Shown in pieces: positions 1 to 64,000 of a stretch of 64,000 nucleotides of DNA. Source of the stretch: Methylococcales bacterium (GTDB lineage: Bacteria; Pseudomonadota; Gammaproteobacteria; Methylococcales; Methylomonadaceae); NCBI GenBank assembly GCA_030753675.1, contig JASMBU010000002.1:1-64000 (forward strand), read 5' to 3'. Numbering within the stretch: position 1 is the stretch's first letter; the number at the start of each line of letters is the position of its first letter. Below the pieces are notes generated by a model, which did not search any database, was not told the origin of the DNA, and was given only the letters and a program-made list of their open reading frames with translations. The translations under genes and the position numbers were made by a program.

Positions 1-2
1 TT

Positions 3-134
3 GCAATCAATAAAGGACGAAATGCAGATCTTGATACTGGCCTTGCAGTTGAACTACTTGCTTGGAGAAACTGCTTTACACATCCTGACAGAGAAGAACG
101 AATGACTGCATTTGTTAACAAGTCAAAAAAATAG
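3..134 (+). CDS. Enoyl-CoA hydratase/isomerase (crotonase) family protein, 3' end only
   Basis: Reading frame 3 is open from the window edge to a TAG at 132-134 and encodes the last 43 residues of a protein. The segment [20 protein letters not shown] followed by a conserved-looking tail with [14 protein letters not shown] resembles the C-terminal helical region of crotonase-fold enzymes, in which a 'GL..E...F..c..t.d..EGm.AF..kR' pattern is typical. The catalytic and oxyanion-hole region lies outside the window, so the substrate cannot be named. Its stop codon directly abuts the stop codon of the convergent truncated dxs (no bases between them), which suggests a rearrangement junction. Family assignment rests on a short C-terminal stretch and is moderately secure. 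Confidence 0.6.
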
Positions 135-587
135 CTATTTCCAATTCCTACTTATTTTATTGTTTTTGTCTTGCAGTTCAGCCGCTTGTGCCATGCCGAG
201 TGCCGCACTGATTGAGGTGCCGGAGTGGCCGACGCCAAAGGCATCATAAATACTTTCACTGCGTTTAGGAAACGGCGAGATACCGTCTTTTTGACGAATA
301 GTTTTTAAGTCGTCTTTACGTCCGGTAAGTATTTTATGTGGGTAGGCTTGATGGCCGACATCCCAGATTAATTGGTCATCGGGGGTATTGTAGATGTAGT
401 GGAGTGCGACAGTTAATTCAACGGTGCCGAGACCGGCGGCATAGTGGCCCCCTGAAATACTGACGGTATAGGTTAAAAACTCACGTAATTCCTTAGCTAA
501 AGGCTTAAGCTGCTCTTCGGAGAGTGTGCGTAAGTCTTCCGGTTTCTCTATCTGACTCAGTAAGGGGTATAGTTCGCTATTATTCAT
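135..587 (-). pseudogene. dxs: Truncated 1-deoxy-D-xylulose-5-phosphate synthase (N-terminal fragment)
   Basis: The 150-residue product matches the start of DXS, the thiamine-diphosphate enzyme that makes DXP from pyruvate and glyceraldehyde 3-phosphate for isoprenoids. Visible DXS landmarks are [20 protein letters not shown] (about residues 45-64), the [15 protein letters not shown] block and [22 protein letters not shown] proteins are normally about 620-640 residues. Here homology stops after about residue 144 ([10 protein letters not shown]); the protein then runs SRNWK to a stop, so the ThDP GDGA motif, transketolase and C-terminal domains are missing. The fragment is 66 bp downstream of hpnO in the same direction, so an intact dxs may once have ended the hopanoid operon. 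No activity is expected. A functional copy would be needed elsewhere, as this organism must make isoprenoids. Confidence 0.85.
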
Positions 588-653
588 GCTAATAAGTAAT
601 ATTAAAAGTCAGTAATGAGATCAATCTTAACTAAGATATTGGTGTTAATTGAG

Positions 654-2045
654 TTATTTGGTTTTTTTATTTTTAATGGCATGACTGGCTAAGTTCTTCC
701 CAAGGTCCCAAATAGAACCGGGAATTTCATGGCAATCAGCAATAACACTATCAAATGAATTAACGACCCAGTCCCGATCTTTTTCAGTTAGGTTTAATGG
801 TGGTAATAATTTTACTACGTTCATCCCATGGCCGGCGACCTGGCTTAAAAGGTAGTGTTCTTTAAAAAGAGGGATGGTAATCATCTGACAAAATAGGCCT
901 TTGTTAGCGGCTTCTAACATCATCCAAGCGGTTTTGAGTGATAAACTCTTAGGGGCGCCAAATTCAATGGCAATCATAAGACCTTTGCCTCGGACTTCTT
1001 TAAGGAACTCATATTTTTCAGTCATGGCACCCAGACTGGTAATAATATTTTCACCAATTAAGGCCGTGTTTTCAATGAGTTTTTCATCGTCGATAACTTG
1101 TAATGTGGCAATGCCTGCAGCCATAGCCATATTGTTTTTAGAAAATGTAGAGCCATGTACAACGGCGCGATCCATACGATTAAAAACGGCATCCATGATT
1201 TTTTGGGTCATGGCGACACCTCCGATAGGTATAAACCCACCCGAAAGGGCTTTAGCCATTAAAATCATATCCGGTTCAACATCCCAATGATCAATGGCCC
1301 AGAATTTACCGGTTCTTCCGACACCGGTTTGAATTTCATCAGCCACAAATAAGGTGTCATATTTATGGCATAACCGTTGCGCTTCTTTCAAGTAATTATC
1401 ATCGGGTAAGTTAACGCCTTTCCCTTGTATAGGTTCAATGAAAAAAGCAGCAACATCTTTATCGGCTAAAGCGGCTTCAAGACGTTCTAGATCATTAAAA
1501 GGAACGCTGGAGCAGTCGGGTAATAGTGGGCCAAATCCTTCACGAAAGATATCTTCACCGTTCAAGGCAAGTGCTCCTAATGTTAAGCCGTGGTAACTGT
1601 GTTCACAGTGGAGTATTTTTTCTCGTTTTGTGGTATAGCGCGCAAATTTAATTGCAGCCTCAACGGCTTCAGTCCCTGAGTTGCAAAAAAACATTCGCTG
1701 TAAATTATCAGGGGTAGTTTGAAGAATTTTTTCAGCAAAAATACCGCTGAGCAACGAAACGTCCATTTGTACTAAATTGGGTAATTCTAACGTTAACGTT
1801 TCTTGTAAGGCATTGATAACAGTCGGGTGGTTTCGACCCACAGCAAAGACACCAAAACCACTTAAGCAATCAAGATATTCTTTATTGTTGTCATCGTAAA
1901 GATACTGACCGATTGCTTTTTTATAGTTGCGATTATAACCAATGGTATTAAGTACTCGGACCATTTGGTTATTAAGGTGCTGTTCGTGCAAAGCAAACTT
2001 TTCGTTGCTACGTGATTGAAGTAATTCAGTAATGCTAAGTGACAT
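654..2045 (-). CDS. hpnO: Class III aminotransferase, HpnO-like (aminobacteriohopanetriol formation)
   Basis: This 463-residue PLP enzyme belongs to the ornithine/acetylornithine aminotransferase class III fold. Visible are FFCNSGTEAVEAAIKFAR (cofactor phosphate binding, about 119-136), the HSYHG segment, the cofactor aspartate in DEIQTGVGRTG (about 236-246) and the Schiff-base lysine in MAKALSGG (about K265). HpnO homologues in hopanoid clusters are known to convert the C35 side chain to the amino form (aminobacteriohopanetriol). That role is inferred here from position: the gene lies 16 bp downstream of hpnN in a run of hopanoid genes. Length is usual for the group. A broader ornithine-type aminotransferase role is the main alternative. 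Confidence 0.85.
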   Translation of the reverse strand: MSLSITELLQSRSNEKFALHEQHLNNQMVRVLNTIGYNRNYKKAIGQYLYDDNNKEYLDCLSGFGVFAVGRNHPTVINALQETLTLELPNLVQMDVSLLSGIFAEKILQTTPDNLQRMFFCNSGTEAVEAAIKFARYTTKREKILHCEHSYHGLTLGALALNGEDIFREGFGPLLPDCSSVPFNDLERLEAALADKDVAAFFIEPIQGKGVNLPDDNYLKEAQRLCHKYDTLFVADEIQTGVGRTGKFWAIDHWDVEPDMILMAKALSGGFIPIGGVAMTQKIMDAVFNRMDRAVVHGSTFSKNNMAMAAGIATLQVIDDEKLIENTALIGENIITSLGAMTEKYEFLKEVRGKGLMIAIEFGAPKSLSLKTAWMMLEAANKGLFCQMITIPLFKEHYLLSQVAGHGMNVVKLLPPLNLTEKDRDWVVNSFDSVIADCHEIPGSIWDLGKNLASHAIKNKKTK

Positions 2046-2061
2046 GATGTACCTTAATACG

Positions 2062-4680
2062 CTAATTAAAAGAGTTAGTTTTTTGCGGGCTAAATGCAGG
2101 TAGGACGATTAATGTTGTCAGTAGGGTTAATGATATCCCAATTGCCAATAACAATCCCATGCTTGCTGTTCCTACATGTGGAGAAAAGGCAAGACTGGTA
2201 AAACTACAGAAGGTAGTGATCGAGCTGTAAAAGACCCCGCGCGCTGTACTGGTTCTTAATAGGTTGTCACTGGACTCGTCTCTGTGGGCTAAGCGGTGGA
2301 CGATATGAATACCACTGTCTACGCCCATGCCCATTAAGAGCGGTAAGGCAATAATGTTGGCAAAGTTAAACGGGTTGTCCAAAATGACATTAAAGGCACC
2401 CGTTAATAAACCTGCAAGCAGTAGTGGGCCGATAACGAGGAGGGTTTCTTTAAGGTTTCCGAGCATGATCCATAAGAGTAGGGTTATAGCCACAATAGCC
2501 CCTACAAAAGCATGGATAAAGGCTTTAACAACGGCTTTTCCCGATGATTGGTCCGCAACAGCTAAGCCAGTAACACGGTCATCAATAGTTTGTACGTCAC
2601 CTACAAAACTAATCAACCTTTCTTGGTTCATCAAATTATATTGCGGTTGAATGAGGATTCTATAGAGACCGTTATGGTTGACCCAATGTTCACTGATGGA
2701 AATGGGAATATCATCTATTCCAAACTCAGTAGCGGCTAATGCTGAATTCAGAAGGTCCATTGAAAAAGGTAATAACCCTAATAAATTTAGTGAAAGTTCC
2801 TTTTCTGATTCACAATCCGTTGTCGCTGTTTGGGCTAAAAAACGGTCTAGGTTATCGTGTATTTTTTGTAATAAAAGGAGGTCAAAATGGGGGGGGTGGA
2901 GAGCTAATACGGTTTTAATATTTTCAGTAAAACTGAGTAGTGCTTGATGGTCTTCATGGTGTTCAATAGGGTTTGAAAAGGCGCCTAGTTGACTGCCTAA
3001 GATAAGGTCAAGATCTTCTACAATAATTAACTTGTCTTCTTGGTTATCAGGAATAAAACTATGGATAGTAATAGCTTGTTTTACCGAGTCAAGTGATTCA
3101 AATTCTTTAGCCAACTGAACCGCTTGAGTTAAGTCATCAGCAAGCGTTTCCACGGCAAAAGGTGAGTCATCAAGTGACTGTAATAATCGATTGAAAGTGG
3201 TAACGGACTCGCTGTTGGGGTCACGTAAGTTGACAGGGTTGGAGTCAAAAGTAAGTTGACTTATAAAATAGCCCCCGATTAAGATTAGAAAAATAACAGT
3301 AAAACGAATGCCAGTACTAAAGCGAAACGGCAGAGTGGCAAGATAATCTAGTTGGGGTGTTTTGTTTTTATTTTGCTTAATAGCTTTGATCGGTAGGACC
3401 TGCAGTAATGCAGGAAGTAGTGTCAGGGAAACAATAAGCCCAATAAACATGCCTGTACCTGAAATAATACCCAGTTCAGAAACGCCAGCATAATCGGTTG
3501 GAATAAAGGCAAAAAAGCCAATTGAAGTGGTGATTGCACATAAGATAAGTGATTTACCAACACTTTGAATGCTCCCATGTATTGCGTTTATATTATTTTG
3601 TTTCTCAGCAATTAATTCTCGATAACGCAAGCAAAGGTGGATAGCAAAATCGACGCCCAATCCTATGTAAAGGACAGCAAATGCAATGGAAATCAGATTT
3701 AGGTGGCCCACTGAAATCGTTGCAAATCCGGCTGTTAAGATCAACCCTGTTATCAGGGACGTGAAGGTAATTAATAATAGTTTGAATGACCGAAGGGCAA
3801 AAAAAAGGGTTAAGCAAACGAGCGTAAGGGATAAGATGCCAGAGAAGATGGCGCCTTGGCTCACGCTTTCCAGCTCTTCATGTTCTAAAGCTTTTTCGCC
3901 GGTAATGGATATTGAAACTTCATCGATGGTTTGTTCAAATTCTTGAGATATTTCTCGCGCTTTGAGAAAAGCCTCCTCGGCAGGCATTATTTGATTAAAG
4001 TCCAGCAGTGGTTTGGCTAAAATGAGGCGACGATTTTTTTCCAGCGATGAATTCTTGCCAAGAATGAGACGTTGCCACGATACCGGTTGGCTTTTACCCA
4101 GTAATTGTGCTTCAAGGGTGGCGTTAATGGCCGTTAATAACGGATTTATATCCATGGGTAATACGGTATCTTTGAGTTCAAAGGCGTGGTTTATAATGCT
4201 AAATAAGCCTTTAAGACTAAAGTTTTGCGCGAGGTACCCGACAAAAGGTTGGGCTTCAGTTAAGTCATGGGAAAGATTGTTGAGCTCTTCGGGTTCGAGG
4301 TATAAAAAGGCCTGACGTTTAAAAAAGTCAGAACTACTTGGAGCGTAAACAGACGTAAATAAGGGCTCTTTGTTAAGGCGTTCAATGAGTAGTTTGGTTG
4401 TTCTGGCGGTGTTTTCAGGGGTGCTGGCTTCAACGACAAGTAGTAGTGTATCTGCTGACTTGGGGAATGTTGCTTCTAATTTTAAGCGATTTTTTTGGAA
4501 CGGTAAATCAGGGGATAGAAGTTCTGCGACATTGGTATTAACGCCAAGATTATTAATAGTAAATTGGAGGCTGCTTGCACTGAGTAAAATAAATAGACTG
4601 ATTACAATCCAAGGAAAACGGAGGACGATGGAACTCAGTGCAAACAGAGCTCTATGGGTTGGATTAAGGTGATCAGGCAT
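2062..4680 (-). CDS. hpnN: Hopanoid-associated RND transporter HpnN
   Basis: The 872-residue protein has the MMPL/RND architecture: a first transmembrane helix (about 20-45), a large periplasmic loop, a block of membrane helices around 275-450, a second helix/loop unit, and a final helix block around 720-870. The duplicated loop motifs GLGVDFAIHLCLRYRE and GMGVDSGIHIVHR mark the two halves. HpnN is known in other bacteria to move hopanoids from the inner to the outer membrane. Here it is 9 bp downstream of hpnG and 16 bp upstream of hpnO, so it is almost certainly co-transcribed with the synthesis genes. Energy would come from the proton gradient, as for other RND proteins. Assignment to HpnN rather than a generic MMPL transporter rests on size and context. 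Confidence 0.92.
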   Translation of the reverse strand: MPDHLNPTHRALFALSSIVLRFPWIVISLFILLSASSLQFTINNLGVNTNVAELLSPDLPFQKNRLKLEATFPKSADTLLLVVEASTPENTARTTKLLIERLNKEPLFTSVYAPSSSDFFKRQAFLYLEPEELNNLSHDLTEAQPFVGYLAQNFSLKGLFSIINHAFELKDTVLPMDINPLLTAINATLEAQLLGKSQPVSWQRLILGKNSSLEKNRRLILAKPLLDFNQIMPAEEAFLKAREISQEFEQTIDEVSISITGEKALEHEELESVSQGAIFSGILSLTLVCLTLFFALRSFKLLLITFTSLITGLILTAGFATISVGHLNLISIAFAVLYIGLGVDFAIHLCLRYRELIAEKQNNINAIHGSIQSVGKSLILCAITTSIGFFAFIPTDYAGVSELGIISGTGMFIGLIVSLTLLPALLQVLPIKAIKQNKNKTPQLDYLATLPFRFSTGIRFTVIFLILIGGYFISQLTFDSNPVNLRDPNSESVTTFNRLLQSLDDSPFAVETLADDLTQAVQLAKEFESLDSVKQAITIHSFIPDNQEDKLIIVEDLDLILGSQLGAFSNPIEHHEDHQALLSFTENIKTVLALHPPHFDLLLLQKIHDNLDRFLAQTATTDCESEKELSLNLLGLLPFSMDLLNSALAATEFGIDDIPISISEHWVNHNGLYRILIQPQYNLMNQERLISFVGDVQTIDDRVTGLAVADQSSGKAVVKAFIHAFVGAIVAITLLLWIMLGNLKETLLVIGPLLLAGLLTGAFNVILDNPFNFANIIALPLLMGMGVDSGIHIVHRLAHRDESSDNLLRTSTARGVFYSSITTFCSFTSLAFSPHVGTASMGLLLAIGISLTLLTTLIVLPAFSPQKTNSFN

Positions 4681-4689
4681 GGTCGATAT

Positions 4690-5409
4690 TTAGTTATCAG
4701 GCGATTGAAAGGCAGTTATTATATCTAACTGATTGGCGACATGACAGAGCGACTTTTTTGCAAAATGAAAGGATAGTCCTAGTTTAATTAATTCGAATAT
4801 TTCATTGGGGTGAGTGGCAAGATATTTGAGTAAATTATTGAGTTGTACTTCACCGTGGTCATCAATAGAGTGGCTTATGGCTTTGGGTAGATTCATTGTG
4901 GCCGAATCGGCAATAGCCCGGATAGCAACAAAAGGAATATCATTAAGTTGTGCAATATGAGCAATGGCTGCACTTTCCATATCGACAAGATCAGCATGGG
5001 TGGTTTTATGAAGGTGCTCTTTATTTCGCCAGTGGGAGACCAGTTGCTTGCTTTCCAGTAGTTTTCCAGACGAGATGGTTTTAGGCGCTGTTAATGTGCG
5101 ACATAAATATTCAGGCCAAAAGCCGTGTAGATTGATGAGGACGTTCTGGTGGTCAACGATTTGTGTGGGTATGACTAAGTGCCCGGGTTTTAATTGCTTC
5201 GATAAGGCACCGGCACAGCCCCAACTGATCAGGTGGTCAACGCCGTGAGTGATGAGTTCTTGGGCTGCATGGGAAGCATTTTCAGCGCCGGTTCCTGACC
5301 GGATTACCGAAATGTTATCGTCCAAAGAATGAATCTGACCTTTCTTTATTTTGGCGTTAGTGAGTGAAGATAATTCTTCTGGTAACGCAACAATAATTCC
5401 AAGAATCAC
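4690..5409 (-). CDS. hpnG: Hopanoid phosphorylase/nucleosidase HpnG
   Basis: This 239-residue protein has the nucleoside phosphorylase fold: start MILGIIVALPEE, the glycine-rich RSGTGAENASHAAQEL, SWGCAGAL, and the VDMESAAIAHIA motif whose Met-Glu contacts the ribose in this family. HpnG cleaves adenine from adenosylhopane (the HpnH product) to give phosphoribosyl- or ribosylhopane. The start is a GTG (5407-5409) that overlaps the TGA stop of shc by 4 bases, so translation is probably coupled. It sits between shc and hpnN, which makes an MTA/SAH nucleosidase role less likely, although the fold alone does not exclude it. Confidence 0.9.
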   Translation of the reverse strand: MILGIIVALPEELSSLTNAKIKKGQIHSLDDNISVIRSGTGAENASHAAQELITHGVDHLISWGCAGALSKQLKPGHLVIPTQIVDHQNVLINLHGFWPEYLCRTLTAPKTISSGKLLESKQLVSHWRNKEHLHKTTHADLVDMESAAIAHIAQLNDIPFVAIRAIADSATMNLPKAISHSIDDHGEVQLNNLLKYLATHPNEIFELIKLGLSFHFAKKSLCHVANQLDIITAFQSPDN

Positions 5410-7355
5410 AACTTCTGAAGTTCGTTACGGTAACGTGCTAATGCCCATAAAGGAAAAAATTTATCGTAGCCATAGTATTTAAGATAAAAGACTTTAGGGA
5501 AACCGGGTGCTGTGAAGCCGGGGTCAGCCCAAAGACCATCTTCAGTTTGATGGGATAAAATATAAGTTATGCCATTTTTAACTTCGGGGCTATTGACTTC
5601 ACCGGCTGCCAATAAACCAAGAACTGCCCAAGCGGTTTGGAAACAAGTGCTACTTTCGGCTTGTCCCCGTGTGCTATCGTCGTGGTAGCTATAATTATCT
5701 TCACCCCAGCCACCGTCATTGTTTTGTACGCTTTTTAGCCACTGGACGGCTTTAGTATACATAGGGTCATTTTGGGGGACTTGGGTTTGCTCTAAGCCTA
5801 ATAGAACCGACCATGTACCATAGATGTAATTTGTTCCCCAGCGACCAAACCAAGAGCCATCAGATTCTTGTTCTTTACGAAGAAAAGTAATCGTTTTGTC
5901 CAGTGTTTTTTGGTATTCAGGATGGCTGTTAAGTTGATGCCCCAGTAACATGGCGCAACGTGCGCTGACATCTGCGGTGGGTGGGTCCAGTAATGCGCCA
6001 TGGTCAGCAAAAGGGATATGGTTTAAGTAGTAATCGGTATTATCACAATCAAATGCGCCAAAACCACCGTTTTTGGATTGCATGCCTGCAGTCCAATGGG
6101 TCGCTCTGTGTATCGATTCTTCAAGGTTGTTAAGGTCACAAGCATTGGCCATGGCAAATGCCACAACGGCTGTGTCATCCACGTCAGGGTAGTGTGGGTT
6201 TTCAAATTGGAAGGCCCAGCCGCCACCGTTGAGATGCGGTTGTTGGATTTGCCAGTCTCCGGGTTGTTTATCTAATTGTTTTGTTTTTAACCAGTTGTAA
6301 GCTTTTTCTCTAGAGTGCCGTGTTGCTTTTGGATTGGCTTCTTGTAAGGCCAATGCAGCTAACCCGGTGTCCCAAACAGGCGATAGGCAGGGCTGGCAAT
6401 AGGCTTCTTGGTCTCGAAAAACAATTAATTTATCTATGGCCTCGCGAGCTGTTTTAATATCAGGGTGGTCGAGAGGCATATCTAACAGTAACATGGCCTG
6501 ATGAGCGGCAACCATAGCTGGGAAAATACCACCTAAGCCATCTTCACCATTAAGTCTTTCGGTAATCCAGTTCAGTGCGAGGTCAAATGATTTTTGTGTT
6601 AATCGTTTAGGGATGAGTGGACGGGTGATTAGACCAAGCTTATCTAATCCTAAGAAAATTTTACTTAATAAGGTGTCGTTAGAAAAATATTTTTTTTCTT
6701 CGTGGGGCGGTGTAGTAAATAATTCAGCAATATTGATTTTCTTAGGGTTACGCGCTTTTGCTTTTAGAGTACACAGAATAAAAAGAGGAACCATAACGGT
6801 TCTTGACCAGTAAGAAACGCGATCCAAATGGAAGGGGAACCATTTGGGAAGTAGCATAATCTCAACCGGTATGTAGGGTACGCCACGCCAAGGGATTTGT
6901 TCAAAAATAGCCAGAGTAATGCGGGTGAAAACGTTTGCTTTAGCGGCTCCACCTTGGCTTAAGATATAGTTTCTGAGTTTAACCATATGCGGTGATGTGA
7001 TCTTGTCACCGGCTAGTTTTAGGGCGAAATAGACTTTCACGCTAACGCTTAGATCTTCTACTCCTCCGGTAAAAAGAGAATAGCTGCCATTGCTCGTTTG
7101 ACGAGCCCTTAGATAGGTGGCCATTTGTTCTTGCAGCGAGTCGTTCTCTTCGCCATGATAATGCATCATTAAGAGGTAGTCGGCGGTGATAGAACAATCA
7201 GCTTCCAGTTCAAAATGCCAGTAGCCTTGGTCATTTTGAAGATTAGTGAGTTCTGCTTGGGCGGCATGAATTGCAGAATCAAGGTTCCATGCCTTTTTAG
7301 CAGAGACATTAATAGATTCTAGATCGTTTTTTTCATTAAATGATTCAGTATACAT
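5406..7355 (-). CDS. shc: Squalene-hopene cyclase
   Basis: This 649-residue terpenoid cyclase folds squalene into hopene and hopanol at the cytoplasmic face of the inner membrane. The protonating DxDD motif is present as PDVDDTAVV (about residues 390-398), and several QW-type repeats are visible, for example QNDQGYWHFE near the start, NGGGWAFQFE, SKNGGFGAFD, ESDGSWFGRWG, NNDGGWGEDNYSY and EDGLWADPGF. Length is normal for bacterial SHC. It lies 15 bp downstream of the squalene synthase gene and overlaps hpnG by 4 bases, so substrate supply and cyclisation are encoded together. All expected catalytic features appear intact. Confidence 0.97.
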   Translation of the reverse strand: MYTESFNEKNDLESINVSAKKAWNLDSAIHAAQAELTNLQNDQGYWHFELEADCSITADYLLMMHYHGEENDSLQEQMATYLRARQTSNGSYSLFTGGVEDLSVSVKVYFALKLAGDKITSPHMVKLRNYILSQGGAAKANVFTRITLAIFEQIPWRGVPYIPVEIMLLPKWFPFHLDRVSYWSRTVMVPLFILCTLKAKARNPKKINIAELFTTPPHEEKKYFSNDTLLSKIFLGLDKLGLITRPLIPKRLTQKSFDLALNWITERLNGEDGLGGIFPAMVAAHQAMLLLDMPLDHPDIKTAREAIDKLIVFRDQEAYCQPCLSPVWDTGLAALALQEANPKATRHSREKAYNWLKTKQLDKQPGDWQIQQPHLNGGGWAFQFENPHYPDVDDTAVVAFAMANACDLNNLEESIHRATHWTAGMQSKNGGFGAFDCDNTDYYLNHIPFADHGALLDPPTADVSARCAMLLGHQLNSHPEYQKTLDKTITFLRKEQESDGSWFGRWGTNYIYGTWSVLLGLEQTQVPQNDPMYTKAVQWLKSVQNNDGGWGEDNYSYHDDSTRGQAESSTCFQTAWAVLGLLAAGEVNSPEVKNGITYILSHQTEDGLWADPGFTAPGFPKVFYLKYYGYDKFFPLWALARYRNELQKL

Positions 7356-7370
7356 AGCAGTTAAAGCGCT

Positions 7371-8468
7371 CTATTTAGTTTCGGTTGGGATGGTGTTAGG
7401 GGTGTATTGCCAATCGTTTTGGTGTAGGCCACGTGCAGCAAATTTAAATAGCCATGTGAGTAAAAAATTACTTTTTCCGGTAATGCGTGTAGCAAGAATA
7501 GTTGCTTTAACGCTGTTGCGGGTTATTTTCACTTGAGATGATTGATCGAAATCAGTGTTGGCTTTAATTTTTTGCATATTTAAGACCGCCATACCTATTG
7601 CCCAAAGGCAAAAGTTTCGAATTCCGGTTTCATGGGTAGGGATTAATTTTGTATAAGTCAGTGCATTTTCAAGGTGATCGTGACCAATACTTATGAGGTG
7701 TTCTAGGCCGTGTTGAAATTGATCGTTATGATTTGAGGCACTGAGGTGTTGAAGTTCGAAACCTGTTTCGTTGAAAACATCTTGTGGTAACCAGCATACA
7801 TTACGAGAGGCATCGTCCCAAATATCTTTGAGAATGTTAGTCATTTGGAGTCCTTGACCAAAAGAAACCGATAATGTCAGTAGTTGTTCGCGGTGTTGGT
7901 TAATTTCTGGGGAATAATGACAGAAAAGTTTGGTGAGCATTTCACCTACACAACCTGCCACGTGGTAACAGTAGTCATCAAGATCGGGTAGGGTGTTGAG
8001 TCCTTTGCTAAGATCTAATGCCTGAAACTTAGGCATTTCCTTTGCCATGGTTTCAACACAACTGATTAAAGCATCTTGTTGTACTTTGTCAAAGGTGTGG
8101 GTGATCGCAACGACTCGGGGTATCAAGTGACACAAGGTATGTTCAGCAGGAATGGTTTGTTCTGACAACAGGGCCGATAATTCGAGAGAAAAGACTTCAG
8201 GTTGGTGGGTTTCTTTAACAACGTCAATGAAATTGGAACAAAAAACCTTTTTTTGGCTAGCGGTCAGGGCGGTTTCGTCCTCAATAGTGTCAACTATACG
8301 GCAAAGTAAGTAAGCGTTAGCGATAGGTTGATGAAGTTTTTCGGGAAGTTGAGGGATGGTTAGGGCAAAGGTGCGAGAAACGCCCTCAAGCAAGTATGCT
8401 TGCAATTCATCATCTGAAAGATTCTTGAGTTGATTGCGAGAGTTGAGTTGAGTGGACATTTCCGACAT
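7371..8468 (-). CDS. sqs: Squalene synthase (farnesyl-diphosphate farnesyltransferase type)
   Basis: The 365-residue protein is a head-to-head prenyl synthase. It has the SRTFAL motif (about 31-36), a first Asp-rich motif in IVDTIEDE, and a second in NILKDIWDD; the intervening CYHVAGCVGEMLT is typical of the family. Its length and C-terminal extension fit the one-enzyme NADPH-dependent squalene synthase known from Methylococcus and eukaryotes better than the shorter HpnC and HpnD. No hpnC, hpnD or hpnE is present nearby. It is the first gene of the leftward hopanoid operon, 15 bp before shc. Databases may label it HpnD-like or phytoene/squalene synthase. The ATG at 8466-8468 lacks a clear ribosome binding site; the ATG at 8457-8459 is an alternative. 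Confidence 0.88.
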   Translation of the reverse strand: MSEMSTQLNSRNQLKNLSDDELQAYLLEGVSRTFALTIPQLPEKLHQPIANAYLLCRIVDTIEDETALTASQKKVFCSNFIDVVKETHQPEVFSLELSALLSEQTIPAEHTLCHLIPRVVAITHTFDKVQQDALISCVETMAKEMPKFQALDLSKGLNTLPDLDDYCYHVAGCVGEMLTKLFCHYSPEINQHREQLLTLSVSFGQGLQMTNILKDIWDDASRNVCWLPQDVFNETGFELQHLSASNHNDQFQHGLEHLISIGHDHLENALTYTKLIPTHETGIRNFCLWAIGMAVLNMQKIKANTDFDQSSQVKITRNSVKATILATRITGKSNFLLTWLFKFAARGLHQNDWQYTPNTIPTETK

Positions 8469-8972
8469 GAGGATTAGTAACCGATAATCAATTAATTAAC
8501 ACCTATAATAATAACTTTGTTGTGTTTTTGCAAATTGTTGTTGTTTTTGTAAGAAATAGTGTTGAAGCAATGCGCTAGATGGTGCTTAGAGTCGCGGTTA
8601 TGTGTGCTCCTAATGCGGCAATAATTTTTTATCCTATTGATTTATAAGTATTTTTAAAGTTTTTGGTTTTTGGGTATTTTAGTGGTTACTTGTTGTATTA
8701 TTGATAATGATTGCCCTGTTACGCGAAGTTTGTTCCGTGGCAATTTTACTGGCGTTAGAGAGTGAAATAAGGTATTCTTTAGTTCAAAGTAGCATTCCTC
8801 ATATAATAGCATGATTTAATAGGGTTTTATCTATAATCCATCCGAAAATAAAGAGAGCGTACGGAGCAGTGTTTTTTGAGTCTGTTGCTATAAAGCAACG
8901 ATAGGGTGAAGTGTTAATAGTTGATTTTTTTAATGTTTTTAACGTAAATAGTTTGAATTGGAGAGAAGGCTG
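8469..8972. promoter_or_regulatory. Divergent intergenic region between the squalene synthase operon and hpnH
   Basis: About 500 bp of AT-rich DNA without a convincing gene separates the two divergent hopanoid transcription units and must carry both promoters. On the plus strand a perfect TATAAT at 8812-8817 is preceded by only a weak -35 (TTAGTT, 17 bp upstream), which would give a leader of about 150 nt for hpnH. A short dyad GTTGCT-ATAA-AGCAAC lies at 8884-8899 within that leader. No known riboswitch fold was recognised. Confidence 0.4.
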
Positions 8973-10067
8973 ATGGGAGTTCCATTAAGGCAGCAAGTGA
9001 GTGTTGGCACATATCTTTTAAAGCAAAAGCTGAAAGGGGTTAAGAAATACCCGTTGGTTTTAATGTTAGAGCCATTATATAGGTGTAATTTGGCTTGTGC
9101 GGGCTGTGGAAAAATTGATCATCCAGATGAGATTTTAAATAAGCGACTTTCCGTACAAGAGTGCATGGACGCGGTTGATGACTGTGGTGCACCCATTGTT
9201 TCTATTCCGGGCGGTGAGCCTCTTATTCATAAGGAAATGCCAGAGATTGTTGCCGGCATTGTGGCTAAAAAGAAATTTGTTTATTTGTGTACCAATGCCT
9301 TGCTTCTGAAAAAGAAGATCAAAGATTATACGCCGTCACCGTATTTAACATTTTCTATTCATCTTGATGGTAACCGTGAGCGACATGACGAATCAGTTTG
9401 TCAAAAAGGTGTTTTTGATATTGCGGTTGAAGCAATAAAGTTAGCGATAGAGCGTGGTTTCAGAGTTAATGTTAACTGTACTCTTTTTCAGGGTGAAAAG
9501 TCACAGGAAGTTGCCGATTTTCTAGATTATACTATGACCTTAGGTATTGAAGGTGTGACTATTTCCCCAGGATTTAGTTACGAGCACGCACCGCAACAAG
9601 ATGTTTTTATTAAGGGTAAAGATATCAAAGATTTGTTTAGAGGGATATTTAAGATTGGTAAGGAGCGTAAGTGGCGCTTGAATCATTCCTCTTTATATCT
9701 TGATTTTCTTGCAGGCAATCAAAAGTATGAGTGTACCCCTTGGGGTAACCCGACTCGAAGTGTTTTTGGATGGCAAAAGCCTTGTTATCTTTTAGCAAAT
9801 GAAGGTAATACAAATAGTTTTTCTGAGCTGATGGAGACAACAGAATGGGAAAATTATGGAACGTCTAAAAACGAAAAATGTAATAGTTGTATGGCACATT
9901 GCGGTTTTGAAGCAACGGCTGTTGAGGATATGCTTAGTCACCCATTGAAAGGGCTGATGGTTTCATTGAAAGGACCTAGGGTCGAAGGTGTTATGATGAC
10001 AGAAACCATGCCTGAGTACGTGGCCAAAAAATTGGCAGATATTCCGGTTAAAGTTGATCTTAATTAG
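8973..10067 (+). CDS. hpnH: Radical SAM adenosylhopane synthase HpnH
   Basis: HpnH joins the 5'-deoxyadenosyl group of S-adenosylmethionine to diploptene to make adenosylhopane, the first step of C35 hopanoid side-chain synthesis. The 364-residue product has the radical SAM cluster motif CNLACAGCGK (about residues 45-54; CxxxCxxC), a GGEPL segment for SAM binding, and a late cysteine group CNSCMAHC. The start is set at ATG 8973, preceded by GGAGAGAAGG at 8960-8969, giving the family's usual N-terminus M-VPL-QQ; an in-frame TTG at 8958 would only add five residues. It heads a rightward unit with mlaC/hpnM and mlaA. Confidence 0.95.
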   Translation: MGVPLRQQVSVGTYLLKQKLKGVKKYPLVLMLEPLYRCNLACAGCGKIDHPDEILNKRLSVQECMDAVDDCGAPIVSIPGGEPLIHKEMPEIVAGIVAKKKFVYLCTNALLLKKKIKDYTPSPYLTFSIHLDGNRERHDESVCQKGVFDIAVEAIKLAIERGFRVNVNCTLFQGEKSQEVADFLDYTMTLGIEGVTISPGFSYEHAPQQDVFIKGKDIKDLFRGIFKIGKERKWRLNHSSLYLDFLAGNQKYECTPWGNPTRSVFGWQKPCYLLANEGNTNSFSELMETTEWENYGTSKNEKCNSCMAHCGFEATAVEDMLSHPLKGLMVSLKGPRVEGVMMTETMPEYVAKKLADIPVKVDLN

Positions 10068-10111
10068 AAGATTGAGTTTGGTGAGTCATATTTAATGAAA
10101 AGAGTTATGAG

Positions 10112-10735
10112 ATGAAGGTAGGAAAGGTGTTTTTAAGCTATAAATATATTCTTTTTTTAGTTTTATGTTGTTTCGTGTTTTCGGTTAAGGCTGGCGAAGT
10201 AATATCCCCAAGGGAAGTAGTGGGCAATTTTCAGGATCGATTGATTGATGCGATGAGCGGTGGTGCAGCCTTGGGCTTTGATGGCCGATATAGTCAAGTT
10301 GAGGTGGCCGTGAGAGAAAGCCATCATCTTGCCAAAATTGCTCGAATAGTGGTCGGAAAAGAGTGGGTAAAGTTGACTAAAACGCAGAAAATATTATTGG
10401 TTGAGCGGTTCAGTCAGTTAATTTTTTCATCGTATGCGAAGTTCTTCAGTGAGTATTCGGGGGAAGCCTTTAGTTATGTTTCTGAAGAAGAAACACGGCG
10501 AGGGGGAATTATTGTTCATACCTTATTTGTGATTCCTGATGATGAGGATGTCAAGTTTGATTATATGATGAAGAAAAAGGGTGATTCTTGGCGAATAATA
10601 AATATTATTGCTAATGGCGTTAGTGATTTAGCCTTAAAGCGTTCTGAATATACCAGTGTTTTATCGGGCGAAGGGTTTGATGCTCTTATTGCTAAGATGG
10701 AGCAAAAAATTAATTCATTTTCAAAAGAGTTATAA
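10112..10735 (+). CDS. hpnM: MlaC/HpnM-family phospholipid- or hopanoid-binding periplasmic protein
   Basis: This 207-residue protein has a signal peptide (hydrophobic stretch of about residues 8-24, cleavage probably near VKAGE) followed by the Ttg2D/MlaC fold, with RFSQLIFSSYAKFFSEYSGE and a YMMKKKGDSWRIINIIANGVS segment typical of the family. MlaC shuttles phospholipids across the periplasm between MlaA-OmpC and the MlaFEDB transporter; the HpnM branch occurs in hopanoid loci. Here it lies 44 bp after hpnH and 4 bp before mlaA, so a hopanoid-linked role is plausible. The inner-membrane MlaFEDB genes are not in the window. Confidence 0.85.
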   Translation: MKVGKVFLSYKYILFLVLCCFVFSVKAGEVISPREVVGNFQDRLIDAMSGGAALGFDGRYSQVEVAVRESHHLAKIARIVVGKEWVKLTKTQKILLVERFSQLIFSSYAKFFSEYSGEAFSYVSEEETRRGGIIVHTLFVIPDDEDVKFDYMMKKKGDSWRIINIIANGVSDLALKRSEYTSVLSGEGFDALIAKMEQKINSFSKEL

Positions 10736-10739
10736 AATT

Positions 10740-11744
10740 GTGCGTTTCATAAATGAGCGACAAGTCTGGCTGAGTCGTTGTGTTTTAGTTTTTTTAGGTT
10801 GTTGTTTTGTAGTTGGGTGTGCAACCACCACCCAGAAGGATACTGCCGTTGAGGATCCTTATGAGGACTTTAATAGGCGAATTTATAGCTTTAATCAAGG
10901 TGTTGATAATTACTTCTCTGGGCCGATAGTCACTGTTTACGATACTATTACACCAGACTTTTTACAAAAAGGAGTGGGTAATTTTTTTACTAACCTAAAT
11001 AGTGTCCAAGTGGTTGTCAACGATCTTTTACAAGGAAAGATTATCCAAGGGACTCGAGATACGGGGCGATTTGCAATTAATTCCACATTAGGTGTTTTTG
11101 GTCTATTTGATATTGCAAGTTATGTTGGCTTAAAGCAAAATACTGAAGATTTTGGGCAAACGCTGGGTGTTTGGGGGGTGCCTGCCGGACCGTATGTTGT
11201 GTTACCTTTTTTGGGGCCGTCAACGCTTTTTCAAGGCGTACCCGGTGCAACAGTGGATGCCTTGTCTAATCCAGTTACTTATGCGACAGCATTGCCTCTA
11301 GTGCAGGCTCTTTCGGCGGTTAATGCGCGTTCCGATGCAGAGGCGTCACTAGATTTTATTAATGAATCAGCCCTAGACCCTTATGTGTTTACTCGCGCAG
11401 CTTATTTGCAGTGGCGACAACATTTAATTACCGATGGTGAAGGCACGGCGCAGGCTAGTTTTGAGGCGCTGGAAGATGAGATGTTCCTCGATGAGGATGA
11501 TGACATGGAACTTGATCTACTTGAAAGCGAGGTGAAGGATTCCGCTAAATTGTCTCAGGAGGCGGGTCAGAGTGCTTCACCTGAGAGTGCAAGCTTTCTC
11601 GATAATGCTGATGAAAGCAGTGACGTTGACAGAACCTTGGATTTGCTTGAGGTTGAATTAAAACAATCTGCCGCTGAACACGAAGCGATGTCGGTCTTGA
11701 AAGAAAGTAACCCAGAGACGGATTTACACACGGTTACAGAATAA
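10740..11744 (+). CDS. mlaA: MlaA/VacJ-family outer-membrane lipoprotein with acidic C-terminal tail
   Basis: The start is taken as GTG 10740, 4 bp after the preceding stop, which gives a compact lipoprotein signal ending in the lipobox FVVGC (Cys at about residue 27). The MlaA domain is clear: DPYEDFNRRIYSFNQGVDNY, FLQKGVGNFFTNLNSVQVVV and GVPAGPYVVLPFLGPST. MlaA removes phospholipids from the outer leaflet of the outer membrane and hands them to MlaC. After about residue 245 an unusual acidic tail of about 90 residues follows, with two similar units, ELDLLESEVKDSA and TLDLLEVELKQSA. This tail is absent from well-known MlaA proteins. Its partner MlaC/HpnM is directly upstream. Confidence 0.9.
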   Translation: MRFINERQVWLSRCVLVFLGCCFVVGCATTTQKDTAVEDPYEDFNRRIYSFNQGVDNYFSGPIVTVYDTITPDFLQKGVGNFFTNLNSVQVVVNDLLQGKIIQGTRDTGRFAINSTLGVFGLFDIASYVGLKQNTEDFGQTLGVWGVPAGPYVVLPFLGPSTLFQGVPGATVDALSNPVTYATALPLVQALSAVNARSDAEASLDFINESALDPYVFTRAAYLQWRQHLITDGEGTAQASFEALEDEMFLDEDDDMELDLLESEVKDSAKLSQEAGQSASPESASFLDNADESSDVDRTLDLLEVELKQSAAEHEAMSVLKESNPETDLHTVTE

Positions 11745-11818
11745 GTTAATATTCGTTTCGCTAAAGTGTTGTTGGATCTTGACCATGGTGGCTGGCCTTG
11801 TCAGCGTGCCTATATAAA

Positions 11819-11867
11819 ACAACCTCTCGATAAGCAGTCAGTTGTTGACTGTTTATCGAGAGGTTGT
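11819..11867. terminator. Long perfect hairpin, probable bidirectional terminator
   Basis: A 22-bp stem (11819-11840 with 11846-11867, one G-U pair, 5-nt loop) sits between the convergent mlaA and PuuD-like genes. On the minus strand it is followed by GTTTTATATA, giving a short U-tract for the leftward gene; the plus side lacks one. Its core GATAAGCAG...CTGTTTATC recurs in the hairpin at 63192-63227. Confidence 0.75.
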
Positions 11868-11885
11868 GGTAATAGCTGGGACTGA

Positions 11886-12590
11886 TTAGAGAGTTTCTAG
11901 AATCAGTAATAAGACAAGTGTTAAAGCGAGTCCGCAATGGAGGACGCCTTTAACAGAGGTCATCGGTCCCAAAAAACCTAACTCAGGTGGCTCAGCCTTT
12001 TTTATAGCCGGTATTTCTTTAAGAGCGGGGTAGGCCCCATTGATCGCGATAGGGACTATAACCATCAGGCATATCAATAAAGCGAAAGCGCTAAAACCGT
12101 GTGGGTAGTGCGAAGATGCTCCCATTAGGAACAGCATGGGTATTGAAAACAAGGTGTTAGTTCTAGATGCTAGCCCTGCTTTTGCTAACGCCTCTGCAGC
12201 CTCTGTGACGGTTTTCTTGGCTTTAGATCCCGATTTAGCAGCGGCAATAACAATTTGTTGATTAGGCCAGATAATTAACCAGACATTCAAGTACATAATG
12301 ATACCTATGAGGGCACCAATATAGAGGTCCATGGACATATTGAATCCTCTTAACAGTATAATTGCTACACCGGTAATGACGGTTGCCATGGCGCCCCAGC
12401 GGAACCACCATAGTGCTCGTGGCACTAGTTTTTTAACGGCGTCTGATTTTGCGGCCGTTTCTGCTTCTTTGAAGTATTCTGTTTGAACAAAATTGAAATA
12501 GTACAGTAAGCCAATCCATGCGATACCGGCTACAAAGTGACCCCAGCGCATTAGCATTTCAATTCCTGCGCCTGTGGTAATAATATCCAT
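11886..12590 (-). CDS. PuuD-like (urate oxidase N-terminal domain) integral membrane protein
   Basis: This 234-residue protein has about seven membrane helices and resembles the membrane domain of bacterial PuuD, for example MRWGHFVAGIAWIGLLYYFN at the start, WWFRWGAMATVITGVAI, and LWLIIWPNQQ-like VWLIIWPNQQ. PuuD proteins with urate hydroxylase activity normally carry a C-terminal cytochrome c domain with a CxxCH motif; no such motif is present here. No purine-degradation genes are nearby. A role in urate oxidation is therefore doubtful, and the protein may be a stand-alone membrane haem or electron-transfer component. Only the domain family is claimed. Confidence 0.7.
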   Translation of the reverse strand: MDIITTGAGIEMLMRWGHFVAGIAWIGLLYYFNFVQTEYFKEAETAAKSDAVKKLVPRALWWFRWGAMATVITGVAIILLRGFNMSMDLYIGALIGIIMYLNVWLIIWPNQQIVIAAAKSGSKAKKTVTEAAEALAKAGLASRTNTLFSIPMLFLMGASSHYPHGFSAFALLICLMVIVPIAINGAYPALKEIPAIKKAEPPELGFLGPMTSVKGVLHCGLALTLVLLLILETL

Positions 12591-12961
12591 ACCCCTTCCC
12601 CCATTTTTTTAAGATTATTGATGGCAAAACAACGATTTAAAAATGCATTAAAAACAAATATTTAAATCTTTCTTTTTATGTCATAAATTAACTGTATCTG
12701 TCAAGTGATAAAGGTAAGTTTTGCGACAAGAGGTGTTAGGGGTGTTAGGGTGTTAAGGGGGTAATAGGCGGTGATTTAAGCTGTGTCGATAATAAAGCAC
12801 AGAAAGTCAGCGTATGGGAGTTTAAGGTCAGTTGCAGGGTGATGGAAAATAATTTTCTTCGGTGGCGCGGCTGTTTATCTTGTGCTTTAAGTACGGGAAG
12901 CTTGAGGTATTTAGGGGTTTGCGAATTGTCATCCGGTGTTGAAATACAGAGCCGGTAAAAA
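12591..12961. other. Intergenic region upstream of the PuuD-like gene
   Basis: About 370 bp with no convincing gene. It carries the leftward promoter given separately and a short tandem of three imperfect GTGTTAGG units at 12732-12758. Nothing else was recognised. Confidence 0.5.
12675..12704 (-). promoter_or_regulatory. Sigma-70-type promoter for the PuuD-like gene
   Basis: On the minus strand a consensus -35 TTGACA (12704-12699) is followed after 18 bp by CATAAA (12680-12675), a 4/6 match to the -10 consensus. It lies about 85 bp upstream of the ATG at 12590. Confidence 0.5.
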
Positions 12962-13037
<76 letters not shown>

Positions 13038-13056
13038 ACAAAGCTGATGGGGGCGT

Positions 13057-13085
13057 ATTAAACAATCCTTTTCAGCTTTAGTCAA
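13057..13085 (-). promoter_or_regulatory. Promoter of tRNA-Phe
   Basis: On the minus strand TTGACT (13085-13080), a 17-bp spacer and TTTAAT (13062-13057) form a strong sigma-70 promoter about 20 bp before the tRNA 5' end. It is followed by the GC-rich discriminator ACGCCCCC, typical of stringently controlled stable-RNA promoters. Confidence 0.75.
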
Positions 13086-13270
13086 GGCAAATTTCTCAAA
13101 GAGAGAATCTATTCAAGAATTAAGGGTTAAAGGGTTCGGCAGTTTGTATCTAGACGTGGGCGGATTGTGATGGTTTCTTAGGTGAGAATCGCTAACTGTA
13201 ATGAAGGCAAGCTTAAAACTATAAATTGATGTAAAATTAACTATTTTTATTTGGGTTAAATTTTACGATT

Positions 13271-13819
13271 ATGGTGGACTTTAGAGGGACGACAATTGTA
13301 TCCGTGCGGCGCGGTGACCGCGTCGTTATCGGTGGCGATGGTCAGGTAACTTTAGGCAATACAGTGATGAAGGGAAATGCTCGAAAAGTACGGCGATTGT
13401 ATCATGATCAGGTGATTGCTGGTTTTGCGGGTGCAACGGCAGATGCTTTTACGTTGTTTGAACATTTTGAGGGTAAGCTTGAGAAGCATCGAGGCAATTT
13501 AACGCGTGCGGCGGTTGAAATGGCAAAAGATTGGCGAACAGATCGAGCATTAAGACGGTTGGAGGCCTTATTGGCTATTGCTGATTCGAAGGTTTCATTG
13601 ATAATTTCAGGGACAGGAGACGTTATTGAGCCAGAACATAATTTGATGGCGATTGGTTCTGGAGGGCCTTATGCGCAATCAGCAGCACGTGCGTTATTAG
13701 AAAACACAGAATTAAATGCTTACGAGATTGTTGAAAAATCGTTAACGATAGCGGGAGACATATGTATTTATACCAATCACAATTTACGTATTGAAGAACT
13801 TGCAACGGAATCAGAATAA
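13271..13819 (+). CDS. hslV: ATP-dependent protease peptidase subunit HslV
   Basis: This 182-residue subunit forms the double-hexamer peptidase core of the HslUV (ClpYQ) protease that degrades misfolded and regulatory proteins in the cytoplasm. The N-terminus [16 protein letters not shown] contains the catalytic threonine, the first of the TT pair, exposed by processing. The proteasome-like motifs [33 protein letters not shown] and [16 protein letters not shown] are intact. Length is normal. It is 10 bp upstream of hslU. The ATG at 13271 has no obvious ribosome binding site but is supported by the conserved N-terminus. Confidence 0.97.
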
Positions 13820-13829
13820 TTAATTTGCT

Positions 13830-15149
13830 ATGACACAAATGACACCAAAAGAAATTGTACATGAACTTGATAAACACATTGTTGGCCAGGCTAATGCCAA
13901 ACGTGCTGTCGCCATAGCACTTCGTAATCGATGGCGGCGATTATTAGTAGATTTATCACTACGTGATGAGATAACGCCGAAAAATATTTTAATGATCGGG
14001 CCGACGGGTGTAGGAAAAACTGAAATTGCCCGTCGTTTAGCGCGGTTAGCGAATGCACCTTTTATTAAAGTCGAGGCTACTAAGTTTACTGAAGTGGGTT
14101 ATGTCGGGCGTGATGTTGAATCCATCATCCGTGATTTGGTCGATACGGCTGTTAAGATGAATCGTGAGACAGAGGTTAAGAAAGTCCAAAATAGGGCGAT
14201 GGATGCTGCTGAAGATCGTGTATTAGATATTTTATTGCCTGCAGCGGATAATACCAATCTATCGGCATCAGAGACAGCGACGCGACAAAAAATGCGTAAG
14301 AAGTTAAGAGAAGGCGATTTTGATAAAAAAGATATTGAAATAGACGTGCAGGAAAATAATGCTGGTTTGGAAATTATGGCTCCTCCGGGCATGGAGGAAA
14401 TGACCAATCAGTTGCAAGGCATGTTTCAGAATATGCATACGGGGAAAACCCATTCAAGGAAATTGCCGATTAAAGATGCGATACAACTTCTAAAGGATGA
14501 AGAAGCGAATAAAATGATTAATGAAGAAGAGCTGAAGATGTCGGCTGTTCGCTCAGCGGAGCAAAACGGAATAGTTTTTATTGATGAAATTGATAAAGTT
14601 TGCAAGCGTTCTGAAAGCGGTGGCGGTGATGTTTCTAGGGAGGGTGTGCAACGAGATTTGTTACCGATGGTTGAAGGCAGTACAGTCAATACGAAATATG
14701 GCATGATTAAAACCGATCATATTCTTTTTATTGCTGCTGGTGCTTTTCATCTCACTAAGCCATCTGATTTGATACCTGAGTTACAAGGGCGTTTTCCTAT
14801 TCGTGTTGAATTAGAACCACTTTCAGTCGAAGATTTTGTGCGTATTTTGACTGAGCCTGATGCTTCATTGACCGATCAATACAAAGCACTATTAGCGACA
14901 GAAGGTGTCGCGTTAACATTTTCTGAAGATGGAATACAACGTATTGCAGAAACGAGTTGGCATGTTAATGAGACCACAGAAAATATTGGTGCGCGTCGGT
15001 TGCATACTATTTTGGAGCGATTGTTGGAAACAATTTCCTTTGACGCGCCAGATTTAGTTGAAAGCGCCTTAATCGTTGACGCGGCTTATGTTGAGCAACA
15101 CTTAACTACATTTGCTGAGGATGAAGACTTAAGTCGTTATATTTTGTAG
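13830..15149 (+). CDS. hslU: ATP-dependent protease ATPase subunit HslU
   Basis: HslU is the AAA+ unfoldase that feeds substrates to HslV. The 439-residue protein has the Walker A motif [15 protein letters not shown] (about residues 56-70), the pore motif GYVGRDVES, the inserted I-domain at about 110-240, Walker [10 protein letters not shown], and a sensor-2 [17 protein letters not shown]. The C-terminus ends in YIL, suitable for docking into HslV. It follows hslV by 10 bp, as in most proteobacteria. Confidence 0.98.
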
Positions 15150-15246
15150 TGCGATTAAGAGGCTTTGCCCACTAAGACGGAAAGGTTCCGGTATTGATCT
15201 TGGTACAATTAACGGGATATAGATAAACAAAAAGGAAATGAATTTG

Positions 15247-15996
15247 ATGAGTGATGAAAAAACAACGCATTTTGGCTTTAAGCAAGTTAATACGGAAGAC
15301 AAAGTTAATTTAGTTAAAGGCGTCTTTGATTCTGTTGCCGATAAATATGATGTGATGAATGACTTAATGTCATTTGGGATTCACCGGGTCTGGAAACGTG
15401 TCGCTGTGCAACTGAGCAATGTTAGAGAAGGTCAGCAGGTGCTTGATTTGGCTGGGGGTACTGGAGACTTGACTACGTTATTTTCTAAGCGGGTTGGACG
15501 CTCAGGCCGAGTCGTCTTATCTGATATTAATCAGGCTATGTTAGCTACGGGGCGAGATCGCATGATTGATCGTGGGATGGTTGACAATATTCAGTATGCA
15601 CAAATCAATGCTGAAAAGCTCCCTTTTGATGATAATACGTTTGATTGTGTTTCTATTGCCTTTGGGTTAAGGAATGTAACGGATAAGGCGGCAGCATTGC
15701 GATCAATGCATAGGGTTTTGAAGCCTGGTGGTTGCGTCATTGTTTTGGAGTTTTCTCACCCGACTAATGAGGTTGTTAGCAAAATGTATGACTTTTACTC
15801 ATTCAATTTGCTGCCCGCAATGGGGCAAGTAGTCGCAAATGATGCCGAGAGCTATCGTTATTTAGCAGAGTCTATACGCATGCATCCAAAACAAGATGAA
15901 CTTAAAACGTTAATGGAAGAGTCAGGGTTAGAGCGTTGTGATTATTTTAATATGACCCAAGGCGTGGTAGCGGTTCATCGTGGTTATAAAATTTAA
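15247..15996 (+). CDS. ubiE: Ubiquinone/menaquinone biosynthesis C-methyltransferase UbiE
   Basis: UbiE methylates the ring carbon of 2-octaprenyl-6-methoxy-1,4-benzoquinol, and of demethylmenaquinol where present, using SAM. The N-terminal signature TTHFGFKQV, the block [19 protein letters not shown] and the SAM-binding loop [12 protein letters not shown] are all present. The start is set at ATG 15247 ([11 protein letters not shown]): AGGA lies 10 nt upstream, whereas the upstream ATG at 15238 would overlap that site. The product is 249 residues. ubiE-ubiJ-ubiB is the usual gammaproteobacterial gene order. Confidence 0.96.
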
Positions 15997-16007
15997 TCCA
16001 CGTTGCT

Positions 16008-16622
16008 ATGATTAAGGCATTACTTACGGATATTCTTGAGCGGTTATTAACACAACTCTTATCTTTAGATAGGGATGTTGCTGAGTTATTGGTACCGTTG
16101 TCAGGTAAAGTTATTGCGGTTAACTTTCAACCGATCGATCAAACAATCTTTTTTTGTCCGACTGATCAAGGTATTCAGTTAGTCGGTGATTATTATGGGG
16201 ATGTCGATACGCATATTGAGGGATCAGTTACCACCATGGTGTTAATGACGTTCAACACAACTTCGATGCGGTCAATTTTCACAGGGGATCTGAAAATTTC
16301 TGGTGATATGGCGGTTGGGCGTAATTTCCAACGCTTTTTTAAACAATTAGATCCTGATTTTGAAGAGCGATTGTCACAGTATACCGGTGATATAGCCGCG
16401 CATCAGTTAGGAAATGTGGTTCGAAGTAGTTTTCGTTATAAACGGGATGCATTGAAAACATTGCAACTCAATATGACAGAGTTTTTACAGGACGAAACTC
16501 AAGATACTCCATCGGGTCCCGAAGTTGATGTGTTTTTTAAACAAGTCGATGATTTACGATCTGATTTTGATAGATTGATTCTACGGGTAAATAGGTTGCA
16601 AGGTAAATTCAAAGAAAAATAG
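16008..16622 (+). CDS. ubiJ: Ubiquinone biosynthesis accessory factor UbiJ (SCP2 domain)
   Basis: This 204-residue protein has an SCP2-like lipid-binding domain at about residues 15-125, with GSVTTMVLMTF and FTGDLKISGDMAVGRNFQRF, and a C-terminal coiled coil (VDDLRSDFDRLILRVNRLQ). UbiJ binds ubiquinone intermediates in the cytoplasmic Ubi complex and is needed for aerobic synthesis. Its place between ubiE and ubiB matches E. coli. Sequence conservation is low in this family, so the assignment depends partly on context. Confidence 0.9.
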   Translation: MIKALLTDILERLLTQLLSLDRDVAELLVPLSGKVIAVNFQPIDQTIFFCPTDQGIQLVGDYYGDVDTHIEGSVTTMVLMTFNTTSMRSIFTGDLKISGDMAVGRNFQRFFKQLDPDFEERLSQYTGDIAAHQLGNVVRSSFRYKRDALKTLQLNMTEFLQDETQDTPSGPEVDVFFKQVDDLRSDFDRLILRVNRLQGKFKEK

Positions 16623-16686
16623 GCATCAGTTCTTTTACGATTGAAAGGATTGATATTTGGTAATGATTAATAATTAAGGACATGAT

Positions 16687-18336
16687 GTGATAAATCCCAA
16701 GCTGTTTGCGCGCTTGTTACATATCAATTGGGTATTAGTTTCCCATGGGCTGGATGAAATGGCCCAAAAAATACATTTGTTTCGTCCAGTACGGTATTTA
16801 GCTAAAGTCAATTCAGGTTGGACCGCACGTCGAGAGGCGCCTGTGGGGCAGAGGGTTCGTTTGGCTTTAGAAGATTTAGGGCCTATTTTTGTTAAGTTTG
16901 GTCAGGCACTATCCACGCGAAAAGATTTGCTCCCGGAGGATATTGCCAATGAACTCGTTAAATTACAGGATAAAGTTCCGCCTTTTTCAGTGACTGAGGC
17001 ACGGCAATTAATTGAAGCCGAATTGGGGTCGTCTATTAAGGATGTTTTTTCAGAATTTGATAACGAAGTGTTGGCTTCAGCATCTGTCGCGCAGGTACAT
17101 GCGGCGACATTAAAAACGGGTGAAGATGTTGTTGTTAAAGTTTTAAGGCCGGATATTGAACAGCGAATACGCATTGATATTGGTTTGCTTTATGAAATTG
17201 CTAAGCTAGCAGCGAAATTTTGGCCTGAGGCTAAACGATTGCGACCGGTTGAGGTCGTAGCTGAGTTTGAAAAAACAATACTGGATGAGCTGGATTTAAT
17301 TAGAGAAGCGGGGAATGCGGCTAAATTACGGCGTAATTTCGAGCAATCTGAGGTTTTATATATTCCGAAAATCTATTGGCCTTATACACGTACCAAAGTT
17401 TTGGTCATGGAACGTGTTTATGGTATTCCAGTGGGGGATATTGAGAGTCTGGAAGCAGCCGGTGTTGATTTTAAAGTACTGGCAGAGCGGGGCGTTGAGA
17501 TATTTTTCACACAGGTTTTTAGGGATAATTTTTTCCATGCGGACATGCATCCGGGTAACATTTTTGTAACCACACCGGCTAAATATATCGCTATAGATTT
17601 TGGTATTGTAGGAACGTTGTCTTTATCTGATCAACGTTATTTGGCTGAAAACTTTTTAGCTTTTTTTAACCGTGATTATTATCGGGTTGCTGAAATGCAT
17701 GTTGCTTCGGGTTGGGTGCCGAATACGACACGCATAGAGGAGTTTGAGTCAGCCATTCGTACTGTGTGTGAGCCTATTTTTGAAAAGCCGCTTAAAGAAA
17801 TTTCATTTGGGTTATTTCTTTTGCGATTATTTGAGACCGCTCGTCGTTTCGATATGGAGGTTCAGCCGCAATTAGTCTTATTACAAAAGACGTTGTTAAA
17901 TATTGAAGGGTTAGGGCGAGAATTATATCCAGATCTTGATTTATGGCAAACAGCGAAGCCCTTTTTAGAGGATTGGTTTAAAGAGCGGTTAAGCCCCAAA
18001 GCAAAATTAACGAAGGTAATTGATAAAATGCCTTTGATGGCCGAACAGTTACCCGAAATTCCTGCTTTGGCTTTTCGAGTGTTAGATGATGCCGCTAAAG
18101 GGAAGTTGCATGTTAATTTGACGGCTAAAGACCTAGCGAGTATTCGGAATCATTTGGTAGATAATCAACGTCGAATTGTTTCTTCTGTTATAGGGGCAAC
18201 TTTTGTGCTGGTGGCGACAATGCTAGGTCTTGCAGATTATATTGTATTGTCGAACAGTGATGAATCGTCACTATGGCCTTGGTTTTTGGCTGCGGTTGGT
18301 GGATTTTTTTTTATTCGAGCCAATCAACACAGTTAA
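16687..18336 (+). CDS. ubiB: Ubiquinone biosynthesis kinase-like protein UbiB
   Basis: UbiB is an atypical membrane-anchored kinase/ATPase of the ABC1/ADCK family that supports ubiquinone synthesis. The 549-residue protein shows the family signature KFGQALSTRKDLLP, the A-rich loop ASASVAQVHAA in place of a kinase P-loop, the catalytic region HADMHPGNIFV and the metal-binding IDFGIVG. Two hydrophobic helices close the C-terminus (about 498-516 and 526-545). The start is GTG 16687, with AAGGA 6 nt upstream; the nearby ATGs at 16682 and 16685 are out of frame. Confidence 0.97.
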   Translation: MINPKLFARLLHINWVLVSHGLDEMAQKIHLFRPVRYLAKVNSGWTARREAPVGQRVRLALEDLGPIFVKFGQALSTRKDLLPEDIANELVKLQDKVPPFSVTEARQLIEAELGSSIKDVFSEFDNEVLASASVAQVHAATLKTGEDVVVKVLRPDIEQRIRIDIGLLYEIAKLAAKFWPEAKRLRPVEVVAEFEKTILDELDLIREAGNAAKLRRNFEQSEVLYIPKIYWPYTRTKVLVMERVYGIPVGDIESLEAAGVDFKVLAERGVEIFFTQVFRDNFFHADMHPGNIFVTTPAKYIAIDFGIVGTLSLSDQRYLAENFLAFFNRDYYRVAEMHVASGWVPNTTRIEEFESAIRTVCEPIFEKPLKEISFGLFLLRLFETARRFDMEVQPQLVLLQKTLLNIEGLGRELYPDLDLWQTAKPFLEDWFKERLSPKAKLTKVIDKMPLMAEQLPEIPALAFRVLDDAAKGKLHVNLTAKDLASIRNHLVDNQRRIVSSVIGATFVLVATMLGLADYIVLSNSDESSLWPWFLAAVGGFFFIRANQHS

Positions 18337-18387
18337 GTAGTTTTTTGTTAGCGAGTAAGTGGTTTTAATTATATTTTGAGGAAAGTG

Positions 18388-19560
18388 ATGTCAATTAAAA
18401 GAATGATTGATTTAGATTTAACCGGTAAACGTGTGTTAATAAGACAAGATTTGAATGTGCCCATTAAGGACGGTGTGGTTACCAGTGATATTCGCATTCG
18501 AGCAAGTTTGCCTACGATTGAGGCGGCATTGGAGTCTGGTGCTGCAGTGATTCTTTTGTCGCACTTAGGGCGTCCAGTTGAAGGTGAATATGATGAACAG
18601 TTTTCTTTAGGCCCCGTTGCTAGCCATATGTCAACGTTATTGGGTCGGCCAGTACGATTAAGAAAGGATTGGTTAGACGGTGTTGCAGTAGAGCTAGGAG
18701 AAGTTGTTCTCTGTGAAAACGTAAGATTTAATGTCGGTGAAAAAAGTAACGCCAGAGACTTAGGTCAGAAAATGGCTGCTTTATGCGATATTTTTGTGAT
18801 GGATGCTTTTGGAACCGCTCATCGTGCGCAAGCATCGACGCATCGCGTGGCAGAACTTGCCCCAGTCGCTTGTTCTGGCCCTTTATTAGCCAATGAATTA
18901 GATGCGCTCGGCAGAGCATTAGAACAGCCGAATAAGCCTTTAATTGCAATTGTAGGGGGTTCAAAGGTATCGTCTAAATTAACGGTTCTTGAGTCATTAT
19001 CACAAAAAGTCGATCAATTAATTGTAGGAGGCGGAATCGCCAACACTTTTATTGCCGCAGCGGGTTTTTCTGTTGGAAAATCGTTGTATGAAGAAGATCT
19101 TATTCCAGAAGCAAAGAAACTGATGGAACAAGCCAAAGAAAAAGGCGTTGAAATACCGGTTCCTGTTGATGTGATTTGTGCGAAGGAATTTTCAGCAGAT
19201 GCGGAGGCCTTTGTTCGTAACGTGGCCGATGTTGAGGCGGATGATTTAATTTTAGATATTGGTCCTGAAACAGCCGCTCAGTATGCTGAAATGCTAAAGA
19301 CAGCGGGAACTATTGTTTGGAATGGTCCTGTCGGTGTTTTTGAAATTGAGCAGTTTGCTCAGGGGACTGAGGTTTTGGCTAATGCCATTGCAGAAGGTGC
19401 CGCTTTTTCAATTGCTGGCGGTGGCGATACACTGGCGGCGATTGATAAGTACGGTATTGTTGACCAGGTGTCCTATACCTCTACCGGTGGGGGTGCTTTT
19501 CTTGAATTTTTGGAAGGAAAAGTTTTGCCTGCTGTTGATATATTAGAAAAGAGAAGTTAA
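18388..19560 (+). CDS. pgk: Phosphoglycerate kinase
   Basis: This 390-residue enzyme interconverts 1,3-bisphosphoglycerate and 3-phosphoglycerate with ATP formation. Motifs seen are [16 protein letters not shown] (N-terminal substrate-binding loop), [11 protein letters not shown], the [11 protein letters not shown] hinge and the nucleotide-binding [13 protein letters not shown]. The start is ATG 18388 preceded by AGGAAAG; a TTG four codons upstream is unlikely. Gene content of this region (ubi genes before, rpoZ after) is not metabolically linked. Confidence 0.97.
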
Positions 19561-19625
19561 ACCTTAGCTTTAACTAGGGTATAAACATTTTAAAATTTTG
19601 AGTAATAATTATTGAAGGTGGAATT

Positions 19626-19886
19626 ATGGCTAGAGTGACTGTTGAAGATTGTTTAGAAAAAGTAGATAACCGATTTGATTTGGTATTACTTTCAAGTAAA
19701 AGAGCGCGTCAATTAATGGAAAATGCAGACCCATTAGTTTCTAGAGAACGTGATAAAGATACTGTGGTGGCGCTGCGTGAAATCTCAGAAGGGCTTGTGA
19801 GTGCAGAAAACATTGAAAGTCTTATCGCTAGAAGTGATGAATATTGTCTTCCTGAGGGAGACGTTGAAACAACGACTGAAGGGTAA
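19626..19886 (+). CDS. rpoZ: DNA-directed RNA polymerase omega subunit
   Basis: The 86-residue protein begins [20 protein letters not shown] and contains [23 protein letters not shown], both hallmarks of omega, which helps assemble beta' into RNA polymerase and forms part of the ppGpp binding site 1. It is 15 bp upstream of spoT, the usual gammaproteobacterial pairing. Confidence 0.97.
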
Positions 19887-19901
19887 TTTGTAGGTGTTCT
19901 T

Positions 19902-22079
19902 ATGACTCTTTTAGCAACTAAGCCGGCTAAGGATGAGGCATTGCCCGAAGACCAGCTGGTTGTTGAATTATGTAACAAGCTCAGTGACTATCTAGAACAA
20001 GAGCAGATAGATAATGTGATAAGGGCTGTTGAATATGCACGTAGAGCGCATTTTGGGCAATTTAGGAAAAGTGGCGAGGCTTATGTTTGTCACCCGCTTT
20101 CAGTGGCAGTATCGCTTTCTGGAATGCGTATGGATGTTAATGGCATTATGGCGGCAATATTGCATGATGTTATCGAAGATTCGCAGACGACGAAGAAGGA
20201 TTTGGCAGCCGTTTTTAATGAGGAGGTTGCTGAATTAGTCGATGGTGTTAGTAAATTAGGGAGCATTGAAAATAAGAGTAAGCAGGAGTCTAAAGCCGAA
20301 AGTGTACGTAAAATGATCCTTGCCACGGCTAAGGATTTACGCGTCATTATGGTTAAGTTAGCGGATCGTTTGCACAACATGAAAACCTTAGGGGCCATGG
20401 GGCATACTAAGCAACGTCTGATTGCCCGTGAGACATTGGATATTTATGTCCCACTGGCAGCTAGATTAGGGATGAATGATATCCGACATCAGTTGGAAAT
20501 GTTAAGTTTTGCCGCACTATATCCCATGCGTAATCGGATTCTTGCTGAAGCGGTAAGGAAGTCTAGAGGTAATAGGACCCAGATCTTAACAACCATTGAG
20601 AAGACAATTACCCAGCGCCTGAATGAGAGTGCTTTGGTCGCGAAAGTGAGTGGTCGTGAAAAACATCTCTACAGCATTTATAAAAAGATGCAGAGAAAGA
20701 AGATTTCATTTTCTGACGTATTTGATGTTTATGCCTTTAGAATTTATTGCCATGATGCCGATACTTGTTATCGAATACTGGGGGTAATTCATAGTTTATT
20801 TCGGCCGCTTCCGGGTCGATTTAAAGATTATATTGCCTTACCTAAAGCTAATGGCTATCAGTCACTTCATACGATTATGGTCGGGCCTTATGGCATTCCG
20901 TTAGAAATACAAATTCGTACCTTTGAAATGCACCAACTATCTGAAACAGGTATCGCGGCACATTGGTTATATAAAAAGGGCGATAAGAAAGCATCAGAAT
21001 CGAAAGAGCGCGCTAAGGCGTGGTTACATGATCTACTTGAATTACTAAAAGAAGCGGGAGATTCGGTCGAGTTTATTGATAATTTGAAGGTTGATTTATT
21101 CCCGAAAGAAGTTTTTGTTTTTACCCCTAAAGGACTCGTTGTTAAGATGCCAAGAGGGTCATCTATTGTCGATTTTGCTTATGCTGTTCATACAGATGTG
21201 GGTAATAAATGTGTTTCGGCACGGGTTAATCGGCGTTTAGTACCGTTACAAACACAGTTAGGAAATGGCATGACTGTTGACGTGGTTACCCATTCTACGG
21301 CGGAACCTAATCCAATTTGGTTGAATTATGTTGTCACGGCAAAGGCGCGTTCTGCAATACGAAGTTATCTTAAACACCTTCAAAAGGGTGAGGCGATTAG
21401 TCTCGGTAAACGTTTGTTTAAGCGAGAATTAAAAGCGATTGGCTTGACTAAAAAGTCAGTCTCTACAGCACAGTTAAATGAACTGGTCTATGCTTTTTCT
21501 TTAGATACCTTAGAGCAGCTTTATCAGGCCATTGGGCTGGGCGATTATATGCCATTTGTTGTGGTTCAGCGTTTGGTAGATATCGCATCTTTGGCCGATA
21601 AGACACTGGCGTCTTCAAAACAAAAAACAGATTCTCCGCTTCTTATTAAAGGGACTGAGGGGATAGTTATTTCATTGCCCCAATGCTGTCGACCACTTCC
21701 AGGTGATCCTATTATTGGTTATTTTAATCCGGGTCGAGGTATCGTCATTCATCGGCTTGAATGTAAAAACAGTAGTGAAGATAGAAAAAAACAAAATCAG
21801 TGGTTGAATGTTGAGTGGAGTGACAAGATTAAAGGGAATGAGTTTTCTGCAGATATTCGGATTGAGTTATTAAACGAGCGAGGCGCATTAGCAACGATTA
21901 TTTCAGTTATTTCTGCAATGGATTCAAATATTGAGAATGTTAGAGTTATTGAGCAAGATGAGCGCGTTTCGGTGGATTTGATCACTATAAGTGTCTTTGA
22001 TAGGGTTCATTTGGCGGCTATTATTCGTAAATTAAAGAACCATTCTATTGTGTTAAAGATTATACGGGTAAAGAGTTAA
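19902..22079 (+). CDS. spoT: Bifunctional (p)ppGpp synthetase/hydrolase SpoT
   Basis: This 725-residue RelA/SpoT homologue sets cellular (p)ppGpp. The hydrolase HD motif is intact (HDVIEDS, about residues 88-94), as is the synthetase signature (KDYIALPKANGYQSLHT and EIQIRT). A TGS domain (VFVFTPKGLVVKMPRGSSIV), a helical region, a CC-type segment with PQCCRPLPGDPI, and a C-terminal ACT domain (about 650-725) follow. Both activities therefore look preserved. It follows rpoZ, whose product is part of a ppGpp target, and precedes ridA and recG. Confidence 0.97.
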   Translation: MTLLATKPAKDEALPEDQLVVELCNKLSDYLEQEQIDNVIRAVEYARRAHFGQFRKSGEAYVCHPLSVAVSLSGMRMDVNGIMAAILHDVIEDSQTTKKDLAAVFNEEVAELVDGVSKLGSIENKSKQESKAESVRKMILATAKDLRVIMVKLADRLHNMKTLGAMGHTKQRLIARETLDIYVPLAARLGMNDIRHQLEMLSFAALYPMRNRILAEAVRKSRGNRTQILTTIEKTITQRLNESALVAKVSGREKHLYSIYKKMQRKKISFSDVFDVYAFRIYCHDADTCYRILGVIHSLFRPLPGRFKDYIALPKANGYQSLHTIMVGPYGIPLEIQIRTFEMHQLSETGIAAHWLYKKGDKKASESKERAKAWLHDLLELLKEAGDSVEFIDNLKVDLFPKEVFVFTPKGLVVKMPRGSSIVDFAYAVHTDVGNKCVSARVNRRLVPLQTQLGNGMTVDVVTHSTAEPNPIWLNYVVTAKARSAIRSYLKHLQKGEAISLGKRLFKRELKAIGLTKKSVSTAQLNELVYAFSLDTLEQLYQAIGLGDYMPFVVVQRLVDIASLADKTLASSKQKTDSPLLIKGTEGIVISLPQCCRPLPGDPIIGYFNPGRGIVIHRLECKNSSEDRKKQNQWLNVEWSDKIKGNEFSADIRIELLNERGALATIISVISAMDSNIENVRVIEQDERVSVDLITISVFDRVHLAAIIRKLKNHSIVLKIIRVKS

Positions 22080-22116
22080 GCCAAATAGTTTTAACTACAG
22101 GAGATAAAAAAAGGCA

Positions 22117-22503
22117 ATGAAACAGAAAGTCATAACGACTGATCAGGCACCGTTGGCTATAGGAACGTATTCTCAGGCAATTAAAGTCAATGGGATGGTT
22201 TTTATCTCAGGGCAGATTCCATTTGACCCTCAGACGATGACTCCTGTCGCGGGTAACATGGACAAGCAAATTAATCAGGTTTTTAGTAATCTAAAAGCGA
22301 TTGCTCATGCGGCGGGTGGAGATTTGTCAATGATTGTGAAGTTAACGATATTTTTAACAAACCTTGATGATTTTGAGGCCGTTAATAAGGGGATGTCCTT
22401 TTTTTTTGAACCGCCTTTCCCAGCCAGAGCAGTTGTGGGTGTAGCGTCATTACCCAAAGACGTCAGTATTGAAGTTGATGCTATTTTGGCATTGGCGGAT
22501 TAA
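22117..22503 (+). CDS. ridA: RidA family reactive enamine/imine deaminase
   Basis: The 128-residue protein has the YjgF/YER057c/UK114 fold: IGTYSQAIKVNGMVFISGQIPFDP, the key arginine in PFPARAVVGVASLPKDV, and the EVDAILAL end. RidA hydrolyses reactive 2-aminoacrylate-type enamines from PLP enzymes. The arginine and C-terminal glutamate region needed for activity are kept. In E. coli this position (between spoT and recG) is held by trmH, whereas a ridA gene here is common in other gammaproteobacteria. Confidence 0.93.
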   Translation: MKQKVITTDQAPLAIGTYSQAIKVNGMVFISGQIPFDPQTMTPVAGNMDKQINQVFSNLKAIAHAAGGDLSMIVKLTIFLTNLDDFEAVNKGMSFFFEPPFPARAVVGVASLPKDVSIEVDAILALAD

Positions 22504-22525
22504 TAATTTTTTCTGCTTTTGTTGA

Positions 22526-24613
22526 ATGGATGCGGTTGACATCTTCAAGCAACCGGTTGAGACTCTCATCGGCATTGGGCCGCAGATTGCCAAACGGCTC
22601 AATAAAATAGGCATTTTTAATTGCCATGATTTATTGTTTCATTTACCAGTTCGTTATGAAGATAGAACACGGCTACATGCGCTAGGAGGTGTGGAGGATG
22701 GCTGTTCGGTTTTAGTTACAGGTTCCATTATCTTAACCGATATTCTGGTTAGGAAACGTTCGATGCTGCTTTGTCGGATCAGTGATGGAACGGGTTTTTT
22801 AACGTTACGTTTTTTTCATTTTTCTTCGCAACAACACCAGCAATTAATGGTAGGAAAACAACTGAGTTGTTTTGGCGAAGTTCGTATGGGTTATGATGGG
22901 TTAGAAATGGTGCACCCTGAATATCGTGTGGCCCGAGACCCAACTATTATGATCGAACCTTGTTTAACGCCTATTTATCCATTGACAGAAGGTGTTTCGC
23001 AGTCGTTACTCCGCAAAGCGTTGAAGCAAGTGTTACCTTTTTGTGACGATACCCATGGTTTGTTAAAAGAGTGGTTGCCAATTTCGATTCGTAAGCAATT
23101 GATGTTGCCGACATTAGCAGGCTCACTAAAAACATTGCACGCACCAGATCCTACACTAACGTCTTCAACGATGATGGCACGTGCACGACCAGAATTTAAA
23201 CGACTAGCTACTGAAGAATTGCTAGCACATCATTTTTCCAGAATTCAAGCGAGAAACAAAGTGCGTTTAGCAACGGCACCGGTTTTTTCAGAGCCCCTTG
23301 AAATGAGTAAAAGATTTACAAAATCATTAGGCTTCTTATTAACGCGTGCCCAACACCGCGTGATTAATGAAATCACAGATGATTGTAAAATCGCGATACC
23401 TATGATGCGATTAGTTCAAGGTGACGTAGGGTGTGGTAAGACTATTGTCAGTGCCTATTCAGCTTTATGGGCGGTTTATTCGGGTTATCAAGTTGGGGTC
23501 ATGGCGCCAACAGAATTATTAGCGGAGCAACATTTTAGTAACTTTAAACAATGGTTTGAACCTTTTGATATTCAGGTTTGCTTTTTATCCAGTAAAATTA
23601 AAGGACAATGTCGCATTGATAAGTTGGCTGATATCAAGACGGGTAGTGCACAGATCATTGTTGGAACGCATGCACTTTTTCAAGCCAACGTTGAATTTAA
23701 GCGCTTAGGATTGATAGTTATTGATGAGCAGCATCGGTTTGGCGTTAATCAACGGTTGGTGTTAAAAAATAAAGGCCAAGTAGGTGATTTTAAGCCGCAT
23801 CAATTAATGATGTCAGCAACGCCAATTCCAAGAACATTAGCCATGCTACGTTATTCGGATTTAGATATTTCTGTCATTGATGAATTACCGCCGGGTAGGA
23901 CGCCTATCATTACACGTGCTTTACCGGCACATAAGCGAGCGCAAATTATTTCTCGTATTATGGATTGGGTGAAGCAGCGGAAACAGGCTTATTGGGTTTG
24001 TACTTTGATTGAGGAGTCAGACATATTACAATGCGAGGCCGCTGAGAAAACTTGGGCGACTTTAAAAACGTTGTTGCCAGGTGTCCAGATTGGGCTAGTC
24101 CATGGACGATTGAAAACGGCTGAAAAAATGCAAATCATGGCTGATTTTAAGCAGCATAAAATTGATTTATTAGTGGCAACGACGGTCATCGAAGTGGGTG
24201 TTGATGTCGCTAATGCAGGCTTGATGGTGATTGAAAATTCTGAGCGGTTAGGTTTGTCGCAATTACATCAACTGAGAGGGCGTGTGGGGCGTGGTAAAGA
24301 GGAAAGTTTTTGCATATTAATGTATCAATCGTCTTTGTCAAAAATCGCGAGAGAGCGGCTGAGGATTTTAAGAGAAACCACAGATGGTTTTATACTTGCG
24401 GACAAAGATCTTGAGCTTAGAGGGGCTGGCGATGTTTTGGGTACTCGTCAGACCGGTGAAATGTCCTTTAAAGTTGCCGACCTGAGTTTACATCAAGAGT
24501 TAATTGACCAAGTTCCGGCCATAGCCGAAATGATTAATAAAGAAGCACCTGAAGTGATACAACCGATTATTGATCGGTGGCTTAGCGCTGTAGGGCAATA
24601 TGCAGAGGTATAG
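22526..24613 (+). CDS. recG: ATP-dependent DNA helicase RecG
   Basis: RecG regresses stalled replication forks and branch-migrates Holliday junctions. The 695-residue protein has the N-terminal wedge/OB domain (about 1-160) and superfamily 2 helicase motifs: QGDVGCGKTIVSAYSA (Walker A, with Cys in place of the usual Ser), MAPTELLAEQHF, VIDEQHRFGV, MSATPIPRTLAM and HQLRGRVGRGK. A C-terminal TRG-type region follows. Length is normal. It lies 22 bp after ridA and 3 bp before ubiC. Confidence 0.97.
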   Translation: MDAVDIFKQPVETLIGIGPQIAKRLNKIGIFNCHDLLFHLPVRYEDRTRLHALGGVEDGCSVLVTGSIILTDILVRKRSMLLCRISDGTGFLTLRFFHFSSQQHQQLMVGKQLSCFGEVRMGYDGLEMVHPEYRVARDPTIMIEPCLTPIYPLTEGVSQSLLRKALKQVLPFCDDTHGLLKEWLPISIRKQLMLPTLAGSLKTLHAPDPTLTSSTMMARARPEFKRLATEELLAHHFSRIQARNKVRLATAPVFSEPLEMSKRFTKSLGFLLTRAQHRVINEITDDCKIAIPMMRLVQGDVGCGKTIVSAYSALWAVYSGYQVGVMAPTELLAEQHFSNFKQWFEPFDIQVCFLSSKIKGQCRIDKLADIKTGSAQIIVGTHALFQANVEFKRLGLIVIDEQHRFGVNQRLVLKNKGQVGDFKPHQLMMSATPIPRTLAMLRYSDLDISVIDELPPGRTPIITRALPAHKRAQIISRIMDWVKQRKQAYWVCTLIEESDILQCEAAEKTWATLKTLLPGVQIGLVHGRLKTAEKMQIMADFKQHKIDLLVATTVIEVGVDVANAGLMVIENSERLGLSQLHQLRGRVGRGKEESFCILMYQSSLSKIARERLRILRETTDGFILADKDLELRGAGDVLGTRQTGEMSFKVADLSLHQELIDQVPAIAEMINKEAPEVIQPIIDRWLSAVGQYAEV

Positions 24614-24616
24614 AAG

Positions 24617-25186
24617 TTGTTAGACAAGAGTTATTTATTACGACAAGCGCCTAAGTGGTCGATAAATCGTATGGGTTCTCGGCATCAGATGCCGGCTCCT
24701 GTTCAGTCTTGGGTGTATGAACCGGGCTCATTAACGCAACGCTTACGCGACCGTTATGGAGCAGCCTTTACCGTAAAGCTTGTTTTTCAGTATTGGCGCA
24801 GGCCTTTCCATTGTGAGCGAGAGCTATTACATTTGGGCTGCTCGCATAAAGCACTTATTCGCGAAGTTATTTTGTCAGCGAATGAAAAGCCATTATTGTT
24901 GGCAAGAACCGTGATTCCAAGGACAACACTTAAAGGAACACAAAGAATTTTATCGCGTTTGGGGAATCGGCCGTTAGGCGAGGTCATTTTTTCGTATCCC
25001 AAGTTACAAAGAATGGAAATGGATTATAGTCAAATCAAGCCTTTATGCTGGACTAACGATATAGTACACCGTATTGATATCAGGGAGCCCGTTTGGGGTC
25101 GCAGAACGATTTATAGAATAAAAGAGAGCGAGATGTTGGTTAATGAGTTTTTTTTGCCGGAGTTAATTAATGATCTCCATGAATAA
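24617..25186 (+). CDS. ubiC: Chorismate pyruvate-lyase UbiC
   Basis: UbiC removes pyruvate from chorismate to give 4-hydroxybenzoate, the ring precursor of ubiquinone. The 189-residue product shows the family's [39 protein letters not shown] (with the active-site Arg) and [11 protein letters not shown]-like [13 protein letters not shown] end, together with WGRRTIYRI. The start appears to be TTG 24617, with GAGG 10 nt upstream near the end of recG. It overlaps ubiA by 17 bp, so the two first committed steps are coupled. Confidence 0.93.
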
Positions 25187-26051
25187 AGAGCAGTTACAGG
25201 ATCGAATTTACCAGTATTGGCTACTTGGCCGTTTTGATAAGCCCATTGGGATCTTTATTTTGTTATGGCCTACATTGTGGGCTTTATGGGTTGCAGCAGA
25301 TGGAAGACCATCATTTCATGTGCTTGTTGTCTTTGTCTTTGGGGTTATTTTGATGCGTGCAGCGGGATGTATTATTAATGATTATGCGGATAGGGACTTT
25401 GATCCGTATGTTGAGCGAACGCGCCAGCGCCCGATAGCATCTGGTAAGGTAAAACCCAAAGAAGCGTTGATTTTATTTTGTGTGTTGTCGTTAGTCGCTT
25501 TTTTATTGGTTTTAACCTTAAATACCATGACGATAAAGTTGTCTGTTGTCGGTGTCTTGTTAGCGGCTAGTTACCCTTTTATGAAACGCTACACGCATTT
25601 GCCTCAAGCGTATTTAGGGATTGCATTTGGCTGGGCAGTGCCTATGGCTTTTGCTGCACAGACAGGAACGATACCGTTGGTCGCCTGGCTAATGTATTTG
25701 GCGGTTGCTTTGTGGGCTTTGGTTTACGATACCATGTATGCTTTAGTTGATTATGATGATGACTTAAAAATTGGCGTTAAATCAACAGCTATTCTTTTTG
25801 GTGATCGATTCCGAGAAATTATTGCAGTCATTCAAGGTTTAAGTCTAGGATTGTTAGTTTTGGTGGGTTATTTAGAGGACTTATCAGGGATTTATTATAT
25901 CGGCTTGGCGATAGCTTTAGGGTTGTCTATTTATCAACAGAAACTTATTTTTTATCGAAATAAGGCTAATTGTTTTCACGCGTTTTTAAATAATAATTGG
26001 TATGGATTGGTCGTTTTTAGTGGTCTTATTGCTCACTACTGGGCTGTTTAG
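25170..26051 (+). CDS. ubiA: 4-hydroxybenzoate polyprenyltransferase UbiA
   Basis: This 293-residue integral membrane enzyme attaches the polyprenyl tail to 4-hydroxybenzoate. The first Asp-rich motif is [19 protein letters not shown] and the second [13 protein letters not shown], both needed for Mg-prenyl diphosphate binding; about eight membrane helices are visible. The ATG at 25170 lies inside the end of ubiC with GGAG 8 nt upstream. Function follows directly from UbiC. Confidence 0.96.
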
Positions 26052-26069
26052 TGGCAAGGTTTGAAGTTT

Positions 26070-26252
26070 TTAGTAAACGATGTGGGGAGCCGCTTTAAGA
26101 AGATTCATGGCAATCCAAAGCCATAGGATAGAACAGATTCCCAGCGTCCAGAGCATAGCTGCCTCAATACGATCGTTGCACTTTATATTTAAAAGATTAA
26201 CGATAATAAGACTGCCTAAAGCACTAAGCCAAATCATCTCTAGTAAACTCAT
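26070..26252 (-). CDS. Small membrane protein of unknown function (60 aa)
   Basis: The 60-residue product has two hydrophobic helices (about residues 3-22 and 32-52) separated by a short polar loop with CNDRIEA. A good ribosome binding site (GAAAGG, 6 nt before the ATG at 26252) supports expression. I do not recognise a family. It is convergent with ubiA and 77 bp downstream of another small hydrophobic ORF. Confidence 0.45.
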   Translation of the reverse strand: MSLLEMIWLSALGSLIIVNLLNIKCNDRIEAAMLWTLGICSILWLWIAMNLLKAAPHIVY

Positions 26253-26329
26253 AGTTTGCCTTTCAGAATTTTGTAAGGGCTTTTTTTCCCTCTTAGGGTG
26301 TAAGTGAATTTATAGTGACATGAAGAATA

Positions 26330-26530
26330 TCATCCGACTATGATCTTTCGTAAGACACGGAAAGCCACTTGTAAAAATAATTCCACCCCAGAAACAATAG
26401 TGGCAAGAAAAGAGCCTTCGGGTGGGGTTAGATATTGCTTAACGATCCGCATGGATGACCAAAAGACACAAATAAGCAAGACAACAACGCCTAATATTCC
26501 ATAGATAATAACAGTCATAACTAATGTCAT
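26330..26530 (-). CDS. Small hydrophobic protein of unknown function (66 aa)
   Basis: One strong N-terminal membrane helix (VMTVIIYGILGVVVLLICVF) is followed by SSMRIVKQY and an amphipathic remainder. The first part recalls the N-terminus of slipin/SPFH proteins, but the protein ends before any SPFH domain, and no continuation was found in the other frames. No clear ribosome binding site precedes the ATG at 26530. It may be a small protein or a gene remnant. Confidence 0.35.
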   Translation of the reverse strand: MTLVMTVIIYGILGVVVLLICVFWSSMRIVKQYLTPPEGSFLATIVSGVELFLQVAFRVLRKIIVG

Positions 26531-26651
26531 AATTTATTTAGGTGTCATCATGCTAACAAAGCATTGAAACACATGTTAAATGAAGATGTTAGTTTGATTC
26601 TACGCTAAATAGTTAGATAAAAATGGTGCTTTTTATTAAATTAAAACATCA

Positions 26652-27654
26652 CTATCGCTCTTTTTTTTCGGGGATGAGTAATATTTTTCCAACATGGTCA
26701 TTTCTTTCCATATAGTTGTGTGTAGCGGGTGCATCGTTGAGTGAGAACTGATGACTGATAATAGGTTTAATTTTCTTGGCTGCAATAAGTGGCCAGACTT
26801 GTTGTCGTAGCGCTTGGGCAATAGCGGTCTTAAAGGTGTCGTTCCGGGCTCTGAGTGTAGAGCCTGTCAGCGTTAATCGTTTTAATAGGAATGGGATGAG
26901 GTTGATTTCACTTTTAGGGTGTTGTTGAACGGCGAGTTGAATTAATCGAGCATCCGGCGCCATACACTTTATATTTTTGGGCAGATAGTCTCCACCGATG
27001 ATATCGAGGATGACATCAACACCCCGTCCTTGAGTGAGTTTTTTAACAGCCGTTACAAAGTTATTGGTGTGGTAATTAATCGCAGTCATTGCGCCGTGAG
27101 ATTCGCAGAAATGACATTTTTCATCCGATGAGGTGGTGGTAATGACAGAAATATTAAAAGCATGTGCTAATTGTATAGCGGTCGTTCCAATGCCGCTTGT
27201 TCCGCCATGAACCAGTAACGTTTTGCAGTTGTGCATGGTCAAATAAATTACTCCAGACGGTAAAAAATGTTTCAGGTATTCCTGCCACATGAATTAGTGA
27301 CGTATGAGCCGGTACGGGTAGGCACAATTGCGCATTGGCGAGGCAATATTCAGCATAGCCACCTCCTGATACGAGGGCACAAACCGAATCGCCCATGGTG
27401 AGGGTTTTAACATCAGTTGCAAGGGCAACAACGTGTCCTGAAATCTCAAGGCCGAAAATAAAAGTGATGCCTCGAGGTGCAAGGTAGAGGCCTTGACATT
27501 GCATAATATCGGGTCGATTAACGCCGGCGGCAACAACTTTAATGAGAACATGACCGGGGTTTAATGACGGTGTGGGATAATAGTCAGCAATAGGAGTGTT
27601 AGCATCGCCAGCGTGTTGAAAAGCAATGGCCAACATTTTTGTAGGGATAGACAT
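26652..27654 (-). pseudogene. Frameshifted NAD(P)H quinone oxidoreductase (PIG3/zinc-independent MDR family)
   Basis: Two overlapping leftward frames together give a complete PIG3-type medium-chain reductase. The N-terminal part (27154-27654) has AAGVNRPDIMQCQGLY, GLEISGHVVALATDV and PETFFTVWSNLFDHAQLQN. The second part (from about 27225 down to 26652) continues with KTLLVHGGTSGIGTTAIQLA (NADPH-binding loop), INYHTNNF, VDVILDIIGGDYL and LTLTGSTLRAR. The frame changes at about 27219-27228, around CTGCAAAACG. Compared with the family's usual QxGETLLVHGG, one or two residues are missing, which would fit loss of about 8 nt between short CAAAACG-like repeats. As written no full-length enzyme is made; a sequencing error is possible. 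Confidence 0.85.
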
Positions 27655-27791
27655 AAGGTTATTAATTTATATGACGTTATCGGTCTTAGGGGTTAATAAT
27701 GCATGAGTCACGTTATTAATGTTCGGCAATTTTACGTAGATGGTATTAAGATGCGTATCATGAAACAGTTTGAATGAGATGAGTAAATAAA

Positions 27792-28625
27792 ATGGCCCGA
27801 CGAATAGGAACATACAATACCTTAACAATATCTAAACGGACGGATTTTGGTGTTTATCTTGATGCGGATAATTTAGGAGAGATTCTTTTGCCTAAACGAT
27901 ATGTCCCTAGGACTTGTGATGTTGGTGATTCAATCACCGTATTTCTTTATTTAGACTCTGATGATATTCCCATAGCGACGACAGAAAGACCATTGGTTAC
28001 GCTGAATGAATCTGCATTTTTGAAAGTTAAAGAGGTTAATCATTATGGGGCATTTTTAGATTGGGGGTTATCTAAAGATTTATTAGTCCCTTTTAGTGAA
28101 CAGCAAGTTCCGATGGAAGCCGGTAAGTCATACGTGGTTTATGTGTATCAGGATGAGAGGACTGAGCGATTAGTCGGTACAACAAAATTGGGTAAATATT
28201 TGCGCGAAGAAAGCCAATACTTACAAAAAACCCAAACAGTGGATTTATTGATTTATGGGCGAACAGACTTGGGTTTTAAGGCGGTGATCAATCAACTGTA
28301 TGTGGGGGTCATTTTCAGTAATGAGGTGTTTCAGCCATTAAAGATGGGTCAACAGTTAAAGGGTTACATTAAGCAGATACGTGACGATGGCAAAATTGAT
28401 TTAACGCTTTCTAAGATAGCGAGTGAAGACCGTGATGACTTAGTTGAGAAAATTGTGAGTTATCTTAAAGCACATGGGGGCGAATCCACCTTGACAGATA
28501 AAAGCGCGCCTGATGATATTTATAACTGCTTTGAAGTCAGTAAGGCGCGTTATAAGAAGGCATTAGGGCAATTATATCGCGATAAAAAGATTTCTTTGAG
28601 TAGAGAGAAAATCACACTGCTTTAA
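27792..28625 (+). CDS. CvfB/YitL-like S1-domain RNA-binding protein
   Basis: The 277-residue protein matches the CvfB family: three S1-like OB domains (about 1-65, 70-140, 145-215) and a C-terminal winged-helix (about 225-277). Characteristic stretches are RTDFGVYLDADNLGEILLPKRYVP, HYGAFLDWGLSKDLLVPFSEQ and RDDGKIDLTLSK. The family binds RNA; a virulence-regulation role was described in Staphylococcus, but its role in gammaproteobacteria is not well defined. It stands 42 bp upstream of the rbgA-like gene and is divergent from the broken oxidoreductase. Confidence 0.9.
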   Translation: MARRIGTYNTLTISKRTDFGVYLDADNLGEILLPKRYVPRTCDVGDSITVFLYLDSDDIPIATTERPLVTLNESAFLKVKEVNHYGAFLDWGLSKDLLVPFSEQQVPMEAGKSYVVYVYQDERTERLVGTTKLGKYLREESQYLQKTQTVDLLIYGRTDLGFKAVINQLYVGVIFSNEVFQPLKMGQQLKGYIKQIRDDGKIDLTLSKIASEDRDDLVEKIVSYLKAHGGESTLTDKSAPDDIYNCFEVSKARYKKALGQLYRDKKISLSREKITLL

Positions 28626-28667
28626 CGGCTATTGTTTTACGAAAATTTACAAGACAGTTCATAATTT

Positions 28668-29603
28668 ATGAAAATACAATGGTATCCAGGCCATATGCAC
28701 AAGGCCTTTAAAGAAATGAAAGAAACACTGAATCGTGTTAGTTTGGTGATTGAAATTGTTGATGCCCGTATTCCCTTTAGCAGTTCAAATCCGGTACTTT
28801 CGGAATTACGAGGCGATAAGCCTTGTATTACTATTTTAAATAAAAGTGATTTAGCCGACCCTGATACGACCCAGCGCTGGCAAGATTATATGGGCCATGA
28901 ACACGGGATAAAGTCGTTAGCATTAACAGCTCAAGAACCTCATAAGGTCAGTGAGTTGCCTGATTTATGTCAGAAAATTTTAGGATTTAAAAAAGATGAT
29001 ATAAAATTGATCAATATGATGATTGTCGGCATTCCGAATGTGGGTAAATCAACACTGATTAATACGTTAATAGGTAGAACCATTGCGAAGACAGGAAATG
29101 AGCCCGCAGTAACGAAAATGCAGCAGCGGGTTCGTTTGGGTGATAATTTGGTGCTATTAGATACCCCGGGAGTTTTGTGGCCCAATGTTAAAAATAAAAA
29201 TAGTGGCTATCGACTAGCAACAACCGGGGCGATTAAAGATACGGCTATGGAGTATTATGACGTCGCTTTTTTTGCCGTTAATTACTTATCCCATGCTTAT
29301 CCTGACTATCTAATTAATCGTTATCAATTCTCAGAATTACCGAATGAAGCCGAAGCTATTCTTTATGAAATTGGCAAGCAGCGAGGTTGTTTACAACGGG
29401 GCGGACGTATTGATAATGATAAGGTCGGCAAGCTTTTTCTTCGTGAATTTCGTTCGGGAAGTTTTGGACGTATAACCATGGAAACACCGGAAATGATTAC
29501 TCAAGAATTAGCCGAATTAATGGTTTTAGAAGCACAAAAAGAAGCTGAAAAGTCAGCAAGGAAGAGTCGTTGGAAAAAGGGTCAGCCGAACAAGAACAAC
29601 TAA
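28668..29603 (+). CDS. rbgA: Ribosome biogenesis GTPase YlqF/RbgA
   Basis: This 311-residue GTPase shows the circularly permuted order typical of the YlqF/YawG group: G4 LNKSDLAD (about residues 57-64) precedes G1 GIPNVGKST (about 121-129), and G3 DTPGVLWPN follows. The conserved N-terminal WYPGHMHKA is present. RbgA promotes late 50S subunit assembly in Bacillus; the gene is patchily distributed in gammaproteobacteria. The basic C-terminal tail (SARKSRWKKGQPNKNN) may contact rRNA. Confidence 0.9.
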   Translation: MKIQWYPGHMHKAFKEMKETLNRVSLVIEIVDARIPFSSSNPVLSELRGDKPCITILNKSDLADPDTTQRWQDYMGHEHGIKSLALTAQEPHKVSELPDLCQKILGFKKDDIKLINMMIVGIPNVGKSTLINTLIGRTIAKTGNEPAVTKMQQRVRLGDNLVLLDTPGVLWPNVKNKNSGYRLATTGAIKDTAMEYYDVAFFAVNYLSHAYPDYLINRYQFSELPNEAEAILYEIGKQRGCLQRGGRIDNDKVGKLFLREFRSGSFGRITMETPEMITQELAELMVLEAQKEAEKSARKSRWKKGQPNKNN

Positions 29604-29719
29604 GAGCAAAGTATTGTAAAAAACGATAGTTACGCTGAATTCATGGTAAGGGGTATTTTTGCACATAAGTATTTGTTTTTAAGGATAAAAGTAGCGTGTT
29701 GCCTGCAGAGAAAAAAATA

Positions 29720-29746
29720 TTAGCACTCTGTTGTAAGGAGTGCTAA
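29720..29746. promoter_or_regulatory. CIRCE operator (HrcA site) upstream of rpoH
   Basis: The sequence is a perfect match to the CIRCE consensus: TTAGCACTC (29720-29728), a 9-bp spacer, and GAGTGCTAA (29738-29746). CIRCE is bound by the heat-labile repressor HrcA and usually controls groESL or dnaK operons. Here it lies 33 bp upstream of the rpoH start codon, in the likely promoter or leader, which implies that HrcA represses sigma-32 synthesis. No hrcA gene is in the window. Confidence 0.92.
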
Positions 29747-29778
29747 TATAAAGCTGTGTAAAACCAAATGAGTGTGAA

Positions 29779-30645
29779 ATGAATCAAAACATGACATTAC
29801 CTTATAATTTGTCAGCGGCTTCATTTGATGGTTATTTAACGGCCATAAATCAATTAGAGCCTTTAAGTTTAGAGCAAGAGCAAGAGTTGGCGAGACGTTT
29901 TCATGACGATAATGATCTAGAAGCCGCACGATTGCTCGTGATGTCTAATTTAAGATTTGTCGTGCATGTGGCGCGTGGTTATGCGGGTTATGGCTTATCG
30001 TTCAATGATATTGTTCAGGAAGGTAATATCGGTTTAATGAAAGCCGTCAAACGGTTTGATCCGAATGTCGGCGTACGCTTGATTACTTTTGCAGTACATT
30101 GGATTCGTGCTGAAATTCATGAGTATGTCATTAAAAATTGGCGCGTAGTGAAAATTGCGACAACTAAAGCCCAACGGAAATTGTTCTTTAATTTAAGAAA
30201 ATCGAAGAAAAAGTTGGGGTGGCTAAGTCATGATGAAGCGAAAGCGATTGCCGGTGATTTAGGGGTGAAGTTGGAAAGCGTTTATGAAATGGAAAAACGT
30301 CTGAGTGCCAGTGATTTGGCTTTTGATTTAAAGGCAGAAGATAATTCGGATCATGGTGAAAAAGTTGTGACCACGCCGGCGCAATTTTTAGTCCAACAAG
30401 GAACTGATCCGGCACAAGTCCTAGAAAAAGAAGACTGGGGGAGCCATAATAATCAATTGATGTTTCAGGCAATAGCTAAGTTAGATGAGCGCAGTCAGGA
30501 TATTTTACAAAATCGTTGGTTAAATGAGCAAAAAATGACCTTACAAGATTTAGCTAATCGTTATTCGGTATCTCCTGAACGTATTCGGCAATTAGAAAAG
30601 GTTGCCATGGGAAAAATTAAAGAAGCGATGCTCTTAGCGTCTTAA
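29779..30645 (+). CDS. rpoH: RNA polymerase heat-shock sigma factor RpoH (sigma-32)
   Basis: The 288-residue sigma factor has region 2 (LVMSNLRFVVHVARGYAGYG, DIVQEGNIGLMKAVKRFDP, ITFAVHWIRAEIHEYV), the RpoH-box QRKLFFNLRKSKK that separates RpoH from RpoD and RpoS, and region 4 (LQDLANRYSVSPERIRQLEK). It directs RNA polymerase to chaperone and protease genes such as hslVU, found elsewhere in this window. The CIRCE operator just upstream suggests an HrcA-RpoH hierarchy. A long hairpin terminator follows the gene. Confidence 0.97.
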   Translation: MNQNMTLPYNLSAASFDGYLTAINQLEPLSLEQEQELARRFHDDNDLEAARLLVMSNLRFVVHVARGYAGYGLSFNDIVQEGNIGLMKAVKRFDPNVGVRLITFAVHWIRAEIHEYVIKNWRVVKIATTKAQRKLFFNLRKSKKKLGWLSHDEAKAIAGDLGVKLESVYEMEKRLSASDLAFDLKAEDNSDHGEKVVTTPAQFLVQQGTDPAQVLEKEDWGSHNNQLMFQAIAKLDERSQDILQNRWLNEQKMTLQDLANRYSVSPERIRQLEKVAMGKIKEAMLLAS

Positions 30646-30657
30646 GCGTGAGCCAGT

Positions 30658-30695
30658 GAACTAAAAAAAGCGCGGCAACGCGCAATTTTTAGTTC
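30658..30695. terminator. Rho-independent terminator after rpoH
   Basis: GAACTAAAAAAAGCGCG (30658-30674), the loop GCAA, and CGCGCAATTTTTAGTTC (30679-30695) pair with only two A-A mismatches. The stem has a GC core followed by TTTTT, as expected of an intrinsic terminator for rpoH. Confidence 0.8.
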
Positions 30696-30736
30696 AAATA
30701 CTTTTTCAACCTTCGTACAAACCCCTTGTAAGTCAC

Positions 30737-30756
30737 TTTGCATTTTGTAATGCAAA
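30737..30756. repeat. Dyad TTTGCATT-N4-AATGCAAA upstream of the MORN gene
   Basis: A perfect 8-bp inverted repeat with a TTGT spacer lies about 85 bp before the MORN lipoprotein start. It could be an operator or a small RNA hairpin; no known regulator consensus was recognised. Confidence 0.45.
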
Positions 30757-30810
30757 TAATCCTACCCTTTGACCAAGTACTTTCTTATTAGAGGTTAATT
30801 CAAGTAAACT

Positions 30811-30828
30811 AAAAGTTGTTCAACTTTT
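30811..30828. promoter_or_regulatory. Palindrome AAAAGTTG-TT-CAACTTTT next to the MORN gene start
   Basis: A perfect 8-bp dyad with a 2-bp spacer ends 13 bp before the ATG at 30842, overlapping the ribosome-entry region. As DNA it could be an operator; as RNA its short spacer makes a hairpin less favourable. No regulator was identified. Confidence 0.5.
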
Positions 30829-30841
30829 ATCTGCCAGAGTT

Positions 30842-32602
30842 ATGCCACGAGTTTTTGCTAACATTTTTTTTCTTTCTTTTTTAATCCCAGGGTGTACCTT
30901 TATTGAACAAGGCTCTATTCGTTCTGATTCTGAGGGACGTTATGTCGGTGTATTGGTAGACGGTGTTAGACAAGGGCAGGGGCGTTATACTTTTCCAGAG
31001 GGTCAGTTTTATCAGGGTGAATTTGACCAAGGTAATTTTCATGGGAAAGGCCGTTTTCAATATGGGAATGGTGACTACTATGACGGTGAATGGATCAATA
31101 ACCAGCGTCAAGGAAATGGCATTTATCACTTTAACTCAGGGAGTGAATATAAGGGGCTTTGGAAAAATGGCCAACAAGAAGGGCAAGGTGTCTTAAGTGA
31201 AGAAAATGGTAATCAGTATCAGGGTAATTGGTTGAAAGGATTGCCACACGGAGAAGGTGTTAAACGTTATGCCGATGGGCGGCATTATCAAGGGCAGTTT
31301 ATTCAAGGAAAATTTTCAGGTTCCGGTGTTTTTACAACCCCTAACGGAAGGCGTTATAACGGACAGTGGAGAGAAGGGAAGCGTTCTGGGCACGGTGAGT
31401 TTATATTTATTAACGGTGATCGATACCAAGGACTTTGGGGTAATAATCAATTAAATGGACTGGGACGTTATGAATTTGCAAATGGTTACTCTTATCAAGG
31501 AAAGTTCTCTCAAGGGCGTATTCAAGGTACTGGAAAGTTCGTTGTCCCCGACCGTTTTGAATATGTGGGTGAGATACAAGACAGTCAATTTCAGGGTTAT
31601 GGGCGTTTAATTTTTAACGACGGTTTAACATATTCAGGGAATTTTATAGCCGGTAAATTTAATGGGAATGGTATTTTTTCATTTAAAGATGGCGGACAAT
31701 ACAGCGGTGAATGGAAAAATAGTTTGCCTGAAGGGTATGGTCGTTATCGTGCGTCAAATAAGGCTGACTTTTCTGGGCGCTGGAAAAATGGTGTCCTGTT
31801 AGGTGGCACAGAAATTATAAATTTAACGATACCCGGAGATTTTCGGGGTGTTGCTAACCTGTCGTCGACTAATTTAGAGGCGTGGGCGTTAGCGGCAACG
31901 GGTGTGGGGGTGTTTGTTTCACCCCAAGGACATGTATTAACGACCCAGAATGTCTCGAAAGGGTGTGAGCTCATCACATTTAATAAACAAGGTGCCGAAT
32001 TTGTTGCGGGCGTTCGTGCTGAGGATCACAACGTGAATTTAACACTGCTAACGACAGTGATCACTCCGGAAACATTCTTAACGTTAAGTCATAAGGATAT
32101 TTTTATTATGAAAGAATTATGGGCGTTAAGGGCCTTCGCTAAGATGCCACGAGCGGTGAAAAAAAGTCTTGAATCAGTGCTTGTGTCAGCTGTGAGTGGG
32201 GTAAAAAATAAAGCCACTGAATTACAAATAGAAGGTGACTTTGAAACTATTTTAGCGGGAAGTCCGGTGGTTGATAACAACGGCAGGTTAACGGCCTTAG
32301 TCGAGGATAAGCGCGCCCTTCAAATGGGCTATGATTTTTGGCGTCAAGTCCCTGAAAATACCCAGTTTGCAATTAAATCCAAGGCTATTGAGAGGTTCTT
32401 AAATACGGAAGGGCTCTTATACCCATTAGAAGAAGATCAAGTTCTGTCATACTCGGGTTTAGAAACGCTTTTATCCAAGGCGACAGTCCATTTGTCCTGT
32501 TGGATGAGCGCATCTAAAGTTGAAGCATTCAAAGACACTAAAATATTATTTGGGGATGTGATAAAGCCCAAATTTTCTAAACCGTTAGCGTCCCCATTTT
32601 AG
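30842..32602 (+). CDS. MORN-repeat lipoprotein with a degenerate trypsin-like domain
   Basis: The 586-residue protein begins with a lipoprotein signal ending in the lipobox LIPGC (Cys18). Residues of about 35-335 hold some 12-13 MORN repeats of about 23 residues, of the form YxGxWxxGxxxGxGxxxxxxG. A C-terminal region (about 345-530) resembles trypsin-like/HtrA peptidases: GVFVSPQGHVLTTQNV, DHNVNLTLL and ILAGSPVVDNNGRL. At the expected catalytic positions I read Asn370 for His, Asn399 for Asp and Ala472 for Ser, so it is probably a pseudoprotease. MORN domains often bind membrane lipids or proteins. The gene is flanked by rpoH and a uracil-DNA glycosylase and is not obviously in an operon with either. 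Function unknown. Confidence 0.85.
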   Translation: MPRVFANIFFLSFLIPGCTFIEQGSIRSDSEGRYVGVLVDGVRQGQGRYTFPEGQFYQGEFDQGNFHGKGRFQYGNGDYYDGEWINNQRQGNGIYHFNSGSEYKGLWKNGQQEGQGVLSEENGNQYQGNWLKGLPHGEGVKRYADGRHYQGQFIQGKFSGSGVFTTPNGRRYNGQWREGKRSGHGEFIFINGDRYQGLWGNNQLNGLGRYEFANGYSYQGKFSQGRIQGTGKFVVPDRFEYVGEIQDSQFQGYGRLIFNDGLTYSGNFIAGKFNGNGIFSFKDGGQYSGEWKNSLPEGYGRYRASNKADFSGRWKNGVLLGGTEIINLTIPGDFRGVANLSSTNLEAWALAATGVGVFVSPQGHVLTTQNVSKGCELITFNKQGAEFVAGVRAEDHNVNLTLLTTVITPETFLTLSHKDIFIMKELWALRAFAKMPRAVKKSLESVLVSAVSGVKNKATELQIEGDFETILAGSPVVDNNGRLTALVEDKRALQMGYDFWRQVPENTQFAIKSKAIERFLNTEGLLYPLEEDQVLSYSGLETLLSKATVHLSCWMSASKVEAFKDTKILFGDVIKPKFSKPLASPF

Positions 32603-32618
32603 TCGGTTCGAGAGTCAT

Positions 32619-33266
32619 ATGAGCGCAACGGATTATTTTAATAGTGAATGTCGTCAATGTCCTCGGTTAGCGGCATTTTTAGATTCAGTTAAACAAAAAC
32701 ACCCTGATTATTATGCTCGCCCTGTTCCTGCTTTTGGTGTTTCAGAGCCGGAGTTATTAATTGTGGGTTTAGCCCCTGGAATGCATGGCGCGAATGCCTC
32801 TGGTCGCCCTTTCACCGGTGATTATGCCGGTATTTTACTTTTTGAAGTGTTGTTTGCGTTTGGTTATAGTAATTATTCAGAAAGTAAAAGCGCCGACGAT
32901 GGACTAATATTGTCTCGGTGTAGAATTACCAATGCAGTAAAATGCCTGCCACCAGATAACAAACCGACGGGTGTTGAAATTCGACAATGCAATCACTATT
33001 TAGCCACCGAAATTAATGCACTCTCAGAACAGGTTGTTATTTTGGCTTTGGGCAGTATTGCACATCAAGCGGTATTGCGAGCACTCGGGCTTAAATTATC
33101 AGCGTATAAATTTGCGCACAATAAAACCCATATCCTTGCGCTAGGGCGATATTTAATCGATTCCTATCATTGCAGTCGTTATAACGTTAATACTAAGCGG
33201 TTAACTGTTGAGATGTTTCATCAAGTCTTTAAAAGCATAAAGAAATTACAACATGACCGGCAGTGA
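32619..33266 (+). CDS. Family 5 (UDGb-like) uracil-DNA glycosylase
   Basis: This 215-residue protein removes uracil and probably other deaminated bases from DNA. Motif 1 GLAPGMHGANASGRPFTGD (about 50-68) has the GxxGANxTGR pattern of family 5 rather than family 4, and motif 2 is DSYHCSRYN. Cysteines in ECRQCPRL and further downstream (C105, C114) suit the 4Fe-4S cluster of this group. The 3' end overlaps uvrC by 14 bp, so base-excision and nucleotide-excision repair genes are linked here. Confidence 0.88.
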   Translation: MSATDYFNSECRQCPRLAAFLDSVKQKHPDYYARPVPAFGVSEPELLIVGLAPGMHGANASGRPFTGDYAGILLFEVLFAFGYSNYSESKSADDGLILSRCRITNAVKCLPPDNKPTGVEIRQCNHYLATEINALSEQVVILALGSIAHQAVLRALGLKLSAYKFAHNKTHILALGRYLIDSYHCSRYNVNTKRLTVEMFHQVFKSIKKLQHDRQ

Positions 33267-35100
33267 TGACGTTGAATCGGGTCAAGATTTTGACATTAAG
33301 TCATTTTTAAAAGGCTTAACGCGTCGACCTGGAATTTATAAAATGCTTAATAGCCAAGGTGATATTATTTATATCGGTAAGGCTAAAAATCTTAAAAACA
33401 GGGTGTCGAGTTATTTCCGTGCTAAGTCGACCTCACCAAAACAATTGGCAATGGTCAGTAAGGTTTTATCTGTTGAGGTCGTTATTACCCATACGGAAGG
33501 TGAGGCATTATTACTCGAGAGTCAGTTAATTAAGCGCTACAAACCTAGATACAATATTTGTTTGCGTGATGATAAATCTTACCCTTATATTTACATTTCC
33601 ACAGATCAGGACTTTCCTCAAATCACCTTTCACCGCGGCGCCAAAAAAAAATCCGGTCAATTTTTTGGACCCTATCCGAGTGCAGGTGCCGTTCGGGAAA
33701 CATTGAAAATATTACAGAAAATATTTCCGATTCGGCAGTGCGAAGACTCTTACTATAAAAATAGATCAAGACCTTGTTTACAATACCAGATTGAACGCTG
33801 TAGTGCGCCTTGTGCCGGATTGGTAACGCAAGCGGATTATCAGCAAGAATTAGCTAAAACCTTGCTTTTCCTCGAAGGGAAAGGGCATGTGTTGATTGAT
33901 CAATTGATTGTGCAGATGGAACAAGCAGCAGCACAGTTAAATTTTGAGAATGCCGCGCGTATTAGAGATCAAATTGCTTTATTACGCACCGTGCTTGAAA
34001 AACATTTTGTTCATGGGGAGAAAGGGGATGTCGATATAGTCGTTTGTGCCACTGAGTCTACTTTAGCCTGTGTGCAAGTGCTTTTTATTCGTGGTGGACA
34101 GCACATCGGGCACAAGATTTTCTTTCCAAAGATGAATGTTGCAAATACTGAAAGTGAGGTATTAGAGGCTTTTATAACGCAATTTTATTTAGATAAGAAA
34201 GTTCCGTATGAAATATTTTTAAATCATGAGTTAGACCAGCAGGACTTGATCATGGCGGTCTTATCTAAATATGCTAACCATGGTGTGACTATTTCTACAC
34301 GTCTCAGAGGAGATCGGCTTAAGTGGTTGAAAATGGCGCAAACAAATGCTGAAAATGCGTTGTTAGGGCGGCTTAGTAATAAACAAAGCCTATTTAATCG
34401 TTTTGTGAGTCTTCAAGAAGAACTTGATTTAGAGGAAATTCCTAAGCGATTAGAGTGTTTTGATATTAGCCATACTCAAGGGGATCAAACTGTTGCGTCA
34501 TGTGTGGTATTTGACCGAGAAGGACCAGTTAAGTCGGCTTACCGGCGATTTAATATTGAAGAGATTACCAAAGGTGACGATTGCGCGGCAATTCAGCAAG
34601 CCGTATCAAGGCGTTTTAGACGGTTGATTAAAGGGGAGCATGAGTCGCCTGATATTTTATTTATTGATGGGGGCCGAGGTCAGGTCAATGCTGCTGACAA
34701 AGCATTGGATGAATTATCAATAAATAATGTTATGATACTAGGAGTATCCAAGGGCGTAGATCGGAAAGCGGGAATGGAAAAAATTATTTGTATAGGGGAA
34801 CATCTCCCCTTAGACATAAATTGTAATGCAAGTGCCTTATTACTTATTCAGCATATTCGAGACGAAGCGCATCGGTTCGCTATTACAGGTCATCGCTTAC
34901 GGCGCGGTAAAGTAAAAAAACAATCCGTTCTGGAGTCTATTGTTGGGCTTGGGCCTAAGCGAAGACAATTATTATTAAAACAGTTTGGAGGGTTGCAAGG
35001 TGTTTCAAGCGCTGGGGTGGATGCCTTATGTAGTATTGATGGTATCAGCAATCAATTAGCACAGCGAATTTACGACACATTTCATCAAGATCATGGTTGA
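33253..35100 (+). CDS. uvrC: Excinuclease ABC subunit C
   Basis: UvrC makes both incisions around UvrB-marked DNA damage. The 615-residue protein contains the GIY-YIG domain (RRPGIYKMLNSQGDIIYIGKAKNL-type start at about 20-45, with GIY and YIG), a cysteine-containing region around CLQYQIERCSAPC, the UvrB-binding UVR motif (about 205-240), the RNase H-like endonuclease domain (ECFDISHTQGD, FIDGGRGQ) and C-terminal helix-hairpin-helix motifs. It overlaps both the glycosylase gene before it and pgsA after it; such a uvrC-pgsA pair is common in gammaproteobacteria. Confidence 0.97.
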   Translation: MTGSDDVESGQDFDIKSFLKGLTRRPGIYKMLNSQGDIIYIGKAKNLKNRVSSYFRAKSTSPKQLAMVSKVLSVEVVITHTEGEALLLESQLIKRYKPRYNICLRDDKSYPYIYISTDQDFPQITFHRGAKKKSGQFFGPYPSAGAVRETLKILQKIFPIRQCEDSYYKNRSRPCLQYQIERCSAPCAGLVTQADYQQELAKTLLFLEGKGHVLIDQLIVQMEQAAAQLNFENAARIRDQIALLRTVLEKHFVHGEKGDVDIVVCATESTLACVQVLFIRGGQHIGHKIFFPKMNVANTESEVLEAFITQFYLDKKVPYEIFLNHELDQQDLIMAVLSKYANHGVTISTRLRGDRLKWLKMAQTNAENALLGRLSNKQSLFNRFVSLQEELDLEEIPKRLECFDISHTQGDQTVASCVVFDREGPVKSAYRRFNIEEITKGDDCAAIQQAVSRRFRRLIKGEHESPDILFIDGGRGQVNAADKALDELSINNVMILGVSKGVDRKAGMEKIICIGEHLPLDINCNASALLLIQHIRDEAHRFAITGHRLRRGKVKKQSVLESIVGLGPKRRQLLLKQFGGLQGVSSAGVDALCSIDGISNQLAQRIYDTFHQDHG

Positions 35101-35668
35101 ATATAATATACCGACATTACTGACGTTTACGCGAATTGGCTTAACAGTTCTGATCGTCATCGTTTTTTATGTGCCCTGGGAATATTCAAATATTGCTTGT
35201 ATGGTTATTTTCGCGATTGCAGGATTTACCGATTGGCTGGATGGGCATTTGGCCAGAAAAATGGGTCAACATACCAGTTTTGGTGCTTTTCTAGATCCAG
35301 TTGCTGATAAATTATTGGTTGTTTTAACCTTGGTTATTATTATTGAAACAGAATCGTCTATTTTTATGACCATACCGGCTGCGATTATTATTGGTCGTGA
35401 ACTGGTTATTTCCGCATTGCGTGAATGGATGGCAAGTAGTGGTCAGCGTGATGTAGTGGCGGTTTCTAATTTAGGCAAATGGAAAACGGGTACGCAGATG
35501 GTTGCTATCGGTTGTTTGCTTTTTCGAGAAGATCTTTTGTTTTTACCAGTTAGTGCATTAGGGTACTTTTTTCTTTATATTGCTGCGGTCATTACGGTTT
35601 GGTCAATGTATCAGTATTTGAGTGCTGTTTTTGGCGTTGGTAAAGCTAATTTAGCTGAAAAGCTTTAA
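35093..35668 (+). CDS. pgsA: CDP-diacylglycerol-glycerol-3-phosphate 3-phosphatidyltransferase
   Basis: PgsA makes phosphatidylglycerol phosphate for PG and cardiolipin in the inner membrane. The CDP-alcohol phosphotransferase motif is complete in [20 protein letters not shown] followed by LDPVADK (DGxxAR...G...D...D). The 191-residue protein has about five membrane helices. Its ATG lies 8 bp inside the end of uvrC. Confidence 0.96.
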
Positions 35669-35690
35669 TTGTTGTTGGATTATAATTTTT

Positions 35691-35720
35691 AAACAATGCC
35701 CCAGCATGGAGGCATTGTTT
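35691..35720. terminator. Hairpin between convergent pgsA and gltD
   Basis: AAACAATGCC (35691-35700) pairs exactly with GGCATTGTTT (35711-35720), and CC/GG extend the stem with one bulged A. It lies between two converging genes and probably ends both transcripts, although neither side has a long U-tract. Confidence 0.55.
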
Positions 35721-35743
35721 AAAAAAAGGATGTGCCAGACAAT

Positions 35744-37261
35744 TTATTTTTTCTTTTGTAGGTATGTATCTATAGCGCTAGCCGCACCACGACCTTCATT
35801 AATTGCCCAAACCACAAGCGACTGTCCACGTCTACAATCACCAGCTGCGAAAACGCCTTCAATATTCGTTGTAAAAAGGCCGTATTCGGCTTTTATATTT
35901 GAACGATTATCGTAGTCTAAATTGATCATGTCGGTAGCGGTGTTTTCAGGGCCTAGGAACCCCATTGCTAGCGTGATGAGATCTGCTTTCCACTCTTTTT
36001 CGCTACCGAGTATTTCTGTCATATTAAATTGACCGTTTTCATTTTGAGTCCATTCAACATTTACGGTACGAACACCGGCTAAATTACCTTTTCCATCATC
36101 AATAAATTCTTTACTGAGGATACAGTATTCACGAGGATCCTTGTTATCACGATCTGTGGCTTCTTCATGACCGTAATCAACACGGAATATCTTAGGCCAT
36201 TGAGGCCATGGATTATTGTCTGCACGTGTTTGTGGTGGTTCAGGTAAAAGTTCAAAATTGACCAGTGTTTTGCAGCCATGTCGTAAGGAGGTGCCAATAC
36301 AGTCTGTTCCAGTATCACCACCGCCAATAACAATGACATTTTTATCTTTGGCGCTGATAAATTGGCTATTTTCAAGGTTACTGTCTAATAGACTTTTGGT
36401 GTTACGGGTTAAAAAGTCCATGGCTGAATGGATACCATTAAGTTCCCGTCCAGAGATCGGCAAGTCACGAGGCTTGGTCGCCCCTGTCGCCCACAATACG
36501 GCATCATTTTCTTTGACTAGATCACTGGGGTCAATAAAAGTCGTAGTATGATTGTTATCAGCCATGATTTGATTGATATGCCCGGAAGGAAAGTCTTCGG
36601 GTTTTCCGATATGAGTGTTAGTAAAAAAGGTAACCCCTTCGGCACGTAATTGCTCGACTCTTCGTTCAACGACACCCTTTTCTAATTTCATGTTTGGAAT
36701 ACCATACATTAACAAGCCGCCAATGCGGTCGGCGCGTTCATAAACGCTCACGGTGTGGCCAAGACGACGTAACTGTTGGGCGGCAGTAATACCTGCAGGT
36801 CCCGAGCCAATGATGGCAACAGTTAGCCCTGTTTCAATGGCTGGGGGAAGTGCTTGAACCCAGTCTTCATCAAAACCCCGATTAATAATGGAGTTTTCAA
36901 TGTTTTTAATGGTGACAGGCGGTTCATTAATACCTAAAACGCAAGAACCTTCACAAGGTGCAGGGCAAACCCGGCCGGTAAATTCAGGAAAATTATTGGT
37001 TCGGTGCAAACGCTCAAGTGCATCTTTCCAGCGCCCCTTATAAACCAAATCATTCCATTCAGGAATAAGGTTATCAACAGGGCAGCCTGTGGATGATTGA
37101 CAAAATGGAACGCCACAATCCATACAGCGCGCACCTTGTGTTGTTAGATGCGACTCAAGCGGTGCGGTGTAGATTTCTTTGTAATCAGTAAGCCTTTCTT
37201 GTGGGTCACGATATGGAATCGTTTGGCGTTGAAATTCTTTGAACCCTGTCGGTTTACCCAT
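35744..37261 (-). CDS. gltD: Glutamate synthase (NADPH) small subunit
   Basis: GltD oxidises NADPH and passes electrons to GltB for glutamate formation. The 505-residue protein starts at ATG 37261 ([13 protein letters not shown]), with GGAG 9 nt upstream; an upstream in-frame extension to 37315 lies inside gltB and is unlikely. The N-terminal cysteines for 4Fe-4S clusters are seen in [16 protein letters not shown] and [12 protein letters not shown] binding is in [16 protein letters not shown] and NADPH binding in [15 protein letters not shown]. The start overlaps the gltB stop by 8 bp. Confidence 0.96.
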
Positions 37262-40200
37262 TGCATGTTTCTCCATGAGCATGACTACTTTGTTGTGCGC
37301 GTTCGGCAAGAACACGTTTATAGTCGGTAGGCATGACTTTAATAAATTGAGTTAAGGCTGATGACCAGTTGTCTAGAATTTGTTCGGCAACAGGGGATGC
37401 AGTGTTTTCAAAATGTAATGAAATTAGATCTTGTAATTCACTGATATCTTCAGGATGCTCAACGGTTTCCAGTTCTACCATGCCTGGATTGTAATTTTTG
37501 CGGAATTCATTTTGGTTATCCCAAATGTAGGCAATACCTCCACTCATGCCAGCTGCAAAATTGCGTCCAGTAGGGCCAAGGATAACAACTCGACCACCAG
37601 TCATGTATTCACAAGCATGGTCACCCACGCCTTCAATAACCGCTTGGGCACCTGAGTTACGAACACAGAAACGTTCAGCGGCACGACCTCGTAAGAATGC
37701 GGAGCCAGAGGTGGCGCCGTAGAGAACGACGTTGCCGACGATAATATTTTCTTCAGAAGCAAAGGAACTGTTTTTAGGTGGGTAAACAATAATTTTACCA
37801 CCTGATAATCCTTTACCCACATAATCGTTAGCATCCCCTTCAATTGTCATGGTGATACCACCCGCTAGAAATGCGCCAAAACTTTGACCTGCGGAGCCAT
37901 TAAATTTAAGGTTAATGGTATTAGCAGGTAGCATCTTAGATCCCCATTGCTTAACCAGATTATGGCTAAGAATGGTTCCTACTGTGCGGTCAGTATTAAT
38001 AATAGGCATTTCATGATTAACCGGTGTTCCATGAGTAAGAGCATCTTTGCAGACGGCTAATAATTGATTGTCAATAACTGTGTCAAGACCGTGGTGTTGT
38101 GGAATGGTTTTGATGACTTTGACATCAGGGTGAGGTTTAGGTGCCATTGCCAATAGACCCGTTAAATCAAGACCATCAGCCTTCCAGTGAGCGATAGCTT
38201 CATTAGTTTCAAGGATATCGGTGCGGCCAACCATTTCGTCGATTGATCGGAAGCCAAGTTTTGCCATTAACGTACGGGCTTCTTCGGCAACCATAAATAA
38301 GTAGTTAACGACGTACTCAGGGTCCCCTTGGAACTTTTGGCGAAGTTCTTTATCTTGTGTCGCAATACCGACAGGGCATGTATTTAGATGACATTTACGC
38401 ATCATAATACAACCTAGTGTGATCAGTGGTGCCGTACTAAAACCAAACTCCTCGGCACCTAATAGAGCGGCAATAACCACATCGCGACCGGTTTTTAAAC
38501 CCCCGTCAGTTTGTAAGGTCACGCGAGAGCGTAGATCATTCATAACCAGCGTTTGGTGTGTTTCAGCAATGCCGAGTTCCCAAGGAAGACCCGCATGTTT
38601 GATGCTGGTAAGTGGAGATGCGCCGGTGCCACCACCATCACCGGAAATAAGGATATGATCGGCATGGGCTTTAGCAACACCAGATGCAATAGTTCCTACG
38701 CCTACTTCAGAAACGAGCTTAACGCTAATTCTAGCTGATGGGTTTGCGTTTTTAAGATCAAAGATTAATTGTGCTAAATCTTCAATCGAGTAAATATCAT
38801 GGTGTGGTGGTGGGCTGATTAAGCCGACGCCTGGAGTCGAGTGACGTAGCCGAGCAATATAGCTATCAACTTTTCCACCCGGTAATTCACCGCCTTCACC
38901 GGGTTTAGCACCTTGTGAAATTTTGATTTGTAGTTCATCCGCATTGGCAAGGTACCATGCAGTAACACCAAAGCGTCCAGAGGCGATTTGTTTAATGGCA
39001 GAACGTTTGCTATCCCCATTTTCCATTGGGGTAAAACGTTCACTGTCTTCCCCACCTTCGCCGGTATTACTTTTACCGCCTAGACGGTTCATGGCGATCG
39101 CTAATGATTCATGAGCTTCGGCAGAGATTGAGCCAAAGCTCATGGCACCGGTACAAAAACGCTTAACAATTTCCTGCGCAGATTCAACTTCATCTAGAGG
39201 TATGGAAGTTAAGTTTTCTTTAAATTCCAGTAAGCCTTTAATGGTACAACGCGTTTTAGAATCACGATTCATATGCTCGGCAAATTGCGCATAGGTTTCA
39301 TGGTTGTTCGTTCGCGTAGCCAGTTGAATGTTGCTGATTGCTTCAGGGTCCCACATGTGTTTTTCACCGTTGGCACGCCAGTGAAATTCACCTTGATTAG
39401 GAAGGCTGTCTGCGTTTTCGCTACTGTTTTTGGGGTAGCCAATGAGGTGTCTGCGACTTGTTTCTGAGGCGATGACATCGAAATCAACACCTTGGATACG
39501 GCTGGCCGTACCTTTAAAACAACGTTCAATAACAGCATCACGCAGACCAATAGCTTCGAAAATCTGACCGCCTTTATAGCTTTGTAATGTTGATATACCC
39601 ATTTTAGCCATTACTTTAAGCATGCCTTTGCCGACGGCTTTTTGGTAGGTCTTAACAATGGTGATATCGTCTGCTAAATCATTGTCTAAGAGGCCGTCAC
39701 GGCGTGCTTGCCATAATGATTCAAAAGCCAGATAAGGATTGATTGCATCGGCGCCAAATCCAATTAAGAGGCAGTGGTGATGAACTTCTCTGGCTTCACC
39801 GGTTTCAAGAACGAGTCCAATACGTGTTCTTTGCGCTAGACGTAGCAAATGTTGATGTACAGCGCCGGTTGCAAGTAGAGCAGGAAGCGCAATGCGATCA
39901 ACACTGACATTTCGGTCCGATAGGATCACTAGCTCTGCATTTTCTTCAATCGCTTGTTCTGTTTCAGCACAAATACGATCAAGTGCTTTTTCAAGTCCTG
40001 CGTTTCCTTCAACTTTAGGCCAAGTAATATCAATAGTTTTGGTATTCCAGCCACGATGATCTATGTTTTGGATGGCTGTTAATTCAGGGTTGCTTAAAAT
40101 AGGCTGTTCAATGAGTAACCGATGGCAATGTTTTGCGGTGGTCTCAATGAGATTTTTTTCGGGGCCTATAAAGCATCGTAAAGACATGATCGTTTCTTCA

Positions 40201-41825
40201 CGAATTGAGTCGATAGATGGGTTGGTTACCTGTGCGAATAATTGTTTAAAATAGTCATACAACATTCTTGGCTGGTCTGATAGGCATGCTAAAGCCGAAT
40301 CATTACCCATGGATCCCAATGGGTCACGTTTCTCTCTGACCATTGGAATTAGCATAAACTGCATCGTTTCACTGGTGAAGCCAAAGGCTTGCATTCTCGC
40401 CATGAGAGTATCAGGTTCGAAAGACTGATTATCAGGGTTTATATTGAGATCACTCAGTTGCATGCGATTTTGAGTAAGCCAGTCACCATAAGGACGTTTC
40501 GCGGCAAAAGATGATTTGAGTTCTTCGTCAGGAATTAAGCGACCTTGTTCAAAATCAACTAAAAACATACGCCCTGGTTGTAATCGACCCTTGAATTTAA
40601 CATTGTCAGGTTCAATAGCGACGACACCAACTTCAGAAGCCATAATGACATGATCATCATGCGTCAGATAATAACGGCTAGGGCGTAGACCATTACGGTC
40701 AAGCACAGCGCCGATGTATTTACCATCGGTAAATACGATAGAGGCTGGACCGTCCCATGGTTCCATTAGTGCAGAATTATATTCATAAAAAGCACGTTTA
40801 TCTTCGGGCATGGTTTCATGATTTTGCCATGCTTCAGGAACCATCATCATGACCGCTTCTTGAAGTGTCCGGCCACTCATTAATAAGAATTCAAGAACAT
40901 TATCAAATGTGCCTGAATCGGAACAGTCAGGTTCAACGACGGGTAGTATTTTAGCTAATTCATCATCAAATAAGGTACTGTTCAGCATACCTTCTCGAGC
41001 ACGCATCCAGTTTTGGTTGCCACGTAAGGTGTTTATTTCACCATTATGGCTCATAAAGCGATTGGGTTGGGCTCGGTCCCATGAAGGGAAGGTGTTGGTG
41101 CTGAAGCGAGAGTGAACCATGGCCAAGTGAGAGGTGAAGTCAGGGTCATTTAAGTCAGGGAAATATTTCATGACTTGTTCAGGCATTAATTGACCTTTAT
41201 AAATAATGACTTTGGTCGACAAGCTACAGACGTAGAACATGGCGCGTTGTTCGAGCGCGTAGTTGTTGCGGATCAGGTTTGTGGACTGTTTTCGGATGAG
41301 ATAAAGTTGTCGTTCAAAGGCGTCGTCGCTAAAACCTTCAGAGGCGGCGATAAAAAGTTGCTCAATAACAGGTTCTGTTGCTCGTGCAGAAGGGCCAATG
41401 TCTGCAGCGTCGGGGTCCACGGGAACCGGACGCCATCCAATAAGTGACTGATTTTGCAGGCGTATAAAGTCTTCGACAATGGCTTTACATTGTTTTCTTT
41501 CGTCGGCATCTTGTGGCAAGAAAACCAAGCCTGCAGCATAGTGTCCAGGGGCGGGGAGTGTTACAGCTAAGTCAGTTGATGCTACTTTAGTGAAAAAGTC
41601 ATGCGGTAAGGCGGTCATTATGCCAGCGCCGTCACCGGTGTTTGCTTCACAACCACAAGCGCCGCGGTGAGTCATTGCTTCAAGTGCAATACCTGCATTT
41701 TGAATAATCTTATGTGAGCGATGACCTTTGATGTGGGCAATAAAGCCTACGCCACAGCTGTCTTTTTCATTTGCAGGGTCATATAAACCTTGTTTATGAG
41801 GTTTCTTATATGTTTTAACGGACAT
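37254..41825 (-). CDS. gltB: Glutamate synthase (NADPH) large subunit
   Basis: This 1523-residue enzyme converts glutamine and 2-oxoglutarate to two glutamates, the main ammonium assimilation route with glutamine synthetase. The class II amidotransferase domain has the catalytic cysteine in [11 protein letters not shown] (about residue 24 before processing). The central and FMN-binding synthase domains ([43 protein letters not shown]), the 3Fe-4S cysteines ([15 protein letters not shown]) and the C-terminal beta-helix domain with glycine repeats are present. It is co-transcribed with gltD. Confidence 0.97.
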
Positions 41826-42205
41826 GTTTGTACCACCTAGTTTAATTGCCTAGTAGTCATTTCGAGCCCAAACCTGCTGTTTTTTATAGAGCAAAGGTTT
41901 TCTGGGGTATTGATCTGGATTTTTTTGTTTACTGCAGATCAGGTATAGGCAATACTTGATACACGGATGAAGAAAAGTGTACCTATAGCGCCAATAACAT
42001 TTCGAAAATCAATAATAAGACATATTTTTATCGTTTAATGTGATGAATGAGATAGACTCTCATACACTACAAATTAGCCCTGTAATTATAAAAAAAAGAG
42101 CATAGTAAAGCAAGGCTAGTGTCGGTACCTTGCCTTATTTAAAGGCTATTGTGGGGTAAAAAAGGAAACAAACCGAAGGTTAATTGACTAATTTTAAGAG
42201 TATTT
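41826..42205. other. Divergent intergenic region gltB / ubiF-like gene
   Basis: About 380 bp of AT-rich DNA that must hold the gltB promoter (leftward) and that of the hydroxylase gene (rightward). A weak inverted repeat GCAAGG (42110-42115) / CCTTGC (42128-42133) is visible. I found no sigma-54 consensus, which might have been expected for a nitrogen-assimilation gene, and no ORF worth reporting. Confidence 0.4.
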
Positions 42206-43426
42206 ATGGATAAACAATTTGATGTCATTGTTGTTGGCGGCGGCATGGTGGGTGCAACCGTGGGTTGTGCGTTAGGAAATACATCGTTAAAAATAGGCGT
42301 TATTGAGCAATCAGTGCCGGTAACTTTTAAGTTGGATCAACCACATGATTTAAGGGTTTCAGCTTTAAGTAAAGCCTCGCAGGCTATTTTTGAATCTTTA
42401 GCTGTGTGGCCCGGGATTATTGAACGGCGAGCTTGTCCTTATAAGCGAATGCGTGTGTGGGAGTTAGGTGATGGGCCTGAGTTTCGAAGTCAAGATATTA
42501 ATCAGTCTGAGTTGGGGTTTATTGTTGAGAATAGAATTACTCAGTTAGCTTTATTCGATCGGCTACAGGATTTTGATAATGTTGAGTTGATCTGTCCAGG
42601 TAAGATTACCAAAATTGATTATGGTCCTGATTCGACAGCGATAGAGTTGGAGAGTGGGCGACGATGTCAAACGCGGCTGTTGGTTGCCGCGGATGGCGGT
42701 AATTCAAAAGTCAGGCAAACGGTGGGGTTAGGGGTTAATAGCTGGGATTATGAACAACAGGCTATGGTGCTTTATGTGGCAACCGAGTATGAGCAACAAG
42801 ACATAACTTGGCAGCGCTTTGTTCCGAGTGGTCCACAAGCATTTTTGCCGTTAACCGGGCGTTTTGGGTCCGTGGTTTGGTACAACTCACCTGACGAGGT
42901 CCAGCGCCTTAAGGCATTGCCGAAAGCATTGTTGTTGGAAGAGTTGATGGCTAGTTTTCCAGAGTGTTTAGGCGCTGTTAGTGAGGTTCTGAGTGTTGCT
43001 AGTTTTCCGCTTAAGCGCCAGCATGCGCTAAGTTATGTTAAGCCTGGGGTTGCGTTGGTGGGGGATGCTGCACATATGATCAATCCTTTGGCGGGGCAAG
43101 GTGTCAATATCGGGTTGCTCGATGCCGCTGCGTTAGCGGAAGTCTTGGTCACAGCGCAGTATAACGGGGAGGAAATTAATTCCTTGAAAGTGTTAAGGCG
43201 TTATGAAAGTTTACGGCGCAATGAAAACTTGAAAATGATGAATGTAATGGAAGTTTTTTATCGGGTATTTAGTAACCAAGTCCGGCCGTTACAATTATTG
43301 CGTAATATTGCTTTGGGATTTGCCGATCGTTTTTCTCCAGCGCGCTATAGAGTAATGCGTTATGCCATGGGTTTAGAGGGGCGGCTACCAAAATTAGCAA
43401 AAGGTCAGCCCATAATTGATCAGTAA
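42206..43426 (+). CDS. FAD-dependent ubiquinone biosynthesis hydroxylase (UbiF-like)
   Basis: This 406-residue flavoprotein monooxygenase belongs to the UbiH/UbiI/UbiF family. It has the FAD loop VIVVGGGMVGATVGCALG at the N-terminus, the DLRVSALSKAS block, the ADGGNSKVRQ motif and GDAAHMINPLAGQGVNIGL. The central stretch ITWQRFVPSGPQAFLPLTG with VWYNSP resembles UbiF (hydroxylation of 3-demethoxyubiquinol) more than UbiH or UbiI. Regiospecificity in this family varies between lineages, so only a ring-hydroxylase role is secure. It stands alone before tgt. Confidence 0.88.
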   Translation: MDKQFDVIVVGGGMVGATVGCALGNTSLKIGVIEQSVPVTFKLDQPHDLRVSALSKASQAIFESLAVWPGIIERRACPYKRMRVWELGDGPEFRSQDINQSELGFIVENRITQLALFDRLQDFDNVELICPGKITKIDYGPDSTAIELESGRRCQTRLLVAADGGNSKVRQTVGLGVNSWDYEQQAMVLYVATEYEQQDITWQRFVPSGPQAFLPLTGRFGSVVWYNSPDEVQRLKALPKALLLEELMASFPECLGAVSEVLSVASFPLKRQHALSYVKPGVALVGDAAHMINPLAGQGVNIGLLDAAALAEVLVTAQYNGEEINSLKVLRRYESLRRNENLKMMNVMEVFYRVFSNQVRPLQLLRNIALGFADRFSPARYRVMRYAMGLEGRLPKLAKGQPIIDQ

Positions 43427-44632
<1,206 letters not shown>

Positions 44633-44683
44633 TGGCATGTTTTTTCTAATCAAACTAATATTTTAAACAGTGGGCATAAGACA

Positions 44684-45052
44684 ATGAGTTTTTTTATTTC
44701 TGACGCATTAGCGGTTGGTGAAACCGTGGCAGCGGGAGCAGCTGCAGTAGATGGTCCTGGGTGGCAAGGTTTAGCTTTTCCTCTAGGGATTTTGTTTTTT
44801 TTCTATATTCTATTTATTCGACCACAACAGAAGAAAGGTAAAGAGCAAAAGAAAATGATCGGCGCTTTATCAAAAGGGGCTGAAGTGGTTACTAACGGTG
44901 GAATGTTGGGTCGAGTGGTAAGTTTGGATGATAATTTTGTGCAGATAGATATCGGCAATAATGTTGTTATACAAGTACAAAGACAAGCGATTCAAAATTT
45001 AATGCCTAAAGGCACCTTTAAAGTTCAAAGCAAGCGATTAAATAATTCATAA
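44684..45052 (+). CDS. yajC: Preprotein translocase subunit YajC
   Basis: The 122-residue protein has a single membrane helix (about 30-48, ending FYILFIRPQQKK) followed by the YajC beta-rich domain with KKMIGALSKGAEVVTNGGMLG. YajC joins SecDF at the translocon. It lies 51 bp after tgt and about 100 bp before secD, with a terminator-like hairpin between. Confidence 0.95.
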   Translation: MSFFISDALAVGETVAAGAAAVDGPGWQGLAFPLGILFFFYILFIRPQQKKGKEQKKMIGALSKGAEVVTNGGMLGRVVSLDDNFVQIDIGNNVVIQVQRQAIQNLMPKGTFKVQSKRLNNS

Positions 45053-45073
45053 GTCGTCTCTTCGGAACATTTT

Positions 45074-45121
45074 CCCTTATGACGGGCATGTTAATGCTCA
45101 GCGTAAGGGTCTCGTTTTTTT
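45074..45121 (+). terminator. Intrinsic terminator-like hairpin between yajC and secD
   Basis: CCCTTATG (45074-45081) pairs with CGTAAGGG (45102-45109, one G-U); an inner stem GCAT-GTTA-ATGC (45086-45097) extends it, and a seven-T run ends at 45121. It could end or attenuate the tgt-yajC transcript before secD. Confidence 0.65.
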
Positions 45122-45149
45122 ATGAATTAAATTTGTTTTTGGAATTACT

Positions 45150-46997
45150 ATGCAGAACAGTTTCCCTCTTTGGAAAAATTTATTTATTGTCCTAGTTTTG
45201 GGCTTGGGTTTACTTTATGCGTTGCCAAATATCTATGGTGACGATCCTTCAGTTCAGATTTCTTCAACGCGAAGCACTCAACTCAATGAAGATCAGCGCG
45301 ATTTAATAGAAAAAACATTAAGTGCGCAAGGTATTACGGCAAAGGCGATCGAATTTAGTGGTGATCGGATATTGGTTCGTCTGGAAAACCTTGATGATCA
45401 GATAAAGGCAGCAGATTATTTAAAGGTTGCTTTAGGGCGAGGGTTTACGACCGCTTTGAATTTGGCTCCGGCGACACCGGCATGGTTACGTGCTATTGCT
45501 GCAGAACCTATGTATTTGGGCTTGGATTTACGTGGCGGGGTTCATTTCTTGCTTGAGGTCGATATGGATGCGGCAGTCAAACAAGCAGAGGAACGTTATG
45601 TCGGTGATATTCGAGGGGCATTACGGGCTGAGAAAATTCGCTATGCTTCGATTGCTAAGGTTAATGACTTTGTTCAAGTTAAATTAAAATCAGAAGTCGA
45701 TGCGGCTAATGCAAAAGCGGTATTAGGTACTGAGTTTAGAAATCTTAAATTGAGTGATGGTAAAGAGTTATTTGTTATTGAAGCACGCATTTCCATAGAC
45801 GAGAAAACACAAATAAAGAAATTTGCATTGGCTCAGAATATGACAACGCTGCGAAACCGGGTCAATGAACTGGGTGTTGCAGAACCTATTATTCAACAGC
45901 AGGGAGACGCACGGATTGTTGTGCAGTTGCCGGGCGTGCAAGATACGACGCGTGCTAAAGAGATTCTTGGTGCAACTGCATCGTTGGAATTTAGAATGGT
46001 TGATGTTAAACACGATGTTCAACTTGCAGCCAAAGGAAAGCAGACGATTGGTTCACGGTTATATCATGAACGTAATGGTCAGCCGATTCTTTTAAAACGT
46101 CAGATTATTGTTACCGGCGATCAAATCGTTGATGCTTCTTCAGGGCTTGACCAAAATAATTCCGCAGCGGTTTATATTACCTTAGATGGGATTGGAGCCA
46201 AGAAAATGGGGCGTACAACCCGTGATAATATTGGGAAACCCATGGCGGTTGTGTTTATTGAAAATAAGGTTGAAACACGTATAGCTAACGGTAAGAAGGT
46301 GCGCCATAAAGAAAAACTTGAAGAAGTGATTAATGTCGCAACTATTCAAGGGGTATTTAGTAAAAGGTTTCAAATTACCGGTTTAGACAGTACTACAGAA
46401 GCCCGTAATTTAGCTTTATTATTACGAGCAGGTGCGCTAGCTGCTCCGATTGAGATTGTTGAAGAGCGAACAGTTGGTCCGAGTTTAGGACAGGATAATA
46501 TTGACCAAGGCACACTGTCGGTTATGGTTGGTTTTGCATTAGTGCTTGTCTTTATGGCGTTTTATTACAAAGTGTTTGGCTTGGTTGCCAATGTGGCATT
46601 AGCCTTTAATTTGATAATTATTGTTGCATTGCTGTCAATGATTCAGGCAACCCTGACATTACCGGGGATTGCGGGTATTGTTTTAACCGTGGGTATGGCG
46701 GTAGATGCAAATGTCCTTATTTTTGAGCGGATTCGTGAAGAATTACGCAATGGTAATTCTCCGCAAGCCAGTATTTATGCAGGCTATGAAAAAGCATTTG
46801 GTACTATTTTTGATGCCAATATTACAACACTGCTCGTTGCATTGGTCTTATTTGGCTTTGGTACTGGGCCAATTAAGGGTTTTGCAGTCACATTATCGCT
46901 TGGAATTATGACCTCTATGTTTACAGCAATTATGGGAACACGGATGATGATTAATTTAATATACGGCAAGCAACGAGTAAAGCGTTTGTCACTGTAG
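45150..46997 (+). CDS. secD: Protein translocase subunit SecD
   Basis: SecD uses the proton gradient to help pull preproteins through SecYEG. The 615-residue protein has an N-terminal helix, the P1 periplasmic domain beginning around the conserved LGLDLRGGVHFLLEVD (about 125-140), and six C-terminal helices with VGMAVDANVLIFERIREE. Length is typical of the gammaproteobacterial form. secF follows after 47 bp. Confidence 0.97.
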   Translation: MQNSFPLWKNLFIVLVLGLGLLYALPNIYGDDPSVQISSTRSTQLNEDQRDLIEKTLSAQGITAKAIEFSGDRILVRLENLDDQIKAADYLKVALGRGFTTALNLAPATPAWLRAIAAEPMYLGLDLRGGVHFLLEVDMDAAVKQAEERYVGDIRGALRAEKIRYASIAKVNDFVQVKLKSEVDAANAKAVLGTEFRNLKLSDGKELFVIEARISIDEKTQIKKFALAQNMTTLRNRVNELGVAEPIIQQQGDARIVVQLPGVQDTTRAKEILGATASLEFRMVDVKHDVQLAAKGKQTIGSRLYHERNGQPILLKRQIIVTGDQIVDASSGLDQNNSAAVYITLDGIGAKKMGRTTRDNIGKPMAVVFIENKVETRIANGKKVRHKEKLEEVINVATIQGVFSKRFQITGLDSTTEARNLALLLRAGALAAPIEIVEERTVGPSLGQDNIDQGTLSVMVGFALVLVFMAFYYKVFGLVANVALAFNLIIIVALLSMIQATLTLPGIAGIVLTVGMAVDANVLIFERIREELRNGNSPQASIYAGYEKAFGTIFDANITTLLVALVLFGFGTGPIKGFAVTLSLGIMTSMFTAIMGTRMMINLIYGKQRVKRLSL

Positions 46998-47044
46998 TAT
47001 TTGAACGTTAAGTAACTTTAATTAAGGCTAGGAACATATTTCAT

Positions 47045-47977
47045 ATGGTCATGTTAAAACAAAATTTTGATTTTATAAATAAACGAAAAATCGCTTTAAT
47101 CGGTTCAGGTTTATTACTGCTTATTTCTGCGGCATCATTGATTATCAATGGCCTGAAGTTGGGAATTGACTTTACTGGGGGGACATTAATTGAGGTTGGC
47201 TATAGTGAAATAGTTGAGCTTGAGAGTATTCGGTCTGCCTTAGAAACGCATGAATTCGGTGACGCAACGGTGCAGCATTTCGGAACCGCAAAAGATGTAT
47301 TGATTCGTTTTAAGCCACGCGAAGGCGTAAATCATTCACAAGCCAGTGTTCAGGTCTTGAATGCAATCAATAGTTCTTCGGAACAAATAGCTGATTTGAG
47401 ACGGGTTGAGTTTGTTGGTCCTCAAGTCGGGGATGAACTAGCGGAAGACGGTGGATTGGCTTTATTGTATTCGATGTTTGGTATTTTGATTTATGTGGCG
47501 TGGCGATTTGAATATAAATTTGCTTTGGGATCAGTGGCCGCATTGATTCATGATGTGGTTATTACACTAGGCTTTTTTTCTGTTCTTGGGTTAGAGTTTG
47601 ATTTGACGGTATTAGCCGCTATCTTGGCTGTTATCGGGTATTCATTGAATGATACGATTGTTGTTTATGACCGGATACGGGAGAACTTTAGGAATCTTAG
47701 AAAAGGGACACCACAGATGATTTTAAATAACTCATTAAATCAGACCTTGAGTCGGACATTAATGACATCGCTGACAACCATACTGGTATTGATTGCTCTG
47801 GCCCTGTTGGGGGGTGAAATTATTCATAATTTTGCGATCGCATTATTAGTGGGTGTCTTGACGGGAACGTATTCGTCGATATTTATTGCAAGCCCGGTTG
47901 TGTTGGCGTTGGGTGTTCGTAAAGAGGATTTGATGTTACCTGAGAAAGAAGGGTTGGATATTGATACGCACCCGTAG
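47045..47977 (+). CDS. secF: Protein translocase subunit SecF
   Basis: The 310-residue partner of SecD has the FTGGTLIEVGY block after the first helix, a periplasmic domain, and the VIGYSLNDTIVVYDRIREN motif in the helix bundle. It ends in a short hydrophilic tail. Start ATG 47045 has AGGAAC upstream; a second ATG two codons later is possible. Confidence 0.97.
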   Translation: MVMLKQNFDFINKRKIALIGSGLLLLISAASLIINGLKLGIDFTGGTLIEVGYSEIVELESIRSALETHEFGDATVQHFGTAKDVLIRFKPREGVNHSQASVQVLNAINSSSEQIADLRRVEFVGPQVGDELAEDGGLALLYSMFGILIYVAWRFEYKFALGSVAALIHDVVITLGFFSVLGLEFDLTVLAAILAVIGYSLNDTIVVYDRIRENFRNLRKGTPQMILNNSLNQTLSRTLMTSLTTILVLIALALLGGEIIHNFAIALLVGVLTGTYSSIFIASPVVLALGVRKEDLMLPEKEGLDIDTHP

Positions 47978-48019
47978 GTAAATCGTTAGAAAGTTAATTT
48001 TTTTATTTTGGAGAGATAA

Positions 48020-48451
48020 ATGGCAGTTGAACGTACGTTTTCTATTGTAAAACCCGATGCAGTCGCTAAAAATGTAATCGGAGATATTTACAGTCGTTTT
48101 GAAAAAAATGGTCTAAGCATTGTTGCATCAAAAATGTTACATCTGACTAAAGAGCAGGCAGAAGGTTTTTATGGGGAGCATAGCGAACGTCCTTTTTTTA
48201 ATGATCTTGTCTCTTTTATGATTTCAGGGCCTGTGATGGTGCAAGTTCTGGAAGGTGAAAATGCTGTTTTAAAAAATCGCGAGTTAATGGGTGTAACCAA
48301 TCCAGCGGAAGCTGATGCAGGTACCATCCGTGCTGATTTTGCAGCAAGTATTGATGAAAATGCGGTACATGGATCAGATGCTGCAGGAACTGCCGCAGTA
48401 GAAATTGCATTCTTTTTTAATGACGATGAACTCTGTCCTAGAACCCGTTAA
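48020..48451 (+). CDS. ndk: Nucleoside diphosphate kinase
   Basis: Ndk balances nucleoside triphosphates through a phosphohistidine. The 143-residue protein has [14 protein letters not shown] at the N-terminus, [14 protein letters not shown], the nucleotide-binding [17 protein letters not shown] and the catalytic histidine in [19 protein letters not shown] precedes the ATG by about 6 nt. The 3' end overlaps rlmN. Confidence 0.98.
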
Positions 48452-49547
48452 AAGGCACACTGATAACCTGCTTGATTTTGATAAGAAGGGGTTAGCCGCG
48501 TATTTTGAGAAAATAGGTGAGAAATCCTTTCGAGCAAAGCAATTGCTCAAATGGCTCTATCAGGCGGGAGTGAGTGATTTTGATGAAATGACAGATTTAA
48601 GTAAGTCGCTTAGAACTTACTTAAAAGAGCATTGTACGGTTACGGTTCCTGAGATCGTTTTAGAGAAAGTAGCCAGTGATGGTACGGTTAAATGGATCTT
48701 AAGAATGGCTTGTGGGAACCGTGTAGAAACGGTTTTTATCCCAGAGGAAAATCGCGGAACCCTGTGTATCTCCTCGCAAGTAGGGTGTGCACTAGCCTGT
48801 ACTTTTTGTTCAACTGCACAGCAAGGATTTAATCGCAATTTAACAACGGCTGAAATCATCGGCCAATTATGGGTGGCGACGAATCGGTTGGGGGCGGACT
48901 CGAGAATAACTAATGTCGTTATGATGGGTATGGGTGAACCGCTACTTAATTTTGATAATACCGTTAAAGCTGTCAATTTAATGCTGGATGATTGTGCTTA
49001 TGGGATATCAAAACGGCGCGTAACTGTCAGTACTTCAGGTGTCGTCCCAGCAATGTATAGATTGTCAGAAGTCTGTGATGTTAGTGTTGCAGTTTCTTTA
49101 CATGCAGCTAATGATGTGTTGCGTGATGAGTTAGTTCCGATAAACAAGAAATATCCCTTGGATCAATTAATAGAAGCCTGTCAGGATGTTGTTAAACATT
49201 CACCACGAGGTTTTATCACTTTTGAGTATGTCATGCTCGATGGTGTGAATGATGCTTTTACAGATGCACGCGCATTAGTCAGGTTATTAAAAAATGTGCC
49301 GTGTAAAATGAATTTGATACCTTTTAACCCATTTCCAAACTCAGAATATAAATGTTCTAGCGCAAGTGCTATTGAGGCATTTAGAAATTTTTTACATAAA
49401 GCGGGGATTGTGACCACAGTCAGAAAAACACGGGGTGAGGATATTGATGCGGCATGTGGGCAGTTAGTTGGACAGGTGAAAGATAAAAGTCGACGACAAG
49501 ATAAGTTAGCAAAAAGGAGAGTTAATTCTCAATCTGTCTCAGGTTAA
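48420..49547 (+). CDS. rlmN: 23S rRNA/tRNA A2503/A37 methyltransferase RlmN
   Basis: RlmN is a radical SAM enzyme that methylates C2 of A2503 in 23S rRNA and A37 in some tRNAs. The cluster motif is [17 protein letters not shown] (CxxxCxxC), [13 protein letters not shown] is the GEP motif, and the catalytic C-terminal cysteine is in [15 protein letters not shown]. Start choice is uncertain: ATGs at 48405, 48420 and 48426 all lie within the end of ndk and none has a clear ribosome binding site, so translation is probably coupled to ndk. Confidence 0.95.
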
Positions 49548-49581
49548 TGTTTTCGTTAAAGGCTGATTATTACCGTAAATA

Positions 49582-50335
49582 ATGACCAAATTACATAACG
49601 ATTATTTTTATTTTAAGATTGGGTGCATCGTAGCCGTAATGTTTTTTTTGGCGGCCTGTAGTACAACTAATGCTAGAGATCAGGAAAAGCATTGGTCACA
49701 GGCGCAACTCTAATTTGATTTGGGTCTTCGCTATATGGAAAAAGGTAACTATAACGTTGCGTTAACAAAGTTAAAAAAAGCGCATGCTCTTGATGATGAA
49801 AATTTTTCAAGTCATAACGCCTTGGCTATATTTTATGACACCACCAGTAACGATGATTTAGCACGATATCACTATAAACGTGCCACCGTACTCGCTCCGG
49901 ATAATCCCAGTGTGTTAAATAATTACGGACGATTTTTGTGTCAGCATGGGGACGTTAAAAATGGTTTTGGAATGCTTAGTAAGGCGGCTAACTTACCTTC
50001 AAATCATAAGTTGTGGTTAACATACCGGAATGTGGGTCAATGTCAGGTTTTGAATGGAGACTTGGTGCTTGCCGAGAATAATTTTTTACAAGACATTGAA
50101 CGAAATGATAGTTATGGGCCTGTTTTTCTCGATTTAGTAAAACTTAAATTTTCGAACCGAGAGTTTCATTTGGCACGGAAATATTTTTACCGTTCATGTT
50201 GAAACGCTAGAATCCGTTTTATTGGCTTATCAGATTGCAAAACAACTAGGGCATTTAAATGAGACTGAACAATATAAGCAGGTATTAAAGGAGCATTTTA
50301 CCGCATCAAGAGAAGCTAAATCGCTGGTGAAATAA
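49582..50335 (+). pseudogene. pilW: Broken type IV pilus biogenesis lipoprotein PilW/PilF
   Basis: The intact frame would start at ATG 49582, with a lipoprotein signal ending in FFLAACS (lipobox LAAC), followed by TPR repeats: LGLRYMEKGNYNVALTKLKK, AIFYDTTSNDDLARYHYKRA, NNYGRFLCQHGDVKNGFGML. PilF/PilW assembles the PilQ secretin in the outer membrane. Two lesions are visible: an in-frame TAA at 49711-49713 just after the signal region, and a frameshift near a TTTTT run at about 50183-50188, after which the family's end (ESVLLAYQIAKQLGHLNETE) continues in another frame to 50335. rlmN-pilW-hisS-yfgM-bamB-der is the usual order, so this is the native gene, now inactive unless the sequence is wrong. 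Confidence 0.85.
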
Positions 50336-50408
50336 AGAGTACTATTTAACTAAGAAGTCTCTTTTTAAGAGATTACTTTCAATAATTGAGAATAAATTAG
50401 ACGGATTT

Positions 50409-51695
50409 ATGGCTAAGAATATCCAAGCAATAAGGGGAATGCATGATGTACTTCCTGAGCAAACGCAAAAGTGGCAACGAGTTGAAAGCGTATTCCAACA
50501 GGTTTTAAGCAGTTATGGTTATCAGGAAATCCGCTTGCCAATTGTGGAGAAAACTGAATTGTTTAATCGGTCAATTGGAGAAGTGACAGATATTGTTGAA
50601 AAAGAGATGTATACCTTTGATGATCGTAATGGTGATTCATTAACATTAAGGCCCGAAGGAACGGCAGGGTGTCTTCGGGCCGGTATTGAACATGGTTTGC
50701 TTCATAACCAGATTCAACGACTATGGTATTACGGGCCGATGTTTCGCCATGAACGTCCGCAGAAAGGTCGGTATCGGCAGTTTTATCAGTTAGGTGTAGA
50801 AACGTATGGTATGGCGGGTCCTGATATTGATGCTGAAATAATTGTCATCGGACATCGATTGTGGACTCAACTAGGGATAAGAGATAAGTTAGAATTGCAA
50901 TTGAATACGTTAGGATCAAAAGAGGAGCGGCAGCATTACCGAGAAGAATTAATTGTTTATTTTTCAAAACATGAAGCCTTATTGGATGATGATAGTCGGC
51001 GCCGGTTACAAACTAATCCTTTGCGAATTCTTGACAGTAAGAACCCTGAGATACAAGCGCTAGTTGAACAAGCGCCAACTTTAATGAATTCATTAGGCGT
51101 AGATAGTCTGAATCATTTTAAAGGGCTGACAGGTCTACTCGATGACTTAGGGATTGATTATACGATTAATCCTCGTTTAGTTCGTGGCCTTGACTATTAC
51201 GGGCATACTGTTTTTGAATGGGTGACCTGCGAATTAGGTGCTCAGGGTACTGTCTGTGCAGGGGGGCGTTATGACAGCTTGGTTGAACAATTGGGTGCCC
51301 GTAATTCTTCTGCAATTGGCTTTGCAATGGGTATGGAGCGGTTAATGGCATTAGTCGAAATGCTTGATGAAGTGTCTTGTATGACTCGTTTGGTTGATGT
51401 TTATATGATCTGTGTAGGGGATAAGGCGCAAGCCGTTGGTATGGTTTTGGCAGAAAAGTTAAGAGATCAATTGCCCGAGTTAAAATTACAGTTCCATTGT
51501 GGCGGGGGCAGTTTTAAAAGTCAGTTTAAGAAGGCTGATAAGAGTGGTGCCGAGGTGGCTTTAATTGTGGGTGACGTGGAAGTTGCTAATAATAAAGTCG
51601 GTGTTAAATCGCTTCGGGTACATCAGGATCAAAGTAGTATGAGTCAAACAGAAGTAGTCGGGTATCTACAACAGTCATTGAGTCTTGAATGCTAA
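50409..51695 (+). CDS. hisS: Histidyl-tRNA synthetase
   Basis: This 428-residue class II synthetase charges tRNA-His. Motif 2 region [17 protein letters not shown] and [19 protein letters not shown], the histidine-binding [15 protein letters not shown] and [14 protein letters not shown], and a C-terminal anticodon-binding domain (about 330-428) are clear. It is upstream of the yfgM-bamB-der series. Confidence 0.98.
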
Positions 51696-51747
51696 TTTTC
51701 GAGTTACATTAGTTGAATAACATTTTTTAAAATAAGGTAAAGCAGAC

Positions 51748-52395
51748 GTGGAAATATACGAAACAGAAGAAGAACAGGTAGAAGCATTAAAACGATGGTG
51801 GAAAGCCAATGGAACTGCAATTATTGCAGGTGTTGTTGTTGCAATTGCTATTGTTTTGTCTTGGAAATATTGGGTGAATTATAAGGCTGATTTAACGACA
51901 GAGGGCGCTAACTTATATGTTGATTTATTGTCGGATCAAAAAGAAGGAAAAACAGATTCGGCGCTTAAGATAGCGGATCGTTTGGCTCAGCAATATGAGG
52001 CAACACCTTATGCTGAATATTCCGCTTTATTTCAAGCCAAAATTAAAGTTGAAAATAAAGATTATGATGCCGCTAAAGTTTTTTTAAATAAATTGGTTGC
52101 ATCATCGGCTGGAGAAATCAACCATATTGCTCGAATTCGCTTGATACGATTGTTATTAGCGACCGAAGAATATGATTCAGGGCTTCAATTAATTGCTCAA
52201 GTCGATCCAACACAAGCAGAAAGTTTTGAAGGTATTTATGAAGAATTAACCGGCGACCTATATGTTGCATTAGACCGTCGAGGGGAAGCGCGTACGGCCT
52301 ACCTAAATGCTGTTAGGAGAGGGCGTAAAACACCATTGATGCAGCTTAAGATTAATGACCTGACGATCCCTGAAATTATTGAAGCGACAGAATGA
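51748..52395 (+). CDS. yfgM: YfgM-like TPR membrane protein (SecYEG-associated)
   Basis: The 215-residue protein starts at GTG 51748 (MEIYETEEEQVEALKRWWKANG), followed by one membrane helix (about 24-43) and a periplasmic TPR-like domain. YfgM in E. coli associates with SecYEG and the chaperone PpiD and helps outer-membrane protein folding. Placement between hisS and bamB matches E. coli. It overlaps bamB by 4 bp. Confidence 0.92.
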   Translation: MEIYETEEEQVEALKRWWKANGTAIIAGVVVAIAIVLSWKYWVNYKADLTTEGANLYVDLLSDQKEGKTDSALKIADRLAQQYEATPYAEYSALFQAKIKVENKDYDAAKVFLNKLVASSAGEINHIARIRLIRLLLATEEYDSGLQLIAQVDPTQAESFEGIYEELTGDLYVALDRRGEARTAYLNAVRRGRKTPLMQLKINDLTIPEIIEATE

Positions 52396-53594
52396 AGTTA
52401 ATTTTACTGTTATGTGTTGTTATTAATTTGGCAGGTTGTTCTGCAGTTCAGACGGCAAAGGATAGTGCGCATCGATTTGTTTACGGTTTAATGGGCGGTA
52501 AAGATAATGCCACACCGCCTAAAAAATTAACAGACTATGATCCGGCTGTAGCGATTGAAGTTTTATGGGAAAAACAAGTTGGTGCAGGGGTTGACGGTCA
52601 TGCTTTAGGGCTAGCTCCGGCAGTTTCAGATGACTTGATTTATAGTGCAGGAAGTCAGGGTGTTGTTGAAGCACTTAGCCTTCAATTTGGAACGGTAGCG
52701 TGGCTGAGAGAAACGGGTTTTTCTATTTCAGCCGGTATTGCCTTGGGTCGTGATAATTTATTTTTTGGCACCCATGATGCTCAGATAGTAGCGCTCAATA
52801 GGGGCAATGGTGTAACGGCTTGGGTTGCCCAGGTAACCAGTGAAGTGTTAGCGAGTCCAGTCGTCAGTGAGGGGCTTGTTGTTGTTCGAACCATTGACGG
52901 TAAAGTAATTGCATTTGATGAGATATCAGGAAAACAACGTTGGATTTTTGAGCGTTCTGTTCCAGCATTATCCATTCGAGGTAATGGTCAGCCGGTTATT
53001 GATTCTGGTCGTGTTTTCATTGGTTTTGCCGATGGACGAATGGTTGCGTTACAACTCCAAAGTGGTAAGAATTTATGGGATGCAAGTCTTGCTATACCCA
53101 GTGGTCGAACACAGATTGAACGCTTAGTGGATTTGGATACCGACCCCATCATTATCGATGATGTTATTTATATAGCAAGTTATCAAGGCGGTACCAGCGC
53201 AGTTTTGACTATCGATGGGGATCTTATTTGGGCTAATGAGGACGTGTCGTCTTATTCAGGAATCAGCCATGACTGGCGTTATTTATATTTGTCAGATACA
53301 GAAAGTCATGTTTGGCAATTGGACCAACGTACAGGGGGTAGTTTGTGGAAGCAGTCAGATTTACATATGCGTCGGTTAACAGCACCGGCAGTTTATCAAG
53401 ATTATGTCTTGGTTGGTGATTTTGAAGGCTATGTTCATTGGTTTTCCAGTGATGATGGTCGCCAACTCGGGCGCATACAAGCGACCGATGAAGCAATTAT
53501 AGCGCCACCGCTAGTTAAAAATAATATTGTCTACGTCTATGGCAGCGGCGGATCTGTTGTTGCTTTAAAAGCTTACCCTGTAGGGGTGAATTAG
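52392..53594 (+). CDS. bamB: Outer membrane protein assembly factor BamB
   Basis: BamB is an eight-bladed beta-propeller lipoprotein of the BAM complex. The signal ends with the lipobox NLAGCSAV (Cys at about residue 16). PQQ-like blade motifs recur, for example [44 protein letters not shown] and GGSLWKQS. The 400-residue length is normal. Its gene overlaps yfgM and is 1 bp before der. Confidence 0.96.
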
Positions 53595-53595
53595 A

Positions 53596-55020
53596 GTGTT
53601 ACCAGTCATAGCATTAGTAGGGCGGCCCAATGTGGGAAAATCCACGTTGTTTAATTATTTAACGCGGTCGCGTGATGCTTTGGTTGCGGATTACCCGGGT
53701 TTAACAAGGGATCGACAATATGGGCATATCAAACGCGGTGAACGAGATTGTTTAGTCGTCGATACGGGCGGTATTGCAGATGACCTTGAAGGTATTGATG
53801 CCTTTTCTAGAAAACAAGTACAAATCGCTATTCAGGAGTCTGACGTTGTTGTCTTTATGGTCGATGCGCGTGATGGCTTAAATGCATCAGATCAAACAAT
53901 AGCAGAGCAACTAAGAAAGTTATCAAAGCCGGTTCTATTAGTCAGTAATAAAATTGATGGACTTAATCAAGAGCAAGCCGGTCTTGAGTTTTACGCGTTA
54001 GGGTTAGGGAACCCGATTAAAATTGCTGCGACCCATGGTCGTGGTGTAGGTACCTTGTTACAAGCCATTAATGAGTTGATTCGTGATGAACCTGTAGCGA
54101 CTGAAACGGTACAAGAAAAGCGAATAGGGATCGCGGTGGTTGGTCGTCCTAACGTGGGTAAGTCAACCTTGATTAATCGGTTGTTAGGTGAAGAGCGGGT
54201 TGTTGTTTTTGATCAGCCGGGTACAACGCGAGACAGTGTTTTTATTGAATTTGAGCGCCGCGGTAAAGCGTATACTTTAATTGATACTGCCGGCATGCGA
54301 CGTCGATCAAAAGTCTCAGAAGCTATTGAGAAATTCAGTATCATTAAGACGTTACAAGCTATTGATAGTGCCAACGTGGTGATTTACTTGATCGATGCTA
54401 GTGAAGGTATTACCGAGCAAGATGCCAGCTTATTGGGCTTGGTTTTAGAGGCAGGTAGAGGGTTGATTATTGGTCTTAATAAGTGGGATGGCTTGACTGC
54501 CGAACATAAAGAAAAAGTTAAAAAACAAATAGAGCTAAAACTACCCTTTCTGAGTTTTGCTCAGAAGCATACTATTTCAGCGTTATATGGCAGTGGTGTA
54601 GGTAAGTTGTTTGATATGACAGAAAAAGTTTATCAAGCAGCTATGATGGACATGTCAACACCTGGGTTGACGCAAGTATTGAAATATGCCGTAGAAGGGC
54701 ACCAACCACCGTTAGTCCGTGGCAAGCGGATTAAATTAAAATATGCGCATCAGGGCGGTCAAAATCCTCCAGTCGTGGTCATTCATGGTAATCAAACGGA
54801 TTCAGTGCCGGATGCTTACAAGCGTTATTTAATGAATTTTTTTCGTGAACGTTTAAAGTTGGCAGGAACGCCAATTCGGATTGAATTTAAATCAGCGGAC
54901 AATCCATATAAAAATAGAAAACAAGCATTAACCGATCGACAACTCAAGCGCGATGAACGTCAGCTTAAGAAAAACAGAAAAGTTAAGATGCATAAGCGAA
55001 GTCGAACTAAAGGCAAATAA
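53596..55020 (+). CDS. der: Ribosome assembly GTPase Der (EngA)
   Basis: Der has two tandem GTPase domains and a C-terminal KH-like domain and is essential for 50S maturation. G1 motifs GRPNVGKST occur twice (about residues 8-16 and 183-191), with G3 DTGG and DTAG, and G4 NKID and NKWD. The lysine- and arginine-rich tail ([18 protein letters not shown]) is typical. The start is GTG 53596. Confidence 0.98.
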
Positions 55021-55049
55021 TACTCATAGTAAATCTAGGTAGGAAGAAG

Positions 55050-55553
55050 ATGACAGAAATAACGTTGCAAGGTAAGGCCATGCAGGTTAGTGGTGAATTG
55101 CCCGTGGTGGGGGAACTTGCTCCTGAGTTTTCGTTAGTTAACCGTAAATTACAAGCCGTGAATTTATCTGCTTTTGAAGGGAAGGTAAAGCTGTTAAATG
55201 TGGTGCCCAGTTTAGATACACCAGTTTGTGCAGCATCGGCACGGTGGTTTAATGAGAAGGTGGTCGGTTTTAATAACACGGTAATTTTAAATATATCCGC
55301 TGATTTACCCTTTGCACAAGACCGTTTTTGTAAGCACGAAGGGCTTAAAAATATCTTTCCTTTATCCGGTTTTCGCACTTCATTTGCGGTTGATTATGGG
55401 GTGGAGATGACAACCGGCGTTCTCGCTGGATTAATGGCTAGGGCGGTGCTTATTATTGATGAATTTAATACGGTTCGTTATACGCAATTAGTGACTGAAA
55501 TTACCGAAGAACCCGACTACAAAGAAATTATAGAAGTGTTACGACAACTCTAA
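55050..55553 (+). CDS. tpx: Thiol peroxidase Tpx
   Basis: This 167-residue atypical 2-Cys peroxiredoxin reduces lipid and other hydroperoxides with thioredoxin. The peroxidatic cysteine is in PSLDTPVCAASARWFN (about C61) and the resolving cysteine in AQDRFCKHEGL (about C95). AGGAAGA lies 5 nt before ATG 55050. It is convergent with fhs. Confidence 0.96.
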   Translation: MTEITLQGKAMQVSGELPVVGELAPEFSLVNRKLQAVNLSAFEGKVKLLNVVPSLDTPVCAASARWFNEKVVGFNNTVILNISADLPFAQDRFCKHEGLKNIFPLSGFRTSFAVDYGVEMTTGVLAGLMARAVLIIDEFNTVRYTQLVTEITEEPDYKEIIEVLRQL

Positions 55554-55579
55554 ATCCGGGGTGGGTGATAACGAGTAGA

Positions 55580-57253
55580 TTAGAATAATCCGGTTATGGT
55601 GCCATCGTCTTTAATATCGATTCGTTCTGCAGCAGGTGTTTTAGGTAAGCCAGGCATAGTCAGCATGTTGCCAGCAATGGCCACCATAAATTCAGCACCA
55701 TTTGCTAACCGAACTTCTCTGATTTCAATGGTATGTCCAGATGGAGCGCCTTTAGCCGTTGGGTCGGTCGAAAATGACATTTGAGTTTTAGCGATACAGA
55801 CTGGGAAAGATCCATAATCTTGTTCCCAGCGTTCAATTTGTTGTCTGACTTTTAATGGGGCGGTGACGTCGCTGGCTCCGTATAGTTTAGTGGCAATCGC
55901 GGTAATCTTATCCCATAGACTGTCGTTATTCTCGTATACGTATTTAAAGCTGGGTGTTCTGTTATCAACAATATCAACAATCTTTTCAGCGAGTTGCAAA
56001 GCACCCGCTCCACCTTCAGCCCAGTGTTTGGAAACAATGCACTGGGCACCAATATGCTGACACAGGTCTAATAATAATTGGATTTCGGCATCGGTATCAA
56101 AAGTGAAATGATTAATACATATGACACAAGGGAGACCGTATTGTTTGGTCACGTTATTATAATGACGTTCGAGATTTTCAAAGCCTTGTTTTAAAGCCTC
56201 AAGATTTTCCTGGTTGAGGCTTTCTTTATCTATGCCACCATGAAATTTTAATGCCCGGATGGTAGCCACTAAGACGACTGCTGAAGGAGTAATACCCGAT
56301 TTTCGGCATTTTATGTTAATGAATTTTTCAGCTCCGAGATCTGCGCCGAAACCGGCCTCAGTGACCGTATAATCGGCCAGTTTTAATGCCGTTTTAGTTG
56401 CAGTGACGGTATTGCACCCGTGTGCAATATTGGCAAATGGACCGCCATGAATTAAGGCGATGTTGTTTTCAAGGGTTTGAACAAGGTTGGGTTTTATGGC
56501 ATCTTTAAGGAGAGCGGCCATGGCGCCTTGAGCGTTTAAGTCACTGGCAAATATAGCTGTGTTACCATCATGTTGATAACCAATAATGATCCGTCCTAAA
56601 CGTGTTTTTAAGTCAGCGCGGCTAGTTGCAAGACAGAGAATAGCCATGATTTCAGAAGCCACAACAATATCGTAACTATCGCTACGAAGAAAACCATTTA
56701 ATGGTCCTCCCATGCCGACAGTAATGTTGCGTAAAGCACGATCATTCATATCAACCACGCGTTTCCACTGGATTCGTCTTGTATCAATCTTAAGTGCATT
56801 ACCGTGGTGGATATGGTTGTCAATGAGTGCGGATAAAAGATTGTGAGCAACACCAATGGCATGGAAGTCACCGGTGAAATGGAGGTTAATATCTTCCATA
56901 GGAATGACTTGAGAATAGCCACCTCCAGCAGCACCACCTTTAATGCCAAAACAAGGGCCTAAGGAAGGTTCACGCAGACAACAGATTGTCTTTTTTCCTA
57001 ATAGGTTCATCGCATCAGTTAGACCCACTGTCGTGGTTGTTTTACCTTCTCCAGCAGGTGTTGGGCTAATGGCCGTAACGAGAATAAGTTTGCCGTCCGG
57101 TTGATCGTTTAGACTCTCGATAAAGTCTAAAGAGAGTTTAGCTTTATAGTGTCCGTACGGGTCTAAATGTTCACTGTCAATATCGTATTGTTCTTTAGCA
57201 ATGGCCAGAATAGGTTTTATAGTGGCATGTTGAGCAATTTCGATATCAGACAT
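55580..57253 (-). CDS. fhs: Formate-tetrahydrofolate ligase
   Basis: The enzyme makes 10-formyl-tetrahydrofolate from formate, ATP and tetrahydrofolate. The 557-residue protein shows the nucleotide loop [19 protein letters not shown] (about 65-83), [20 protein letters not shown] and the [18 protein letters not shown] block. In methylotrophs it feeds formate carbon into the serine cycle via methylene-H4F and SHMT. Its gene follows glyA by 56 bp in the leftward run, with GGAG 8 nt before the ATG. Confidence 0.97.
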
Positions 57254-57309
57254 AGTGACAGCTCCAGATAAAATGAATTAAATAAGTAATTAAACTAAAG
57301 GATTAAGGG

Positions 57310-58566
57310 TTAGGTTGGATAAACTGGGAATCGTGCACATAATTGTGTGACCTGGTTTCGAACATCGCTAATAATGGCTTCATTATCAATGTTATCAAGT
57401 ACATCACACATTAAAGTTGCAATGAGCCTGATTTCGTTTTCTTTAAAGCCACGTGTGGTGGGTGCAGGAGTACCCACTCGGATACCGCTGGTGACAAAGG
57501 GTGATTGGGGGTCATTAGGAACAGCATTTTTATTAACAGTGATATGCGCTTTCCCTAAAGCTTCGTCGGCGGCTTTACCGGTAATGCCGTTAGCGACTAA
57601 TGAAATAAGTAAAAGGTGGTTATCTGTTCCTCCGGAAACGATATCATAGCCCCGACTGATGAAAACATCGGCCATGGCGCGGGCATTAGTAATAACTTGT
57701 TGTTGGTAGTTAATGAAACTTGTTTCTTGTGCTTCTTTAAAGGCAACGGCTTTTGCAGCAATGACATGCATTAACGGACCACCCTGAATGCCAGGAAAAA
57801 TCATGGAGTTTAATTTTTTTTCAATATCGGGATTATTTTTACAAATAATAAAACCACCGCGTGGTCCACGAAGACTTTTGTGTGTAGTACTGGTTACAAT
57901 ATCCGCAAAAGGGACGGGGTTGGGGTACAAGTCTGCAGCGATCAAACCGGCGACATGAGCCATATCGACCAGTAAATAAGCACCTACTTCGTCGGCAATA
58001 GCCCTGAAACGGGCCCAGTCAACAACTCTAGAGTAGGCTGAGAAACCCGCTACAATCATTTTGGGTTGGTGTTCATGTGCCAGTGCTTGTACTTGATCAT
58101 AATCAATTTCGCCGGTTGAGCTATCTAAGCCATATTGAATGGCGTTATAGATTTTTCCAGAAAAGTTAGGTTTTGAACCATGCGTTAAGTGTCCGCCATC
58201 CGCAAGGCTTAAGCCCAAAACGGTGTCATGGGGTTGTAGTAAGGCCATGTAAACAGCCATGTTTGCTTGTGATCCTGAATGAGGTTGAACATTGGCATAA
58301 TCGGCTGAAAAAAGTTTTTTCAGGCGGTCTATAGCTAGCTGTTCTACGGTGTCAACATGTTCGCAGCCACCGTAGTAACGTTTGCTGGGGTAACCTTCAG
58401 CATATTTGTTGGTGAGCACTGACCCTTGAGCTTCCATAACTCGAGGGCTGGCATAGTTTTCTGAAGCAATGAGTTCAATATGTGTTTCTTGACGATAAAT
58501 CTCTTGTTCTATGGCTTCAGAAAGTTCTTGGTCATAGTCAGCAATAGTTTGTGATGTGTTAAACAT
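57310..58566 (-). CDS. glyA: Serine hydroxymethyltransferase
   Basis: This 418-residue PLP enzyme condenses glycine with methylene-tetrahydrofolate to serine, the entry point for C1 units into the serine cycle. Seen are [32 protein letters not shown], the PLP lysine in [14 protein letters not shown] and the folate-binding C-terminal half. AGGAGACC lies just before the ATG. The association with gck, mtdA and fhs suggests this is the C1-dedicated copy. Confidence 0.97.
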
Positions 58567-58600
58567 TTAGGTCTCCTGAGTGAACTAATGCCTGTATTAA

Positions 58601-59968
58601 TTAAAAAGGCTGTAGTAATAAAATTTGCAAATCAGCGACATTAGTACCGGTTGCACCTGTTATAAATAAATCATTCGAACGGGCTAAGGCTGCATTTGAA
58701 TCGTTATTGGTCAAAAAAACAGCTGGATTGATAGCGGATTTGACCATACGGTTATAGGAGGCTGCATCCACCATTGCGCCTGCGGCTTCTGTGGGTCCAT
58801 CTCGCCCATCTGTCCCTGCACTTAAAAAAACCCAGTTTGAAACAGCGAGTTCATATTGCTCAGCGGCAATGGTAAAGGCTAAGGCCATTTCTTGGTTTCT
58901 TCCTCCGATACCTTGACCGTTGAGGGTAACGGTCGTCTCACCACCGGCAATAATAGCGGTGGGTTTCGTTATCCCCTGGTTAATTATTTTTTGTGCAAAA
59001 AAAAGTAGTTTTATTGCTTCATCTTTCGCTTCACCGCATAGTTTACTACTGTAAAGGTAGGTTTCATAATAGTATTTTTGGGCAACAGTAAGGATGTGGT
59101 TAATGCTTATAGCGTTAGAGCCAATAAGGCTAATATGGTCTTTATAATTGGGATACTGGTTAGGTTTTAATGTTTCATATTTAGGGTGAGCAGTGCTTTG
59201 ATTGCAAAGATTCAGAATCGATTGAGGCAAGTGATTCCATAGGTCGTATTTTTTTAAAATTTTAATGGTATCTAGGAATGTTGTGCTGTCAGGGACTGTA
59301 GGGCCACTGGCGATAGTGCTCAGGTTATTGTCTATAACATCGGATAAAATTAACGTATGCACATCTGCAGGGAGGATGTATTTAATTAATTGTCCGCCTT
59401 TCAAGGCGGATAAATGTTTTCGAACCGTATTTATTTCCTGAATTGTTGCGCCTGAGGCTAATAATAAATCATTAACGAATTGCTTTTCGATAAGGCTAAT
59501 CGGAGTTAACGGGCAAGGAGCAAGTGATGATCCACCCCCACTCAAGAGCACTAAGACTAATTCGTTAGTTTGTGCTTTTTGGGCGATGTCAATCATTTTA
59601 CGGGCGGCAGAGAGTCCGGCGTCATCAGGGGTAGGGTGTCCGGCACCGATAATGTTTAGATGAGCGCTAGGTTCAATGTTTTCATAATTTGTAATGACAA
59701 TATGGTCTGTGCTGAACAGTGATGGAGGGATTATTTGTTGTGCTGAAGTGGCCATTTTGCAGGCGGCTTTGCCAAGTGCAATTAAATGAATCTTGGACCA
59801 GTCTTCACTGCGTTGGTGGCTAGTATGGTTTGAAAGAGTCTTAATTCGTAATCGTTGTGATTGGTAATTGAGATGAGCCCTAACGGCTTTTTCTGGGTCG
59901 GCAGCGGCTAGGCCAGCGGCAAAAAAATCTACGGCATCTTGACGTAAATGGAGAGATAAGGGAGTCAT
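58601..59968 (-). CDS. gck: Glycerate 2-kinase (GckA; DUF4147/MOFRL)
   Basis: The 455-residue protein phosphorylates glycerate to 2-phosphoglycerate. The N-terminal DUF4147 domain has LIALGKAACKMA, GAGHPTPDDAGL and VLLSGGGSSLAPCP; the C-terminal MOFRL domain has IIAGGETTVTLNGQGIGGRNQEMALA and SAGTDGRDGPTEAAGA. In the serine cycle it supplies PEP precursor and net C3 carbon. It lies 34 bp before glyA and about 80 bp after mtdA. Confidence 0.93.
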   Translation of the reverse strand: MTPLSLHLRQDAVDFFAAGLAAADPEKAVRAHLNYQSQRLRIKTLSNHTSHQRSEDWSKIHLIALGKAACKMATSAQQIIPPSLFSTDHIVITNYENIEPSAHLNIIGAGHPTPDDAGLSAARKMIDIAQKAQTNELVLVLLSGGGSSLAPCPLTPISLIEKQFVNDLLLASGATIQEINTVRKHLSALKGGQLIKYILPADVHTLILSDVIDNNLSTIASGPTVPDSTTFLDTIKILKKYDLWNHLPQSILNLCNQSTAHPKYETLKPNQYPNYKDHISLIGSNAISINHILTVAQKYYYETYLYSSKLCGEAKDEAIKLLFFAQKIINQGITKPTAIIAGGETTVTLNGQGIGGRNQEMALAFTIAAEQYELAVSNWVFLSAGTDGRDGPTEAAGAMVDAASYNRMVKSAINPAVFLTNNDSNAALARSNDLFITGATGTNVADLQILLLQPF

Positions 59969-60048
59969 TTTTCTTAACGTAAAATAGTCTTGGCTAAATC
60001 AGCTAAAAGGGTTTAATTTCATCAGCAAGTATTGTCTCTGTTCATGCG

Positions 60049-60906
60049 TTAAGTCATTGATTTAGCAATGGCGAATATTTCTTCCGCATCGAGGATTTGA
60101 TCGTTGCTTTCAAAGAGTTTATTGATGCAAGCCTTATGTAAAGCTAGTTTTAGGGTTCCAAAGCCAATGGCGCCCCAGACTATTTTGCCGTGTCTATTGA
60201 TGCCTTTATCCATCATATCTGTTCCACCAATACCGATAGGCGGTGTTGCATTGGCATCGGCAATGAGTTCAAGGGCTAGGTTGTCTTTCCAGTGCGCTTC
60301 TTCGAGCAATTGCACATTGGCTGCGCCAGTAGCGAAAATGATCTGTGTGTTTGCAATGGCTTTCGCGCGTTCTGTGTTGTCGAAGGCCTCAATAGGGGTG
60401 ACGGTAACGTTGAAGCGGTTTTGGATTGATTGGCATGCTTGTTGAGCCTTAGACAATGAGCGCGAGGTAATGGAAACATGAGCGCCTTCAAGTGCTAGCA
60501 GGGCAGCAGCTCTTTGACCCACGGGTCCGGTTCCGGCTAAAACAATAGCATTTTTATTTTTTACGGAACCCTGATGGGTTAATTTTGCAACGCCAGCCGC
60601 AGCGGTAGTGTTGCTGCCATTACTGTCGAGCATGATTGAGATACGAAAGTTCGCAAAGAATTGTTGTTGAATACTATCGAATAATGCTTGGCCAGCAGTC
60701 ATTTCACTACCACCAACGAAAACAGCGGTGTTTTTTTTGTCTTTAGGAGCGCGTGTAAAAATGCAGCCTTCAACTTGTGGCTTTATGGTTTCTGGGGCCA
60801 GTCCACCGTAAGCAATGACATGGTCGGCGCCGGCATCATAGGCAACAACAGTATCGAAAACAGAAGGAATGGTGTCAGTATCAAATTGAAAGAGTAATTT
60901 TTTCAC
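60049..60906 (-). CDS. mtdA: NADP-dependent methylene-H4F/methylene-H4MPT dehydrogenase MtdA
   Basis: MtdA oxidises methylene-tetrahydrofolate or methylene-tetrahydromethanopterin with NADP and is characteristic of methylotrophs. Visible are MLDSNGSNTTAAAGVAKL (pterin/folate site), VLAGTGPVGQRAAALLALEG (nucleotide loop) and LFESNDQILDAEEIFAIAK. The start is placed at GTG 60904-60906 (product KKLLFQFDTDT after the initiator Met), which matches the known MtdA N-terminus and gives 285 residues with GGA 6 nt upstream; the ATG at 60954 would add 16 unusual residues. It leads the mtdA-gck-glyA-fhs run. Confidence 0.95.
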   Translation of the reverse strand: MKKLLFQFDTDTIPSVFDTVVAYDAGADHVIAYGGLAPETIKPQVEGCIFTRAPKDKKNTAVFVGGSEMTAGQALFDSIQQQFFANFRISIMLDSNGSNTTAAAGVAKLTHQGSVKNKNAIVLAGTGPVGQRAAALLALEGAHVSITSRSLSKAQQACQSIQNRFNVTVTPIEAFDNTERAKAIANTQIIFATGAANVQLLEEAHWKDNLALELIADANATPPIGIGGTDMMDKGINRHGKIVWGAIGFGTLKLALHKACINKLFESNDQILDAEEIFAIAKSMT

Positions 60907-61040
60907 AGTGATTCCATAATTAGCGAGGAAGTTAAAAAAATAAATTGCACTCATGAATGTTTGCGAATCAATTATACTGTAATTTAGTTTAGGTGAAAGA
61001 AGACCCTTGGGTAATAAGTTTCCAACGAGGGTACCGGGTC

Positions 61041-61127
61041 GTGAAAGATTTGGTTGTTATGAGTGCAATAGTCAGTGTTTTATTGATGTGTGGCGTTGTA
61101 CTTTGTTACGATGAAAGACGAACGTAA
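61041..61127 (+). CDS. Possible small membrane peptide (28 aa) upstream of mdh
   Basis: A GTG-initiated frame encodes a 28-residue peptide with one hydrophobic stretch (VVMSAIVSVLLMCGVVLCY) and a basic end. GAGG lies 10 nt upstream. It sits in the mtdA-mdh divergent region and ends 23 bp before mdh. It may be chance. Confidence 0.2.
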   Translation: MKDLVVMSAIVSVLLMCGVVLCYDERRT

Positions 61128-61150
61128 TTTTTGAATAAATTAAAGAGATT

Positions 61151-62140
61151 ATGAAAACCCCAGTCAACATTGCAATTACAGGTGCAGCAGGCAGAATTAG
61201 TTACGCACTTATTTATCGTATTGTCGCAGGTGAATTGTTAGGCCCAGAGCAACCCATTAATTTGCATTTACTGGAGGTGACTTCAGAATTGTCAGTATTA
61301 AAGGGTATTGTCATGGAGTTGAACGATTGTATTTTCCCTTTGCTCAATAAGATTATTGTGACAGACCAGCCTGATGTTGCTTTTAATCAAGTGGATTATG
61401 TTTTTATGTTGGGGGCAAAACCGCGTGTCCTTGGGATGGAACGGCATGATTTGTTGCATGCAAATGCAGAGATTTTTGTTTTGCATGGGCGTGCATTGGG
61501 TGAGGTGGCTAGTCGAAATGTCAAGGTTTTAGTCGCGGGTAACCCATCAAATACCAATACTCTGATTGCGTTAGAGAGTGCTCATGGTTTAGGGGCTGAG
61601 AATTTTACGGCGCTGATTTATTTGGATTTTCACCGAGCCATTGGGCTTTTAGCCGAGCAAGCGGGTGTTCATCCAAATTATGTTAAGGATATTGTGATTT
61701 GGGGTAATCATTCAGCAACACAATACCCTGATATCCATCATGCTCAGATTAAAGGCTCGCCGGCGTTGGATTGTGTTGACTATAATTGGTTTGTTGAGGA
61801 GTTTATCCCTATTGTTCAGCAGCGAGGCGGGGCGATTATTGAAGCCCTTGGACATTCAAGTGTGGCTTCTGCAGCCTATGCCGCTGTCTGTCAAATGAAG
61901 GATTGGATCGTTGATACTCGGTCTGAAGGGTGGATCAATATGGCGGTCTTATCAGACGGGAGTTATGGTATTGAACCTGGGTTGATTTATTCTTACCCTG
62001 TGCGAGTTGTAAACGGGAACATTGAGATTGTGCGAGGGCTTGATCTCAGTGAGTTTAGTATTGGAAAAATGAAAGAAACAGAGTTGGAGTTAAAAGCAGA
62101 ACGCGATGCTGTTAAGCATTTGTTGCCCAGTAGTGATTAG
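61151..62140 (+). CDS. mdh: Malate dehydrogenase (divergent, cytosolic type)
   Basis: This 329-residue protein has the fold and length of cytosolic-type MDH, which interconverts malate and oxaloacetate. The substrate arginines are seen in AKPRVLGMERHDLL, the proton-relay Asp159 and substrate Arg162 in YLDFHRAIG, and the catalytic His in WGNHSATQYPD. The acidic residue in LLEVTSE after strand 2 favours NAD over NADP. Departures from the usual sequences are LDFHRA for LDHNRA, GAAGRIS for GAAGQIG, and LHGRALGE for QGKALNE. In the serine cycle it reduces oxaloacetate to malate. It is transcribed opposite to its C1 neighbours. Confidence 0.93.
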   Translation: MKTPVNIAITGAAGRISYALIYRIVAGELLGPEQPINLHLLEVTSELSVLKGIVMELNDCIFPLLNKIIVTDQPDVAFNQVDYVFMLGAKPRVLGMERHDLLHANAEIFVLHGRALGEVASRNVKVLVAGNPSNTNTLIALESAHGLGAENFTALIYLDFHRAIGLLAEQAGVHPNYVKDIVIWGNHSATQYPDIHHAQIKGSPALDCVDYNWFVEEFIPIVQQRGGAIIEALGHSSVASAAYAAVCQMKDWIVDTRSEGWINMAVLSDGSYGIEPGLIYSYPVRVVNGNIEIVRGLDLSEFSIGKMKETELELKAERDAVKHLLPSSD

Positions 62141-62160
62141 TTTAGCGACGGGTTGTTTGG

Positions 62161-63132
62161 TTAGCGAATGATGTCTCGAGGGGTCTGTCCTGAAAAGAAT
62201 TCTTTAATGTTTTCAATAACGCGAAGGCCCATGGCATTTCGGGTTTCTTCGGTAGCACTCCCTAAGTGTGGAAGTAAGGTGACATTGTTGAGGCCTAGGA
62301 GTTCAGGGTCTATTGCGGGTTCATTTTCAAAAACATCTAGTCCAGCACCGGCAAACCAGTTGTTTGAAAGTGCTGTGATTAAAGCCTTAGTATCAATAAC
62401 ACTGCCACGTGCCGTGTTAATCAGATGGGCTTTAGGGTGTAGAAGTTTTAACCGATCTTCATTTATGAGGTGATGGTTTTGAGGTGAGCCCGGGCAGTGG
62501 ATTGAGATAAAGTCTGCAGTTTCTAGCACGGCATCGATTGAGTTGCAGTTCTGTGCTTTAACGGGTTGTGTTAGGTTTAACGGTACTGGGCTGGTGTTGT
62601 AGAAAATGATTTTCATATTAAAGCCAAAATGTGCCTTGTAAGCGGTCGCTTGAGCAATGCGCCCGAAACCAATAAGTCCTAATGTTTTTCCAGTCACCTT
62701 TTGCCCTAGCATTTGGGTAGGGTGCCAGCCGTGCCATTTTTTTTGACGGATTAGGCGATCTCCTTCGGTACCGCGCCGAGCAGACATCAGTATTAACATC
62801 ATTGTTATATCGGCGGTGCAGTCCGTTAAGATATCCGGTGTATTGGTAACGCAAATGCCCTGATCTTGGGCGCTTTGGATATCAATATGATTAAAGCCGA
62901 CACCGAAATTACCAATGATTTTAGTGCGGATTGGTGTGGTTTTAAAAATAGCGGTGGATAATGGGTCGGTAACGGTCGAGAGGATGGCGTCGAAATGGCT
63001 TAAGGCATCTTTAAGCGCTTTAGGCGTTAAGGGGTGGTCCTGATGGTTGAGCGTGCTGTCAAATTCTTTTGTAAGGATTTCTTCAATTGCATAAGGCCAT
63101 TTGCGGGTGACCAGAATCTTGGGTCTTTGCAT
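62161..63132 (-). CDS. hprA: Hydroxypyruvate/glyoxylate reductase (D-2-hydroxyacid dehydrogenase family)
   Basis: The 323-residue protein reduces hydroxypyruvate to D-glycerate in the serine cycle. Family features include GVGFNHID, the nucleotide loop LGLIGFGRIAQATA, the substrate Arg in NTARGSVIDTKAL, the Glu in DVFENEP and the His in LLPHLGSATEETR. It lies 106 bp after the aminotransferase gene that makes its substrate. Within the family, glyoxylate reductase activity is also likely. Confidence 0.92.
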   Translation of the reverse strand: MQRPKILVTRKWPYAIEEILTKEFDSTLNHQDHPLTPKALKDALSHFDAILSTVTDPLSTAIFKTTPIRTKIIGNFGVGFNHIDIQSAQDQGICVTNTPDILTDCTADITMMLILMSARRGTEGDRLIRQKKWHGWHPTQMLGQKVTGKTLGLIGFGRIAQATAYKAHFGFNMKIIFYNTSPVPLNLTQPVKAQNCNSIDAVLETADFISIHCPGSPQNHHLINEDRLKLLHPKAHLINTARGSVIDTKALITALSNNWFAGAGLDVFENEPAIDPELLGLNNVTLLPHLGSATEETRNAMGLRVIENIKEFFSGQTPRDIIR

Positions 63133-63191
63133 GGTTAACTACCAGTTGCAAGTAATAGTTGGTAGTTTAGCAGATAATAAGCTCTAAAGAC

Positions 63192-63227
63192 CCGTGGATA
63201 AACAGCCTCTTTGCTGTTTATCCACGG
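63192..63227. terminator. Perfect hairpin between sga and hprA
   Basis: A 15-bp perfect stem (63192-63206 with 63213-63227, six-base loop CTCTTT) follows the sga stop. On the minus strand the tail GTCTTTAGAG gives only a short U-run. Its core GATAAACAG...CTGTTTATC is shared with the hairpin at 11819-11867. It may weaken read-through from sga to hprA. Confidence 0.65.
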
Positions 63228-63238
63228 ATTATGCGCGT

Positions 63239-64000
63239 TTAGTTGGCAGTGGCGCGGTAATATTCAATAGCTGCAGCCACACCACTTCCGGGTGTTATGT
63301 CAAAGCCATTGTCAAGTAATGCCATTTCTACGCCGGCGATGGCGCCCAGCATGGAAACGTCATTCATGTTGCCCATATGGCCAATTCTGAAAACTTTTCC
63401 CGCAACTTCGGTCAGTCCGCCGCCCAGTGATATGTTGTATTTATGGTAGGCAGTAGCAATAACGTCACGGGCATCTTTGTCTTCAGGAACGACAACAGCG
63501 GAAACGGTATTGGATTCGAAACCGGGTTGGGCACAGAGCGATAAACCCCAAGCAGCAATGGCTTTTCGGGTGCCTTCAGCAAGACGATGGTGTCGTGCAA
63601 AAACATTTTCAAGGCCTTCTTCCAGTAATAAATCTATCGCCTTGCGGAGGCCATGTAAGATTGGGGTAGAGGGGGTGTAGGGCGTATAACCGTCTTTATT
63701 CGTGTTGATGTGGTCTTTTAAGTCTAAAAAGCAGCGAGGGTACGTGTTGGTGCCGCAGGCAGCCATAGCTTTTTGGCTAAAAGCAAGAAAAGCCCCGCCA
63801 GCAGGTAGCATAAAGCCTTTTTGTGAGCCACTAATTGCGCCGTCAACGCCCCACTCATCCATTCTAAAATCAAGACTTGCAATTGAGCTGACGCCGTCAA
63901 CAAACAATAGCGCGGGATGTTGGGCTGCATTTATGGCTAGACGAACGCCGCCGATATCGGAAGTAACGCCGGTTGATGTTTCGTTGTGGGTTGCTAAAAC
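63239..64000 (-). CDS. sga: Serine-glyoxylate aminotransferase, 5' end beyond the window
   Basis: The leftward frame is open to the window edge, so the N-terminal part is missing (about 253 residues seen of a family length near 390-400). The enzyme is a class V PLP aminotransferase that converts serine and glyoxylate to hydroxypyruvate and glycine. Seen are VLATHNETSTGVTSD, FVDGVSSIASLDFRMDEWGV and the PLP lysine in ISGSQKGFMLPAG, with GHMGNMNDVSMLGAIAGVE near the end. It is upstream of hprA, which uses its product. Confidence 0.95.
   Translation of the reverse strand, partial: VLATHNETSTGVTSDIGGVRLAINAAQHPALLFVDGVSSIASLDFRMDEWGVDGAISGSQKGFMLPAGGAFLAFSQKAMAACGTNTYPRCFLDLKDHINTNKDGYTPYTPSTPILHGLRKAIDLLLEEGLENVFARHHRLAEGTRKAIAAWGLSLCAQPGFESNTVSAVVVPEDKDARDVIATAYHKYNISLGGGLTEVAGKVFRIGHMGNMNDVSMLGAIAGVEMALLDNGFDITPGSGVAAAIEYYRATAN

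Follow-up and report, generated by a model that had tools for sequence, protein, structure and literature searches.

A perfect CIRCE element upstream of rpoH in a Methylococcales bacterium and the occurrence of such sites with hrcA in gammaproteobacteria

The HrcA repressor with its operator CIRCE and the heat-shock sigma factor sigma-32 (RpoH) are commonly presented as two heat-shock systems that work in parallel. In Bacillus subtilis and Helicobacter pylori, HrcA acts through CIRCE to control the groESL and hrcA-dnaK operons, GroE keeps HrcA active, and the HrcA sites of H. pylori overlap core promoter elements (accessible parts of PMC6032397). The locus described here shares the operator sequence and the repressor family with these classical systems; in contrast to them, where chaperone operons are the targets, a sigma factor gene carries the operator as well.

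A CIRCE element before rpoH is already known as a prediction. In the deltaproteobacterium Geobacter sulfurreducens, a perfect CIRCE was predicted at position −51 of rpoH (Rodionov et al. 2004, PMC545781). As in the genome considered below, CIRCE was also placed there on hrcA-grpE-dnaK-dnaJ and on groESL, so that the three targets are the same (PMC545781). However, that prediction concerned one species among those studied, and the available portion of the report makes no mention of a sigma-E promoter under the site (PMC545781).

The rpoH promoter P3 of Escherichia coli is transcribed by sigma-E, according to the accessible parts of two reports (PMC8103513 and PMC8745692). A sigma-E-type −35 and −10 are likewise present at rpoH in most site-bearing gammaproteobacteria analyzed here, but CIRCE covers the −10 in these bacteria, and the genus of our locus lacks the sigma-E elements. 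E. coli, which was included among the control genomes, has no hrcA. To our knowledge, its rpoH is also without a CIRCE operator. Heat-shock regulons of beta-, gamma-, and epsilonproteobacteria were reportedly the subject of a study by Permina and Gelfand. Beyond PMC545781, the accessible open-access literature yielded no statement on HrcA control of rpoH, and neither a class-wide CIRCE-rpoH pattern nor a shared sigma-E promoter was found in it; the Permina and Gelfand study may report any of these.

The CIRCE element and its genomic setting

The window, i.e., the whole 64-kb (64,000-nt) stretch of DNA that was analyzed, contains the sequence TTAGCACTC-TGTTGTAAG-GAGTGCTAA, which matches the CIRCE consensus TTAGCACTC-N9-GAGTGCTAA with 0 mismatches (Table 1). 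The presence of CIRCE upstream of rpoH is thus confirmed, and an earlier sequence-only reading was right to call it an exact inverted repeat with a 9-bp spacer. That reading also placed the element 33 bp before the sigma-32 gene; the adjacency stands, but the gap to the rpoH ATG is 32 bp by our count. There was no other match in the window at up to 3 mismatches, with a mean of 0.03 in shuffled sequences. Given the base composition, the 18 fixed CIRCE bases are expected 9e-7 times per window and 2.4e-5 times per 1.72-Mb genome. A comparison of five genomes belonging to the genus of the window showed 18 of 18 arm positions to be invariant, compared to 2 of 9 spacer positions, 24 of 32 leader positions, and 16 of 60 upstream positions.

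Table 1. Features of the rpoH region, numbered by position in the window
Feature	Positions	Strand	Basis
ylqF, ribosome biogenesis GTPase, upstream neighbor of rpoH	28668..29603	+	TIGR03596 over cut-off
Full inverted repeat, perfect 12-bp arms flanking the 9-nt spacer	29717..29749	+	computed
CIRCE operator, perfect consensus, 9-nt spacer	29720..29746	+	0 mismatches, sole match in the window
Candidate extended −10, TGC-TAATAT, right arm and next three bases	29741..29749	+	inferred
Predicted short leader	29756..29778	+	placed from the candidate −10, if transcription starts ~7 nt past it
rpoH, heat-shock sigma factor sigma-32, 288 aa	29779..30645	+	TIGR02392 and NF005143 over cut-off

The downstream gene scores 384.9 bits against TIGR02392 (cut-off, 323.1), which bears out its earlier assignment as sigma-32. 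It is the single rpoH copy of the genome, the two remaining matches being weak ones (28% and 41% identity). A weaker second sigma factor match with one TAG stop (locus L006, G000:C6:16827-17597, where G000 is the window's genome) may be a broken gene for a stationary-phase type sigma factor. The upstream neighbor of rpoH varies: a family search identified ftsX before rpoH in the relative G014, and the FtsX C terminus was recognized at the same place in several others. The hslVU genes had been correctly noticed in the window, where they occupy 13271-15149. As to their suggested link to the RpoH regulon, no sigma-32 consensus promoter was detected upstream of hslV at the threshold used, but none was detected before groES, hrcA, or rpoH either, so that the scan says little.

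Two further observations come from translations. On the minus strand, the frames 27154-27654 and 26652-27290 overlap, and together (26652-27654) they resemble one zinc-type/quinone oxidoreductase gene broken by a frameshift. On the plus strand, the gene 3′ of rpoH (30842-32602) specifies a protein whose N-terminal half contains a long series of MORN-like repeats (YQGEW type).

The genome of the window (1.72 Mb in 85 contigs, 99.5% complete) contains one hrcA gene, scoring 315.6 bits against TIGR00331 (cut-off, 197.2). Three CIRCE sites were found in it at up to 3 mismatches, upstream of groES, hrcA, and rpoH, the hrcA site having 1 mismatch. Since frames recognized from their translations as grpE, dnaK, and dnaJ lie 3′ of hrcA on the same strand, both chaperone operons bear the operator together with rpoH. 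The search for hrcA and for further CIRCE sites that had been proposed as a check therefore gave a positive answer, while the contrast that had been drawn with CIRCE on groESL or dnaK does not hold in this genome.

Distribution of the rpoH site and of hrcA

The sequence-only reading had suggested comparing rpoH upstream regions across Methylococcales. We used a set of 61 relatives, including the window's own genome; RpoH was matched at 1e-60 in 58 of these, and the upstream DNA of all 58 was read. CIRCE with up to 4 mismatches precedes rpoH in 52 of the 58, at 28 to 171 bp from the start (median, 34 bp). A match to hrcA was obtained in 54 of the 61 genomes, over the cut-off in 53. The gene and an rpoH site with up to 3 mismatches occur together in 47 of the 58, and in another 5 (G017, G024, G048, G053, and G059), hrcA is missing and the site is absent or decayed, G053 and G059 being examples of decay alongside hrcA loss.

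Six relatives depart from this pattern. Three have the site but no intact hrcA: G001 (65% complete), G012, and G033. In G012, nine stops interrupt the hrcA match (G012:C2:54008-54610), but the CIRCE before rpoH remains perfect, as if the repressor had been lost recently. Three others, G023, G028, and G058 (4 mismatches), have hrcA but no standard site. A repeat may have split the rpoH site of G023 between contigs. In G028, the CIRCE before rpoH (L020) has perfect arms but a spacer of 8 nt rather than 9 nt, and the hrcA match consists of two overlapping stretches, as if frameshifted.

The class sample comprised 140 genomes, with an RpoH match at 1e-50 in 130. G000 and G039 were counted with the relatives; without them, the comparison covers the upstream regions of 128 genomes, each from a different family (for G090, one of its two RpoH genes was read). 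CIRCE with up to 3 mismatches was found before rpoH in 89 of the 97 genomes with hrcA versus 4 of the 31 without it (Fisher P = 1.4e-16, a value that ignores shared ancestry). The four genomes with a site and no hrcA are G074, G125, and G171, all three with mismatches, and G178, whose site is perfect; 8 of the 97 hrcA-bearing genomes lack a standard rpoH site. Relic-like or variant-like sites were seen in genomes scored as site-less, e.g., in G157, which has hrcA, and in G127, which does not. Eight further members of the class, taken from the phylum sample, lack both hrcA and the site.

Outside the class, 34 of the 45 genomes of the phylum sample were read, one RpoH gene each; these genomes, including family f154, are probably alphaproteobacteria. 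In f154, 6 of 7 hrcA-bearing genomes have an rpoH CIRCE with up to 3 mismatches, compared to 0 of 6 that lack hrcA (loci L375, L386, L387, L388, L391, and L393). In the other families outside the class, the site was found in 0 of 16 genomes with an hrcA match, one of these matches being a fragment below the cut-off, and in 0 of 5 without. Within this sample, therefore, members of the class usually have the CIRCE-rpoH arrangement, and genomes from outside the class rarely do. As judged by these comparisons, the rpoH site and hrcA are retained or lost jointly across lineages.

Promoter signatures at the operator

The candidate extended −10 within the right arm (TGC-TAATAT) is kept in 5 of 5 genomes of the window's genus. 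Across the class, T occupies the third base past the right arm (TGC-TAnnnT) at 83 of 93 rpoH sites versus 11 of 76 oriented groES and hrcA sites, the latter being 38 sites from the order with both strands read; the two sets differ in taxonomy, so that composition could contribute to the difference. A sigma-70 promoter scan of positions 29300-30900 gave 3 sites (3.8 in shuffles), none of which overlaps CIRCE, and thus lends the extended −10 no support. Folding of the predicted leader does not exceed that of shuffled sequences (z = −0.17), and the palindrome, if transcribed, would form a strong stem (z = −2.83).

A second promoter type became apparent when relatives, one per genus from 34 genera, were aligned on CIRCE. 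The consensus of sigma-E promoters is GAACTT-N16-TCnnA. The aligned sequences have GAACTT at −15 to −10, followed by an A-rich stretch, and T.A after the final TC of the left arm; the hexamer, the spacing, and TCnnA at CIRCE together have the make-up of a sigma-E promoter. In the class, GAAC is present at the −35 place in 61 of 93 site-bearing genomes, against a background of 1.3%. With the presence of rpoE defined by a match at 1e-40, all 61 fall among the 82 site-bearing genomes that have rpoE and none among the 11 that do not (61/82 versus 0/11, P = 2e-6); 21 genomes with both rpoE and the site lack GAAC. The A of TCnnA accompanies GAAC in 56 of 61 genomes and is found in 14 of the 32 without GAAC (P = 8e-7). 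Among relatives with the site, GAAC occurs in 31 of 48 with rpoE over the cut-off versus 0 of 4 without, numbers too small to stand alone.

At control CIRCE sites of the relatives, the −35 was found in 1 of 19 groES sites and 0 of 19 hrcA sites. The groES sites were defined by elimination, as those belonging to neither hrcA nor rpoH, and not by a gene search; L088 of G023, a GAACTT-CIRCE on a contig without groES, was left out of them, the groES gene of G023 being on another contig. The sigma-E pattern was absent at the rpoE loci of two relatives (L068 and L069) and from 1.2 kb around the rpoE start of the window's own genome (G000:C11:201200-202400). The sigma-E assignment therefore rests on the consensus, the spacing, and the co-occurrence with rpoE.

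In the genus of the window, GAACTT and the A of TCnnA are absent in 5 of 5 genomes, and rpoE is over the cut-off in 5 of 5. A rearrangement in this genus may have lost the sigma-E part and retained the operator, a fair but tentative reading, since some relatives with other neighbors still have GAACTT.

Contigs of named genomes were also scanned for GAACTT-N8..11 followed by a perfect CIRCE. This gave at least 117 stretches; the 117 listed were all read and serve as examples, not as a census. Among the matches listed, 106 lie upstream of an RpoH-like frame in the same direction, in genera that include Dyella, Sulfuritalea, Haliea, Alcanivorax, Chitinilyticum, Thioalkalivibrio, and Methylovulum. 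Also among those listed, 2 precede an RpoH in the other direction, 3 a GroES and 1 an HrcA in the other direction, and 5 have no assigned gene, three of these being no more than 300 bases away from where the fetched sequence ends. Overall, CIRCE appears to overlie a sigma-E-type promoter at most rpoH sites of the class, an overlap found in this analysis.

A proposed role for the operator

We propose, with a probability of roughly 0.8, that the element serves HrcA as an operator for repressing rpoH at transcription initiation. HrcA, which in other bacteria depends on free GroEL for its activity, would bind CIRCE over the rpoH promoter and exclude RNA polymerase. When heat-damaged proteins occupy GroEL, HrcA would be released, and rpoH would be transcribed along with groESL and hrcA-grpE-dnaK-dnaJ. 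The promoter used in the window would be the extended −10 that the right arm helps to form. Across most of the class, where CIRCE also covers a sigma-E-type promoter, rpoH would answer jointly to active sigma-E and to released HrcA; the window's genus lacks this second promoter. The site, the rpoH and hrcA genes, the set of three sites in this genome, the conservation, and the joint loss of hrcA and site are read directly from sequence, and HrcA binding, the direction of its effect, the promoter used, and induction by heat are what we infer. Weighing against the proposal are the class genomes that have hrcA and no standard site (8 of 97) or a site and no hrcA (4 of 31), the missing site in hrcA-bearing genomes from outside the class other than f154 (0 of 16), the lack of overlap between CIRCE and any sigma-70 promoter listed, and the chance of read-through from ylqF.

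The sequence-only reading had placed HrcA above RpoH, and the sequence comparison speaks for this part of it: hrcA is present, the operator is at the place expected for the promoter, and site and repressor gene are retained or lost jointly. The peculiarity it saw in the arrangement has to be given up, since CIRCE before rpoH is the rule among hrcA-bearing members of the class (89 of 97) and the Geobacter sulfurreducens case was predicted in 2004. Its premise that a transcription start downstream of the element would preclude repression is partly backwards. A start just downstream fits a repressing operator that lies over the promoter; a start well upstream is the harder case.

Alternatively, HrcA may bind the site while most rpoH mRNA stems from ylqF read-through or from far-upstream starts. 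The operator would then have a minor effect, and the amount of RpoH would depend mainly on its translation and stability, as it does in E. coli, where sigma-32 is under translational control. The terminator scan found no plus-strand terminator-like site between ylqF and rpoH, so that read-through could bypass or weaken the operator, and no sigma-70-like promoter was listed at CIRCE; chaperone control of sigma-32 is, moreover, established in E. coli (accessible parts of PMC6032397). However, the site keeps a fixed place near the rpoH start and is lost with hrcA, and promoter-like signatures coincide with CIRCE in the class, which makes this alternative unlikely.

A considerably less probable reading is that the inverted repeat functions chiefly at the RNA level, as a hairpin of the rpoH mRNA that affects stability or senses temperature, and not as an operator in the DNA. 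Work in Bacillus is reported to have shown a role for CIRCE as RNA in the groESL mRNA, and the stem would be strong if transcribed, but the arms preserve the HrcA consensus beyond what pairing requires and disappear with hrcA. With the predicted start, the stem would also lie outside the mRNA, and the remaining leader does not fold beyond shuffles. A chance palindrome without function is ruled out by its rarity (2.4e-5 per genome) and by its conservation across the order and the class.

With little more than even confidence, we extend the proposal of HrcA repression to beta- and gammaproteobacteria at large. There, the proximal rpoH promoter would be an old two-input gate in which a sigma-E promoter and a sigma-70 extended −10 share one HrcA operator. 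HrcA and sigma-E would together stand above sigma-32, the two textbook heat-shock systems would be arranged in series, and the HrcA-less scheme of E. coli would be derived, having arisen after the loss of hrcA.

Provided that the site functions as its sequence indicates, HrcA would stand above sigma-32 in most gammaproteobacterial families that keep hrcA, with GroEL as the gauge. The frequent overlap with a sigma-E-type promoter would let envelope stress set the attainable strength of rpoH transcription and cytoplasmic folding stress its timing.
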